The notes beneath the pieces are model-generated. The model did no database searches. It was given only the letters and a program-made list of their open reading frames with translations, and had not been told where the DNA came from. A stretch of DNA of 40,060 nt from Maribacter sp. (GTDB lineage Bacteria; Bacteroidota; Bacteroidia; Flavobacteriales; Flavobacteriaceae): NCBI GenBank assembly GCA_020629285.1, contig JAHDDP010000028.1, positions 1 through 40,060 on the forward strand, read 5' to 3'. Below are positions 1 through 40,060 of the stretch, piece by piece; the stretch's first letter is position 1, and each line of letters opens with the position of its first letter. The position numbers and the translations under genes were made by a program.

Positions 1-55
1 CAAAAGCCAAAAGCCAAAAGCCAAAAGCCAAAAGCCAAAAGCCAAAAGCCAAAAG
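1..55. repeat. Heptanucleotide tandem repeat (CAAAAGC, about 7.9 copies)
   Basis: A perfect 7-bp unit CAAAAGC is repeated nearly eight times from the first base of the window, so the array may continue upstream. It is followed (56-190) by degenerate A/T-rich repeats with cores AAGTACAAAGT and TTGAACTTGAACTTG. These resemble the intergenic repeats at 15.75-17.31 kb. No gene is visible in 1-203. Confidence 0.9.
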
Positions 56-203
56 TATAAAGTATTAAGTACGAAGTACAAAGTTTAAAACATTGAAATT
101 TATTTTTTGAATTTGAGTTTGATTTTTGAACTTGAACTTGAACTTTAGTTTGAATTTGATTTTTGAGCTTGAGTTTATATTTTAATTTTCCAACAACCAA
201 AGA

Positions 204-857
204 ATGAGTTTTCAAAATCAAATAGAATTTCTAAAAGAATTACAGAAAAATAATTCTAAAGAATGGATGGATGCCAATCGTAAATGGTACCATCAAGTTC
301 GTAATGAGTATATCGATTGGCTTAATAGTATGAATAAAAGACTGTCGGCTATTGATGATGAGTATTATGATACGCCAGGTAAAAAGGGAATTAACCGTAT
401 TAATAATAATCTGATGTTTCACCCTAACAAACCGGTATACAAAGACCATTTCGGAACGGGATTTGACAAAAAACCTAAGACAGCAGATTTCTATTTTGAA
501 CTAGGTATTGAACGTTGCATTTTCGCAGGCGGATTATGGCGACCAGAACCAAAAGTATTGCGAAGTGTTCGTGATGCTATTGATTATGACGGAGAGGAAT
601 TAGTGAAAATATTGAAAAATAAATGTTTTAAAACTCGTTTCGGTAATCTATACGAAGATGCCAAATTAACCAACGCACCCAAAGGTTTTGATAAAAATCA
701 TAAACATATAGAACTGCTCAAGAATAAGACTTTTGCCATATTTCAAGAGTTTTCTACAAAAGAAACCAACAAGGCTTCATTTGATGATGAACTAATAAAC
801 GCTTATAAAGAAATGCTTCCGTTTAGGCGTTATTTGAACAAGGCGATTACAGTTTAA
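204..857 (+). CDS. DUF2461 (TIGR02453-like) family protein
   Basis: A 217-residue cytoplasmic protein of the DUF2461 family, whose biochemical role is not established. Visible family features are the N-terminal segment with FLKELQKNNSKEWMDANR, the central KPVYKDHFG stretch, and an aromatic-rich core (DFYFELG, then GGLWRPEPKVLRSVR). The length is normal for the family. There is no signal peptide or membrane segment. The ATG at 204 follows an A-rich leader without a clear Shine-Dalgarno sequence, as is common in Bacteroidota. It is followed by nudK 73 bp downstream on the same strand, so the two may share a transcript. Family assignment is firm; function is unknown. Confidence 0.85.
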   Translation: MSFQNQIEFLKELQKNNSKEWMDANRKWYHQVRNEYIDWLNSMNKRLSAIDDEYYDTPGKKGINRINNNLMFHPNKPVYKDHFGTGFDKKPKTADFYFELGIERCIFAGGLWRPEPKVLRSVRDAIDYDGEELVKILKNKCFKTRFGNLYEDAKLTNAPKGFDKNHKHIELLKNKTFAIFQEFSTKETNKASFDDELINAYKEMLPFRRYLNKAITV

Positions 858-930
858 TATTTTGAAACGATTAGCGATTTATTTTTATGATTCTGGGTAT
901 ATTTATACATCAATGGTTAAAACTTGTTAA

Positions 931-1512
931 TTGAAAAACGGAAGCATAAAAGACGTAGAAAAGAAATTGCTATCAGATAACTGGTATACACTTAATAAAT
1001 ACAGCTATAAGTATCAAAAGCCTGATGGTACATGGGAAACTCAACATAGAGAAGCTTACGACAGAGGTAATGGTGCTGCTATTTTATTGTATAATTCTGA
1101 AAAGAAGACCGTTGTGCTTACCAGGCAATTTCGAATGCCTACATATGTGAATGGTAATGAAGACGGAATGATGATTGAGGTATGCGCTGGACTTTTAGAT
1201 GGCGATGACCCTGCCGATTGTGTTCGTAAAGAAACCGAAGAAGAAACCGGGTATAAAATAACTAATGTTCAAAAGGTATTTCAAACCTATATGTCGCCCG
1301 GATCTGTTACTGAAATTTTATATTTATTTGTTGGTGAGTATGATGATAGCATGAAAGTAAGCGATGGCGGTGGTGCAGATGATGAAACCGAAAATATCGA
1401 GGTTTTAGAGTTAGATTTTAATGATGCTATGAAGATGGTGGCTAGTGGAGAAATTAAAGATGCAAAAACCATTATGCTGCTACAGCATGCAAAGTTGACT
1501 TCGTTAGTTTAA
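931..1512 (+). CDS. nudK: Nudix hydrolase NudK (GDP-mannose pyrophosphatase type)
   Basis: Probable Nudix hydrolase of the NudK group, which splits GDP-mannose and related nucleotide sugars into a sugar phosphate and a nucleoside monophosphate. The Nudix box spans about residues 87-109 (AGLLDGDDPADCVRK then ETEEETGY) and has the one-residue-short spacing I recall in E. coli NudK. Other matching segments are REAYDRGNGAAILLYN, QFRMPTYVNGNE and YMSPGSVTE, and the 193-residue length fits. No in-frame ATG precedes the conserved N-terminus, so I chose the TTG at 931; the upstream ATG at 913 runs into a stop after five codons. The msrA gene starts 24 bp downstream and is probably co-transcribed. Confidence 0.88.
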   Translation: MKNGSIKDVEKKLLSDNWYTLNKYSYKYQKPDGTWETQHREAYDRGNGAAILLYNSEKKTVVLTRQFRMPTYVNGNEDGMMIEVCAGLLDGDDPADCVRKETEEETGYKITNVQKVFQTYMSPGSVTEILYLFVGEYDDSMKVSDGGGADDETENIEVLELDFNDAMKMVASGEIKDAKTIMLLQHAKLTSLV

Positions 1513-1536
1513 AGTTTTATAAGCGACTCTTCTAAT

Positions 1537-2037
1537 ATGCATAAAATCTTTAAAGTCGGTTTTGGAGGTGGTTGTCATTGGTGTACCGAAGCGGTGTTTA
1601 TGTCACTCAACGGTGTTAAAAAAGTGGAACAAGGCTTCATTGCTCCGAAGGAGAACCCAACAGATTTTTCCGAGGCTGTAATCGTCCATTATAATGCTGC
1701 GGTTATAGAATTGAAAGATTTAGTAGCTATTCATTTAGACACCCATAAAAGCACCGAAAATCATTCTATGCGAAAAAAGTACCGTTCAGGTATTTATTAT
1801 TTTAAAAAGTATGATAAAAAGACTTTAGCTGGTATTATGAAAGAGTTACAACAAGATTTTGAAACTCCGTTGATTACCGCAGTTATTCCATTTGGGACAT
1901 TTAAATTCTCTGCAGAACGTTTCCATAATTACTATTTTAAAGATACCGAGAAGCCTTTTTGTAGAACTCATATTTCCCCTAAAATTAAGTTGTTGAAAGA
2001 GAAATATACCAAACATGTTTCAACAAAAGTTCAATAG
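1537..2037 (+). CDS. msrA: Divergent peptide-methionine (S)-S-oxide reductase MsrA
   Basis: MsrA reduces methionine-S-sulfoxide in oxidised proteins. The catalytic cysteine is C13 in the motif GGCHWC; most MsrA proteins have GCFWG or GCFWC, so the usual Phe is His here. The conserved Glu region is present as FSEAVIVHYN, and the Tyr of the YRS motif is kept (KKYRSGIYY). The acidic residue usually placed just before that motif is not evident. No C-terminal resolving-cysteine arrangement is obvious beyond C16 and a Cys in KPFCRTH. At 166 residues it is slightly short. Its TAG stop directly abuts the TAA stop of the convergent dacB-type gene with no intervening base. Family call is firm; efficiency as a reductase is uncertain. 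Confidence 0.85.
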   Translation: MHKIFKVGFGGGCHWCTEAVFMSLNGVKKVEQGFIAPKENPTDFSEAVIVHYNAAVIELKDLVAIHLDTHKSTENHSMRKKYRSGIYYFKKYDKKTLAGIMKELQQDFETPLITAVIPFGTFKFSAERFHNYYFKDTEKPFCRTHISPKIKLLKEKYTKHVSTKVQ

Positions 2038-3306
2038 TTAATAGGTATCTCTAAGTGTTTGAAGCATTTGTTCAAGCCTATTTCGCTCTTCTGATGTAGA
2101 TTGTTTAAAGTGATTGTTCATAAAACTGAAAATCAAGACTTTTCCTGAATTTGCAACCAAATATCCGCTAAGGCAGTAGTTATTACTAAGGCTTCCAGAT
2201 TTTGCATATATATAGGGATTCTCATCTCCTGCAAATCTATTTTTTAAAGTACCCGATAATCCCCCGGCAGGGAAAATAGAAAATAAACGCTCTTGAGGTA
2301 CCATTTCATGTAACCGGCCTAAAACCGAGACCATGTTTTGCGGTGTAAACAGATTGTATCGCGAGAGTCCCGATCCATCTACCCACCTAGGTTCTTGTTT
2401 TAAATTTTTTAGTTCATTTTCTAAAATATAACTTCTAGATAGTTTCCCATTTAAGGTGTCTGTGAGAACACCTGCAGATACGAGTAAAAGCTGTTCTGCA
2501 ATAAAATTATCGCTTTCGTGCATCATTCTCATGTACAGTGAATCTGATGAAATACCATACAAAGTTTGTTTTTTTCCAGAGGGCATAGCAGTGCTCATTC
2601 CTACTTTTTTATTCAATAGACTCTCTAAAATTGATTTGGTAGTAAAGTTACTCGTGATAAACGGCGTTTCAAGAGTATATCTAGACTGAGTTGGATAGTA
2701 AAAGGTGTTAGAAAATTCATTTCGTTTATTCTTGTTTGTCAATTGAATAACACTGTCCTTAAAATAAGCAGGAGAAACCATAAGCTCCGGATTCCTATAC
2801 GTCATCACTACATTACCATTTATGGGTAGCGCACTTTTCTCTGCAGAATAATAGTACTGGTAATCGTCCCAAGCCCAACCTGGTCCGTATTTTTCATCTT
2901 GAAAATTGTTAGCAACAAATACGAGGTTGTTATATCTCTCAAGAAATTTTAGAGTTGTGGAATCTTTTATATAATGATGCAAAAAAGAAGGGTCTCCAGT
3001 ACCTTCAAAATACAAAGTGTCATTTGCTTCAATATATTTCAGAGCCGGTATCTGATCTGGCAAGTTTTTAAGCGCTGCGTAAAGTGTAAAAATTTTGGTG
3101 TTACTGGCAGGAATAAAATACTTATGACTGTTATTGGTATAAATAGTGTCTTTCGTTTCTGCATCTATTACCAAAACACCGGTAAACTGATTTTGATAAA
3201 ATGAAGATGACAACTGTTGGTTAAAATCTTTTCGTATAATAGATTTTGTTGAAGTACAGGCCGAAACAAGTATTAAAATAACTATAATAAAAAGAAAATT
3301 TTTCAT
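2038..3306 (-). CDS. dacB: D-alanyl-D-alanine carboxypeptidase/endopeptidase, PBP4 type (peptidase S13), lipoprotein
   Basis: A penicillin-binding protein of the S13 family, which trims or cleaves peptidoglycan peptide cross-links in the periplasm. All three active-site motifs are visible: SNTK (S68-K71), SDN (265-267) and KSG (369-371). The N-terminus is a lipoprotein signal with lipobox VSAC and Cys17, so it is probably membrane anchored. I use the ATG at 3306 because it starts directly with the signal peptide; an upstream ATG at 3330 adds eight residues that do not fit. The 422-residue length is typical. It converges with msrA (abutting stops) and is divergent from the small gene at 3451. 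Confidence 0.9.
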   Translation of the reverse strand: MKNFLFIIVILILVSACTSTKSIIRKDFNQQLSSSFYQNQFTGVLVIDAETKDTIYTNNSHKYFIPASNTKIFTLYAALKNLPDQIPALKYIEANDTLYFEGTGDPSFLHHYIKDSTTLKFLERYNNLVFVANNFQDEKYGPGWAWDDYQYYYSAEKSALPINGNVVMTYRNPELMVSPAYFKDSVIQLTNKNKRNEFSNTFYYPTQSRYTLETPFITSNFTTKSILESLLNKKVGMSTAMPSGKKQTLYGISSDSLYMRMMHESDNFIAEQLLLVSAGVLTDTLNGKLSRSYILENELKNLKQEPRWVDGSGLSRYNLFTPQNMVSVLGRLHEMVPQERLFSIFPAGGLSGTLKNRFAGDENPYIYAKSGSLSNNYCLSGYLVANSGKVLIFSFMNNHFKQSTSEERNRLEQMLQTLRDTY

Positions 3307-3450
3307 GAATTCGAAATTACAAAATTGCATACTTATGAATGCGATAAAAATTTAACATGTAAGTAATTACTTTAACTTTTTGTATACAATATTACAACTG
3401 CATTTCTGTTTACCTTTATACAACAACAAATCTATTAATCTATCAACAAA

Positions 3451-3648
3451 ATGTCTAAGTCTATGCTAGAGTATAGTAAAACAGTGCTTAAAAAGGTTAG
3501 TTTTGATACCTTGCTATTTTGTAAAGAGTTGAAAAAAGCCTTAACGACGTTACTACCTGAAGAGGTAGAAGAGTTAAAAGTTTGGTTAGAAAGTTTTATA
3601 ACCGATAAACCAGAATTACATCAAAGTTTAGTTTATTTAAAAGCATAA
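3451..3648 (+). CDS. Small conserved hypothetical protein (65 aa)
   Basis: A 65-residue soluble protein without a signal peptide. It is mostly helical in appearance, with an acidic stretch LLPEEVEELKVWLESF in the middle. I recognise no named domain. The coding frame is convincing because an ATG follows a normal-looking leader and a perfect rho-independent terminator lies four bases after the stop, making this a self-contained single-gene unit. Small proteins of this kind are common in Flavobacteriaceae genomes, but no function can be inferred. Confidence 0.7.
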   Translation: MSKSMLEYSKTVLKKVSFDTLLFCKELKKALTTLLPEEVEELKVWLESFITDKPELHQSLVYLKA

Positions 3649-3651
3649 TAA

Positions 3652-3681
3652 AGAGCCACGTAAAGTGGCTCTTTTTTTTTT
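3652..3681 (+). terminator. Rho-independent terminator
   Basis: A perfect 8-bp stem AGAGCCAC / GTGGCTCT with a five-base loop is followed by ten T residues. It ends the 65-aa gene. Confidence 0.93.
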
Positions 3682-3724
3682 ACGCAACCTATAGCTTTAT
3701 TTGCATCTTACATTAAAAGACACA

Positions 3725-4144
3725 ATGGCTATTAAATTTACGGTTGCGATATTTTTGTTATTCTTAATGCAATGTCAAAATGACGACATGCCTTATGATG
3801 ACACACCTGTTGACGATACTAGTTTGGTAGGTGAGTGGTTGTTGACATCATCTTATGTGAGTCCTGGTGGTGCCACGGAATGGAAAGATGTTGAAGAAGG
3901 ATATCGCTATTTCTTCAATGAATTTGGTAATTATGAAAGAACCGATTTTAATAGAAGTCTATTGGATTCAGGCGATTATGAAATTAAGGATAAAGAGCTT
4001 TACCTATACTTTATAACCGAAGGTGAAAAAGATACACTAGGCTATAGCGCAGATTTCAATGATCGTAAAACAAGATTGACGCTATCGCCATCTTACCCAG
4101 GTATATGCATTGAAGGTTGTTTGTACAGGTTTGAAAAACAATAG
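3725..4144 (+). CDS. Lipocalin-like lipoprotein, probably surface exposed
   Basis: A 139-residue lipoprotein with signal sequence and lipobox FLMQC (Cys17), followed by a Pro/Asp-rich linker. The remainder (LVGEWLLTSSYVS, then a series of beta strands such as GYRYFFNEFGNY and DYEIKDKELYLYF) resembles the lipocalin-like or copper-resistance-like barrels common in Bacteroidota lipoproteins. The residues after Cys are QNDD, similar to the acidic lipoprotein export signal described for Bacteroidota surface lipoproteins. Two cysteines near the C-terminus (GICIEGC) could form a disulfide. I chose the ATG at 3725 over that at 3701 because it begins the signal peptide. It converges with oxyR, stops three bases apart. 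The ligand is unknown. Confidence 0.75.
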   Translation: MAIKFTVAIFLLFLMQCQNDDMPYDDTPVDDTSLVGEWLLTSSYVSPGGATEWKDVEEGYRYFFNEFGNYERTDFNRSLLDSGDYEIKDKELYLYFITEGEKDTLGYSADFNDRKTRLTLSPSYPGICIEGCLYRFEKQ

Positions 4145-4147
4145 GTA

Positions 4148-5083
4148 TTACTTGTGTATAGGGCTTATGATCTTAACATCTTGAAAAGCGATTGCACCAC
4201 GAACAATACCTGTAATAACATCTCGTAAAGCTTCAGTAATCTGTACCTTTAGTTCTTTTTTGTGGTAAATAAGACTTACTTCGCGTGCAGGCGAAGGTTC
4301 TTTAAAATACTTCAGGTTTTTCTTTTTTACATCATCAAGTTCTAACGTATTTAAATAGGGTAGTAGGGTCATACCCAATCCTTCATTAGAAAGATTGATT
4401 AGCGTTTCAAAACTTCCACTTTGCAAACTAAAATGATCTCCGCCAATTTTTGGAGTTTTACAAAGATTTAAAACACCTTCTCTAAAACAGTGCCCGTCTT
4501 GTAGTAGTAAAATGTCTTCAATATCTAAATCTTCTGGTGTAATCTGTGTACTATTCCCTAAACGATGTTCTTTTGGTACATAACCAACAAAAGGCTCATA
4601 ATATAAAGGTCTTTCGGTAATGAAATCTACCTCTAAAGGTGTTGCGGCAATGGCGGCATCAATATGCCCGTCTTCAATATTTTGAATTAAGCTTTCGGTA
4701 TTCTGTTCTTTGATAATCAGGTTTACCTTCGGATATTTCTGGATAAAATTCTTCAGGAACATCGGTAATAAAGTGGGCATTATAGTTGGGATGATTCCCA
4801 AAACATAATCCCCACCAATATATCCTTTTTCTTGCTCTACAATATCTTTTATACGTGCCGCCTCGTTTACAATATTTTTTGCTTGTGCTACAATTTTTTT
4901 ACCGACTTCGGTAATAGTGATTGGTTTTTTGCTACGATCAAAAAGAAGTATATCTAATTCATCTTCAAGCTTTTGTACTTGCATACTTAAGGTTGGTTGC
5001 GTTACAAAACTCTTCTCGGCGGCGAGTGTAAAATTTTTGTATTCAGCAACGGCAAGCACATATTGTAATTGAGTAATGGTCAT
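4148..5083 (-). CDS. oxyR: Hydrogen-peroxide-inducible regulator OxyR (LysR family)
   Basis: A LysR-type transcriptional regulator with an N-terminal winged helix-turn-helix (about residues 1-60; AAEKSFVTQPTLSMQVQKLE) and a periplasmic-binding-protein-like sensor domain. The sensor carries GHCFREGVLNLC, where the cysteines fall at residues 199 and 208, the same numbers as the redox pair of E. coli OxyR that forms a disulfide on peroxide exposure. It is therefore very probably a peroxide sensor activating catalase and peroxiredoxin genes. No such targets lie next to it. The 311-residue length is standard. The gene is separated by 81 bp from the co-directional DUF2141 gene upstream. Confidence 0.93.
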   Translation of the reverse strand: MTITQLQYVLAVAEYKNFTLAAEKSFVTQPTLSMQVQKLEDELDILLFDRSKKPITITEVGKKIVAQAKNIVNEAARIKDIVEQEKGYIGGDYVLGIIPTIMPTLLPMFLKNFIQKYPKVNLIIKEQNTESLIQNIEDGHIDAAIAATPLEVDFITERPLYYEPFVGYVPKEHRLGNSTQITPEDLDIEDILLLQDGHCFREGVLNLCKTPKIGGDHFSLQSGSFETLINLSNEGLGMTLLPYLNTLELDDVKKKNLKYFKEPSPAREVSLIYHKKELKVQITEALRDVITGIVRGAIAFQDVKIISPIHK

Positions 5084-5164
5084 GTATATAGTATAAGATT
5101 ATAAAATTACTAAAAACGATTATGATAACCTATTGGCAACAGATGATCAAATATTAAACAACCT

Positions 5165-5581
5165 CTAAAAACGAAGCGATAATTCTTTATCCTCACCTTC
5201 TATGATAAACTTTGCTTCACTGAAAGTTGGGGCACCAACTGGTAATCTACCGCTCATGGCATAATCTTCTGTAGGCATGCCATTATTTGCAAAATCCATT
5301 CGGTTATTGTCATTCGCATCATGTAATACTGAAAATGCGTAATCACCAGGTTGTATGTTCTCAAAAGTTAAAATCAACTCTCCTGCTTCAGCTTTGTTCT
5401 TACTGGTTTTAATACCTTCCGCTTTCATAAAGGTTGTTTCATTATGCAATCCACTTAATATATGACCTTCATTGTTCAATACATTTTCGATAACGACGGT
5501 TAATGTTATGCCTTTTTCTTCTTGGGCGTTCATTGTAAAACTCATTGCAAATACGGTAACTGTAAATAATAACTTTTTCAT
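5165..5581 (-). CDS. DUF2141 domain secreted protein
   Basis: A 138-residue exported protein with a cleavable signal peptide (MKKLLFTVTVFAMSFTMNAQ, likely cut after the Ala before Gln20). The rest is a DUF2141 beta-sandwich-like domain: a strand LTVVIENVLNNEGHI, then PGDYAFSVLHDANDNNRMD, which contains the typical acidic D-x-N-x-N-x-x-D loop that looks like a metal-binding site, then GMPTEDYAMSG. The length is normal for the family. Function is unknown. A possible -7 promoter box (CATCTTTG, at 5613-5620 on the minus strand) lies about 30 bp ahead of the start codon. Confidence 0.85.
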   Translation of the reverse strand: MKKLLFTVTVFAMSFTMNAQEEKGITLTVVIENVLNNEGHILSGLHNETTFMKAEGIKTSKNKAEAGELILTFENIQPGDYAFSVLHDANDNNRMDFANNGMPTEDYAMSGRLPVGAPTFSEAKFIIEGEDKELSLRF

Positions 5582-5733
5582 TTTATAAGGTTTTAAAAAT
5601 TAATTGATGCTTCAAAGATGCCTTATAAATGCATGTTTTAAAAAAGTGATGAACCCAATTGTAGAAATGTGTTACTGAACTGTAATAAGGGAGTACTGTT
5701 TCAAAAAACTCTGATTTTAAAAGAAGTGAATTT

Positions 5734-6222
5734 CTATATCCTTTTGGTAATTAAGTAATCAAGTCCAAATTTTCCAGAGCCGAAGCCCATAAAAAATAAG
5801 CCTAAGCAGAAAAAGATAAATGTGGGTATTATGTTCCAAGAACCATCCCATGGTCTACACACTATAGTAGTGAACATAGTTACGGTAATAAAGAATGCGG
5901 TCAATCTCGTATTTAATCCTAATATCAATAAAATACCACCAAGAGCCTCTGTTAATCCCGCAGACCAAGCGAACAATTCTGGCATTAAAGAGAATGGAAA
6001 TCCAAATTGTGTTACTAATGCAACAAACCAATCGGAAACCTCAAAATAAGCTAAACCCATGGAGTCAGGAGTCCATGGAGTACCAAATTTATTTATTGCA
6101 AAAACAAAAGAAAGAAGATAGCCGGCAATTGCCCTAGGTATTAATATTAGAAAATTAGGCAATAATGCATCTACCCTAAACGGAATAATTAATTTTTTAA
6201 TGGGTTGTAGCTGATGATACAT
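5734..6222 (-). CDS. DoxX-family membrane protein
   Basis: A 162-residue integral membrane protein with about four hydrophobic helices (residues roughly 22-44, 66-84, 88-118 and 132-150). The pattern IPRAIAGYLLSFVFAINKFG followed by WSAGLTEALGGILLILGLNTRL is characteristic of DoxX and related MauE-like proteins. Members have been linked to redox functions in the membrane, but the role here is not known. It is a single-gene unit by spacing, with gaps of 152 bp downstream and 108 bp upstream to the co-directional neighbours. Confidence 0.82.
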   Translation of the reverse strand: MYHQLQPIKKLIIPFRVDALLPNFLILIPRAIAGYLLSFVFAINKFGTPWTPDSMGLAYFEVSDWFVALVTQFGFPFSLMPELFAWSAGLTEALGGILLILGLNTRLTAFFITVTMFTTIVCRPWDGSWNIIPTFIFFCLGLFFMGFGSGKFGLDYLITKRI

Positions 6223-6330
6223 AGGTTTAAGTATTGGTTACTTAAACTTATAAAAATTTAGGGAATTTATAGATGATAAATATCAATGTTCAATTTTTTT
6301 AAAATGATTAATTTAAATGTGAGGTTCGCA

Positions 6331-6825
6331 TTATTTCAATGCAATACTATCTACTTCAAGGGTAAAATCTTCTTCAACACCATTCTTTATAATGAAAGCA
6401 ATCTGAGCTAAATAGTCGCCGTGGTAGTTGGGTAATTTTAATTCTTCACCTCTAAAAACCGCTTCCATCTCATCAAAAGCAATCTCAATCGTTTGCCATT
6501 CTTTACTAGATTTAAAATCAAAGCTATAGGTATGTCTTTGGTGTTCTCCAGATTTACAGCGGAAAGCATATCTTTTTCCATCACCCTTAATTCTGATAAC
6601 AAATTTAGAAAAGGCATCTACTGGTACACGCTCTAAATCATGTCTAACTAAACAAAAACCACCATTGTTCTCAAGAGATACATGTCCGCTGAAAACACCG
6701 TTACCTTCAAGATTCATTTGAATGAGCCCCATAGATAAACCGCCCATAACACCATCATTGACAATTTGCCATTCTTTACGGTTAGAATTTTTATCGAATT
6801 TATAAATGGGTTTCACTTCGCTCAT
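6331..6825 (-). CDS. CIA30 family protein
   Basis: A 164-residue soluble protein of the CIA30 family (complex I intermediate-associated protein 30), a galactose-binding-like beta sandwich. The family core is clear: WQIVNDGVMGGLSMG near the N-terminus, FSGHVSLENNGGFCLVR, FVIRIKGDGKRYAFRC and LAQIAFIIKNG. In eukaryotes CIA30 assists NADH dehydrogenase assembly; in bacteria the role is not established, and nothing nearby encodes complex I. No signal peptide is present. Confidence 0.88.
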   Translation of the reverse strand: MSEVKPIYKFDKNSNRKEWQIVNDGVMGGLSMGLIQMNLEGNGVFSGHVSLENNGGFCLVRHDLERVPVDAFSKFVIRIKGDGKRYAFRCKSGEHQRHTYSFDFKSSKEWQTIEIAFDEMEAVFRGEELKLPNYHGDYLAQIAFIIKNGVEEDFTLEVDSIALK

Positions 6826-6925
6826 TGCTATAGGTTTAAAGAAATAATTACTTTAATTAAAAGTAGATGAAATGAGGATAGTATAAACACTCTAAACCAT
6901 TTTATATTAACTGGTTTAAATGATT

Positions 6926-7534
6926 TTAAGGCATTCGTTTTTTCATTTCATCCGCGACAGCTTTTTCTGGGGCACCTTGTTTATCAAGTTCATGTATGAT
7001 TTTTTGGTGATCATGCTCTCTGCCTTGAGATAGTTTGTTGACAGCCTGTATATCATTGATTTCAATTTCAAAACCAATAATCCCTTTTACCTGTCGCATT
7101 GTTTTTTGGGACATGTCGTTTAACGAGATAGGATGATCTGACTGTTGTTCATACTTATCTACTAGCTCATGTAACGATTGTAGCAATTCTTCTGATGTTT
7201 GAATTTTTATGGTACCGTAGACATGAACGGCTATATAGTTCCAAGTAGGAACCTCTTCTTCTTTATACCATGAGGAAGATATGTAGCTGTGCGGACCATT
7301 GAAAATACAGAGTACTTCGTCACCATCAACCAAGTTTTTACTTTGCAGATTCGCTTTGGCAATATGGCCTACCAAGATATCTTTATCTACTGAATTCTTT
7401 GATAGTTCTAAAGGAATGTGCGTACCCCAAGGTTTTCCTTCTATGGTGTTTATGAGTATACCGAAACTATTATTTTTTAGAAAATCATGAATCTCTTTGG
7501 TGTCCGTATTTTTATAGTGCTCCGGTATAAACAT
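6926..7534 (-). CDS. paiB: FMN-binding negative transcriptional regulator, PaiB family
   Basis: A 202-residue PaiB-like protein with an FMN-binding split-barrel fold. Diagnostic segments are MFIPEHYKNTD at the N-terminus, GILINTIEGKPWGTHIPLEL, GHIAKANLQ, FNGPHSYISSSWYKEEEVPTWNYIAVHVYG and the C-terminal GIIGFEIEI. B. subtilis PaiB represses sporulation and protease genes; whether this homologue regulates anything is unknown. A partner paiA acetyltransferase is not next to it. It is transcribed divergently from the hydrolase at 7662, sharing a 127-bp intergenic region. Confidence 0.88.
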   Translation of the reverse strand: MFIPEHYKNTDTKEIHDFLKNNSFGILINTIEGKPWGTHIPLELSKNSVDKDILVGHIAKANLQSKNLVDGDEVLCIFNGPHSYISSSWYKEEEVPTWNYIAVHVYGTIKIQTSEELLQSLHELVDKYEQQSDHPISLNDMSQKTMRQVKGIIGFEIEINDIQAVNKLSQGREHDHQKIIHELDKQGAPEKAVADEMKKRMP

Positions 7535-7661
7535 GTGGTCTGGTTTTCTGAGTAAATATAACTGTTTTGAGCAAATGGTTTTAGAACCAATTATTTAATC
7601 TTTCGTGTTACATAATTAACGAGATACTAATTATCTTGTCTATGAATTTTAAAACGAGAAT

Positions 7662-8498
7662 ATGCCTTTTATAACAAATACAAAAGCAAAAGAACAAGTA
7701 GATATATTTTATGAAGATTACGGAAGTGGACAACCGGTGATTTTAATACATGGGTGGCCATTAAGTCGTAAGTCTTGGGAACAACAAGTATGGAAGATAG
7801 TAGAGGAAGGCTATCGTTGTATATCGTATGACCGTAGAGGATTTGGAACATCGTCTTCCCCATGGGATACTTACGATTATTCAGCCTTAGCGAGTGATTT
7901 AAATGCAATCATTGAAGAATTGGATTTAAAGGATACAGTTATCGTTGGTTTTTCAATGGGCGGAGGAGAAGTGGTCCGTTATTTGACTGATTACGGTTCT
8001 AGTAGAATAGCTAAAGCAGCATTGATAAGTTCAATTGTTCCGCTAGTAAAACAAAAACCAGATAACCCGGCGGGGGTACCTGAAGAAGCTTTAGATGGTA
8101 TTATAGATATGCTACAGAAGGATAGAGTAGGCTTCTTAAAAGAAAAGTTTCATAAAGGATTCTATAATTTCGAAGAAAACGAAGGTAAAAGAATAAGTCA
8201 GGCACAATTAGATTATGATTTCACCATTGCTTCATTTGCATCGCCAAGGGCAACCATACAAGCAGCGTTAGCTTGGATGCATACCGATTTTAGACCAGAG
8301 TTGGAAAATGTAACTGTACCGACATTAATAGTGCATGGAGATGCTGATGCTACCGTACCTATTGAGACGTCGGCAAAACAGGCACATGACGGTATTAAAT
8401 ATAGTACGTTAGAGGTTATTGAAGGTGCCCCACACGGACTCAATGTAACCCACTCAGATGAGTTGAATGAAATATTGATTTCGTTCTTAAAAAAGTAA
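7662..8498 (+). CDS. Alpha/beta hydrolase, cofactor-free haloperoxidase/esterase type
   Basis: A 278-residue alpha/beta hydrolase. The oxyanion-hole motif HGWP (30-33), the nucleophile elbow GFSMGGGE with Ser98, the acid Asp229 in GDADATVP and the base His258 in GAPHGLN form a complete catalytic triad. The N-terminal DRRGFGTSS segment and the overall layout match the bacterial non-haem chloroperoxidase/arylesterase group, whose true activity is usually esterase or perhydrolase. No signal peptide is present, so it is cytoplasmic. It is monocistronic: a strong terminator follows 16 bp after the stop. Confidence 0.88.
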   Translation: MPFITNTKAKEQVDIFYEDYGSGQPVILIHGWPLSRKSWEQQVWKIVEEGYRCISYDRRGFGTSSSPWDTYDYSALASDLNAIIEELDLKDTVIVGFSMGGGEVVRYLTDYGSSRIAKAALISSIVPLVKQKPDNPAGVPEEALDGIIDMLQKDRVGFLKEKFHKGFYNFEENEGKRISQAQLDYDFTIASFASPRATIQAALAWMHTDFRPELENVTVPTLIVHGDADATVPIETSAKQAHDGIKYSTLEVIEGAPHGLNVTHSDELNEILISFLKK

Positions 8499-8513
8499 TT
8501 AGCAGTACTCTTG

Positions 8514-8549
8514 TAAAAAAATCGAATCATTTTTGATTCGATTTTTTTA
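8514..8549 (+). terminator. Rho-independent terminator
   Basis: The stem ATCGAATCA / TGATTCGAT (9 bp) with a TTTT loop is flanked by an A-run and a T-run, extending the stem with A-T pairs. It separates the hydrolase from the M23 gene. Confidence 0.92.
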
Positions 8550-8579
8550 TTTCTATATATCTGTAAAACAAAAGATTCA

Positions 8580-9719
8580 ATGCAAATAGGACTACAAGTT
8601 AGAACGTTTTTTATGATCGTAATGACTATCGCTGTGTCCAGCTGTAATCAAATAAGAAACATAGCCGATGTTTTTGTAAAACCTACCGCTAGAGAATTAT
8701 ATGCAAGGGAGTTTGAAAAACAAGATTCTTTGAGCTATAATAAGTGGCATAAAGAATTTTTGGTTAGTAAAAACGATAGTTTACAAATTCACTTACCTTA
8801 TATAGAACAGGGTGCATATTTTAAAAATCGATTAGTGGTATACACGTACAATCTATTTTTAGAGGAAGGGGTAATATTTAATATAATTATCAATAATGAA
8901 ATATTAGGTACAAGATGTTTTATTGACCTATTGAAATTAAACGAAGATGGTGGCCTAAAAGATGTTATGCAGAATAATTTTGGCGAGAACAACTTAAAAT
9001 TTAAGATTGTAGAAAGCGGGGTGTATAAGGTTTTAATACAACCAGAATTAAACTCGCAAGGTTTATTTTCCGTTGAAATTTATAATACGCCTAGTTTTGG
9101 TTTTCCCGTTTTAGGAAAAGGCAATAGTGCGGTTCAAAGTTTTTGGGGAGCGGCAAGAGATGGTGGAGCCAGAAGTCATGAGGGTATAGATATTTTTGCA
9201 GAAAGAAAAACACCAGTTGTTGCAGCCGCAGCAGGTAGGGTAAGCTCTACGGGAGAAAGAGGTTTAGGGGGAAAGCAAGTTTGGCTTAAAGCGGGACTTT
9301 TTGGCGAATCTCTTTATTATGCCCATTTAGATACTATTTTGGTTTCAACGGGAAGCAAAGTTGAAATTGGTGACACTTTGGGTTTAGTTGGTAATACGGG
9401 TAATGCAAGAACCACTGCACCGCACTTGCATTTCGGTATTTATAAGACAGGTAAAGGAGCGATAAATCCGCTACCATTTGTTAAAGTTACAGAGCGTCTA
9501 AGTTTTAAACCTTTAAGTAGTATGGCTGAACGTTCAAAGATATCTTCCAAAGTTGCTAATATTAGAAATGCACCAACTGTTTCGGGTACAATTTTGGGCG
9601 AAATCAAGCGAAATGATACAGTGTCTCTACTAGGGTACACAGAAAATTGGGCACATGTTCAATTAAAAGACGGTAAAGGAGCTTTCATTTATAAAGGTTT
9701 AATTTCTGAAATTGATTGA
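8580..9719 (+). CDS. M23 (LytM) family metallopeptidase lipoprotein with C-terminal SH3 domain
   Basis: A probable cell-wall endopeptidase anchored as a lipoprotein (lipobox VSSC, Cys22). Residues about 60-170 form a beta-rich region of unknown type. The M23 domain (about 175-300) has the zinc ligands His200 and Asp204 (SHEGID) and His284 in HLHFG, with H282 as the paired catalytic His. The C-terminus (about 322-379; KVANIRNAPTVSGTILGEI) is a bacterial SH3 domain, which usually binds peptidoglycan. All catalytic residues are present, so it should be an active hydrolase rather than a degenerate activator. A bidirectional terminator follows. Confidence 0.9.
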   Translation: MQIGLQVRTFFMIVMTIAVSSCNQIRNIADVFVKPTARELYAREFEKQDSLSYNKWHKEFLVSKNDSLQIHLPYIEQGAYFKNRLVVYTYNLFLEEGVIFNIIINNEILGTRCFIDLLKLNEDGGLKDVMQNNFGENNLKFKIVESGVYKVLIQPELNSQGLFSVEIYNTPSFGFPVLGKGNSAVQSFWGAARDGGARSHEGIDIFAERKTPVVAAAAGRVSSTGERGLGGKQVWLKAGLFGESLYYAHLDTILVSTGSKVEIGDTLGLVGNTGNARTTAPHLHFGIYKTGKGAINPLPFVKVTERLSFKPLSSMAERSKISSKVANIRNAPTVSGTILGEIKRNDTVSLLGYTENWAHVQLKDGKGAFIYKGLISEID

Positions 9720-9740
9720 CCGCTACATAAAACAATTAAA

Positions 9741-9775
9741 AAAAGCCTTTTAATTTTTAAAATTAAAAGGCTTTA
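9741..9775. terminator. Bidirectional rho-independent terminator
   Basis: A long inverted repeat (left arm 9742-9757, right arm 9759-9774; core AAAGCCTTTTAATT) has A-runs on its left and T-runs on its right. It lies between the convergent M23 and S9 peptidase genes and can serve both. Confidence 0.85.
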
Positions 9776-9845
9776 TCGGTTTTATCGATACCGTATTAGT
9801 TCATATTAATCATTATGAATACAGGTAAATGATGAAATAAATGTT

Positions 9846-11876
9846 TTACTGGTCTGCAACTTTATACTTTTTAAACCAAGCAAGAACACTTGCAATCTTG
9901 GCGACCAAGTTGCTAGGTCTGTTGGCGATACCATGTCCTGCACCTGGTATACGTACCATAGCCGTTTCAACACCCTCTAATTTTAATGCAGTATAGAATT
10001 GCTCAGATTCTGCAATAGGTGTTCTGTAATCTTCTTCTCCGGTTAATAGCATGGTTGGGGTAGTTACATTGGCAACGTACATTAATGGAGAACGTCTAAA
10101 ATAGTTTTCTGGATCTTCCCAAGGTTTCTTGCCGAACCAATATTTCGAGAAAAATGCGGCACCATCGGCATATAGCACAAAGCTTGTCCAGTTGATAACT
10201 GGTTTTGCAACTACGGCTGCTTTAAATCGGTCAGTTTTTCCCACTATCCAAGCAGTAAGCACTCCACCGCCACTACCTCCGGTCACGAAAAGATTGTCGG
10301 TATCGATATATCCATTTTCAATAACGGCATCAACACCGCTCATAAGATCTTCATAGTCATGGTTAGGGTAGTCGTGGTGAATTAAATTACCGAATTCAGC
10401 ACCATAGCTTGTACTACCACGTGGGTTACTATACAAAACCACATAACCAGCAGCGGCGTAAGCTTGTATTTCTGCACTGTAAACAGAACCGTAGCTAGTA
10501 AATGGTCCGCCATGAATTTCAAGAATAAAAGGATATTTTTTATTAGGGTCAAAGTTTGGCGGAGTCACCACCCAACCTTGAATTTTTTGTTGATCGAATG
10601 AAGACTCCCACCAAATTTCTTCGGTTTTGCCCAAATCTCTAAAAGAATAAAGGTCATCATTAACAAAAGTCAATCGCTTAGCCCCTTTTTTATCGGCAGC
10701 TCCTAGATCAGAAGGGTGTTCGGTATTTCCTAAAGTATAGGCGAATCTTGAATTTTTAGAAACCGTAAAATCACCAGCATTATAAGGTCTTCCTAAAGAC
10801 AAACCGCCAAGTCCGTCAACAAGGGTGCTTACTTTACCGTCTAATGTAATATGCCCTATTTTAGTAGCACCCTCCGTATCATATTGAAAATAAAGACCTT
10901 TGCTGTCATTAGCCCATTGTGCATTGGCAATATCTCTATCAAAATTTCCAGAAAGAAGTTTAGAATTGCTTCCGTCGGTATTCATCACATAAAGATTTGT
11001 GATCTGGTACCCTTGCAACTTATCATCGTTACCGGTGTAGGCAATCATTTTTCCATCAGGGGATACTTGTGGAGAACTATCAGGACCATATCTTGTAGTT
11101 AATGGAGAAACTTCTGCCGTAGCAATATTCAAGGCATACACTTCGCTATTGGCAGGCTCTAAGGCTTCATCAGAATTAAAATTTGCAGAGAAATAAAGCG
11201 TTCTGTCGTTTTTTGCCCATACAGGAGCACCATGGTCAAACTTTGTTGTAGTCAATTTCTTAGGTGTGCCACCATCAATAGATAAGGTGAAAATTTGCGT
11301 ATGTCCACCTTTTATATAACCTTGACCGTCACCTCTATAATTTAATTTATCTATATAAGTTGGTGGGGTATTCCACTTTGCGCCTTCTGGTTTTGCCGGT
11401 AGTTTTACAATAGATTGTTCTGCTTCTGGTACAAATATGGTAAAAGCTAAGTAACGGTCATCATGAGACCAACTTACGGCACCAGGTGCTTTTGGGGTGT
11501 TGGTTAATGGGGCAATCTCTTTTGTGTCCATCCACATGAGATACAATTTCATTTTTTCATCTTCTTTGTTCGATTTAAAGATGATTTTTTTACCGTCGTG
11601 CGACCAACGCGGGTAGTAGTCATTCTGGTTGCCAGTAGTCAAAGGTCTATTTTGCGAACCATCATAATTTATAATCCAAAGGTTCGATAAATTTCTATCG
11701 GTCATAATATCCTTAAAGTTCCTAACATAGATAATTTTACTACCATCAGGAGAAATCTGAGGGTCAGAAACATACTCCATATTAAAAATATCGGTCAGCT
11801 CAAGATTAGAGGAAACTTGGGCGGTAATCGATGTTGTAAAGAATAGAAGAAAGAGTGTTTTAATAAAAATTTTCAT
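9846..11876 (-). CDS. S9 family peptidase (prolyl oligopeptidase/acylaminoacyl peptidase type), secreted
   Basis: A 676-residue serine peptidase with a cleavable signal peptide (cut near Ala19-Gln20). Residues about 25-400 form a beta propeller of WD40-like repeats (QISPDGSKIIYVR, RWSHDGKKIIFKS, QVSPDGKMIAYTG). Residues about 420-676 form the alpha/beta hydrolase domain with Ser535 in GGSGGG, Asp616 in GEEDYRTP and His648 in GAGHG, so the triad is intact. It is probably periplasmic and degrades oligopeptides. It is divergent from the glyoxalase-fold gene at 12003 and convergent with the M23 gene. Confidence 0.93.
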   Translation of the reverse strand: MKIFIKTLFLLFFTTSITAQVSSNLELTDIFNMEYVSDPQISPDGSKIIYVRNFKDIMTDRNLSNLWIINYDGSQNRPLTTGNQNDYYPRWSHDGKKIIFKSNKEDEKMKLYLMWMDTKEIAPLTNTPKAPGAVSWSHDDRYLAFTIFVPEAEQSIVKLPAKPEGAKWNTPPTYIDKLNYRGDGQGYIKGGHTQIFTLSIDGGTPKKLTTTKFDHGAPVWAKNDRTLYFSANFNSDEALEPANSEVYALNIATAEVSPLTTRYGPDSSPQVSPDGKMIAYTGNDDKLQGYQITNLYVMNTDGSNSKLLSGNFDRDIANAQWANDSKGLYFQYDTEGATKIGHITLDGKVSTLVDGLGGLSLGRPYNAGDFTVSKNSRFAYTLGNTEHPSDLGAADKKGAKRLTFVNDDLYSFRDLGKTEEIWWESSFDQQKIQGWVVTPPNFDPNKKYPFILEIHGGPFTSYGSVYSAEIQAYAAAGYVVLYSNPRGSTSYGAEFGNLIHHDYPNHDYEDLMSGVDAVIENGYIDTDNLFVTGGSGGGVLTAWIVGKTDRFKAAVVAKPVINWTSFVLYADGAAFFSKYWFGKKPWEDPENYFRRSPLMYVANVTTPTMLLTGEEDYRTPIAESEQFYTALKLEGVETAMVRIPGAGHGIANRPSNLVAKIASVLAWFKKYKVADQ

Positions 11877-12002
11877 AGTGTAGAGTTTGGTTTGAAAAGA
11901 TGCTATGAAGATAGCGAAATACTTAAATAAATGAATCGGTATTTTGTAGAATTGAGTAAGTATTAATATTCAATTTTTTAATCCTTTTTGTATTTTCACA
12001 AT

Positions 12003-12383
12003 ATGGAAGAAAAAGGATTTTTACATCAAATTCATCCTGTATTACCAGTTTGGGATGTTGTTGAGGCGCTAGACTTTTATGTGAATAGATTGTGCTTTAG
12101 AATTGCTTTTGCCGATGATGCTAAGAACCCTAAATACGCAGGTATATTAAGGGATGATATAGAAATTCATTTGCAATGGCACGATAAAAAAATGTGGGAA
12201 GTGGAAATGGACAGACCATTGTTACGTATTGTCTCTCAAAATATCGAAGCCTTATATAATGAATATTCTAGGGTAGATGTTTTTCATGTACATACCCTGT
12301 TACGGGAAACAGCTTGGGGTACGCGTGAGTTTGGCTTTTACGACCCATTCAAAAACGGATTGACATTTTATAGAGATGTATAG
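12003..12383 (+). CDS. Glyoxalase/bleomycin-resistance-fold (VOC) protein
   Basis: A 126-residue protein of the vicinal-oxygen-chelate fold. Visible features are HPVLPVWDVVEALDFYVNRLCF (first beta-alpha-beta module), the strand EIHLQWH, and the C-terminal WGTREFGFYDPFKNGLTF that closes the second module. Such proteins can be dioxygenases, glyoxalases or drug-binding resistance proteins; the substrate here is unknown. I start at the ATG at 12003 rather than a TTG 15 bp upstream. It lies 38 bp ahead of the SDR gene on the same strand, suggesting co-transcription. Confidence 0.82.
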   Translation: MEEKGFLHQIHPVLPVWDVVEALDFYVNRLCFRIAFADDAKNPKYAGILRDDIEIHLQWHDKKMWEVEMDRPLLRIVSQNIEALYNEYSRVDVFHVHTLLRETAWGTREFGFYDPFKNGLTFYRDV

Positions 12384-12421
12384 CGTTTTATTTAATTGAT
12401 TATTAGAATTAAAATATAAAA

Positions 12422-13405
12422 ATGAAGGTATTATTTATAGGAGGAACTGGGAATATCAGTACACCAAGCAGTAGATTGGCAGTAGCTAAAGGAATAGAAT
12501 TATATGTATTGAATAGGGGAAAAGCCAAAGTTGAGATTGAAGGAGCACATTCCATAATCGGCGACATTAACAAACCGGAAGAACTTACAGAACTTAAGAA
12601 GCACGACTGGGATGTTGTGGTGAACTGGATAGCTTTCACACCCGATGATATTGAGCGCGATATTAAATTATTCAAAGGGAAGACCAAGCAATATATTTTT
12701 ATTAGCTCGGCATCTTGTTATCAAACCCCTTTAAGTTATCCAGTAATTACGGAATCTACTCCGCTACATAATCCGCTTTGGGACTATTCTGAGAATAAAA
12801 TACTATGTGAAGACCGATTACAAAAAGCGTATAGAGAAGAAGGATTTCCAATTACGATTGTTAGACCTTCATTGACCTATGATACTGTAATACCAATTGC
12901 AATCGGAGGATTTGATAAATATAACACGGCACAGCGAATTTTAGATGGAAAGGAAATTATTGTTCACGGTGACGGTACATCGCTATGGACGGTTACCCAT
13001 TCAGACGATTTTGCTAAAGGTTTTGTTGGTTTGTTAGGATTACAAACAGCAATCGGTCACGCATTTCACATTACTTCAGATGAGGTTTTAAGCTGGAATA
13101 TGATTTATAAGATTCTAGCCGATGCATTGGGTAAAGAAGCTAAAGTAGTACATATAGCATCAGATTTTATATGTAAAGTAGAACCATCATTTACAGGAAC
13201 GTTATTGGCTGATAAAGGAGAAAGTGTTTTGTTCGATAATACGAAAATTAAAACCTTTGTACCTGGTTTTAAAGCAACTATTCCGTTTTCCGAAGGAATT
13301 AAAAGAACTGTTAACTGGTTGAAAGAGAATCCTGAGCATCAGAATATTAATGAAGAGACCGAGGCTAAAATTGAGAATGTGTTGAAGGCTTATAAGGGTT
13401 TGTAA
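12422..13405 (+). CDS. NAD-dependent epimerase/dehydratase family protein (atypical SDR)
   Basis: A 327-residue Rossmann-fold protein. The N-terminal dinucleotide-binding motif is GGTGNIS (7-13), close to the GGTxxxS form of atypical SDRs related to plant CSP41 proteins and NmrA-like proteins. Other features are DVVVNWIAFTPDDIERDI, IFISSASCYQTP, YSENKILCEDRL (at the position of the catalytic Tyr-x-x-x-Lys: Y-S-E-N-K) and ITIVRPSLTY. The YxxxK pair is preserved, so it may be catalytic. Substrate is unknown; nucleotide sugars are typical of the superfamily. A possible MITE lies immediately downstream. Confidence 0.82.
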   Translation: MKVLFIGGTGNISTPSSRLAVAKGIELYVLNRGKAKVEIEGAHSIIGDINKPEELTELKKHDWDVVVNWIAFTPDDIERDIKLFKGKTKQYIFISSASCYQTPLSYPVITESTPLHNPLWDYSENKILCEDRLQKAYREEGFPITIVRPSLTYDTVIPIAIGGFDKYNTAQRILDGKEIIVHGDGTSLWTVTHSDDFAKGFVGLLGLQTAIGHAFHITSDEVLSWNMIYKILADALGKEAKVVHIASDFICKVEPSFTGTLLADKGESVLFDNTKIKTFVPGFKATIPFSEGIKRTVNWLKENPEHQNINEETEAKIENVLKAYKGL

Positions 13406-13436
13406 GCTAACGAGAGTACTAGCAGGTTGAATCACC

Positions 13437-13605
13437 ATTCGTATTACCCACCCCTTAATCCCCTCCCAAGAGGGGAGATACACGTTTTTGATTGCGAGTT
13501 TGATTAAAAAGTAATTTAAAAGCGATAAGTGAAATTTATCGCGAAGGAATAAAATTATGTTCAAACTATTCCCCTCTTGGGATGGGCTAGGGGTGGGTTT
13601 CGAAT
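13437..13605. repeat. MITE-like inverted repeat with about 37-40 bp arms
   Basis: The left arm (13437-13478) and right arm (13569-13605) are imperfect inverted copies: both read ATTCG..., then ACCCACCCCT, then CCCAAGAGGGG on opposite strands. The left arm itself contains a small hairpin TCCCCT-CCCAAG-AGGGGA. About 90 bp of A/T-rich non-coding DNA lies between. The arms are GC-rich, unlike the neighbourhood. G/C-rich sequence of this kind is familiar to me as an intergenic repeat in Bacteroidota genomes. There is no transposase. Confidence 0.8.
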
Positions 13606-13667
13606 GTATAATAATTTGATAATTGTTACAATGAAAAATTAATTACAACCGTTGTAACTCTAAGTAC

Positions 13668-14360
13668 CTAAGATAAAATAGTACTCGGTATCAATTCTTC
13701 CACAATTTCACCATCTTTCAAATACACGTAGTACGAATGATTTTCATCGTTCAAGGAAACCGAAGTATGAACTTCACCATCAATGAAATGAATTGCAGAA
13801 CGGTCATCGCAGGCGTAACCATCAGATAATTTTCCAGTTTTAATATTCTCGAAATACAATGGTCTACGTGAAGTTTCAGAATTGTAATGCGGACAGTGGC
13901 TTTTGTCAATAAACGCCATACCACCAACGATACTTAATTCCTTGGGTCTGGAGTCTGTAGTACCGCCATTGAACCAGCATAAAGATCCTGCGCTACCGCC
14001 ACCCATAACTACGCCATTGTCATAAGCTTTCTTAAGTGCAACATCAATGCCTTGGACTTTCCAGATGGCAAGCATATTTAAGGTGTTGCCTCCACCAACA
14101 ATAATAGCATCCATACGAGAAATGATTTCTTCGAAAGATTCTTTTTGGTCGTAAGAGTTAATCCAAACTGATAATACATGCGGAGTAACATCTATTTGCG
14201 AACACACTTCATGAAAAGAAGCAATATACTGCTCGTCTTCTCCACTGGCGGTAGGAATAAAACACATATTCGGTTTTTCCTTGCCAGTAGCTTTAGCAAT
14301 ATAATTTAAGAATGGTACGGTATGGCGACCGCTACCGTAAATCACCATTTGCTTTTTCAT
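13668..14360 (-). CDS. Peptidase S51 family protein (peptidase E-like)
   Basis: A 230-residue protein of the S51/class-I glutamine-amidotransferase-like fold. The nucleophile elbow GGGSAGS places the catalytic serine at Ser123, as in dipeptidase E and cyanophycinase relatives. The preceding strand IIVGGGNTLNML (87-98) is a family hallmark, as is HCPHYNSE. E. coli PepE cleaves Asp-X dipeptides, but this protein belongs to a somewhat different subgroup, so I give no symbol. No signal peptide is present. It lies 38 bp downstream of rhlE on the same strand and is probably co-transcribed with it. Confidence 0.85.
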   Translation of the reverse strand: MKKQMVIYGSGRHTVPFLNYIAKATGKEKPNMCFIPTASGEDEQYIASFHEVCSQIDVTPHVLSVWINSYDQKESFEEIISRMDAIIVGGGNTLNMLAIWKVQGIDVALKKAYDNGVVMGGGSAGSLCWFNGGTTDSRPKELSIVGGMAFIDKSHCPHYNSETSRRPLYFENIKTGKLSDGYACDDRSAIHFIDGEVHTSVSLNDENHSYYVYLKDGEIVEELIPSTILS

Positions 14361-14398
14361 AATGAGAAGTATTAGTATGAATATGATGCTAACAGAAG

Positions 14399-15700
14399 CT
14401 ATTCGCTTCTGCTAGAGTCATTTCTTTTTTTTGGTCTACTTGTATTTCTATTGTTCTTTCCTCTAAAGTTGTTACCACCAGGTCTATTTCTGTTTCTATT
14501 TTTGTTTCGCGAATTGCCTTGCTTTTTTTTCGGTGGCATCGGTTGATCATCAGAAGGCGTATCGGCATCTACAAATTGATGTTCTGGCATACGTGGTACA
14601 GATTGTTTTATTAATTTTTCTATATCACGTAAATAGGCTCTTTCCTCTTTATCGCAAAATGAAAGTGCTATACCACTAGCATTTGCACGCCCTGTTCTAC
14701 CAATACGGTGAACATATGTTTCAGATACATTAGGTAAATCGTAATTTACAACTAATGACAAGTCTTCAACATCGATACCCCTTGCGGCAATATCGGTAGC
14801 TACCAAAACTTTAAGATCTCCGTCTTTAAAAGCTTTTAATGCCTTTTGTCTTGCCGTTTGCGATTTGTTACCGTGAATAGCAGCGGAACGTATACCGGCT
14901 TGGTCCAATTTCTTTACGATCTTATTAGCACCATGCTTGGTTCTTGAGAATACGATTAAGGTATTTTCAGGATTCTCCTTGATAAGGTGAATTAAAAGTT
15001 TAGGCTTGTTCGCTTTGCTAACAAAATAAACTCCCTGTTCAACTTTTTCTGCTGTAGCTTGTTCTGGCTTAATAGTAACGCGTTCAAAATCGCCCAACAT
15101 TTTTCTAGAAAGCTCCACGATATCTTTTGGCATTGTAGCTGAAAAGAACAATGATTGTCTTTTAGGGGGCAATTTTGCAATGATTTTTTTGATATCGTGA
15201 ATAAAGCCCATGTCCAACATTTGGTCAGCTTCATCAAGTACTACATGCTCTAAATCTCTAAAAGAAATAAAACCTTGATTCATTAAATCTAATAAACGAC
15301 CCGGAGTAGCCACTAAAATATCTACACCACCTCTAAGTGCGTTTACTTGTTTCCCTTGTTTTACTCCACCAAAAATAACGGTATTTCGTAACCCTGTATA
15401 TTTACCATATGCGGTAAGACTTTCGCTAATTTGAATAGCTAGTTCACGGGTAGGTGTAACAATAAGTGCTTTTACTTTTCGCTTTGTCTGTCGTAAGCTG
15501 ATACCCTCATACAACTGATGTAAGATAGGAATACCAAAAGCTGCTGTTTTACCAGTACCTGTTTGCGCAACTCCCAAAAGGTCTTTGCCTTGGAGTAATA
15601 TAGGAATGGATTGTTCTTGAATTGGAGTAGGGTGAGTATATCCTTCAGCTTCTAATGCTTTTAGGATTGGTTCGGCTAGGCCGAGTTCTTTAAATGTCAT
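14399..15700 (-). CDS. rhlE: DEAD-box ATP-dependent RNA helicase, RhlE type
   Basis: A 433-residue RNA helicase that remodels ribosomal and messenger RNA. Motifs in order: Q motif (PTPIQEQSIP, 25-34), Walker A AQTGTGKT (45-52), PTREL, DEAD (156-159), SAT (187-189), then in the second RecA domain LIVFSRTKHGANK, ATDIAARGID and HRIGRTGR. The C-terminus from about residue 385 is a basic Asn/Arg/Lys/Gly-rich tail, typical of RhlE, that binds RNA nonspecifically. The start at 15700 gives the conserved MTFKELGL opening. DNA upstream is a long repeat-rich non-coding region. Confidence 0.95.
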   Translation of the reverse strand: MTFKELGLAEPILKALEAEGYTHPTPIQEQSIPILLQGKDLLGVAQTGTGKTAAFGIPILHQLYEGISLRQTKRKVKALIVTPTRELAIQISESLTAYGKYTGLRNTVIFGGVKQGKQVNALRGGVDILVATPGRLLDLMNQGFISFRDLEHVVLDEADQMLDMGFIHDIKKIIAKLPPKRQSLFFSATMPKDIVELSRKMLGDFERVTIKPEQATAEKVEQGVYFVSKANKPKLLIHLIKENPENTLIVFSRTKHGANKIVKKLDQAGIRSAAIHGNKSQTARQKALKAFKDGDLKVLVATDIAARGIDVEDLSLVVNYDLPNVSETYVHRIGRTGRANASGIALSFCDKEERAYLRDIEKLIKQSVPRMPEHQFVDADTPSDDQPMPPKKKQGNSRNKNRNRNRPGGNNFRGKNNRNTSRPKKRNDSSRSE

Positions 15701-15719
15701 AAAATATTAATAAGATGCA

Positions 15720-16200
15720 AAGGTACGGTTTAATGTGGAAGGAAATATAAAGTGAGATTAAAGTACGAAGTGCAAAGTGCAAAGTACAAAGTATTAAGTA
15801 ATAAGTATTAAGTAAGAAGTTCTAGGTCGTTCAAAGTAAGAAGTATTAAGAGTTTAGAAAATAGAATAAAGAGAATAGACTTTTTTAATAGTTCTTGATC
15901 AAGCGTATTTAGCGTAGCTAAATTTTATAATTTCTAATAACGAACAACGAACAACGAACAACTCATTCTGAACTTAATTTTTGAGTTTGAGCTTGTATTT
16001 AAACTTGTATTTAAAACATCATTTGTCGGTTAACGACATCAAAAATCGGTAAGGTGTTTTTTGGGTTGTTGTCGTTTATCGATGCGATTTTACACTTTAC
16101 CCGAACTTGTGTCAACTAACGAGTATTAGGGGTTTTTCAGCGATTCATCACCTAGTAAAACAAGGTCTGCGGCGTTCTATTATTGTAACAAACGCAAGTC
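15720..16200. repeat. Copy A leader of the tandem duplicated unit (repeat-rich non-coding DNA)
   Basis: This non-coding stretch precedes the first 78-aa gene and is repeated as 16441-16856 and partly as 17096-17313. It contains AAGTACAAAGT-type short repeats, a perfect palindrome CTTGATCAAG (15894-15903), three CGAACAA heptamers near 15941-15961, a TTGAGTTTGAGCTTG tract, and a conserved promoter-proximal 180 bp. No gene is visible. Confidence 0.85.
16032..16076. promoter_or_regulatory. Conserved inverted motif AACGACA...TGTCGTT (copy A)
   Basis: AACGACA (16032-16038) and TGTCGTT (16070-16076) are inverted copies 31 bp apart, about 125 bp before the ATG. The same pair occurs in copy B. A second element, TCGGT, is repeated at 16026 and 16046 (20-bp period). 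Candidate operator; the factor is unknown. Confidence 0.4.
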
Positions 16201-16437
16201 ATGAAAACAATAATAGCAACAATCTTCATCATCTTTTTAAGCTTCACTGCTCAAGCACAGAACTCTACTGAAGAAGTAAAGGTTGAAACTATTGAAATGA
16301 GTATTGTTACAGAAACTGTGAATGAAGTAAAAGCTGAATCTAATACTGAAGTAGCTAGACTATACAAATTCAAAAACTCAAGAATCAAAAGAGATTTGAA
16401 CTTTTTGACTAAAGCGAACAAGCCTAAGATGGCGTAA
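16201..16437 (+). CDS. Small secreted protein, copy A (78 aa)
   Basis: A 78-residue exported protein. A cleavable signal peptide (FIIFLSFTAQAQ, cut after AQA) leaves a mature chain of about 59 residues with an acidic first half (TEEVKVETIEMS, NEVKAESNTEV) and a basic second half ending in RLYKFKNSRIKRDL and a Lys-rich tail. There are no cysteines in the mature part. I recall similar RLYK-x-KNSRxK proteins as multi-copy hypothetical genes in Flavobacteriaceae, but know of no function. The DNA differs from copy B by only one silent base (GCG versus GCA in the last codon), while the flanks differ much more. Confidence 0.82.
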   Translation: MKTIIATIFIIFLSFTAQAQNSTEEVKVETIEMSIVTETVNEVKAESNTEVARLYKFKNSRIKRDLNFLTKANKPKMA

Positions 16438-16440
16438 GTT

Positions 16441-16856
16441 TTAGTATTCAGTTGCCAGTTACGGTTTACAGTATTTAGTAATGAGTATTAAGTACAAAGT
16501 ACAAAGTACAAAGTATTAAGAAGTTAGAAAATAGAATATAGAGAATAGATTTTTTGATTAGTTCTTGATCAAGCGTATTTAGTATAGCTAAATTTTATAG
16601 TTTCTAACAACGAACAACTCATTCTGAACTTAATTTTTGAGTTTGAGCTTGTATTTGAACTTGTACTTAAAACATCATTTCTCGGTTAACGACATCAATT
16701 ATCGGTAAGGTGTTTTTGGGGTTGTTGTCGTTTATCGATGCGATTTTACACTTTACCCGAACTTGTGTCAAGTAACGAGTATTAGGGGTTTTTCAGCGAT
16801 TCATCACCTAGTAAAACAAGGTCTGCGGCGTTCTATTATTGTAACAAACGCAAGTC
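16441..16856. repeat. Copy B leader of the tandem duplicated unit
   Basis: Repeat of 15720-16200. It holds AAAGTAC heptamers (about 3.5 copies near 16490-16514), the palindrome CTTGATCAAG (16564-16573), only one CGAACAA heptamer, and the conserved promoter-proximal region. The spacing between palindrome and AACGACA is 124 bp here against 138 bp in copy A; the 14-bp difference equals two heptamers. No additional gene is visible. Confidence 0.85.
16688..16732. promoter_or_regulatory. Conserved inverted motif AACGACA...TGTCGTT (copy B)
   Basis: AACGACA (16688-16694) and TGTCGTT (16726-16732) repeat the arrangement of copy A with the same spacing. The DNA between differs at a few bases while the two arms are unchanged. 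Confidence 0.4.
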
Positions 16857-17093
16857 ATGAAAACAATAATAGCAACAATCTTCATCATCTTTTTAAGCTT
16901 CACTGCTCAAGCACAGAACTCTACTGAAGAAGTAAAGGTTGAAACTATTGAAATGAGTATTGTTACAGAAACTGTGAATGAAGTAAAAGCTGAATCTAAT
17001 ACTGAAGTAGCTAGACTATACAAATTCAAAAACTCAAGAATCAAAAGAGATTTGAACTTTTTGACTAAAGCGAACAAGCCTAAGATGGCATAA
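16857..17093 (+). CDS. Small secreted protein, copy B (78 aa)
   Basis: The protein is identical in sequence to the product of copy A, 656 bp upstream. It has the same signal peptide with an AQA cleavage site, the same acidic then basic mature chain, and no cysteines. Near-identity of the two genes implies a very recent duplication or ongoing gene conversion. The promoter-proximal 120 bp is also nearly unchanged (one C/G difference noted), whereas the more distal leader has diverged. Function is unknown. Confidence 0.82.
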   Translation: MKTIIATIFIIFLSFTAQAQNSTEEVKVETIEMSIVTETVNEVKAESNTEVARLYKFKNSRIKRDLNFLTKANKPKMA

Positions 17094-17095
17094 GT

Positions 17096-17313
17096 TTTAA
17101 TGTTCAGTTGCCAGTTACAGTTTACAGTATTGAGTAATAAGTATAAAGTACGAATTATTAATAAGTTAGAAAATAGAATATAGAGAATAGACTTTTTTCA
17201 TTAGTTCTTGATCAAGCATATTTAGCGTATCTATATTTTATAGTTTCTAACAACGAACAACGAACAACCAACAACTCCATTTTGAACTTGATTTTTGAGT
17301 TTGCGCTTGTATT
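17096..17313. repeat. Partial copy C of the duplicated unit (gene lost or never present)
   Basis: After copy B the distal leader starts again (CAGTTGCCAGTTACAGTTTAC, then TAGAAAATAGAATATAGAG), with the palindrome CTTGATCAAG at 17207-17216 and heptamers CGAACAA x2 plus CCAACAA. It ends in the TTGAGTTTG tract next to the stop codon of the FAD oxidoreductase gene. The promoter-proximal part and the gene are absent. Confidence 0.8.
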
Positions 17314-18864
17314 TTACAGTCCTGCCATTGCAGCTTCGGCACAACGTTCTCCGTCCATAGCGGCAGAAACGATTCCGCCAGCATAACCACCACCTTCACC
17401 ACAAGGAAAAAGACCTTTGATCACAGGGTGTTCTAATTTTTCATTTCTTGGGATACTAACCGGTGATGAGGTTCTAGATTCTACTCCTACGATATTTGCT
17501 TCAGCCGTATAATAGCCATGCATTTTATCACCGAAGGCTTTAAAGCCTTGGCGTAATCTACTGCCTATAAGTTTGGGTAATAGTGAATGTAGTGGAGCAG
17601 AGTTGAGTCCTGGTTGATACGAAGTCGGATTTAAATCTACAGAAAGGTTTCCTTCTACAAAATCCGTCAATCGTTGTGCGGGAGCAGTTTGTGTTCTTCC
17701 ACCTGATGTAAAAGCCAATCGTTCTAAGTTCTTTTGATATTCCAATCCTTTAAGCGCTCCAAATTTTTCGTACTTGGGAATATCTTTATCCACGTTAATT
17801 TCAACCACGATACCCGAATTTGCATATAGATTATTTCGTTTTGACGGAGACATTCCGTTCACCACGACCTCACCAGGTGATGTTGCAGCAGGAACTATGA
17901 ATCCGCCAGGGCACATGCAGAATGAATACACGCCACGGTCTTTCACTTGTTCCACCAAGCTATATGAAGCTGCTGGTAGCAATTCGCTACGGTCGCCAGA
18001 GCAATGATATTGAATACTATCTATAATATGCTGCGGATGCTCTACACGAACTCCCATAGCAAATGACTTTGCTTCAAGAGCAATATCTTTTTTATGAAGT
18101 AAATCGAATATATCGCGAGCTGAATGTCCCGTTGCTAAGATTACTCGTTCCACAGCCATTTCATCGGTTTCGTTTAAAACTATCGCTTTTAGGGTATTGT
18201 CTTTAATAATGAAATCGGTCACCTTAGTATTAAAGTGAATTTCACCTCCATGATGCTGAATTACTTCACGAATATTCTGTACAATTTTAGGCAGTTTGTT
18301 CGTGCCAATATGCGGATGAGCATCTACCAAAATCTGGTCGGTAGCACCGTGAAAAACTAAACTTTCAAATATGCGACGAACATCGCCACGTTTAAGGCTA
18401 CGCGTATATAATTTTCCGTCGGAATACGTACCGGCACCACCTTCACCAAAACAGTAATTGCTTTCAGGGTTTACCTGATGGTCTTGGTTGATGGCTTTCA
18501 AATCTCGTCTACGATCTTTTACATTATTACCTCGTTCCAGAACAATAGGTTTATAACCCATTTCTAAACAACGCAGCGCCGCCCACATACCTGCAGGTCC
18601 GAAACCAACAATATGAATTGGTTTTGCGTTCGAGACATCTTTATATTTAAAATCAAGAGTATCGCTAGGGGCGGGTTCATTGATATAAATTGCCAGTTTG
18701 TAATTAAAGAAAATTTTAGGTTTACGAGCATCAATAGATTTGCGAAGTACCTTAATTTTAAAGTTGCCATCTTTGAGTCCCAAGTACTTTGCCGCACGAA
18801 TTTCTAATCCGTTAGGTGTGCCTTCTTCCTTTAATGTTAACCGCAACTGTACATTTCTGACCAT
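17314..18864 (-). CDS. FAD-dependent oxidoreductase/dehydrogenase (COG2509-like)
   Basis: A 516-residue flavoprotein. The N-terminal about 75 residues form a small domain typical of the family, followed by a dinucleotide-binding motif GFGPAG (87-92) with the FAD-contacting ERG about 25 residues later. Further features are CFGEGGAGTYSDGKLYTR, the second nucleotide motif ILATGHSARD, GVRVEHPQ, CMCPGGFIVPA and the C-terminal FAD motif GLFPCGEGGGYAGGIVSAAMDG. Members are uncharacterised dehydrogenases; the electron partner and substrate are unknown. It is cytoplasmic. The gene sits 76 bp downstream of the interrupted decarboxylase on the same strand. Its stop codon touches the partial repeat copy. 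Confidence 0.9.
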   Translation of the reverse strand: MVRNVQLRLTLKEEGTPNGLEIRAAKYLGLKDGNFKIKVLRKSIDARKPKIFFNYKLAIYINEPAPSDTLDFKYKDVSNAKPIHIVGFGPAGMWAALRCLEMGYKPIVLERGNNVKDRRRDLKAINQDHQVNPESNYCFGEGGAGTYSDGKLYTRSLKRGDVRRIFESLVFHGATDQILVDAHPHIGTNKLPKIVQNIREVIQHHGGEIHFNTKVTDFIIKDNTLKAIVLNETDEMAVERVILATGHSARDIFDLLHKKDIALEAKSFAMGVRVEHPQHIIDSIQYHCSGDRSELLPAASYSLVEQVKDRGVYSFCMCPGGFIVPAATSPGEVVVNGMSPSKRNNLYANSGIVVEINVDKDIPKYEKFGALKGLEYQKNLERLAFTSGGRTQTAPAQRLTDFVEGNLSVDLNPTSYQPGLNSAPLHSLLPKLIGSRLRQGFKAFGDKMHGYYTAEANIVGVESRTSSPVSIPRNEKLEHPVIKGLFPCGEGGGYAGGIVSAAMDGERCAEAAMAGL

Positions 18865-18940
18865 GCTGCAAAATTAAATGAAATTATATTATTGATTTAA
18901 TTATCCAGACATTCCTTTTTAGGTAATTTGAATTATAGAT

Positions 18941-20344
18941 TTATTTAGATATTTCATTTAAAGCTTGTTTAAAAGAGTTTACAGAGCGTGTAATATCAGA
19001 TGCAGTTGTTGCCCAAGAACAAACACTGATTCTGATTACTTTCTTGCCATTCCAGACAGAACTGCCTGCCCAACACTCTCTTAGGTCTTGAACCCTTTTC
19101 AGTACATTATCGGTAAGTGCATCGGTTTCGCATTGAATTAATACTTGATTAAAAACAACGTCATTAAGAACAGAGAATCCGTCTACAATCTTAATTTCAT
19201 TGGCAAATTGAACGGCTCTTATGTGCATTTCATAAATCATTTCATCAATACCTTTTTTACCCAAATATTTCATTGTTGCCCATAGCTCAATAACTCTGGC
19301 TCTGCGTGACATCTCAGGCGTGTAGAACATTCCATCTCTTTTATCACTTGTAACAATATAACTTCCCGCCATGTGTAGGGCAGATCTAATTGCAACTTCA
19401 TCTTCGCAAAGAACAATACCACAATCATATGGAGTGTTTAGGGTTTTATGTCCGTCAACAGCCCAAGAGTTGGCTCCTTCAATACCCTTTGTTAAATACT
19501 TTAATTTATCTACGGCACCGGCCCACAAGCCAAAAGCACCATCAATATGAACCCATGACCCTGCTTTTTTTGCAATTTTACATAGCTCGGAGAAATTATC
19601 AAATGAACCGCTATTCACATTGCCAGCTTGTAGAATTAATATAGTTCTTTCATCTAATTGGGGTAAACTTGATAGTTCTAGTCTACCTTGGTCATCAACA
19701 TCTACCTATTCAATATTTTCTTTACCAAATCCTAAAAGTCCGATCGCCTTAAGAATAGTGGAATGTGCATGTTTACCAGTAACAATTCGTAGTTGAGGAG
19801 CATTGAACAGTCCTTTATCGTTAATATTCCAATTAAGGTTGGATAGTAACCTAAAGCGCGCAGCTGCCAATCCGCATATATTAGCCGTAGATGTTCCGCT
19901 AACAAAACCAGCAACAGTACTTTCAGGAAGATTAAAAATCTCTTTTAACCATTTTTCAACCACAGTTTCCAGTGCTGATCCAATAGGGGAGAGTACGTGC
20001 ATGGCCGGTGCTTGATCCCAAAATGTAGATATAACTTTTGCGGCTAAACTTACAGGAACGGCACCACCGGAAACAAAGCCAAAATATCTAGCGCCTGTTG
20101 TGGTAACTGTCGCAGGAGAACCGTATTCATTTAAAAATTTGATTACATCATTAGCATTGGTAGGATCTAGCGGCATAGATTCATCGAATTTATCTAGGTC
20201 TGCTAATGCCTGTTCTGTGGGATATACATTTCGTTCAAAAACACTTTCTAGGTATTCTTTTGCGAATTGTGACGCTTTTTCAAAAATGATTTTCTCATCC
20301 ACTTCTTTATACATCTGGTTCTGTACTAAACTTGTACTGCTCAT
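18941..20344 (-). pseudogene. PLP-dependent (group II) decarboxylase interrupted by an in-frame TAG
   Basis: A 468-codon frame encodes a pyridoxal-phosphate decarboxylase of the aromatic-L-amino-acid/glutamate decarboxylase family. It is open throughout except for one TAG at codon 213 (19706-19708). Before the stop: GGAVPVSLAAKVISTFWDQAP, FVSGTSTANICGLAAARF. After it, in the same frame: VDVDDQGRLELSSLP, HIDGAFGLWAG and VDGHKTLNTPYDCG, where the PLP lysine is codon 300. A TGG-to-TAG change at a position where I would expect Trp in homologues would explain it. The upstream part alone lacks the lysine, so without readthrough no active enzyme is made. A restart GTG exists at codon 243. It is transcribed divergently from a MocR-type regulator. 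Confidence 0.85.
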
Positions 20345-20350
20345 TCTTTT

Positions 20351-21904
20351 ATGTTTTTAGAATTGTTATTAATTATCACATTCAAAATTGAACAATTTGT
20401 AGATACCATAACAGATTCAGTTTTTGTAAATTTAACCAGTACAGATAAAACAATCATATTGAAATCAATACCCACAAAAAGTTATAAGTACATTGAAATC
20501 GCTAACAGTATAGAGCAACAAATTTATGAAGGCGTACTTAAGTTAGGCGATAAGTTACCTTCATTACGTGTATTGCAACATGAATACGGTGTTAGTATAA
20601 GTACAATTCTACAGGCGTATTATCAATTAGAAGCAATAAGTTTAATTGAGCCTAAAGCAAAATCTGGATATTTTGTCATTTTTTGCTCACCGGATATTCC
20701 AAAGAATCCTGTTAAGAGTAATCCGGATCAATCATCTGTAAAAAGTAGTTCAACAGAGATTATCGTTGATTTTTTTCAAAACCTTTCTATTGAAAAAGGC
20801 GTTGATTTTTCATTGGGTGTGCCATCAAAAGAGTTGTTACCTATTGCGAAGTTAAACAAGGTAATGCATGAGGCAGTTATATCGTTGCCGCTAGGTGGCA
20901 GTGCGCAAGGCGATATTTTAGGACGTGAGAATTTACGAAGACAAATAGCGCGAAGGTCTATTTTATGGGGAGGTAAACTTACCGAAAATGATGTAATCAT
21001 AACATCTGGTTGTACCAGCGCATTATCATTTTCTTTGATTACCGTTACAAAGCCAGGAGATACGATTGCGGTGGAAAGTCCTGTTTATTTCGGATTATTA
21101 CAACTTGCAAAGACATTAAGGTTAAGGGTTTTAGAGTTACCAACAGATCCCCTTACAGGTATAGACTTGAATGCCTTAGAAAAAGCGATCGATAAGAATG
21201 ATATTAAAGCAATTGCCATAATTTCAAATTTTAATAACCCTATGGGGAACACCATGTCTGATGATGGTAAAAAGGCTTTGGTGAAAATTATTCAAAAACA
21301 TAACATTCCGCTTATAGAAGATGATATATATGGTGATATTTATTATGACGAAAGTAGACCTACTACTTGTAAAACCTATGATGATACAGGTCTTGTAATT
21401 CTATGCGGCTCTTTTTCTAAAACTCTTGCTTCTGGTTATAGGGTAGGATGGCTAGCACCAGGTAAATACTTCGATGAAATCGTGAAACTAAAACTTTATT
21501 TGTCTTCAACCACGGCAACAATTACCGAAGAAGCATTGGCATTGTTTTTAGAAAAAGGAAGGTATGACCACCATTTAAGAAAGCTACGGCAAACACTACA
21601 TGCAAACAGTTTAAAATTTTTAAAAGCTATTGTAGCATATTTCCCTAAAGATACACGAGTAAGCAAACCAAAGGGAGGGTTTTTATTATGGGTAGAATTA
21701 GCTGCAACTATAGATACAGAGGTGCTCTACAAGTTAGCGGAATGTGAAGAAATTCGATTTTTTCCTGGAAAGATTTTTACACTCCAAAATCAGTACACCA
21801 ATTGTCTTCGTCTTAGTTACGGACTGGTTTGGAATGAAGAAATAGATAATGCTTTATACCGTTTAGGAATGCTCATTAAAAACTATGAGCAGATAAAGAA
21901 CTAA
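20351..21904 (+). CDS. MocR-type transcriptional regulator (GntR helix-turn-helix fused to aminotransferase-like domain)
   Basis: A PLP-binding regulator. A GntR-type winged helix occupies about residues 44-108 (YIEIANSIEQQIYEG, LGDKLPSLRVLQHEYGVS). A class-I aminotransferase-like domain follows (about 150-515), with SNFNNPMG, the Asp-Asp-Tyr region EDDIYGDIYYDE and the PLP lysine K357 in GSFSKTLASGYRVGW. Such proteins usually control a neighbouring gene of amino-acid or PLP metabolism, here the divergent decarboxylase. The ATG at 20351 lies only 6 bp from the decarboxylase start, leaving no promoter space. An in-frame TTG at 20459 would place the start about six residues before the DNA-binding domain and may be the true start. 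Confidence 0.88.
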   Translation: MFLELLLIITFKIEQFVDTITDSVFVNLTSTDKTIILKSIPTKSYKYIEIANSIEQQIYEGVLKLGDKLPSLRVLQHEYGVSISTILQAYYQLEAISLIEPKAKSGYFVIFCSPDIPKNPVKSNPDQSSVKSSSTEIIVDFFQNLSIEKGVDFSLGVPSKELLPIAKLNKVMHEAVISLPLGGSAQGDILGRENLRRQIARRSILWGGKLTENDVIITSGCTSALSFSLITVTKPGDTIAVESPVYFGLLQLAKTLRLRVLELPTDPLTGIDLNALEKAIDKNDIKAIAIISNFNNPMGNTMSDDGKKALVKIIQKHNIPLIEDDIYGDIYYDESRPTTCKTYDDTGLVILCGSFSKTLASGYRVGWLAPGKYFDEIVKLKLYLSSTTATITEEALALFLEKGRYDHHLRKLRQTLHANSLKFLKAIVAYFPKDTRVSKPKGGFLLWVELAATIDTEVLYKLAECEEIRFFPGKIFTLQNQYTNCLRLSYGLVWNEEIDNALYRLGMLIKNYEQIKN

Positions 21905-21922
21905 GCATTAGTTTGTATGAAA

Positions 21923-22534
21923 TTATTTTTCCACAATAGTTCTAAAAGTCAAATTTACTCTAGGGTTTTTGCTTTTAGTTGTTGGCGGCAATCGATGTAA
22001 CCAATTTGTTTGCGTTTCATCTTTCATAATCAATAAGCTGCCATGTTCTAAAACCAATTCTACTTTCTCTTTAGTTTCTTTATGTTTAAAAGCGAATTTA
22101 CGTTCATCGCCAAAACTAAGAGAAGCAATGGCGCCGTTCTTTTTTAAGTCCTTTTCGCCGTCACTATGCCAAGCCATACCCTCGCTACCATCATGATATA
22201 AGTTTAGTAGGCACGAGTTAAACGTTTCTCCCGTTTCTTGTTCTATTCTATCTTTTAATTCCAGTAACTCCGTCGTCCAAGGTAACGCCAGTTTTGTAGT
22301 ATTAGAGTAAGTATATTCGAATGGTTTTTCGCCATACCAAGCTACTTTACGTTTGGTAATAATCTTTTTACCAAAGATGATAGCTTCATCATTCTTCCAA
22401 ACAATGTTATTGAGTAGTTTGTCTAGGTAATTCTCAGCTTCCTGTTGGATAAGTATTTTTCCGTAATAATTAACTGTGCCACCCTTCGGAAGCAAATTTT
22501 TACTATGGTCAACCTTAATATCAAATAATTTCAT
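21923..22534 (-). CDS. alkB: AlkB-type alpha-ketoglutarate-dependent DNA repair dioxygenase
   Basis: A 203-residue Fe(II)/2-oxoglutarate dioxygenase that removes alkyl groups from DNA or RNA bases. Iron ligands are His123 and Asp125 (WHSDGE) and His180 (NWLHRLP); the 2-oxoglutarate-binding arginines are in NPRVNLTFR (192, 198). Segments such as VAWYGEKPFEYTYSN and FNSCLLNLYHDG resemble the ALKBH2/3 subgroup rather than E. coli AlkB. It is convergent with the MocR gene, 18 bp apart. No adaptive-response genes are adjacent. Confidence 0.92.
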   Translation of the reverse strand: MKLFDIKVDHSKNLLPKGGTVNYYGKILIQQEAENYLDKLLNNIVWKNDEAIIFGKKIITKRKVAWYGEKPFEYTYSNTTKLALPWTTELLELKDRIEQETGETFNSCLLNLYHDGSEGMAWHSDGEKDLKKNGAIASLSFGDERKFAFKHKETKEKVELVLEHGSLLIMKDETQTNWLHRLPPTTKSKNPRVNLTFRTIVEK

Positions 22535-22593
22535 TTTCTAATTCATGCTCATGTGCTTTTACAAGCTAATAAAATTTTAACGCTTTAAAAAAC

Positions 22594-22641
22594 AAAAGCG
22601 AATAGCTAACCTTTTTTTTATAAGATTATCTACTCGCTTTT
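22594..22641 (-). terminator. Possible terminator after the 159-aa gene
   Basis: An inverted repeat AAAAGCGA(A/G)TAG / CTA(C/T)TCGCTTTT with one mismatch and a 24-base loop. On the minus strand the right arm ends in TTTT and is followed by a further T-run. The large loop lowers confidence. Confidence 0.45.
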
Positions 22642-22670
22642 ATGATTATAGTGAACTCTGTTGATATAAA

Positions 22671-23150
22671 CTAATTGCTTTTAAGCAAGTTCTTAATCAC
22701 CTTGTTCCATTTTTCTATGGACTGAAACTCTCCGCTCAATTGATAGTTTACCTCCGCATTATAGAATTCAAAAACGGTATCGGGTTCATTTGCTTTTTTC
22801 GAAAAAAGGTTTAAAAGTAAGCGCTCTGTTATTTTCTTTTTTCTAGCATACGATTTGCCGATGTTGGCAATTTCAGAGGTCTTAATGGTAGCTAAATCGG
22901 CGTATTGCTGATTTAAAACTTCTCCGCTTTTAGAAATAAAGAATACGAACTTTTTTTGTGCATCAATACCTATGGCGTAGTGACCAAAAATTTTATGTTC
23001 CGTTATTTTACAATTATGTTTACTGGCAACATCGTTTAGAGATGTCATCAGTTGTTTTTCTTTCGTTATTCTACTTCTGCTAGTTACAACAAAAGGCATT
23101 GCACAAAGTGCAACAGATGCTAAACCAATAGCGGCTATTCCTAATTCCAT
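22671..23150 (-). CDS. Hypothetical membrane-anchored protein (159 aa)
   Basis: I do not recognise this gene. The product starts with a hydrophobic segment (residues about 3-23, ELGIAAIGLASVALCAMPFVV) followed directly by a basic stretch, which suggests a single N-terminal membrane anchor with the rest in the cytoplasm. The soluble part alternates beta strands and helices (HYAIGIDAQKKFVFFISKSG), ending in a basic helical tail. No catalytic motif is seen. It lies 108 bp downstream of the small secreted-protein gene on the same strand. Confidence 0.65.
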   Translation of the reverse strand: MELGIAAIGLASVALCAMPFVVTSRSRITKEKQLMTSLNDVASKHNCKITEHKIFGHYAIGIDAQKKFVFFISKSGEVLNQQYADLATIKTSEIANIGKSYARKKKITERLLLNLFSKKANEPDTVFEFYNAEVNYQLSGEFQSIEKWNKVIKNLLKSN

Positions 23151-23258
23151 TTTTTAATTTTTTAAATATGATATATTGTTTTCTGTATGATGTTTTAAAT
23201 AACATCATATCAAATAGTTACATGTAGTTATCAAAACGATAACCTTTAAAAAAATGGA

Positions 23259-23633
23259 TTACCAGAAACTATGGAAAGGGAAGATGAGATCAGACTTTCT
23301 ATGTCTTATCAATAACGTATTAGCGAACAGTTGGTACTGCTTTATTCTTGCTGCAAAGCGTAACTCACTATTATTTAGATGTGAGATTAAACTTGTGAAC
23401 GGTAATTTGTAATTCGGTGATGATACTTCCGCAACATCAGAAACTGAAATTTCAGATTGCTGTGCATGTGGAGATAATGTCTTTGTAGATTCTTTGAATA
23501 AGGATTGCTTATTATTGCTAAGGTTTATTACAACCTCATTAGAAAATGGTAACGTATTTGCAGAACTATATATCCCGAAACAATAAATTGTAACGAGTAA
23601 AAGCACTTTAAATATGTTATTTATACTTTTCAT
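23259..23633 (-). CDS. Small exported hypothetical protein (124 aa)
   Basis: I do not recognise a family. The N-terminus looks like a signal peptide (FKVLLLVTIYCFGIYSSANT). The mature part is Ser/Asn-rich and ends in a basic region. The ATG at 23633 comes one base after the TAA stop of the antiporter gene, so translation is probably coupled to it; a TTG nine bases earlier would overlap the antiporter and is less likely. Being placed like this suggests an accessory role or simple read-through expression; there is no direct evidence for either. Confidence 0.6.
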   Translation of the reverse strand: MKSINNIFKVLLLVTIYCFGIYSSANTLPFSNEVVINLSNNKQSLFKESTKTLSPHAQQSEISVSDVAEVSSPNYKLPFTSLISHLNNSELRFAARIKQYQLFANTLLIRHRKSDLIFPFHSFW

Positions 23634-23634
23634 A

Positions 23635-25107
23635 TTAAGCAATAACCGCTTGGTTTAGAATTACATTAACTTCTTTCAAACTTTCGTCATTATCTAACAG
23701 CAATACTAGAGTGTCATTAGCTTCTATAATGGTAGAACCGCCGGGTCTAACAAAAGTGCCATCTCGTTTGATCATAACAATGAATGCAGCTCTTGGTAAG
23801 TGCAAATCTATTATACGTTTATCTACCGCAAAACTATTTGGCAAAATTATAACTTCTTCCATTGCGGATTTAGGTAGATTGAGAACATACCTGTCATTTT
23901 CTGCTATAGGTTTCACTTCGTCAGGCAAAGCAACATTCAGCCATTTTGCAAAAATAGACAATGTAGTACCTTGTATTAGTACTGATGATACCGATATAAA
24001 GAATACGATACTAAAAATGATATTCGCCTTGTCAATACCTGCAAGTAGTGGATAGGTAGCAAATACAATAGGTACCGCACCACGCAAACCCACCCATGAA
24101 ATATAAAACCGACGTCCCATTTTCATTTTAAAGAACATGAGGCTCAATAAAACACTAACCGGTCTTGCTACTAGAATGAGGAATACTGAAATAAGTAATC
24201 CGATGCCTAAATATGGAATAATTTGCGACGGAAAAACTAATAATCCTAAGGTTAGGAACAATACAATTTGCATTAACCAAGCCATACCATCGAACATTTT
24301 TAAAATGGTCGATTTATGAATTAAATCTTGATTACCTAAATATACGGCACAAATGTAAATGGCTAAGAATCCGTTACCACCAACAGCATCTGTAGCTGAA
24401 AAGGTGATGAACATTAGAGCGATTACCAATACTGGGTAAAGACCTTCAAAACCAAGTTTGATTTTATTGATGATAATCTCACTCAATTTACCAAAAGCAA
24501 ATCCACCTATAGCCCCCAGTATCATTTGTTGCAAAAATAGGGGTATGATGGAAAGAACACTTAAATCTTGATTAATGACCAAGGTTAAAAAAGCAAGTGT
24601 AAGTACATAGGCCATAGGGTCGTTACTACCACTTTCTAGTTCTAATGTAGGTCTAAGGTTGCTTTTTAAAGCTAAGTTCTTTGAACGTAATATGGAGAAG
24701 ACTGCGGCGGCATCGGTAGATGAAACTATTGATCCCAAAAGCATACTCTCGTAAATGGTAAAATCTGTAATGTAGTACACAAAAGTACCTAGTGTAAGTG
24801 CTGTAAGTAAAACACCTAAGGTAGAAAGTACCAAACCTTCTTTTAAAATCGGTTTTACAGCTTTCCAGTTGGTATCCAGCCCACCGGAAAAGAGAATAAA
24901 GTTAAGAGATACTATACCAATGAATTGTGCAAGCTTAGGGTCGTCGAACTGAATACCACCAATACCATCAGAACCTGCCAGCATACCAATGGCCAAGAAA
25001 AGGATTAATGTAGGTACCCCAAACTTGTAGGAGGTCTTACCTACTATAATGCTAATAAACAGCAGAATAGAACCTACTAAAAGTATGTTTTCTATGGTGA
25101 GATTCAT
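23635..25107 (-). CDS. nhaP2: Potassium/proton antiporter, CPA1 family with TrkA-C domain (NhaP2/CvrA-like)
   Basis: A 490-residue inner-membrane cation/proton antiporter. About twelve hydrophobic helices cover residues 5-390. Ion-binding signatures are SSTDAAAVFSILR and ESGSNDPMAYVLT, whose Asn-Asp pair is the typical exchange site, plus WVGLRGAVPIVFA. The C-terminal region (about 405-485) is a TrkA-C-like regulatory domain (VIILPNSFAVDKRIIDLHLP, IVMIKRDGTFVRPGGSTIIEANDTLVLL). This layout matches NhaP2-type K+/H+ antiporters, though E. coli NhaP2 carries an extra C-terminal domain. It may be first gene of a unit with the following one or two small genes. Confidence 0.88.
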   Translation of the reverse strand: MNLTIENILLVGSILLFISIIVGKTSYKFGVPTLILFLAIGMLAGSDGIGGIQFDDPKLAQFIGIVSLNFILFSGGLDTNWKAVKPILKEGLVLSTLGVLLTALTLGTFVYYITDFTIYESMLLGSIVSSTDAAAVFSILRSKNLALKSNLRPTLELESGSNDPMAYVLTLAFLTLVINQDLSVLSIIPLFLQQMILGAIGGFAFGKLSEIIINKIKLGFEGLYPVLVIALMFITFSATDAVGGNGFLAIYICAVYLGNQDLIHKSTILKMFDGMAWLMQIVLFLTLGLLVFPSQIIPYLGIGLLISVFLILVARPVSVLLSLMFFKMKMGRRFYISWVGLRGAVPIVFATYPLLAGIDKANIIFSIVFFISVSSVLIQGTTLSIFAKWLNVALPDEVKPIAENDRYVLNLPKSAMEEVIILPNSFAVDKRIIDLHLPRAAFIVMIKRDGTFVRPGGSTIIEANDTLVLLLDNDESLKEVNVILNQAVIA

Positions 25108-25232
25108 TGGTGGTTATTAATCTTAATTTTAACGTAACAAAGTTAAATCATTTATTAAAAAACCAATGTAAATGCTAAGGTTTGGCACAATGTTAACATG
25201 TTGTATTAATACCTAACATTTATTAAAAAAAT

Positions 25233-25664
25233 TTAATTTGTTTTTCTGATTAGTGCAATTATAATATTTACGAGATACAAAGACTGTATACAAACTGCAA
25301 CAAGTGCGGATAAAGTAATAGTTACTTGTGCATCAAAATATAAAGAGGTAATACCTTGATTGGATTCCGGTAAGAAAAATGGGATCAATAAAATCAAGCA
25401 TAAACTGATAACTGTGATGATTAAATGAATTATGGTAAGCCAATTTACCAATCTTCTGTTTAATTTAATAACTACCCAATAGCCAAATCCTATAATTCCA
25501 CACATAATTGAAAGTAATACACCTAAATTAAGCATGGTGATTACAAAATAGGTATCATGAATATTGATGGCGATAGTTTCATTTGAATCTATATAGCCAA
25601 TTAAAAGTAAAACGGGAATAAGAATCCAGAATACGAAATGAGGTTTTTGAGTAATTTTCTTCAT
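25233..25664 (-). CDS. Four-helix membrane protein of unknown function with HDTYF motif
   Basis: A 143-residue protein with four hydrophobic helices (about 11-25, 39-66, 76-97, 113-138). The loop between helices 1 and 2 contains INIHDTYFVI, which resembles the HDTYYVVAHFHYV segment of haem-copper oxidase subunit I. The copper-binding histidines that follow in true oxidases are missing here, so it is not an oxidase. I believe similar short proteins occur in other Bacteroidota, but the function is not known. The gene is 125 bp upstream of the antiporter gene, same strand, and divergent from the ArsR gene. Confidence 0.68.
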   Translation of the reverse strand: MKKITQKPHFVFWILIPVLLLIGYIDSNETIAINIHDTYFVITMLNLGVLLSIMCGIIGFGYWVVIKLNRRLVNWLTIIHLIITVISLCLILLIPFFLPESNQGITSLYFDAQVTITLSALVAVCIQSLYLVNIIIALIRKTN

Positions 25665-25747
25665 CTATGGTTGTAGTATTATTCTTAAGGTCAAGTTAAT
25701 CATTATTAAGGTCTTGCCAATTTGTATTTTAAATTAATATTTATAAA

Positions 25748-25755
25748 TACATTTG
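25748..25755 (+). promoter_or_regulatory. Bacteroidota-type -7 promoter box (TACATTTG)
   Basis: TACATTTG matches the TAnnTTTG -7 consensus exactly and lies 25 bp before the ATG at 25781. A TTTG is present at 25721-25724; the 23-bp spacer is a little longer than the usual 19-21. The box position argues against the upstream ATG at 25757 as start codon. Confidence 0.55.
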
Positions 25756-25780
25756 CATGTATCAATATATTAAACACATC

Positions 25781-26050
25781 ATGGATCTAAAACAGGTTGA
25801 GAAAATTTCTAAGGCATTAAGTGATGTTAATCGGTTGAAATTGTTGCAGTACATGCAAAAGAATCAAGGTAAGGTAGAATGTACTAAAGCCTGTAATTTG
25901 CTTGATTTAGCACAACCATCTATTAGTCACCATGTAAAAAAGCTTGTAGAAGCAGGCTTGATAAACAAACACAAAATAGGTCGTAATTATAATTATACCT
26001 TGAATCATGAAGTGTGGGATAATTACTTGTTGAGGTTACAAAATCTGTAA
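25781..26050 (+). CDS. ArsR-family winged-helix transcriptional regulator
   Basis: An 89-residue DNA-binding protein. The ArsR fold is clear: KALSDVNRLKLLQYMQ (helix 2 region), CNLLDLAQPSISHHVKKLVEAGLI (recognition helix) and the wing KIGRNYNYTLN. Two cysteines near ECTKACNLL lie at the position of the metal-binding ELCVCDL loop of classical ArsR/SmtB sensors, but the CxC motif is not intact, so the inducer is uncertain. I prefer the ATG at 25781 because the -7 box at 25748 would overlap the leader of the alternative ATG at 25757. The LLM monooxygenase gene begins 53 bp downstream and is the likely target or operon partner. Confidence 0.85.
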   Translation: MDLKQVEKISKALSDVNRLKLLQYMQKNQGKVECTKACNLLDLAQPSISHHVKKLVEAGLINKHKIGRNYNYTLNHEVWDNYLLRLQNL

Positions 26051-26103
26051 TTTTTTTAAATAGATATATAGATACTTTTAAATATATAAATGAATTTATC
26101 TAC

Positions 26104-27114
26104 ATGAAAAATATAAAATATTCTATATTGGATTTAGCCATCGTATCTGAGGGTACTACGCTAAAAGACACTTTTGATCATTCCGTAGCTCTTACGCAAG
26201 CAGCGGAAGAATCTGGCTATACCCGTTTTTGGTTGGCAGAGCATCATAATTCCATAGCTATAGGTAGTAGCGCAACATCTATATTAATAGGTAAGATTGC
26301 CGAAGAGACAAAAACAATACGAGTTGGTTCTGGTGGTATTATGTTGCCTAACCATTCCCCGTTAATTATAGCGGAGCAGTTTGGTACATTAGGCATATTA
26401 TATCCTAACCGAATAGACTTAGGCTTGGGTCGCGCGCCAGGTACAGATCAGTTAACTGCACAGGCTATACGCTCCGATTTTTTTCAGGCAGCACAGTCGT
26501 TTCCTTTAGAAATTGAAAAAATACAACGTTACTTTTCTACTGAAAATGCAGGTGCAAAAGTACGTGCTACTTTGGCGGAAGGGGTGGAGGTGCCATTGTA
26601 TATTTTAGGCTCAAGTACAGATAGCGCTCACTTAGCAGCTAAAAAAGGATTGCCTTATGCATTTGCCAGTCACTTCGCAACGACACACTTAATGAATGCC
26701 TTGCAAATTTATCATCAAGAATTTCAGCCATCGAGTGAGTTAGAAAAGCCATATACTATGGCAGGAGTGAACATTATCGTAGCCGATACCGATGAAGAAG
26801 CAGAACGCATTTCAACATCGCTTTACAAAATGATTGTAGGCTTGTTGACAGGAAATAGAGGTTTTATGCAGCCACCAGTAGATATGACTGAAGATATACG
26901 CGAGTTAAGTCAGAATCCGTCTGTACAACAAATGTTGAAGTATTCCTTTATTGGTAGCAAAGAGACCGTTAAAAAGCAAGTGCAACAATTCATTGCAGAT
27001 ACCCAAGTAGATGAACTCATTGCGGTAACCAATATTTATGATGGCAAAGACCGTATTAAATCTTACCAATTGTTTGCTGAAATTATGAAAGAGCTAAATG
27101 GAGAGCAGAAATAA
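26104..27114 (+). CDS. LLM class flavin-dependent oxidoreductase (luciferase-like monooxygenase)
   Basis: A 336-residue TIM-barrel flavin monooxygenase. Characteristic segments: YTRFWLAEHHNS (the EHH of the family), IRVGSGGIMLPNHSPLIIAEQFGTL in part, YPNRIDLGLGRAPGTD and YILGSSTDSAHLAAKKGLPYAFASHF. It matches the group sometimes named YhbW or MsnO8-like, with no fixed substrate. Such enzymes use reduced FMN supplied by a separate reductase. It is probably transcribed with the upstream ArsR gene. The stop codon lies in the loop of the terminator hairpin. Confidence 0.88.
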   Translation: MKNIKYSILDLAIVSEGTTLKDTFDHSVALTQAAEESGYTRFWLAEHHNSIAIGSSATSILIGKIAEETKTIRVGSGGIMLPNHSPLIIAEQFGTLGILYPNRIDLGLGRAPGTDQLTAQAIRSDFFQAAQSFPLEIEKIQRYFSTENAGAKVRATLAEGVEVPLYILGSSTDSAHLAAKKGLPYAFASHFATTHLMNALQIYHQEFQPSSELEKPYTMAGVNIIVADTDEEAERISTSLYKMIVGLLTGNRGFMQPPVDMTEDIRELSQNPSVQQMLKYSFIGSKETVKKQVQQFIADTQVDELIAVTNIYDGKDRIKSYQLFAEIMKELNGEQK

Positions 27115-27132
27115 CTGCTCTCTGTTTTAATC
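27101..27132 (+). terminator. Rho-independent terminator overlapping a stop codon
   Basis: The perfect 8-bp stem GAGAGCAG / CTGCTCTC (27101-27108, 27115-27122) has a loop AAATAA that contains the TAA stop of the upstream gene, then TGTTTTAATCTTTT. The left arm is coding sequence. Confidence 0.8.
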
Positions 27133-28101
27133 TTTTATTTCAACGGTAGATTGTCGCTCTCTATTAACGGTGAGTTTTGTTACATCTGGTCGTGAATAAT
27201 GCCCAACGGAATCAAAATTCTGTCTTTCTTGAAGCACCCTATTAAAATCTATTGTCGTTGTAATAAGTCCTTCTTTGTCAATAACCGGTGGTAATATCCA
27301 TTCTCCATTCGGTCCGGCAATACAAGAACCTCCGTTTGCCAGAGTATCAGGACAGTTTTCAAGAATAGTATCTAAGTGTGGTGTGTCTTTAGGGAAATCG
27401 GTTTTGCTCATTAAACTAGAAACAGAAACTACAAAAGATCTAGATTCCCTTGCGATAAATCGTGTAATATCAGCAGTGTTGTAATCGGAACCCGGCCAGA
27501 CGGCAATATGCAAATCTTCTCCTAAACCATATAAGGCGGTGCGTGGAAGAGGCATCCAATTTTCCCAACAATTTAATCCACCAACGGTGAAGTTTTTTAA
27601 TTCGTGAACTCGTAAACCATTACCATCACCAGGCGCCCAAGTAAGTCGCTCTTCGTAGGTTGGTTGTAATTTTCTGTGAACAGACTTAATTTCACCATCA
27701 CTATTTATGTAAACTAGCGAGCAGTAAATACTGTGACCACCTCTATTCTTTGCACGCTCCATTAATCCTAAGTAGATGGCAATTTTATGTTCCTTTGCAA
27801 GAGCGCAAATTTCATCTAATTCACCCGCTTCTATTTGAATGGAATTTTTAATATAATGAGCGTGAATTTCTTTCTGAACTTTAGAATCAAACTGAGCACC
27901 ATCGGTCATGGAAACCCAAAAAGGATAGCCAGGTAATAGAGCTTCACCAAAAACTACAAGCTCACAATCATCTTCACCAGCTTTAATAATATAATCCTTG
28001 ATTTTATCAATAGTCTTCTCTTTATTTAACCAAACCGGTGAGATTTGAGCCATGCCTATTTTAAGGTTGTTTTGTTCTGGAGTATCTATAATTTTAGTCA
28101 T
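27127..28101 (-). CDS. Nitrilase (carbon-nitrogen hydrolase, branch 1-like)
   Basis: A 324-residue enzyme of the nitrilase superfamily. The catalytic triad is Glu53 (GEALLPGYP), Lys144 (HRKLQPTYEERLTW) and Cys178 (GGLNCWENWMP). The GLNCWEN and PTYEER contexts are those of true nitrilases converting organic nitriles to carboxylic acid and ammonia, rather than of amidases. The substrate cannot be told. No nitrile-hydratase or aldoxime-dehydratase gene is adjacent. It is convergent with the LLM monooxygenase gene and 98 bp downstream of the propeller lipoprotein gene. Confidence 0.9.
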   Translation of the reverse strand: MTKIIDTPEQNNLKIGMAQISPVWLNKEKTIDKIKDYIIKAGEDDCELVVFGEALLPGYPFWVSMTDGAQFDSKVQKEIHAHYIKNSIQIEAGELDEICALAKEHKIAIYLGLMERAKNRGGHSIYCSLVYINSDGEIKSVHRKLQPTYEERLTWAPGDGNGLRVHELKNFTVGGLNCWENWMPLPRTALYGLGEDLHIAVWPGSDYNTADITRFIARESRSFVVSVSSLMSKTDFPKDTPHLDTILENCPDTLANGGSCIAGPNGEWILPPVIDKEGLITTTIDFNRVLQERQNFDSVGHYSRPDVTKLTVNRERQSTVEIKD

Positions 28102-28199
28102 TATTAGCGTGTAATTATTTTATTTCTAAAACTAATCTTTCTTTAAAAATCAACTTTAATTTATAGTTGATAAGTAATTAATTTTTAAATAGTTGAAAT

Positions 28200-29330
28200 T
28201 TAATGTGTTAAGATTTGATTTTGACTTACGCTATGAAAAGAAGTTCCGTCAAAACGGAACAATCCCATATAGCCTCCCAGCCAAATTCTCCCTTCATTAT
28301 CTTCAAATGTACTTTGTATAGCACCACTTTTAAGTCCGTCTTTTTCGTTGTAATTTGTTGCAATTGTACCGTTGTATCTGTAAACACCAAAACTTTCAAT
28401 GGGAAACCAAATTTTACCAGCTGTATCTTCAAATAAGCTCCAAACTTCAGTACTGTTTCCTCTTTCCTTTGTTGCAATTTTAGTGAAAGATTTTCCGTCC
28501 CAATAACAAACTCCTCCGTAATGAGTGGCAAACCAAATGTTACCATTTTTATCCTCTAAAATGTCATTTACAGCGTTATTGCATAATCCGTCGGTTTCTG
28601 AAAGATTAAATAATGATTTTCCATCATAATAATAAGCACCTTCGTTAGTGCCGAACCACATAGTATTCTTACTGTCTTCCATTATACTATGTACTATTTT
28701 AGCACTTGTAATACCTCTGTTGTAATCTGGTTTGGATTCTGGTAAAGTAAACGAAGTAAATTTTTGACCATCAAATAAATTTATTCCCTCTAAAGTACCT
28801 ATCCAAATGATACCTTTACTGTCCATAAAAAGACTCCAAACATTATTATTGTTAAGTCCATCTTTTTCCGTAAAATTTATAAAAGAACTGCCATCAAATT
28901 TTGTTATACCGCGTTCGGTGCCAAACCAAATATTACCGTCATTATCTTCAATGATTCCCCTAACAGCGACGCCACCAAAACCCTCATCGATAGAAAAATA
29001 ATCAAGAGTAGAACCGTTATACCTTGCAACACCATCTCCATTGGTGCCAAACCATAAGTTATTGCTTTTATCTTGAAATATTCTACGAACAAATTCGCTT
29101 ATGGGTAAATTAATAGCCGGTTGCAAAAAAGGACTACTATATTCATTTTTAAACGGTTGTGTTTTTTGTAATGGAATGTCTTTCAGAGAGGTTCTTGAAT
29201 CTGTATCGTTTGACTGCTGTTTATTTTCTGTTTGTTGACCGTTGCAAGAAATGATAAAGGCTGAAAACAGGAGTAGGAGTAAAGACGATACACCAGTAAT
29301 GCCATTATAGATATATGTCGTCTTTTTCAT
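28200..29330 (-). CDS. Two-component-type beta-propeller sensor domain lipoprotein (no kinase)
   Basis: A 376-residue lipoprotein (signal ending IISC, Cys29) followed by a run of about seven regulator-propeller (Reg_prop) repeats, each with a core like NLWFGTNGDGVARYNG, NIWFGTERGITKFDG or IIWIGTLEGINLFDG. In hybrid two-component systems such propellers are the periplasmic ligand-binding half, but here the protein stops after the propeller, with no Y_Y_Y, transmembrane or kinase domain. It may therefore be a stand-alone ligand-binding or scaffold protein. It is the last gene of a run of four closely spaced minus-strand genes. Confidence 0.85.
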   Translation of the reverse strand: MKKTTYIYNGITGVSSLLLLLFSAFIISCNGQQTENKQQSNDTDSRTSLKDIPLQKTQPFKNEYSSPFLQPAINLPISEFVRRIFQDKSNNLWFGTNGDGVARYNGSTLDYFSIDEGFGGVAVRGIIEDNDGNIWFGTERGITKFDGSSFINFTEKDGLNNNNVWSLFMDSKGIIWIGTLEGINLFDGQKFTSFTLPESKPDYNRGITSAKIVHSIMEDSKNTMWFGTNEGAYYYDGKSLFNLSETDGLCNNAVNDILEDKNGNIWFATHYGGVCYWDGKSFTKIATKERGNSTEVWSLFEDTAGKIWFPIESFGVYRYNGTIATNYNEKDGLKSGAIQSTFEDNEGRIWLGGYMGLFRFDGTSFHSVSQNQILTH

Positions 29331-29373
29331 TTATATTGTTTTTAAAATGGTTTACTTGTTGTTGTGTATAATT

Positions 29374-30231
29374 TTAGTCATTACTGATATTGGAGTTTAA
29401 TTTAGTTTGGAGCTGTTTTTTAAATCGTTGTGCGAAAATATGATTAGGGTCTAATTCAAGTGCTTTATCAAGGTTTGAAGTTGCTAAAGACAAACTATCC
29501 ATTTTTAAATAAATACTACCGTATAACACATAAGGTTGAGGTATATTCGGGTCATTGATCTGGGTATTAAATTGGTCGGCAATAGCGAGAGCTTTTTTGA
29601 AATTCCCTAAATCTGATTCCAAGGTAGCTGCATAGCTAATGAAAAATGGTATTCTCTTTTGTATAGGTATGGTAAGAATGTGTAACGAATCTAAGGCTAA
29701 TTCAGGTCCGTAAATAGCATTCAATACCTCAATGTATTCTGCCTTTATATATGATTCGTTGGGGTATTTATGTATAAAAGTTCTATAGTTTTTCTCAGCT
29801 GTTGACAAGAAATTTGATATAAAATCTTTCTCTAGTTTTATTTGTTGTTCACGTGCATTAAATAGTTCTAGCGTAATCATGGTAACTTCTAAAATCAGTT
29901 GGTCGTCTTCACGAACCTTAATTTGAGAGCTATTTAGGTCGTTTAAAATTTGAATTCTTTCCTTGAGATTGGTCGTGTTTTTGCCAACCAACGCCTGCCC
30001 AACAATAAAAGTAGAATCTAATGCTACGGCTTTTCTAAATGCTTTTTCAGATAGCGTCCATTGACCATAATCTAGAATATGCTCCCAACCTTTATTAAAG
30101 TAAAAAACAGCAGAATCGTTTTTAGCGCCGTAAGTGTAAACGGCTGGTTGGTTAGATGATTTATTTTGTTTTTGCTGACATGAAGTAAACAATACAAAAG
30201 CTAGTACATAAATGGAATACTTCCATGACAT
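29374..30231 (-). CDS. TPR-containing lipoprotein
   Basis: A 285-residue lipoprotein with lipobox FTSC (Cys18). Tetratricopeptide-like repeats are visible at the start of the mature protein (AVFYFNKGWEHILDYGQWTLSEKAFRKAVALD, read as one TPR) and at the C-terminus (YGSIYLKMDSLSLATSNLDKALELDPNHIFA). The middle is helical without clear repeats. It probably acts as a protein-interaction platform in the envelope. It is separated by 11 bp from the PIG-L gene upstream and by 43 bp from the propeller gene downstream. Confidence 0.82.
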   Translation of the reverse strand: MSWKYSIYVLAFVLFTSCQQKQNKSSNQPAVYTYGAKNDSAVFYFNKGWEHILDYGQWTLSEKAFRKAVALDSTFIVGQALVGKNTTNLKERIQILNDLNSSQIKVREDDQLILEVTMITLELFNAREQQIKLEKDFISNFLSTAEKNYRTFIHKYPNESYIKAEYIEVLNAIYGPELALDSLHILTIPIQKRIPFFISYAATLESDLGNFKKALAIADQFNTQINDPNIPQPYVLYGSIYLKMDSLSLATSNLDKALELDPNHIFAQRFKKQLQTKLNSNISND

Positions 30232-30242
30232 GGAAAATAGAT

Positions 30243-31073
30243 TTAATCGAAAATATTAATTTTAATTTCATTCGAGCCATTCCAAGATCTAAAATATATT
30301 ACCGAATCGGCTTGACCTACAATTTTTATTAAATCATCAATAGCTTCTGGTATATATTGAGATTTGTGGCAATCTGATGCGGTATGACCAAGCAATAAAT
30401 CTTCCTTGTTGAATGGTATTCTATAGGTTAGAAATCTCTTTTGAGTTCTTTTTAAATTATCGTTTAACCATTGTACTAAATCAGTATTAAAGCTAACATT
30501 CGTGTTACCTATTTCTTTCGGATACCCGTAATACAAAAGGTTTTGTAAAGATTCTGATGTTTCTCGTTGAAAAACCTCGGTAACCACGTTACTAACAATT
30601 CTATGGTCTGGGTGACCATATTGGCCACCAGGTCCAAAACTAATTACAGTATTGGGTCGGTATTTCGTAAAAAGGCTATCAATTTTTTCGTCTAAAGAAT
30701 TAATGTTCTCTTTTTGCGCTAAATCTCCGTCTATATAACTAAGAAATATCGGTGAATTAATACCTAAGGTTTTTGTAACACATAATGCCTCTTCTGCACG
30801 TGTTTTTGCCAATAATTCACCCGCAGGAATATTTGCATGAGGTGTAACTCCTTTTGAGCCATCGGTAACAATTACCAAGTGAATATTTACCCCTTCTTTT
30901 TGGTACTTCGATAGCATAGGGGATATAACAATCTCATCATCTGGGTGGGCAAATATTGCCATTAGTGTTTTGCCGTTGTTGGAAGAGATTTCATTTTTAA
31001 TTGATTTCTTCTTATGATTGCCACAGGATGACAATAGTAGAATAGTTAAAAGAATCGGTAATAGTATTCTCAT
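30243..31073 (-). CDS. PIG-L/LmbE-family deacetylase, lipoprotein
   Basis: A 276-residue zinc-dependent N-deacetylase of the PIG-L/LmbE family, which removes acetyl groups from GlcNAc-type substrates. Metal-binding motifs are AHPDDE (His43, Asp45, Asp46) and GHPDH (His154, Asp156, His157). An N-terminal lipobox LSSC (Cys17) places it in the envelope, unlike cytoplasmic members acting on bacillithiol or mycothiol precursors, so its substrate is likely an envelope or exogenous sugar. It is 28 bp downstream of the alpha/beta hydrolase gene and 11 bp upstream of the TPR gene. Confidence 0.9.
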   Translation of the reverse strand: MRILLPILLTILLLSSCGNHKKKSIKNEISSNNGKTLMAIFAHPDDEIVISPMLSKYQKEGVNIHLVIVTDGSKGVTPHANIPAGELLAKTRAEEALCVTKTLGINSPIFLSYIDGDLAQKENINSLDEKIDSLFTKYRPNTVISFGPGGQYGHPDHRIVSNVVTEVFQRETSESLQNLLYYGYPKEIGNTNVSFNTDLVQWLNDNLKRTQKRFLTYRIPFNKEDLLLGHTASDCHKSQYIPEAIDDLIKIVGQADSVIYFRSWNGSNEIKINIFD

Positions 31074-31101
31074 TGTGTTGGTTAAGAACGATAAAGTTCA
31101 A

Positions 31102-31971
31102 TTAACGAATTAATTCAATCAACTTCAAATTTAATTCCTCTGTCAATTCGGGTATGGTTCTTATATGATCTGTATTAGTTTCCCAAAATAGTTTTGGTTC
31201 TTTAGCAGCATTAAAAATGTTCTGTCCTCTTTCGAATGGAACTGCCCTGTCTTTGGCACTTTGTATAATAAGTTTAGGTATATTATTAATTTCAGCTATG
31301 TCTCTAATGGCAACATAATCTTGATTATAGTCTTGGGTGTTATTAGTAAATGATTTTAAATAAAACGCTCTAAAATTATCTGTAATAAAGCTATGAGCAG
31401 ATTCTAAAGAGCCGTCTAGAACTAACGCATCTACTTTAGTTTGATTTTCTTTGGTCAGCTTTACTGCCAATTGACCACCTAAAGACATGCCATAGACGAT
31501 TGTTTTTATACTATCATTTTTAGTTCGATTCAAAAAATCAGCGAATGCGATCTCTGTATCTTTCATTAAACCTTTGTAAGTCGGTACTCCATTAGATTTT
31601 CCATAGCCTCTCCAATCCGTAGAATACACCTTAAAGCCATTATCTACAAGAGGTTTAATTAGTTCTTTACTTTGGCTGGTGTTTCCACCGTTGCCACGAA
31701 CTAAAAATATGTTTGCTTTTGCTTTAGTTGAGGGATGAAATAAATAAGTATGAATATTTATAGAATCTTCTACGGTAAGTATTTGTTCTGAAAAATTTAA
31801 ATCATCTAAAGTCTCAATTTCTGAAGAAGGTCTATAGAAAAGTTTAGTTTCATTGTTTTGTACCAATGCTTTTATGTATGGATCTGATATGTAGATGAAT
31901 AGACCGTAGGAGGTTGCTAGAATTACTAAAATTAAAATTGATCGGATGATAAATTTGATTGGTTTTTTCAT
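31102..31971 (-). CDS. Membrane-anchored alpha/beta hydrolase
   Basis: A 289-residue hydrolase with an uncleaved-looking N-terminal membrane segment (residues about 8-28) and a periplasmic catalytic domain. The elbow YGMSLGGQ places the nucleophile at Ser163; the acid is the Asp in AKDRAVP and the base is the His in NTDHIRT. Other landmarks are RGNGGNTSQ (oxyanion region) and TDWRGYGKSNG. It resembles bacterial BAAT/Bem46-like hydrolases. It is the first gene of the four-gene minus-strand unit and its promoter should lie in the 153-bp region shared with the divergent cyclophilin gene. Confidence 0.85.
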   Translation of the reverse strand: MKKPIKFIIRSILILVILATSYGLFIYISDPYIKALVQNNETKLFYRPSSEIETLDDLNFSEQILTVEDSINIHTYLFHPSTKAKANIFLVRGNGGNTSQSKELIKPLVDNGFKVYSTDWRGYGKSNGVPTYKGLMKDTEIAFADFLNRTKNDSIKTIVYGMSLGGQLAVKLTKENQTKVDALVLDGSLESAHSFITDNFRAFYLKSFTNNTQDYNQDYVAIRDIAEINNIPKLIIQSAKDRAVPFERGQNIFNAAKEPKLFWETNTDHIRTIPELTEELNLKLIELIR

Positions 31972-32124
31972 ATTGGTTGCAACGTGTTTGTTGATGTTTT
32001 GTTGTTGAAAGAACCTTTTTAGATTCCTAATGGTTTTAGATATAGCGTATATTCAATTGAATTGTAGTTTTAACTTTTTAAAATCAATTTTTACTACTTT
32101 AACTGACTACTAAATAATAGCTAC

Positions 32125-32694
32125 ATGAAATGTTTAAAGTATTTAATGGTATTTGTATTGTTTACGGCATGTAAATCATACGAAATAGGTAAAATAGACA
32201 CTCCAAAAGGAGAAATTTTAATATGGTTGCATGATGAGACTCCCAAACATAAAGCAAGTTTTATAGCATTAGCAAATGAAGGTTATTGGGATTCGTTGAC
32301 CTTTAATAGGGTAATTCCAGATTTTGTAGCACAAGGTGGTTGCCCAGATACTCCGGAAGGATTTAATGACCCCGAATATTTGTTAGCGCCAGAATTTGAT
32401 TCAAAACTTACACATACGTATGGTGCAGTAGGAGCAGGGCGAGATGGCAATGCTGAAAAATTATCTGCCCGTTGTCAGTTTTATATTGTACAAAATAAAG
32501 ATGGTCTACATCGCTTAGATGGTGATTATACTGTTTTTGGTAATGTTTTAAGAGGGATGAATGTTGTGGACCAATTAGTCAATGTTCCAAAAGATTCTAC
32601 AGATAGGCCGTTTACACCGTTACCATTAGACATTTCAGTAGTGAAGGTATCATCTAAAAGGTTAAAAGAACTACGGCATGATCTTAAACAATAG
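32125..32694 (+). CDS. Cyclophilin-type peptidyl-prolyl isomerase lipoprotein
   Basis: A 189-residue peptidyl-prolyl cis-trans isomerase with a lipobox FTAC (Cys16), so it works in the envelope. The cyclophilin core is intact: KASFIALANEGYWDSLTFNRVIPDFVAQGG carries, in part, the Phe-x-Arg-Val-Ile catalytic region, followed by CQFYIVQ and DGDYTVFGNVLRGMNVVDQ. The active-site Arg, Phe and Gln are present. The C-terminal basic tail is family-typical. It is monocistronic and divergent from the hydrolase operon. Confidence 0.9.
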   Translation: MKCLKYLMVFVLFTACKSYEIGKIDTPKGEILIWLHDETPKHKASFIALANEGYWDSLTFNRVIPDFVAQGGCPDTPEGFNDPEYLLAPEFDSKLTHTYGAVGAGRDGNAEKLSARCQFYIVQNKDGLHRLDGDYTVFGNVLRGMNVVDQLVNVPKDSTDRPFTPLPLDISVVKVSSKRLKELRHDLKQ

Positions 32695-32922
32695 AATGTT
32701 TATAGTTTAATTAATGTAATCCTAAAAAATACTTTTTGAATACTTTTTAATATTAGGCTATTTTTTCTCCAGAAGTTGAAAGGGTTTGCAATAAATAGCA
32801 CTAAGCAAATTGGTATTTGCTTTCTGCTACGCAGGTAATGCTATCTTTTTGTAGTACTTTTTTTTCAATCCGATTTGAAAATAATGCCTAATTTCATTCC
32901 AATAACTAGTTCTTAGTTTTAT

Positions 32923-33272
32923 TTAACTATCTCCTCTACCTAAATATGCACGAATTGAAGATATTTTACCTTCAGAATTAATGGTTATCACATCTACAAC
33001 ATAAAGTATCTCAGTGGAGTCTACTATGATTTTCAATTCAGCCGCTACGGTGTTTTTGTTTTATAAGTAGATAGCACTTCAATTTCTATTGTATCTGCAT
33101 TTTTAAAATTTTTACGTGTTTCTGCAAGAGCATTTTTTATTCCTTCAACACGAAGTTTCCAGTCACGTAATACAATGTCTTCAGAAAACATTTTTTCGAT
33201 ATTGTTTAGATCCTTTTCCGCATATTTTTTCAAATATGAAAGACATACTTCCTTTTTTGATATCTTATTCAT
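32923..33272 (-). pseudogene. NTF2/SnoaL-like protein gene with a single-base frameshift
   Basis: The first 75 codons (KKEVCLSYLKKYAEKDLNNI, then DWKLRVEGIKNALAET) are a typical NTF2/SnoaL-like fold start, then the frame hits TAG at 33045. Shifting by one base at the run of five T (33053-33057, five A on the coding strand) reopens the reading frame: TVAAELKIIVDSTEILYVVD, ITINSEGKISSIRAYLGRGDS, stop at 32923. That is the expected C-terminal half. Adding one A would give a normal 116-residue protein. Either a homopolymer indel in the genome or a sequencing error. Confidence 0.8.
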
Positions 33273-33332
33273 AGGCAGGTTTTCTTATATTGATTTCGAT
33301 TTAAAATTGAAAATTTACTTCCGCTGATTATG

Positions 33333-33794
33333 CTATTTTTTTTTAATGGTAAATGAAGCTGTTAGTCCTACACTAAAATTTCGAGGAAGCTTTTCAACTC
33401 CAAAAATTGCTCTAGAATGTTTATCTTTTTCTTTAAGCACCTTTACGAATAAGTCTGAAGCCCCATCAACTACTTTGGGCGATTCATCCCAATCTTTACT
33501 TGGTTGAAAGTAGGCGTCTATATGGTTTAGTCCAACAACTTTATCAAACCCTATTTTCTTGTTCACTTGAGCTAAAACGTTCAAGGCACATAATTCCATC
33601 GCCTTATAACCATCTTCGGTCGAAATTTCATTTCCTAAACGTCCTTGAAATTTAAATTCTTCATTTAAAATTGGAAATTGAATAGCTATGTAGGCTATAT
33701 TTTCTCTAACGTTTACAGAAATGTAACTTCCTGCTGGCGTTGATACATTAGGTAGTTGAAGTCCGATAGTTTTTAATATTTCGCTTGGGCTCAT
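33333..33794 (-). CDS. RidA-family (YjgF endoribonuclease-like subgroup) protein
   Basis: A 153-residue protein resembling the long RidA/YjgF subgroup. Matching landmarks: TPAGSYISVNVRENIAYIAI at the N-terminus, GRLGNEISTEDGYKAMELCALNVLAQ in the middle, and SPKVVDGASDLFVKVL followed by HSRAIFGVEKLP near the C-terminus. RidA proteins deaminate reactive enamine/imine intermediates, but members of this subgroup often lack the key arginine; here the equivalent position looks like HSRAIFG, so an Arg is nearby. I use the ATG at 33794 rather than a TTG at 33821. Just before the start are two direct repeats GTTTTATACA. Activity is unproven. Confidence 0.78.
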   Translation of the reverse strand: MSPSEILKTIGLQLPNVSTPAGSYISVNVRENIAYIAIQFPILNEEFKFQGRLGNEISTEDGYKAMELCALNVLAQVNKKIGFDKVVGLNHIDAYFQPSKDWDESPKVVDGASDLFVKVLKEKDKHSRAIFGVEKLPRNFSVGLTASFTIKKK

Positions 33795-33796
33795 TT

Positions 33797-33820
33797 GTTT
33801 TATACACCTAGTTTTATACA
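33797..33820. repeat. Direct repeat GTTTTATACA x2
   Basis: Two exact 10-bp copies (33797-33806, 33811-33820) with a 14-bp period lie just upstream of the RidA-like start codon. Confidence 0.7.
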
Positions 33821-33824
33821 ATTT

Positions 33825-34286
33825 TTATTCAAAAATCAGTTTTAACTTTCCGTTTTCAGGAATCAAATTCCACTTTTTACACAGTTGGTCAAATTCAGAT
33901 TTCATTTTTTCAATATCTGTTAAATTCATATTCGGAACTTTAATTCCGCTGATATTTTGAGCTTCCCAATTTATTAATTCAATGAATTGTTCAGTTTTCG
34001 CTGCTCCGGAACCAATAGATTGAAGATTTCTCGCCATAATTTCAGATAGCCAAGTTTCAGAGTCTAAATTTTGAATTATTTCTTTATCAGATAGTTCTTC
34101 TATGGTCATTCCAGATTTAACTTTTCCGTAAAAACCATTTTCTAATTTAAATACTTTTTCAACAACATAGTGAGCAATATCGTGATTCGGGATATCAGGT
34201 CCAAGATTTATACTTGTCATGGTTCCATCTTTTCTTTTACAAGTTAAGGTGTTTCTATTTTTACCTTTTGTGATTATTATTTCCAT
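33825..34286 (-). CDS. Hypothetical protein (153 aa)
   Basis: I do not recognise a named domain. The 153-residue product is soluble, with an N-terminal beta-rich part (EIIITKGKNRNTLTCKRKDG, SINLGPDIPNHDIAHYVVEK) and a helical acidic C-terminus (NLTDIEKMKSEFDQLCKKW). The HDIAHYVVE stretch looks like a conserved motif but I cannot tie it to metal binding or catalysis. It lies upstream of, and in the same direction as, the RidA-like and frameshifted NTF2-like genes; these three small genes look like an accessory patch between larger core-like neighbours. Confidence 0.65.
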   Translation of the reverse strand: MEIIITKGKNRNTLTCKRKDGTMTSINLGPDIPNHDIAHYVVEKVFKLENGFYGKVKSGMTIEELSDKEIIQNLDSETWLSEIMARNLQSIGSGAAKTEQFIELINWEAQNISGIKVPNMNLTDIEKMKSEFDQLCKKWNLIPENGKLKLIFE

Positions 34287-34298
34287 TTCTCAAATTGC

Positions 34299-34324
34299 AT
34301 ACAACAATAGTCTATACAACAATA
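34299..34324. repeat. Direct repeat ATACAACAATA x2
   Basis: Two exact 11-bp copies (34299-34309 and 34314-34324) with a 15-bp period lie just upstream of the 153-aa hypothetical gene. Confidence 0.7.
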
Positions 34325-34403
34325 ATGTTATTTTTACTTCCAATATATAACATATATCTTTTATAAATTTTTAATGATCAAGAAGATTCGATATCAATAG
34401 TTT

Positions 34404-34449
34404 CAGTTAGTTTAAAATACAGTTCAGCTACTAGATAGTACAATTCAGA
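34404..34449 (+). promoter_or_regulatory. Candidate LytTR-binding site upstream of the kinase gene
   Basis: ACAGTTCAG (34420-34428) and ACAATTCAG (34441-34449) are direct repeats separated by exactly 12 bp (period 21). The first matches the family consensus [TA][AC][CA]GTTN[AG][TG] fully, the second with one mismatch. A further full match, TCAGTTAGT, lies at 34404-34412, 16 bp upstream. The site starts 63 bp before a -7-like box. Confidence 0.62.
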
Positions 34450-34482
34450 ATATATTTTTATTTATTGAGTAGAAAAAGTTTC

Positions 34483-34490
34483 ATGTTTGC
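34483..34490 (+). promoter_or_regulatory. -7-like box CATGTTTG ahead of the kinase gene
   Basis: Matches TAnnTTTG at all but the first base; it would give a leader of about 86 bases. No convincing -33 box is present, as expected for an activator-dependent promoter. The rest of 34287-34582 is A/T-rich with no gene; a palindromic CTAATTTT-AAAATTAG-like sequence lies at 34540-34556. Confidence 0.45.
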
Positions 34491-34582
34491 TTTTAACTAG
34501 GACATTTTCAGAAAGAACTATACTTCTAAAAGGAAATCCCTAATTTTAAAAATTAGAAAGCAATCAATTTAAGCTTACAAAC

Positions 34583-35905
34583 ATGAGTAGTTTTTTAAAG
34601 GTAGTAAGGACAGCAATAATCATAGCCTTGGTTATGGAACTAGTTCGGTTGCTTCTATCTGATTGGGAAAGCATAACATTATATAGCGAATTACAATTTA
34701 CTGGTATAGCCTTGCTATATTCTTTTATGCTATCTATGGTTAATATGTATTTCAGCGACTATATCTCTCAAAAATATACATGGGAGAATGAAACGCAAAA
34801 ACGGTTATGGTACGGTGCCGCTGGCTCTATTGTACTTACTGTATTGGCGTTTGGTGCTGTACGCGCGTTTACTGAAATCTATATATTTGGTAAAAGTTTT
34901 GAACAGTACGTAGCCGGGGAAAGGATACAATACTATTTCTATGCGCTGTTGGTTACCCTAGTAGTTTCATTGTTTTTACACGCTTTCTACTTCTATAAAG
35001 CCTTACAAGATACCAAGGTAAAAGAACAAAAAATTATTGCAGGTTCAGCATCTGCAAAGTTCGATGCTTTAAAGAATCAGTTAGACCCTCACTTCCTTTT
35101 TAATAGCTTAAATGTATTGACCAGCCTTATAGAAGAAGATCCTATGCAGGCGCAAAAATTTACGACTTCGCTTTCAAAAGTATATAGGTATGTGTTGGAG
35201 CAGAAGAGCAAAAATCTTATTTCTGTTGACGAAGAACTAAAGTTTGCAAGAACTTATGTGCGACTTCTAAAAATGCGTTTTGAAGATAGTATCGTATTTG
35301 AAATTCCTGATGAGGCACTGGATCCTGAGGCTAAAATAGTACCATTATCCCTACAGTTGTTATTAGAGAATGCGGTAAAGCATAATGTGGTAACCTCTTC
35401 AAAACCACTTCATATTAGAATATATGAAGAAGACGGGTACTTATATGTGGTCAACAATTTACAAGAAAAACAAGTAGTTAAAAAGAGTAGTGGTGTGGGG
35501 CTGCAGAACATTCGTCAGCGTTATGCCATTCTTACCAAAAAGGAAATGCAGATTTTTAAGACCGCTAAAGAGTTTAAGGTGCGTTTACCTATGCTGACAA
35601 ATGCAATTTCTTTTCGAGAAACACAAGATTCCCATATAAGCGCCAAGCGCTATGAGAAAGCAAAAGAAAGGGTAGAACTCATTAAAGGATTCTATGGTAA
35701 CCTTACTTCTTATTGTATTGTTATACCTTTTCTTGCCTATATAAACTTTAAGACGACCAGTTTTGTTTGGGTTATTTTCCCTGCTATGGGTTGGGGTATT
35801 GGTTTAATAGCCCATGGTTTAAAAGCATATGGTTATAATCCGTTGTTTGGTAAAGGCTGGGAAGAAAGAAAAATAAAACAGTATATGGAAGATGATAGAT
35901 TCTGA
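34583..35905 (+). CDS. LytS-type sensor histidine kinase with C-terminal 2TM domain
   Basis: A 440-residue membrane kinase. Four membrane helices (about 8-25, 38-57, 76-95, 117-138) are followed by a His_kinase domain with phospho-acceptor His170 (LDPHFLFNSLN), N-box LLLENAVKHN (259-268) and a glycine box GVGLQNIRQRY (304-314). From about residue 354 to 437 comes a 2TM domain (YEKAKERVELIKGFYGN ... WEERKIKQYM), adding two more helices. Fusion of the kinase to a 2TM domain is unusual and is echoed by four separate 2TM genes downstream. The partner is the LytTR regulator at 37849. Signal unknown. The FMN-barrel gene begins 22 bp downstream. Confidence 0.92.
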   Translation: MSSFLKVVRTAIIIALVMELVRLLLSDWESITLYSELQFTGIALLYSFMLSMVNMYFSDYISQKYTWENETQKRLWYGAAGSIVLTVLAFGAVRAFTEIYIFGKSFEQYVAGERIQYYFYALLVTLVVSLFLHAFYFYKALQDTKVKEQKIIAGSASAKFDALKNQLDPHFLFNSLNVLTSLIEEDPMQAQKFTTSLSKVYRYVLEQKSKNLISVDEELKFARTYVRLLKMRFEDSIVFEIPDEALDPEAKIVPLSLQLLLENAVKHNVVTSSKPLHIRIYEEDGYLYVVNNLQEKQVVKKSSGVGLQNIRQRYAILTKKEMQIFKTAKEFKVRLPMLTNAISFRETQDSHISAKRYEKAKERVELIKGFYGNLTSYCIVIPFLAYINFKTTSFVWVIFPAMGWGIGLIAHGLKAYGYNPLFGKGWEERKIKQYMEDDRF

Positions 35906-35927
35906 ATGAATTTTAAACGGAAACACT

Positions 35928-36380
35928 ATGAAGCTAACAAAAAAGATAAAAGCAGCTATAAGCGATAGTGTATTATGCTGGTTGGCAACCTCTTCTGCCG
36001 ATAACATACCTAATGTGTCACCCAAAGAAATATTCAGTTGCTTTGGAGATAACATGATTATAGTAGCAAATATAGCATCACCACAAACAGTAAAAAATAT
36101 TCAACAAAATAAACACATTTGTATCAGCTTTATAGATATTTTAAAGCAGAAAGGCTTTCAATTGAAAGGAGAGGCTGAAATTATTACAGCAGCTAGTAAA
36201 GAGTACGCTAAGATGGAAAATGTATTGTTGGTGCTAACAGAAGGCAAATTCCCCTTTGGTTCAATAACCAAGATTAGTATTACCAGTGCTAAGCCTATAA
36301 TTGCTCCTAAATACATACTATTCCCCGAAACTACAGAAGAGGACCAGATTGCCAGCGCAAAGAAAAACTACGGATTTTAA
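35928..36380 (+). CDS. Pyridoxamine 5'-phosphate oxidase-like (FMN split-barrel) protein
   Basis: A 150-residue flavin-binding split-barrel protein. Visible features: LCWLATSSADNIPNVSPKEIFS (first strands with the flavin-contacting loop), DNMIIVANIASPQTVKNIQQNKHICISFID and GFQLKGEAEII. The family includes PNP oxidases, flavin reductases and F420 enzymes; it is too short for full PdxH. It lies 22 bp after the kinase gene and before the 2TM genes on the same strand, so it is probably expressed with the kinase. Whether it takes part in the signalling, for example in redox or flavin sensing, is speculation. Confidence 0.85.
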   Translation: MKLTKKIKAAISDSVLCWLATSSADNIPNVSPKEIFSCFGDNMIIVANIASPQTVKNIQQNKHICISFIDILKQKGFQLKGEAEIITAASKEYAKMENVLLVLTEGKFPFGSITKISITSAKPIIAPKYILFPETTEEDQIASAKKNYGF

Positions 36381-36411
36381 GGTCTCTCAATAGTCTAAGA
36401 ACATGCTTTCT

Positions 36412-36441
36412 ACAATTCAGTCGTAAAAAATTACAACTGGG
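36412..36441 (+). promoter_or_regulatory. Second candidate LytTR-binding site, ahead of the small 2TM genes
   Basis: ACAATTCAG (36412-36420) and ACAACTGGG (36433-36441) have a 12-bp spacer and a 21-bp period. The first half-site is identical to the downstream half-site at 34441. An overlapping inverted repeat CAGTCGTAA-AAAA-TTACAACTG lies at 36418-36439 (one mismatch). It starts 63 bp before a -7-like box, as at the kinase promoter. Confidence 0.58.
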
Positions 36442-36474
36442 TATTTCATTTTTTCAAAACCTGTACGATCTGCC

Positions 36475-36482
36475 GAAATTTG
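36475..36482 (+). promoter_or_regulatory. -7-like box GAAATTTG ahead of the small 2TM genes
   Basis: Matches TAnnTTTG except at the first base and lies 41 bp before the ATG at 36524. A weak TTTTC replaces the -33 TTTG, 19 bp upstream. Confidence 0.42.
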
Positions 36483-36523
36483 AAGTATAGAAATAAATTA
36501 GAAATCACTAAAACTTTAAAAAG

Positions 36524-36805
36524 ATGGAATCAAACTTCACAACAGACAGCAATTATAAGTATGAAAAGGCAAAAGAAAAAGTACAAGCTATAAAAGGCTT
36601 TTACGGTAATTTATTGGCCTACTGTATCGTCATACCATTTTTAGCATATATCAATTATAATACAACAAGTTTTCTTTGGTTCATTTTTCCGACACTTGGT
36701 TGGGGGTTTGGTCTATTAATGAACGGACTTTATGCCTTTGACTATAACCCATTATTCGGTAAGAATTGGGAAGAAAGAAAGATCAAAGAATTCATGCAAG
36801 AATAA
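36524..36805 (+). CDS. 2TM domain protein 1 (93 aa)
   Basis: A stand-alone 2TM-domain membrane protein: a charged amphipathic N-terminus (YEKAKEKVQAIKGFYGN), two hydrophobic helices (about 31-47 and 52-69) joined by a short loop with NTTSF, and a cytoplasmic C-terminal WEERKIKEFM tail. By eye, about 58 of 81 aligned residues are identical to the C-terminal domain of the kinase at 34583, the closest pair in the cluster. It is the first gene after the second candidate LytTR site. The function of 2TM domains is unknown. Confidence 0.88.
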   Translation: MESNFTTDSNYKYEKAKEKVQAIKGFYGNLLAYCIVIPFLAYINYNTTSFLWFIFPTLGWGFGLLMNGLYAFDYNPLFGKNWEERKIKEFMQE

Positions 36806-36826
36806 TAACCTAAAAGACTAAAGATC

Positions 36827-37117
36827 ATGGAAAACACAAAATATACAAGAGCAAAAGCAAGAGTTGAAAAAATTAGAAAATTTTATAGAAAAGTAGCGTC
36901 GGCTATCGTAACCATTATAATTGTAGCGACAATCAATTATTATTTTAATGAATGGAGGAATGCCTGGTTTCTTTGGGTAGTATTCGGTTTAAGTATTAGC
37001 TTATTTTTTAAAGCAAATAAAATCTTTAACTTGAATCCGTTTACGGGCAGAGACTGGGAAGAAAGAAAATTACAAGAGTTTTTACAACAAGAGGAAAATA
37101 CAAGAAGATGGAGCTAA
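36827..37117 (+). CDS. 2TM domain protein 2 (96 aa)
   Basis: A second small 2TM protein, more divergent: TRAKARVEKIRKFYRK at the N-terminus, two hydrophobic helices (about 23-40 and 47-62), then NLNPFTGRDWEERKLQEFL and a charged tail. It starts 21 bp after gene 1 and its last codons overlap the start of gene 3 (ATG inside the end of this gene), implying translational coupling. No other domain is visible. Confidence 0.86.
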   Translation: MENTKYTRAKARVEKIRKFYRKVASAIVTIIIVATINYYFNEWRNAWFLWVVFGLSISLFFKANKIFNLNPFTGRDWEERKLQEFLQQEENTRRWS

Positions 37118-37446
37118 ACGAATTTGAACAATCGGATAAATTACTAAGAGCCCAAAAGAAGGTAAAAGAGATAAAGGGGTTTTATATTCACTTACTTGTT
37201 TACGTACTTGTAAACCTGTTTATTATGACAATTACCATTATGGGGATTATGTCTGGCGGAGCTTCGTTCACAGAGGCTTTATTTAACATCGGTACTTTAA
37301 CAACTCCGTTTTTTTGGGGAATAGGTTTGGCATTTCATGCCGCTAGAGTATTTGGATATAGTCCTTTCTTTAGCAAAGATTGGGAGCAGCGCCAGATCAA
37401 TAAATATGTAGAGCAAGATAAACGAGATGCTGAAAAATATAGATAA
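37108..37446 (+). CDS. 2TM domain protein 3 (112 aa)
   Basis: A third 2TM protein: LLRAQKKVKEIKGFYIHLL, then two membrane helices (about 31-48 and 67-82) with a longer loop between them than in proteins 1 and 2, then FGYSPFFSKDWEQRQINKYV. The usual WEERK motif is altered to WEQRQ. The ATG at 37108 lies ten bases before the end of the preceding gene, so translation is probably coupled. Confidence 0.86.
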   Translation: MELNEFEQSDKLLRAQKKVKEIKGFYIHLLVYVLVNLFIMTITIMGIMSGGASFTEALFNIGTLTTPFFWGIGLAFHAARVFGYSPFFSKDWEQRQINKYVEQDKRDAEKYR

Positions 37447-37447
37447 A

Positions 37448-37813
37448 ATGAAAACTGAACGAGCAAACGATTATCTTTCTAATGGCGAGGACAGTAGTTT
37501 CTCTAAGTATGAAAGAGCAAAAGAGAAAGTGGCAAGTATAAAGCGCTTCTATAATCACATATTGGTTTTTCTGATCATAAATATTATGTTGTACGTCTTA
37601 AGACATAAGTTCGTTTTCATTTTGGTAAGTAAAGAAGCATTCGGTAATCCTGAGTTTTTAGAGTGGATAAACTGGAATGTCTACGGTACCTCCATTGTTT
37701 GGGGAATAATACTGGCTATTCATGGAATTGTTGTTTATGGCAATATTTCAGGGTACATGAAGAGGTGGGAAGAACGTAAAATTCAGAAATACATCAATTC
37801 ATATAACGATTAA
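37448..37813 (+). CDS. 2TM domain protein 4 (121 aa)
   Basis: The fourth small 2TM protein, with a longer hydrophilic N-terminus (about 18 residues) before YERAKEKVASIKRFYNHIL, then two helices (about 35-52 and 78-96) separated by an extended loop, and WEERKIQKYI at the C-terminus. I start at the ATG at 37448, one base after the stop of gene 3; an in-frame ATG at 37427 would overlap it. It is followed 35 bp later by the LytTR response regulator gene. Confidence 0.85.
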   Translation: MKTERANDYLSNGEDSSFSKYERAKEKVASIKRFYNHILVFLIINIMLYVLRHKFVFILVSKEAFGNPEFLEWINWNVYGTSIVWGIILAIHGIVVYGNISGYMKRWEERKIQKYINSYND

Positions 37814-37848
37814 AGCATATAAATCTAATCAAACCATAAAACCAGACC

Positions 37849-38613
37849 ATGAAGACCATTATAATTGAAGATGAAAAACCGGCAGCACGCAGGTTGGGTA
37901 GAATGTTAGATAGTTTAGATTTGACCGTTTCTACAATGCTACATTCTGTAGAGGAAGCAATAGATTGGTTTCAGACCAATGAACACCCAGATTTAATCTT
38001 CTTGGATATTCAATTATCGGACGGACTCTCATTCGAGATCTTCGATGTTACAGAAGTACACAGTGCTATCATCTTTACTACCGCTTTTGATGAGTACGCC
38101 CTTAAAGCATTTAAATTGAATAGTATAGACTATTTATTGAAACCTATTGATGATGAAGATCTAGAGCAGGCGGTCAATAAATATAGAAAGCTGTTTAAGT
38201 CTGCAAATGAGCCAAGTAAAATCGCTTTAGATTTTGAAGATATCAAGAAATTATTGGTTAACCCATTAGAGCGCGAGTATAAAAAGCGATTTACGGCGAA
38301 GGTAGGTCAGCATTTAAAAATTATAAATGCAGAAGATGTAGAATGTTTTTATAGTGAAAACAAAGGTACATATGCGGCTACTAAAGATGGTCGCAATTAT
38401 TTATTGGATACTACTTTAGAACAGCTAGAAGAGGAACTAAAACCACAGATGTTCTTTAGGGTCAGTAGAAAGTTCTTTGTGAATATAAATCACATTAAGG
38501 ATATTGTATCTTACACCAATTCTAGATTACAGATCAAGCTAAAGAACAATCCTGATCATGAAATTATAGTGAGTAGAGAAAAGGTGAAAGACTTTAAGCT
38601 TTGGTTAGAGTAG
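37849..38613 (+). CDS. LytTR-family response regulator
   Basis: A 254-residue response regulator. The receiver domain (1-120) has acidic pocket Glu7-Asp8, phospho-acceptor Asp53 (FLDIQL), Thr77-Thr78 (FTTAF) and Lys98 (LLKPID). The C-terminal LytTR DNA-binding domain (about 145-254) has FTAKVGQHLKIINAEDVECF, ENKGTYAATKDGRNYLLDTTLEQLEE (one run of the family pattern) and FRVSRKFFVNINHI. It is the natural partner of the LytS-type kinase at 34583, last gene of the cluster. I propose that it binds the two direct-repeat sites at 34420 and 36412. Confidence 0.93.
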   Translation: MKTIIIEDEKPAARRLGRMLDSLDLTVSTMLHSVEEAIDWFQTNEHPDLIFLDIQLSDGLSFEIFDVTEVHSAIIFTTAFDEYALKAFKLNSIDYLLKPIDDEDLEQAVNKYRKLFKSANEPSKIALDFEDIKKLLVNPLEREYKKRFTAKVGQHLKIINAEDVECFYSENKGTYAATKDGRNYLLDTTLEQLEEELKPQMFFRVSRKFFVNINHIKDIVSYTNSRLQIKLKNNPDHEIIVSREKVKDFKLWLE

Positions 38614-38637
38614 AATAATTAATATTCTGATAGTAAG

Positions 38638-39843
38638 TTATTTACGATATAAATCTTCTTCCTCGTCAATTCTATTTTCATCAAATGCCGATGGTAATAG
38701 CTTGGGTATCAGCTTAATGAATATTGGCAGTAAAATAGCTCCGCCAGGTAGTATGAATATAGCCAAAGACGGAATACTTTTAAAAATATCTAAAAGTTGA
38801 TTCTGTACTTTTTTCTTTTCTTCATTACTTAAATCCCTAACTGTAGATTTTGACAGCAGGGCAACTAACTCTGCACTTTGCGAAAGCTCCTTAAGCAGGC
38901 GTTTGCTATTTCGTAGAATCAACTTCTTTACGATTTTACCCATACTGTCGTAAAACTGTTGTGCTAGGTTCTTTTCCTTTAAATAGGGTATGACATCAAA
39001 ATTGAGTTTAAAGAACTCGGTAACATCGGTAATTGATGTTGAGATAATGGTTCTATCGAATCCTAAGTCTTTTCCTATTCCGAAGATAAATTCAGATTCG
39101 GTATAATCTAAAGAATGATCTTCCCAAACCGTAAGGCAAGCTATGTCAAGCAAGTATTTATTTTCCCAGTTATCCTTATTATCAAGCAATCTTTTACGGT
39201 AAGAACCATCAAAACTACTCTCTGCACAATTAATATAGGTTAACGAAGAGGCTAATAGTTGAGAAAGCTTATTATCTTTTCTGTCTTGCTCTTTAGAGCT
39301 TAAGGCATCAAATGTAATGTTGATGGCTAGGTATTCTATCTCTTCAGCTTTCTTCTTTAAATCAATAGATTCATTTAAAAAAAGCTTAAAAAGCAGTACA
39401 TCAATAAATAAAAGAGAATTGGTAATAAGACTATTGAAAGTTTTACTGATAATATTGTCTTCAATATAAATTCTTGAGGTCATCAGCTTTTCAAGCTTTG
39501 CAGAAGTTTTGTTTCCGGTAAACCACTTGTCAAAAAAACCTGCACGGCTAATATTCAGTATTTCGTAAAATTGAAATACCTCTTCTATAAAAGTGCTGTA
39601 GTCGTTACCACCCATAATTCTATAGGTGAAATACAGTGCGTGTAATAAATTGATTTTCGCTTTTTCGTCTTCAGATAGGGTATACTCCAATTCAATGAAC
39701 CCTGGTATACTAGAATTTAGCCCATAAACAAATCCGCTTTTTTTAAGCGTAGCGTATAACACTTCAAAAGTTGGAAATTCGTCTTGGTGTTTTTGAACAA
39801 CCGAACCATATTTCTCGATCCAACCAGAGGAAGACGGATTCAT
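38638..39843 (-). CDS. LETM1-related protein (biofilm-associated family)
   Basis: A 401-residue protein of a Bacteroidota family annotated as LETM1-related biofilm-associated. The first about 310 residues are largely helical without a named domain. The C-terminal part (about 325-385) has the LETM1-like arrangement: a charged helix LSNEEKKKVQNQLLDIFKSI followed by a membrane segment with two prolines (SLAIFILPGGAILLPIFIKL) and LIPKLLP. Mitochondrial LETM1 is involved in cation/proton exchange; the bacterial function is unknown. It is convergent with the LytTR regulator gene, 24 bp apart. Confidence 0.82.
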   Translation of the reverse strand: MNPSSSGWIEKYGSVVQKHQDEFPTFEVLYATLKKSGFVYGLNSSIPGFIELEYTLSEDEKAKINLLHALYFTYRIMGGNDYSTFIEEVFQFYEILNISRAGFFDKWFTGNKTSAKLEKLMTSRIYIEDNIISKTFNSLITNSLLFIDVLLFKLFLNESIDLKKKAEEIEYLAINITFDALSSKEQDRKDNKLSQLLASSLTYINCAESSFDGSYRKRLLDNKDNWENKYLLDIACLTVWEDHSLDYTESEFIFGIGKDLGFDRTIISTSITDVTEFFKLNFDVIPYLKEKNLAQQFYDSMGKIVKKLILRNSKRLLKELSQSAELVALLSKSTVRDLSNEEKKKVQNQLLDIFKSIPSLAIFILPGGAILLPIFIKLIPKLLPSAFDENRIDEEEDLYRK

Positions 39844-40045
39844 ATCTTAATGATTTAACACTGCAAAGTTAGCTATTTATTAGTTCACGTTTATTTACAA
39901 ATAGTTACATAATAGGGTATACCAAGGTTTTTTTATAATTCTAAGGGCATAGCTAAAAATAAAAAATTAATATTTTTTTAAAAAAAATGAACCTTCCGTT
40001 TTTAACTCCGTAAGTAAGGGTGATTCTAATCTAAAAAAAGAGATA

Positions 40046-40060
40046 ATGAAAAAATCAAAA
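40046..40060 (+). CDS. Possible gene start cut by the window end
   Basis: An ATG at 40046 begins MKKSK and continues beyond the window. It follows a divergent region of about 200 bp from the LETM1-related gene and an AAAAAAGAGAT leader. Only five codons are visible, so nothing can be said about the product. Confidence 0.35.

Follow-up and report, generated by a model that had tools for sequence, protein, structure and literature searches.

Conserved LytTR-type direct repeats at a fixed distance from promoter boxes in Maribacter, and a proposed Hus-like uptake regulon

Related LytTR promoters and uptake systems

Two-component systems of the LytS/LytR type, of which LytSR, BtsSR and YpdAB are examples, pair a histidine kinase (His_kinase, PF06580) with a receiver-LytTR regulator, and the consensus of the LytTR half-site, as quoted in an earlier note on the present DNA, is [TA][AC][CA]GTTN[AG][TG]. 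To our knowledge, few LytTR-type sites have been described in the Bacteroidota group concerned here. LytTR promoters of Firmicutes and others, such as those of the S. mutans LRS regulators HdrR and BrsR, have 9-bp direct repeats immediately before the promoter, separated in most cases by a 12-bp spacer, and are autoregulated (PMC6193735, Table 3). Several of those tabulated have 33 bp (10 bp + 6 + 17) to the -10 element; other rows of the tables, those of S. mutans itself included, have different spacings (PMC6193735). This source sets the LytTR Regulatory System (LRS) apart from two-component systems and defines it by the pairing of a LytTR regulator and an inhibitory membrane protein. In Bacteroides thetaiotaomicron and B. 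ovatus, LRS-like operons have their repeats upstream of a TATCTTTG box, at 34 bp (11+4+19; PMC6193735). For uptake, the closest described system is the haem-uptake pair HusA/HusB of Porphyromonas gingivalis, in which F80, W130 and Y164 of HusA have been tied to binding (PMC6173696).

The locus analysed here lies in a stretch of 40,060 nucleotides from Maribacter sp., referred to as the window, which corresponds to contig C124 in a draft genome of 3.6 Mb; the regulator encoded in it shares 99% identity with that of a named Maribacter strain. The locus resembles LytS/LytR-type systems in its kinase and receiver-LytTR regulator, but here the kinase ends in a 2TM domain and free 2TM proteins are among the proposed targets. 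With Firmicutes LytTR promoters it shares the 9-bp repeats, the spacer, the placement just upstream of the promoter and, as proposed here, autoregulation (PMC6193735), whereas the half-site sequence is different and the -7 box is of the Bacteroidota type. Where the locus has a kinase and a receiver-type regulator, the S. mutans LRS combines a regulator lacking the receiver with an inhibitor in the membrane (PMC6193735); since a receiver domain and a histidine kinase are present, the locus falls outside the LRS class. The B. thetaiotaomicron and B. ovatus operons belong to the same phylum and likewise combine a LytTR protein with direct repeats upstream of a box, but the repeats are of 11 bp and of other sequence, the LytTR protein has transmembrane segments, and an NfeD/DUF2154 membrane protein stands where kinase, 2TM and uptake genes stand here (PMC6193735). 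Like HusA/HusB, the proposed gene set includes a near full-length HusA-like TPR-fold protein and an adjoining TonB-dependent receptor gene (PMC6173696); in contrast to HusA/HusB, the majority of the checked positions that contact the ligand in HusA are not conserved, and the unit also comprises genes for the kinase, the LytTR regulator, 2TM proteins and DUF2141.

A search of the open-access literature, which covered HusA and LytTR only as separate subjects, returned no recognised description of the site or the regulon. LytTR is absent from the main text of PMC9723704, a study mapping start sites of F. psychrophilum. When F. johnsoniae was coevolved with B. thailandensis, all five lines were reported to have a mutation in either a LytTR gene or a kinase gene, two genes with neighbouring locus numbers (FJOH_RS09515, RS09520; PMC10197871). 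The components, namely LytTR promoters, LytSR-type systems and Hus uptake, are of known kinds; their combination and the fixed geometry found widely in the order were not met in that search.

Repeats, promoter boxes and their spacing

The two promoters singled out in the earlier note, upstream of the kinase gene and of the operon of 2TM genes and regulator gene, both carry a 9-12-9 direct repeat with 33 bp from its end to a -7-like box (Table 1). Reading the sequence placed the repeat of the 2TM-regulator operon at 36412-36441 and its box at 36475, as claimed. The kinase-promoter repeat is present as well, although the coordinates given for it (34420-34449) and for its box (34483) were one base too high; the sequence gives 34419-34448 and 34482. 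The claimed 63 bp from the start of the first half-site to the box was found at both promoters, and both boxes match TAnnTTTG except for the first base. A good -33 box is indeed lacking: TTTG is absent at -33 in both promoters and a T-tract stands there instead, the kinase site reading TAT at these positions. Compared with the quoted LytTR consensus, ACAGTTCAG fits, ACAATTCAG is off at one position and ACAACTGGG at two. The sites show two features of LytTR direct-repeat promoters, a pair of 9-bp direct repeats spaced 11-13 bp and a fixed placement just upstream of the promoter, 33 bp from the -10/-7 element.

Table 1. Promoter elements and genes of the window discussed in the text; mean majority refers to 13 aligned Maribacter rows
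Feature	Sequence	Position	Strand	Remarks
Kinase promoter, half-site 1	ACAGTTCAG	34419..34427	+	mean majority 0.95
Kinase promoter, half-site 2	ACAATTCAG	34440..34448	+	mean majority 0.85 (12-bp spacer 0.55)
Kinase promoter, -7-like box	CATGTTTG	34482..34489	+	33 bp past half-site 2; mean majority 0.95
2TM-regulator operon promoter, half-site 1	ACAATTCAG	36412..36420	+	identical in 13/13 rows; mean majority 1.00
2TM-regulator operon promoter, half-site 2	ACAACTGGG	36433..36441	+	mean majority 0.97
2TM-regulator operon promoter, -7-like box	GAAATTTG	36475..36482	+	33 bp past half-site 2; mean majority 1.00
Third site, half-site 1	ACAGTTCAG	5675..5683	-	sequence search
Third site, half-site 2	ACAATTGGG	5654..5662	-	sequence search
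Third site, -7-like box	CATCTTTG	5613..5620	-	33 bp past half-site 2
LytS-type histidine kinase (PF06580) with C-terminal 2TM domain (PF13239)		34583..35905	+	domain search
PNPOx-type split-barrel protein		35928..36380	+	nearest solved structures HupZ, E 3.6e-6
2TM protein a		36524..36805	+	69% identity with the 2TM domain at the C-terminus of the kinase
2TM protein b		36827..37117	+	ORF and domain search
2TM protein c		37108..37446	+	ORF and domain search
2TM protein d		37448..37813 (open frame from 37427)	+	ORF and domain search
Response regulator, receiver (PF00072) and LytTR (PF04397)		37849..38613	+	candidate binder of the sites
DUF2141 protein (PF09912), probably exported		5165..5581	-	proposed regulon member

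A third site of the window (5683-5613, minus strand), overlooked in the earlier note, precedes the DUF2141 gene. Contig C34 of the same genome carries two further sites, both with the box at 33 bp, one before a TonB-dependent receptor gene and one, with one mismatch in its first half-site, before the gene of a TPR-like (HusA-like) secreted protein. Single half-sites with at most one mismatch were not enriched (18 matches, 19.7 expected), and in a relaxed repeat search of this genome 54 of 61 matches had two mismatches (reversed control 45). The full repeat and box geometry was matched four times in this genome, while the reversed pattern was found in none of 36 genomes. Two one-mismatch repeats (C28:15167 and C139:11630) were set aside because both lie inside reading frames. 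Degenerate relatives of the sites were also observed. A paralogous OMP-kinase-LytTR operon (C6:13589-13560) carries CCAACTCAT-N12-CCAATTGGG with an TAGTTTTA box likewise at 33 bp, and a repeat with a degenerate half-site and the box TATATTTA lies upstream of a beta-lactamase-family serine hydrolase gene (C97:183273); another locus (L124:938) has a strict-geometry repeat upstream of a gene of that family.

The conservation of the repeats at orthologous loci had been set as a test beforehand. They proved conserved in the alignment of 13 Maribacter rows, made after two loci (L011 and L023) had been dropped before counting, and in loci fetched by the regulator. In the kinase promoter the parts outside half-sites and box are less conserved, with mean majorities of 0.55 for the spacer, 0.60 upstream, 0.73 for the 33-bp gap and 0.76 for the stretch leading to the ATG; the same four parts of the 2TM promoter score 0.90, 0.67, 0.89 and 0.84. 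Partly decayed kinase promoters were seen in L019 and L021 (box) and in L020 (half-site 2). The first base of the box is C in 13/13 kinase promoters and G in 13/13 2TM promoters, and this fixed off-consensus base fits promoters that may purposely be kept weak. A logo was made from 52 nonredundant sites, which is partly biased, the loci having been fetched in part by the box itself. AnnTTTG of the -7 box is kept and the first base is T in 12/52 of these sites. At the place of the -33 element, three successive positions are T in 51, 43 and 37 of the 52 sites and the next base is G in 2/52, so the -33 TTTG of the Bacteroidota primary-sigma promoter is not found.

Across the 36 Maribacter genomes, the repeat and box pattern gave 73 matches in 25 genomes, every gap being 33 bp though 32-34 were permitted, and no match for the reversed pattern. 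A free-geometry scan of these genomes, with repeat spacings of 5-20 and box distances of 18-48 (496 geometries), put 73/76 matches at 12/33 (reversed control, 2). One exception (G014:C1:713277) is a kinase-type promoter whose box stands at 26 bp, with a normal promoter of this type about 7 kb away; the second resembles coding sequence; the third reads as a 50-base match (9+33+8) with a degenerate upstream half-site and the box still at 33. In 146 order-wide genomes 55 matches were found in 31 genomes, all at 33 with 30-36 permitted, and none in the control. A phylum-wide sample of 118 genomes, which overlaps the order sample, contained 13 with a match; 11 of these, counting the own genome, belong to the family of the window. 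The genomes in these counts are related and the counts are not independent.

We also collected 51 loci by the regulator instead of the site; 20 of them (L110-L118, L174-L184) were picked chiefly for the absence of the strict pattern from their genomes. Half-sites were scored at 14 bits or more, with a score trained on sites from the present analysis and leaving out the box. This gave 76 distinct sites versus one in reversed sequences. The box stands at 33 bp in 63/76 scored repeats, with seven box matches over 55 other distances; three loci (L033, L037, L179) have strict repeats without a strict box at 33. Because the logo loci were partly fetched by the box, the 51-locus count is the fairer evidence for the geometry. 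With the same fixed 12/33 geometry in the genus, in the order and in regulator-fetched loci, and reversed controls near zero, we reject a chance origin of repeats and spacing, in agreement with the earlier suggestion that two coinciding spacings make chance less likely.

The associated regulator and gene set

Orthologues of the window's regulator, defined in the order sample as matches at E 1e-55 or better, occur in 62/146 genomes. The orthologue is present in 31/31 site-positive genomes and 0/84 regulator-negative genomes have a site; a strict site is seen in only 31/62 regulator-positive ones. The Fisher value for this association (9.5e-15) overstates the case, because related genomes are not independent. 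In the own family, 23/26 regulator-positive and 0/2 regulator-negative genomes have a site. Among the Maribacter genomes, 34/36 have the regulator, and strict sites were found in 20/20 genomes whose regulator is at least 88% identical and in 4/14 with 77-83% identity; in the latter group a looser score detected sites in 9/9 loci examined. In one Maribacter genome (68% complete) two sites occur with no match to the regulator. The 11 loci from regulator-positive genomes without the strict pattern (L174-L184) comprise two with the box at 33 (L178, L180), three with the box at 33 or 34 (L174-L176), one with repeats and no strict box (L179) and five with no site at 14 bits (L177, L181-L184). A further locus (L214) has three box distances, 33, 33 and 34.

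These data, the conservation and the tracking of sites with the regulator, support at the level of sequence the earlier proposal that the regulator at 37849 activates the kinase and 2TM genes, a proposal that was too narrow. The regulator gene lies inside the 2TM operon and the control loop would therefore be autoregulatory. The proteins have the domains of a LytS/LytTR two-component system, a PF06580 kinase with a PF00072 and PF04397 regulator, in which D53 and K98 are invariant among 15 aligned regulators. No NCBIfam model named the proteins above its cut-off, the BtsR and LytR models matching below theirs, and the regulator profile matched mostly receiver domains in the PDB. Over 23 loci, the kinase tail is 45-77% identical to the first 2TM protein in 22 and 35% in one. 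No sign of gene conversion between the tail and 2TM protein a was seen, because within Maribacter the tails group among themselves and so do the 2TM proteins, in a short alignment with few well-supported forks. The PNPOx gene adjoins the kinase in 9/15 mapped Maribacter clusters and for this reason was left out of the core members. A LETM1_RBD-like gene (38638-39843, minus strand) is convergent with the regulator gene, and L165 and L215 have similar-looking reading frames at the matching place.

The genes preceded by sites, namely kinase, 2TM with regulator, DUF2141, TonB receptor and HusA homologue, recur in shuffled operons. A single site is followed by a DUF2141-TPR-kinase-2TM-regulator operon in L156, by TPR-DUF2141-kinase-2TM-regulator in L166, by DUF2141-kinase-2TM-regulator in L169 and L171, and by TPR-kinase-regulator in L163. 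Our strongest argument for one regulon is that genes which are operon-mates in other genera are each preceded by a separate copy of the site in Maribacter. Strict 12/33 sites were also observed before DUF2807 (head GIN) genes (L168:8859 and L170:8731, both minus strand; 2/18 order-wide loci examined) and before an unassigned 204-aa gene (L123:1154), all of them outside the Hus-like set.

The TPR-like secreted protein is a HusA homologue by a near full-length profile match (E 1.3e-25). The TonB-dependent receptor has Plug and CarbopepD_reg_2 domains and no sequence match in the PDB; as its gene adjoins the HusA-like gene in 11/12 Hus-like loci, it qualifies as a candidate partner receptor. No such kinase-regulator pair is nearby in 6/12 of these loci. 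With positions placed by hand from an alignment at 21-22% identity, HusA F80 is F in 14/16 sequences, and W130 and Y164 are mostly Gly (15/16 and 14/16). For the DUF2141 protein, whose structure was predicted with confidence (pLDDT 88), Foldseek returned nothing within a threshold of E 0.001, and a sequence search gave nothing better than E 0.2.

Proposed control and its meaning

Sites, geometry, conservation, shared gene set and HusA homology were computed. From them we infer binding, activation, signal, ligand and the role of the 2TM proteins as follows. A LytTR dimer of the regulator at 37849 would sit on the 9-12-9 repeat just upstream of the -35 region. If the box occupies -12 to -5, as given for the TAnnTTTG box (PMC9723704), the repeats would lie at about -75 to -46. 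The bound regulator would recruit RNA polymerase by contact and so activate promoters that may be weak by design, as they lack both the -33 TTTG and the T that opens the -7 box. The 34419 site would drive the kinase and the 36412 site the four 2TM genes and the regulator, giving positive autoregulation; the same type of site would drive DUF2141 and the C34 genes for the TonB-dependent receptor and the HusA-like haemophore. The kinase would sense a ligand at the membrane and might be modulated by the 2TM proteins, one of which is a free relative of its tail. The LytS/LytTR system, autoregulated, probably activates a Hus-like uptake regulon, and the circuit most likely serves the control of Hus-like uptake for haem, porphyrins or a similar ligand. 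Taken as a whole, the reading that the 37849 regulator binds the repeats and activates this autoregulated regulon is, in our judgement, the best explanation and a likely one.

A more extended version is tentative and on balance we doubt it. The regulon would span several families of the order, and the 2TM-tailed kinase would sense haem, porphyrin or a related ligand moving through its own Hus-like uptake system. Free 2TM proteins, related to the tail of the kinase, would compete for the kinase in the membrane or cap it and thereby complete a feedback loop, and the 33-bp placement would be an invariant feature of how LytTR proteins contact RNA polymerase, common to Firmicutes and Bacteroidota in spite of their different promoter elements.

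The alternative that survives best accepts the regulon and assigns it another hydrophobic or planar compound as ligand. The loss of W130 and Y164, the occurrence of the TPR fold in many unrelated proteins and the lack of a significant structural match for DUF2141 all fit such a ligand, and we take it as a serious possibility, though not the one we favour, in view of the HusA homology, which is near full-length and far above generic TPR proteins, the TonB-receptor neighbour and the HupZ-like PNPOx protein in the window's cluster. It seems unlikely that the LytTR sites are bound by another LytTR regulator in the cell, a paralogue acting alone or with crosstalk. Counting itself, the regulator has 10 matches in the own genome, some of which are LytTR paralogues, the C6 operon has its degenerate repeat in the same geometry and some sites precede genes outside the Hus-like set; against this, the C6 type (match at E 1e-45 or better) occurs in 7/146 order genomes and in only 3/31 site-positive ones, for which reason we rejected it as the sole cognate regulator, whereas the window-type regulator is in all 31 and its gene lies inside a site-bearing operon at many loci. 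Slightly less probable still is that the regulator binds and represses these promoters, or both represses and activates them. The direction of control is not readable from sequence, but the repeats, lying upstream of the -35 region, stop about 46 bp short of the inferred start, the same spacing is published for LytTR promoters regarded as activated (PMC6193735) and the core promoter departs from consensus in a conserved manner, all of which agrees better with activation. Coincidence, to which the unremarkable frequency of single half-sites might point, is already refuted by the genus- and order-wide geometry and its near-zero controls.

For a two-component system present in 62/146 genomes of the order sample, the activation of a Hus-like uptake regulon by the window-type regulator, as favoured here, supplies a concrete DNA code together with the regulator and its set of genes. 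It also proposes a setting for 2TM and DUF2141, families without known function. The shared 33-bp spacing suggests a single conserved mode of contact between LytTR proteins and RNA polymerase. If the Hus link is true, the control of haem and porphyrin uptake in free-living Bacteroidota would become directly testable.
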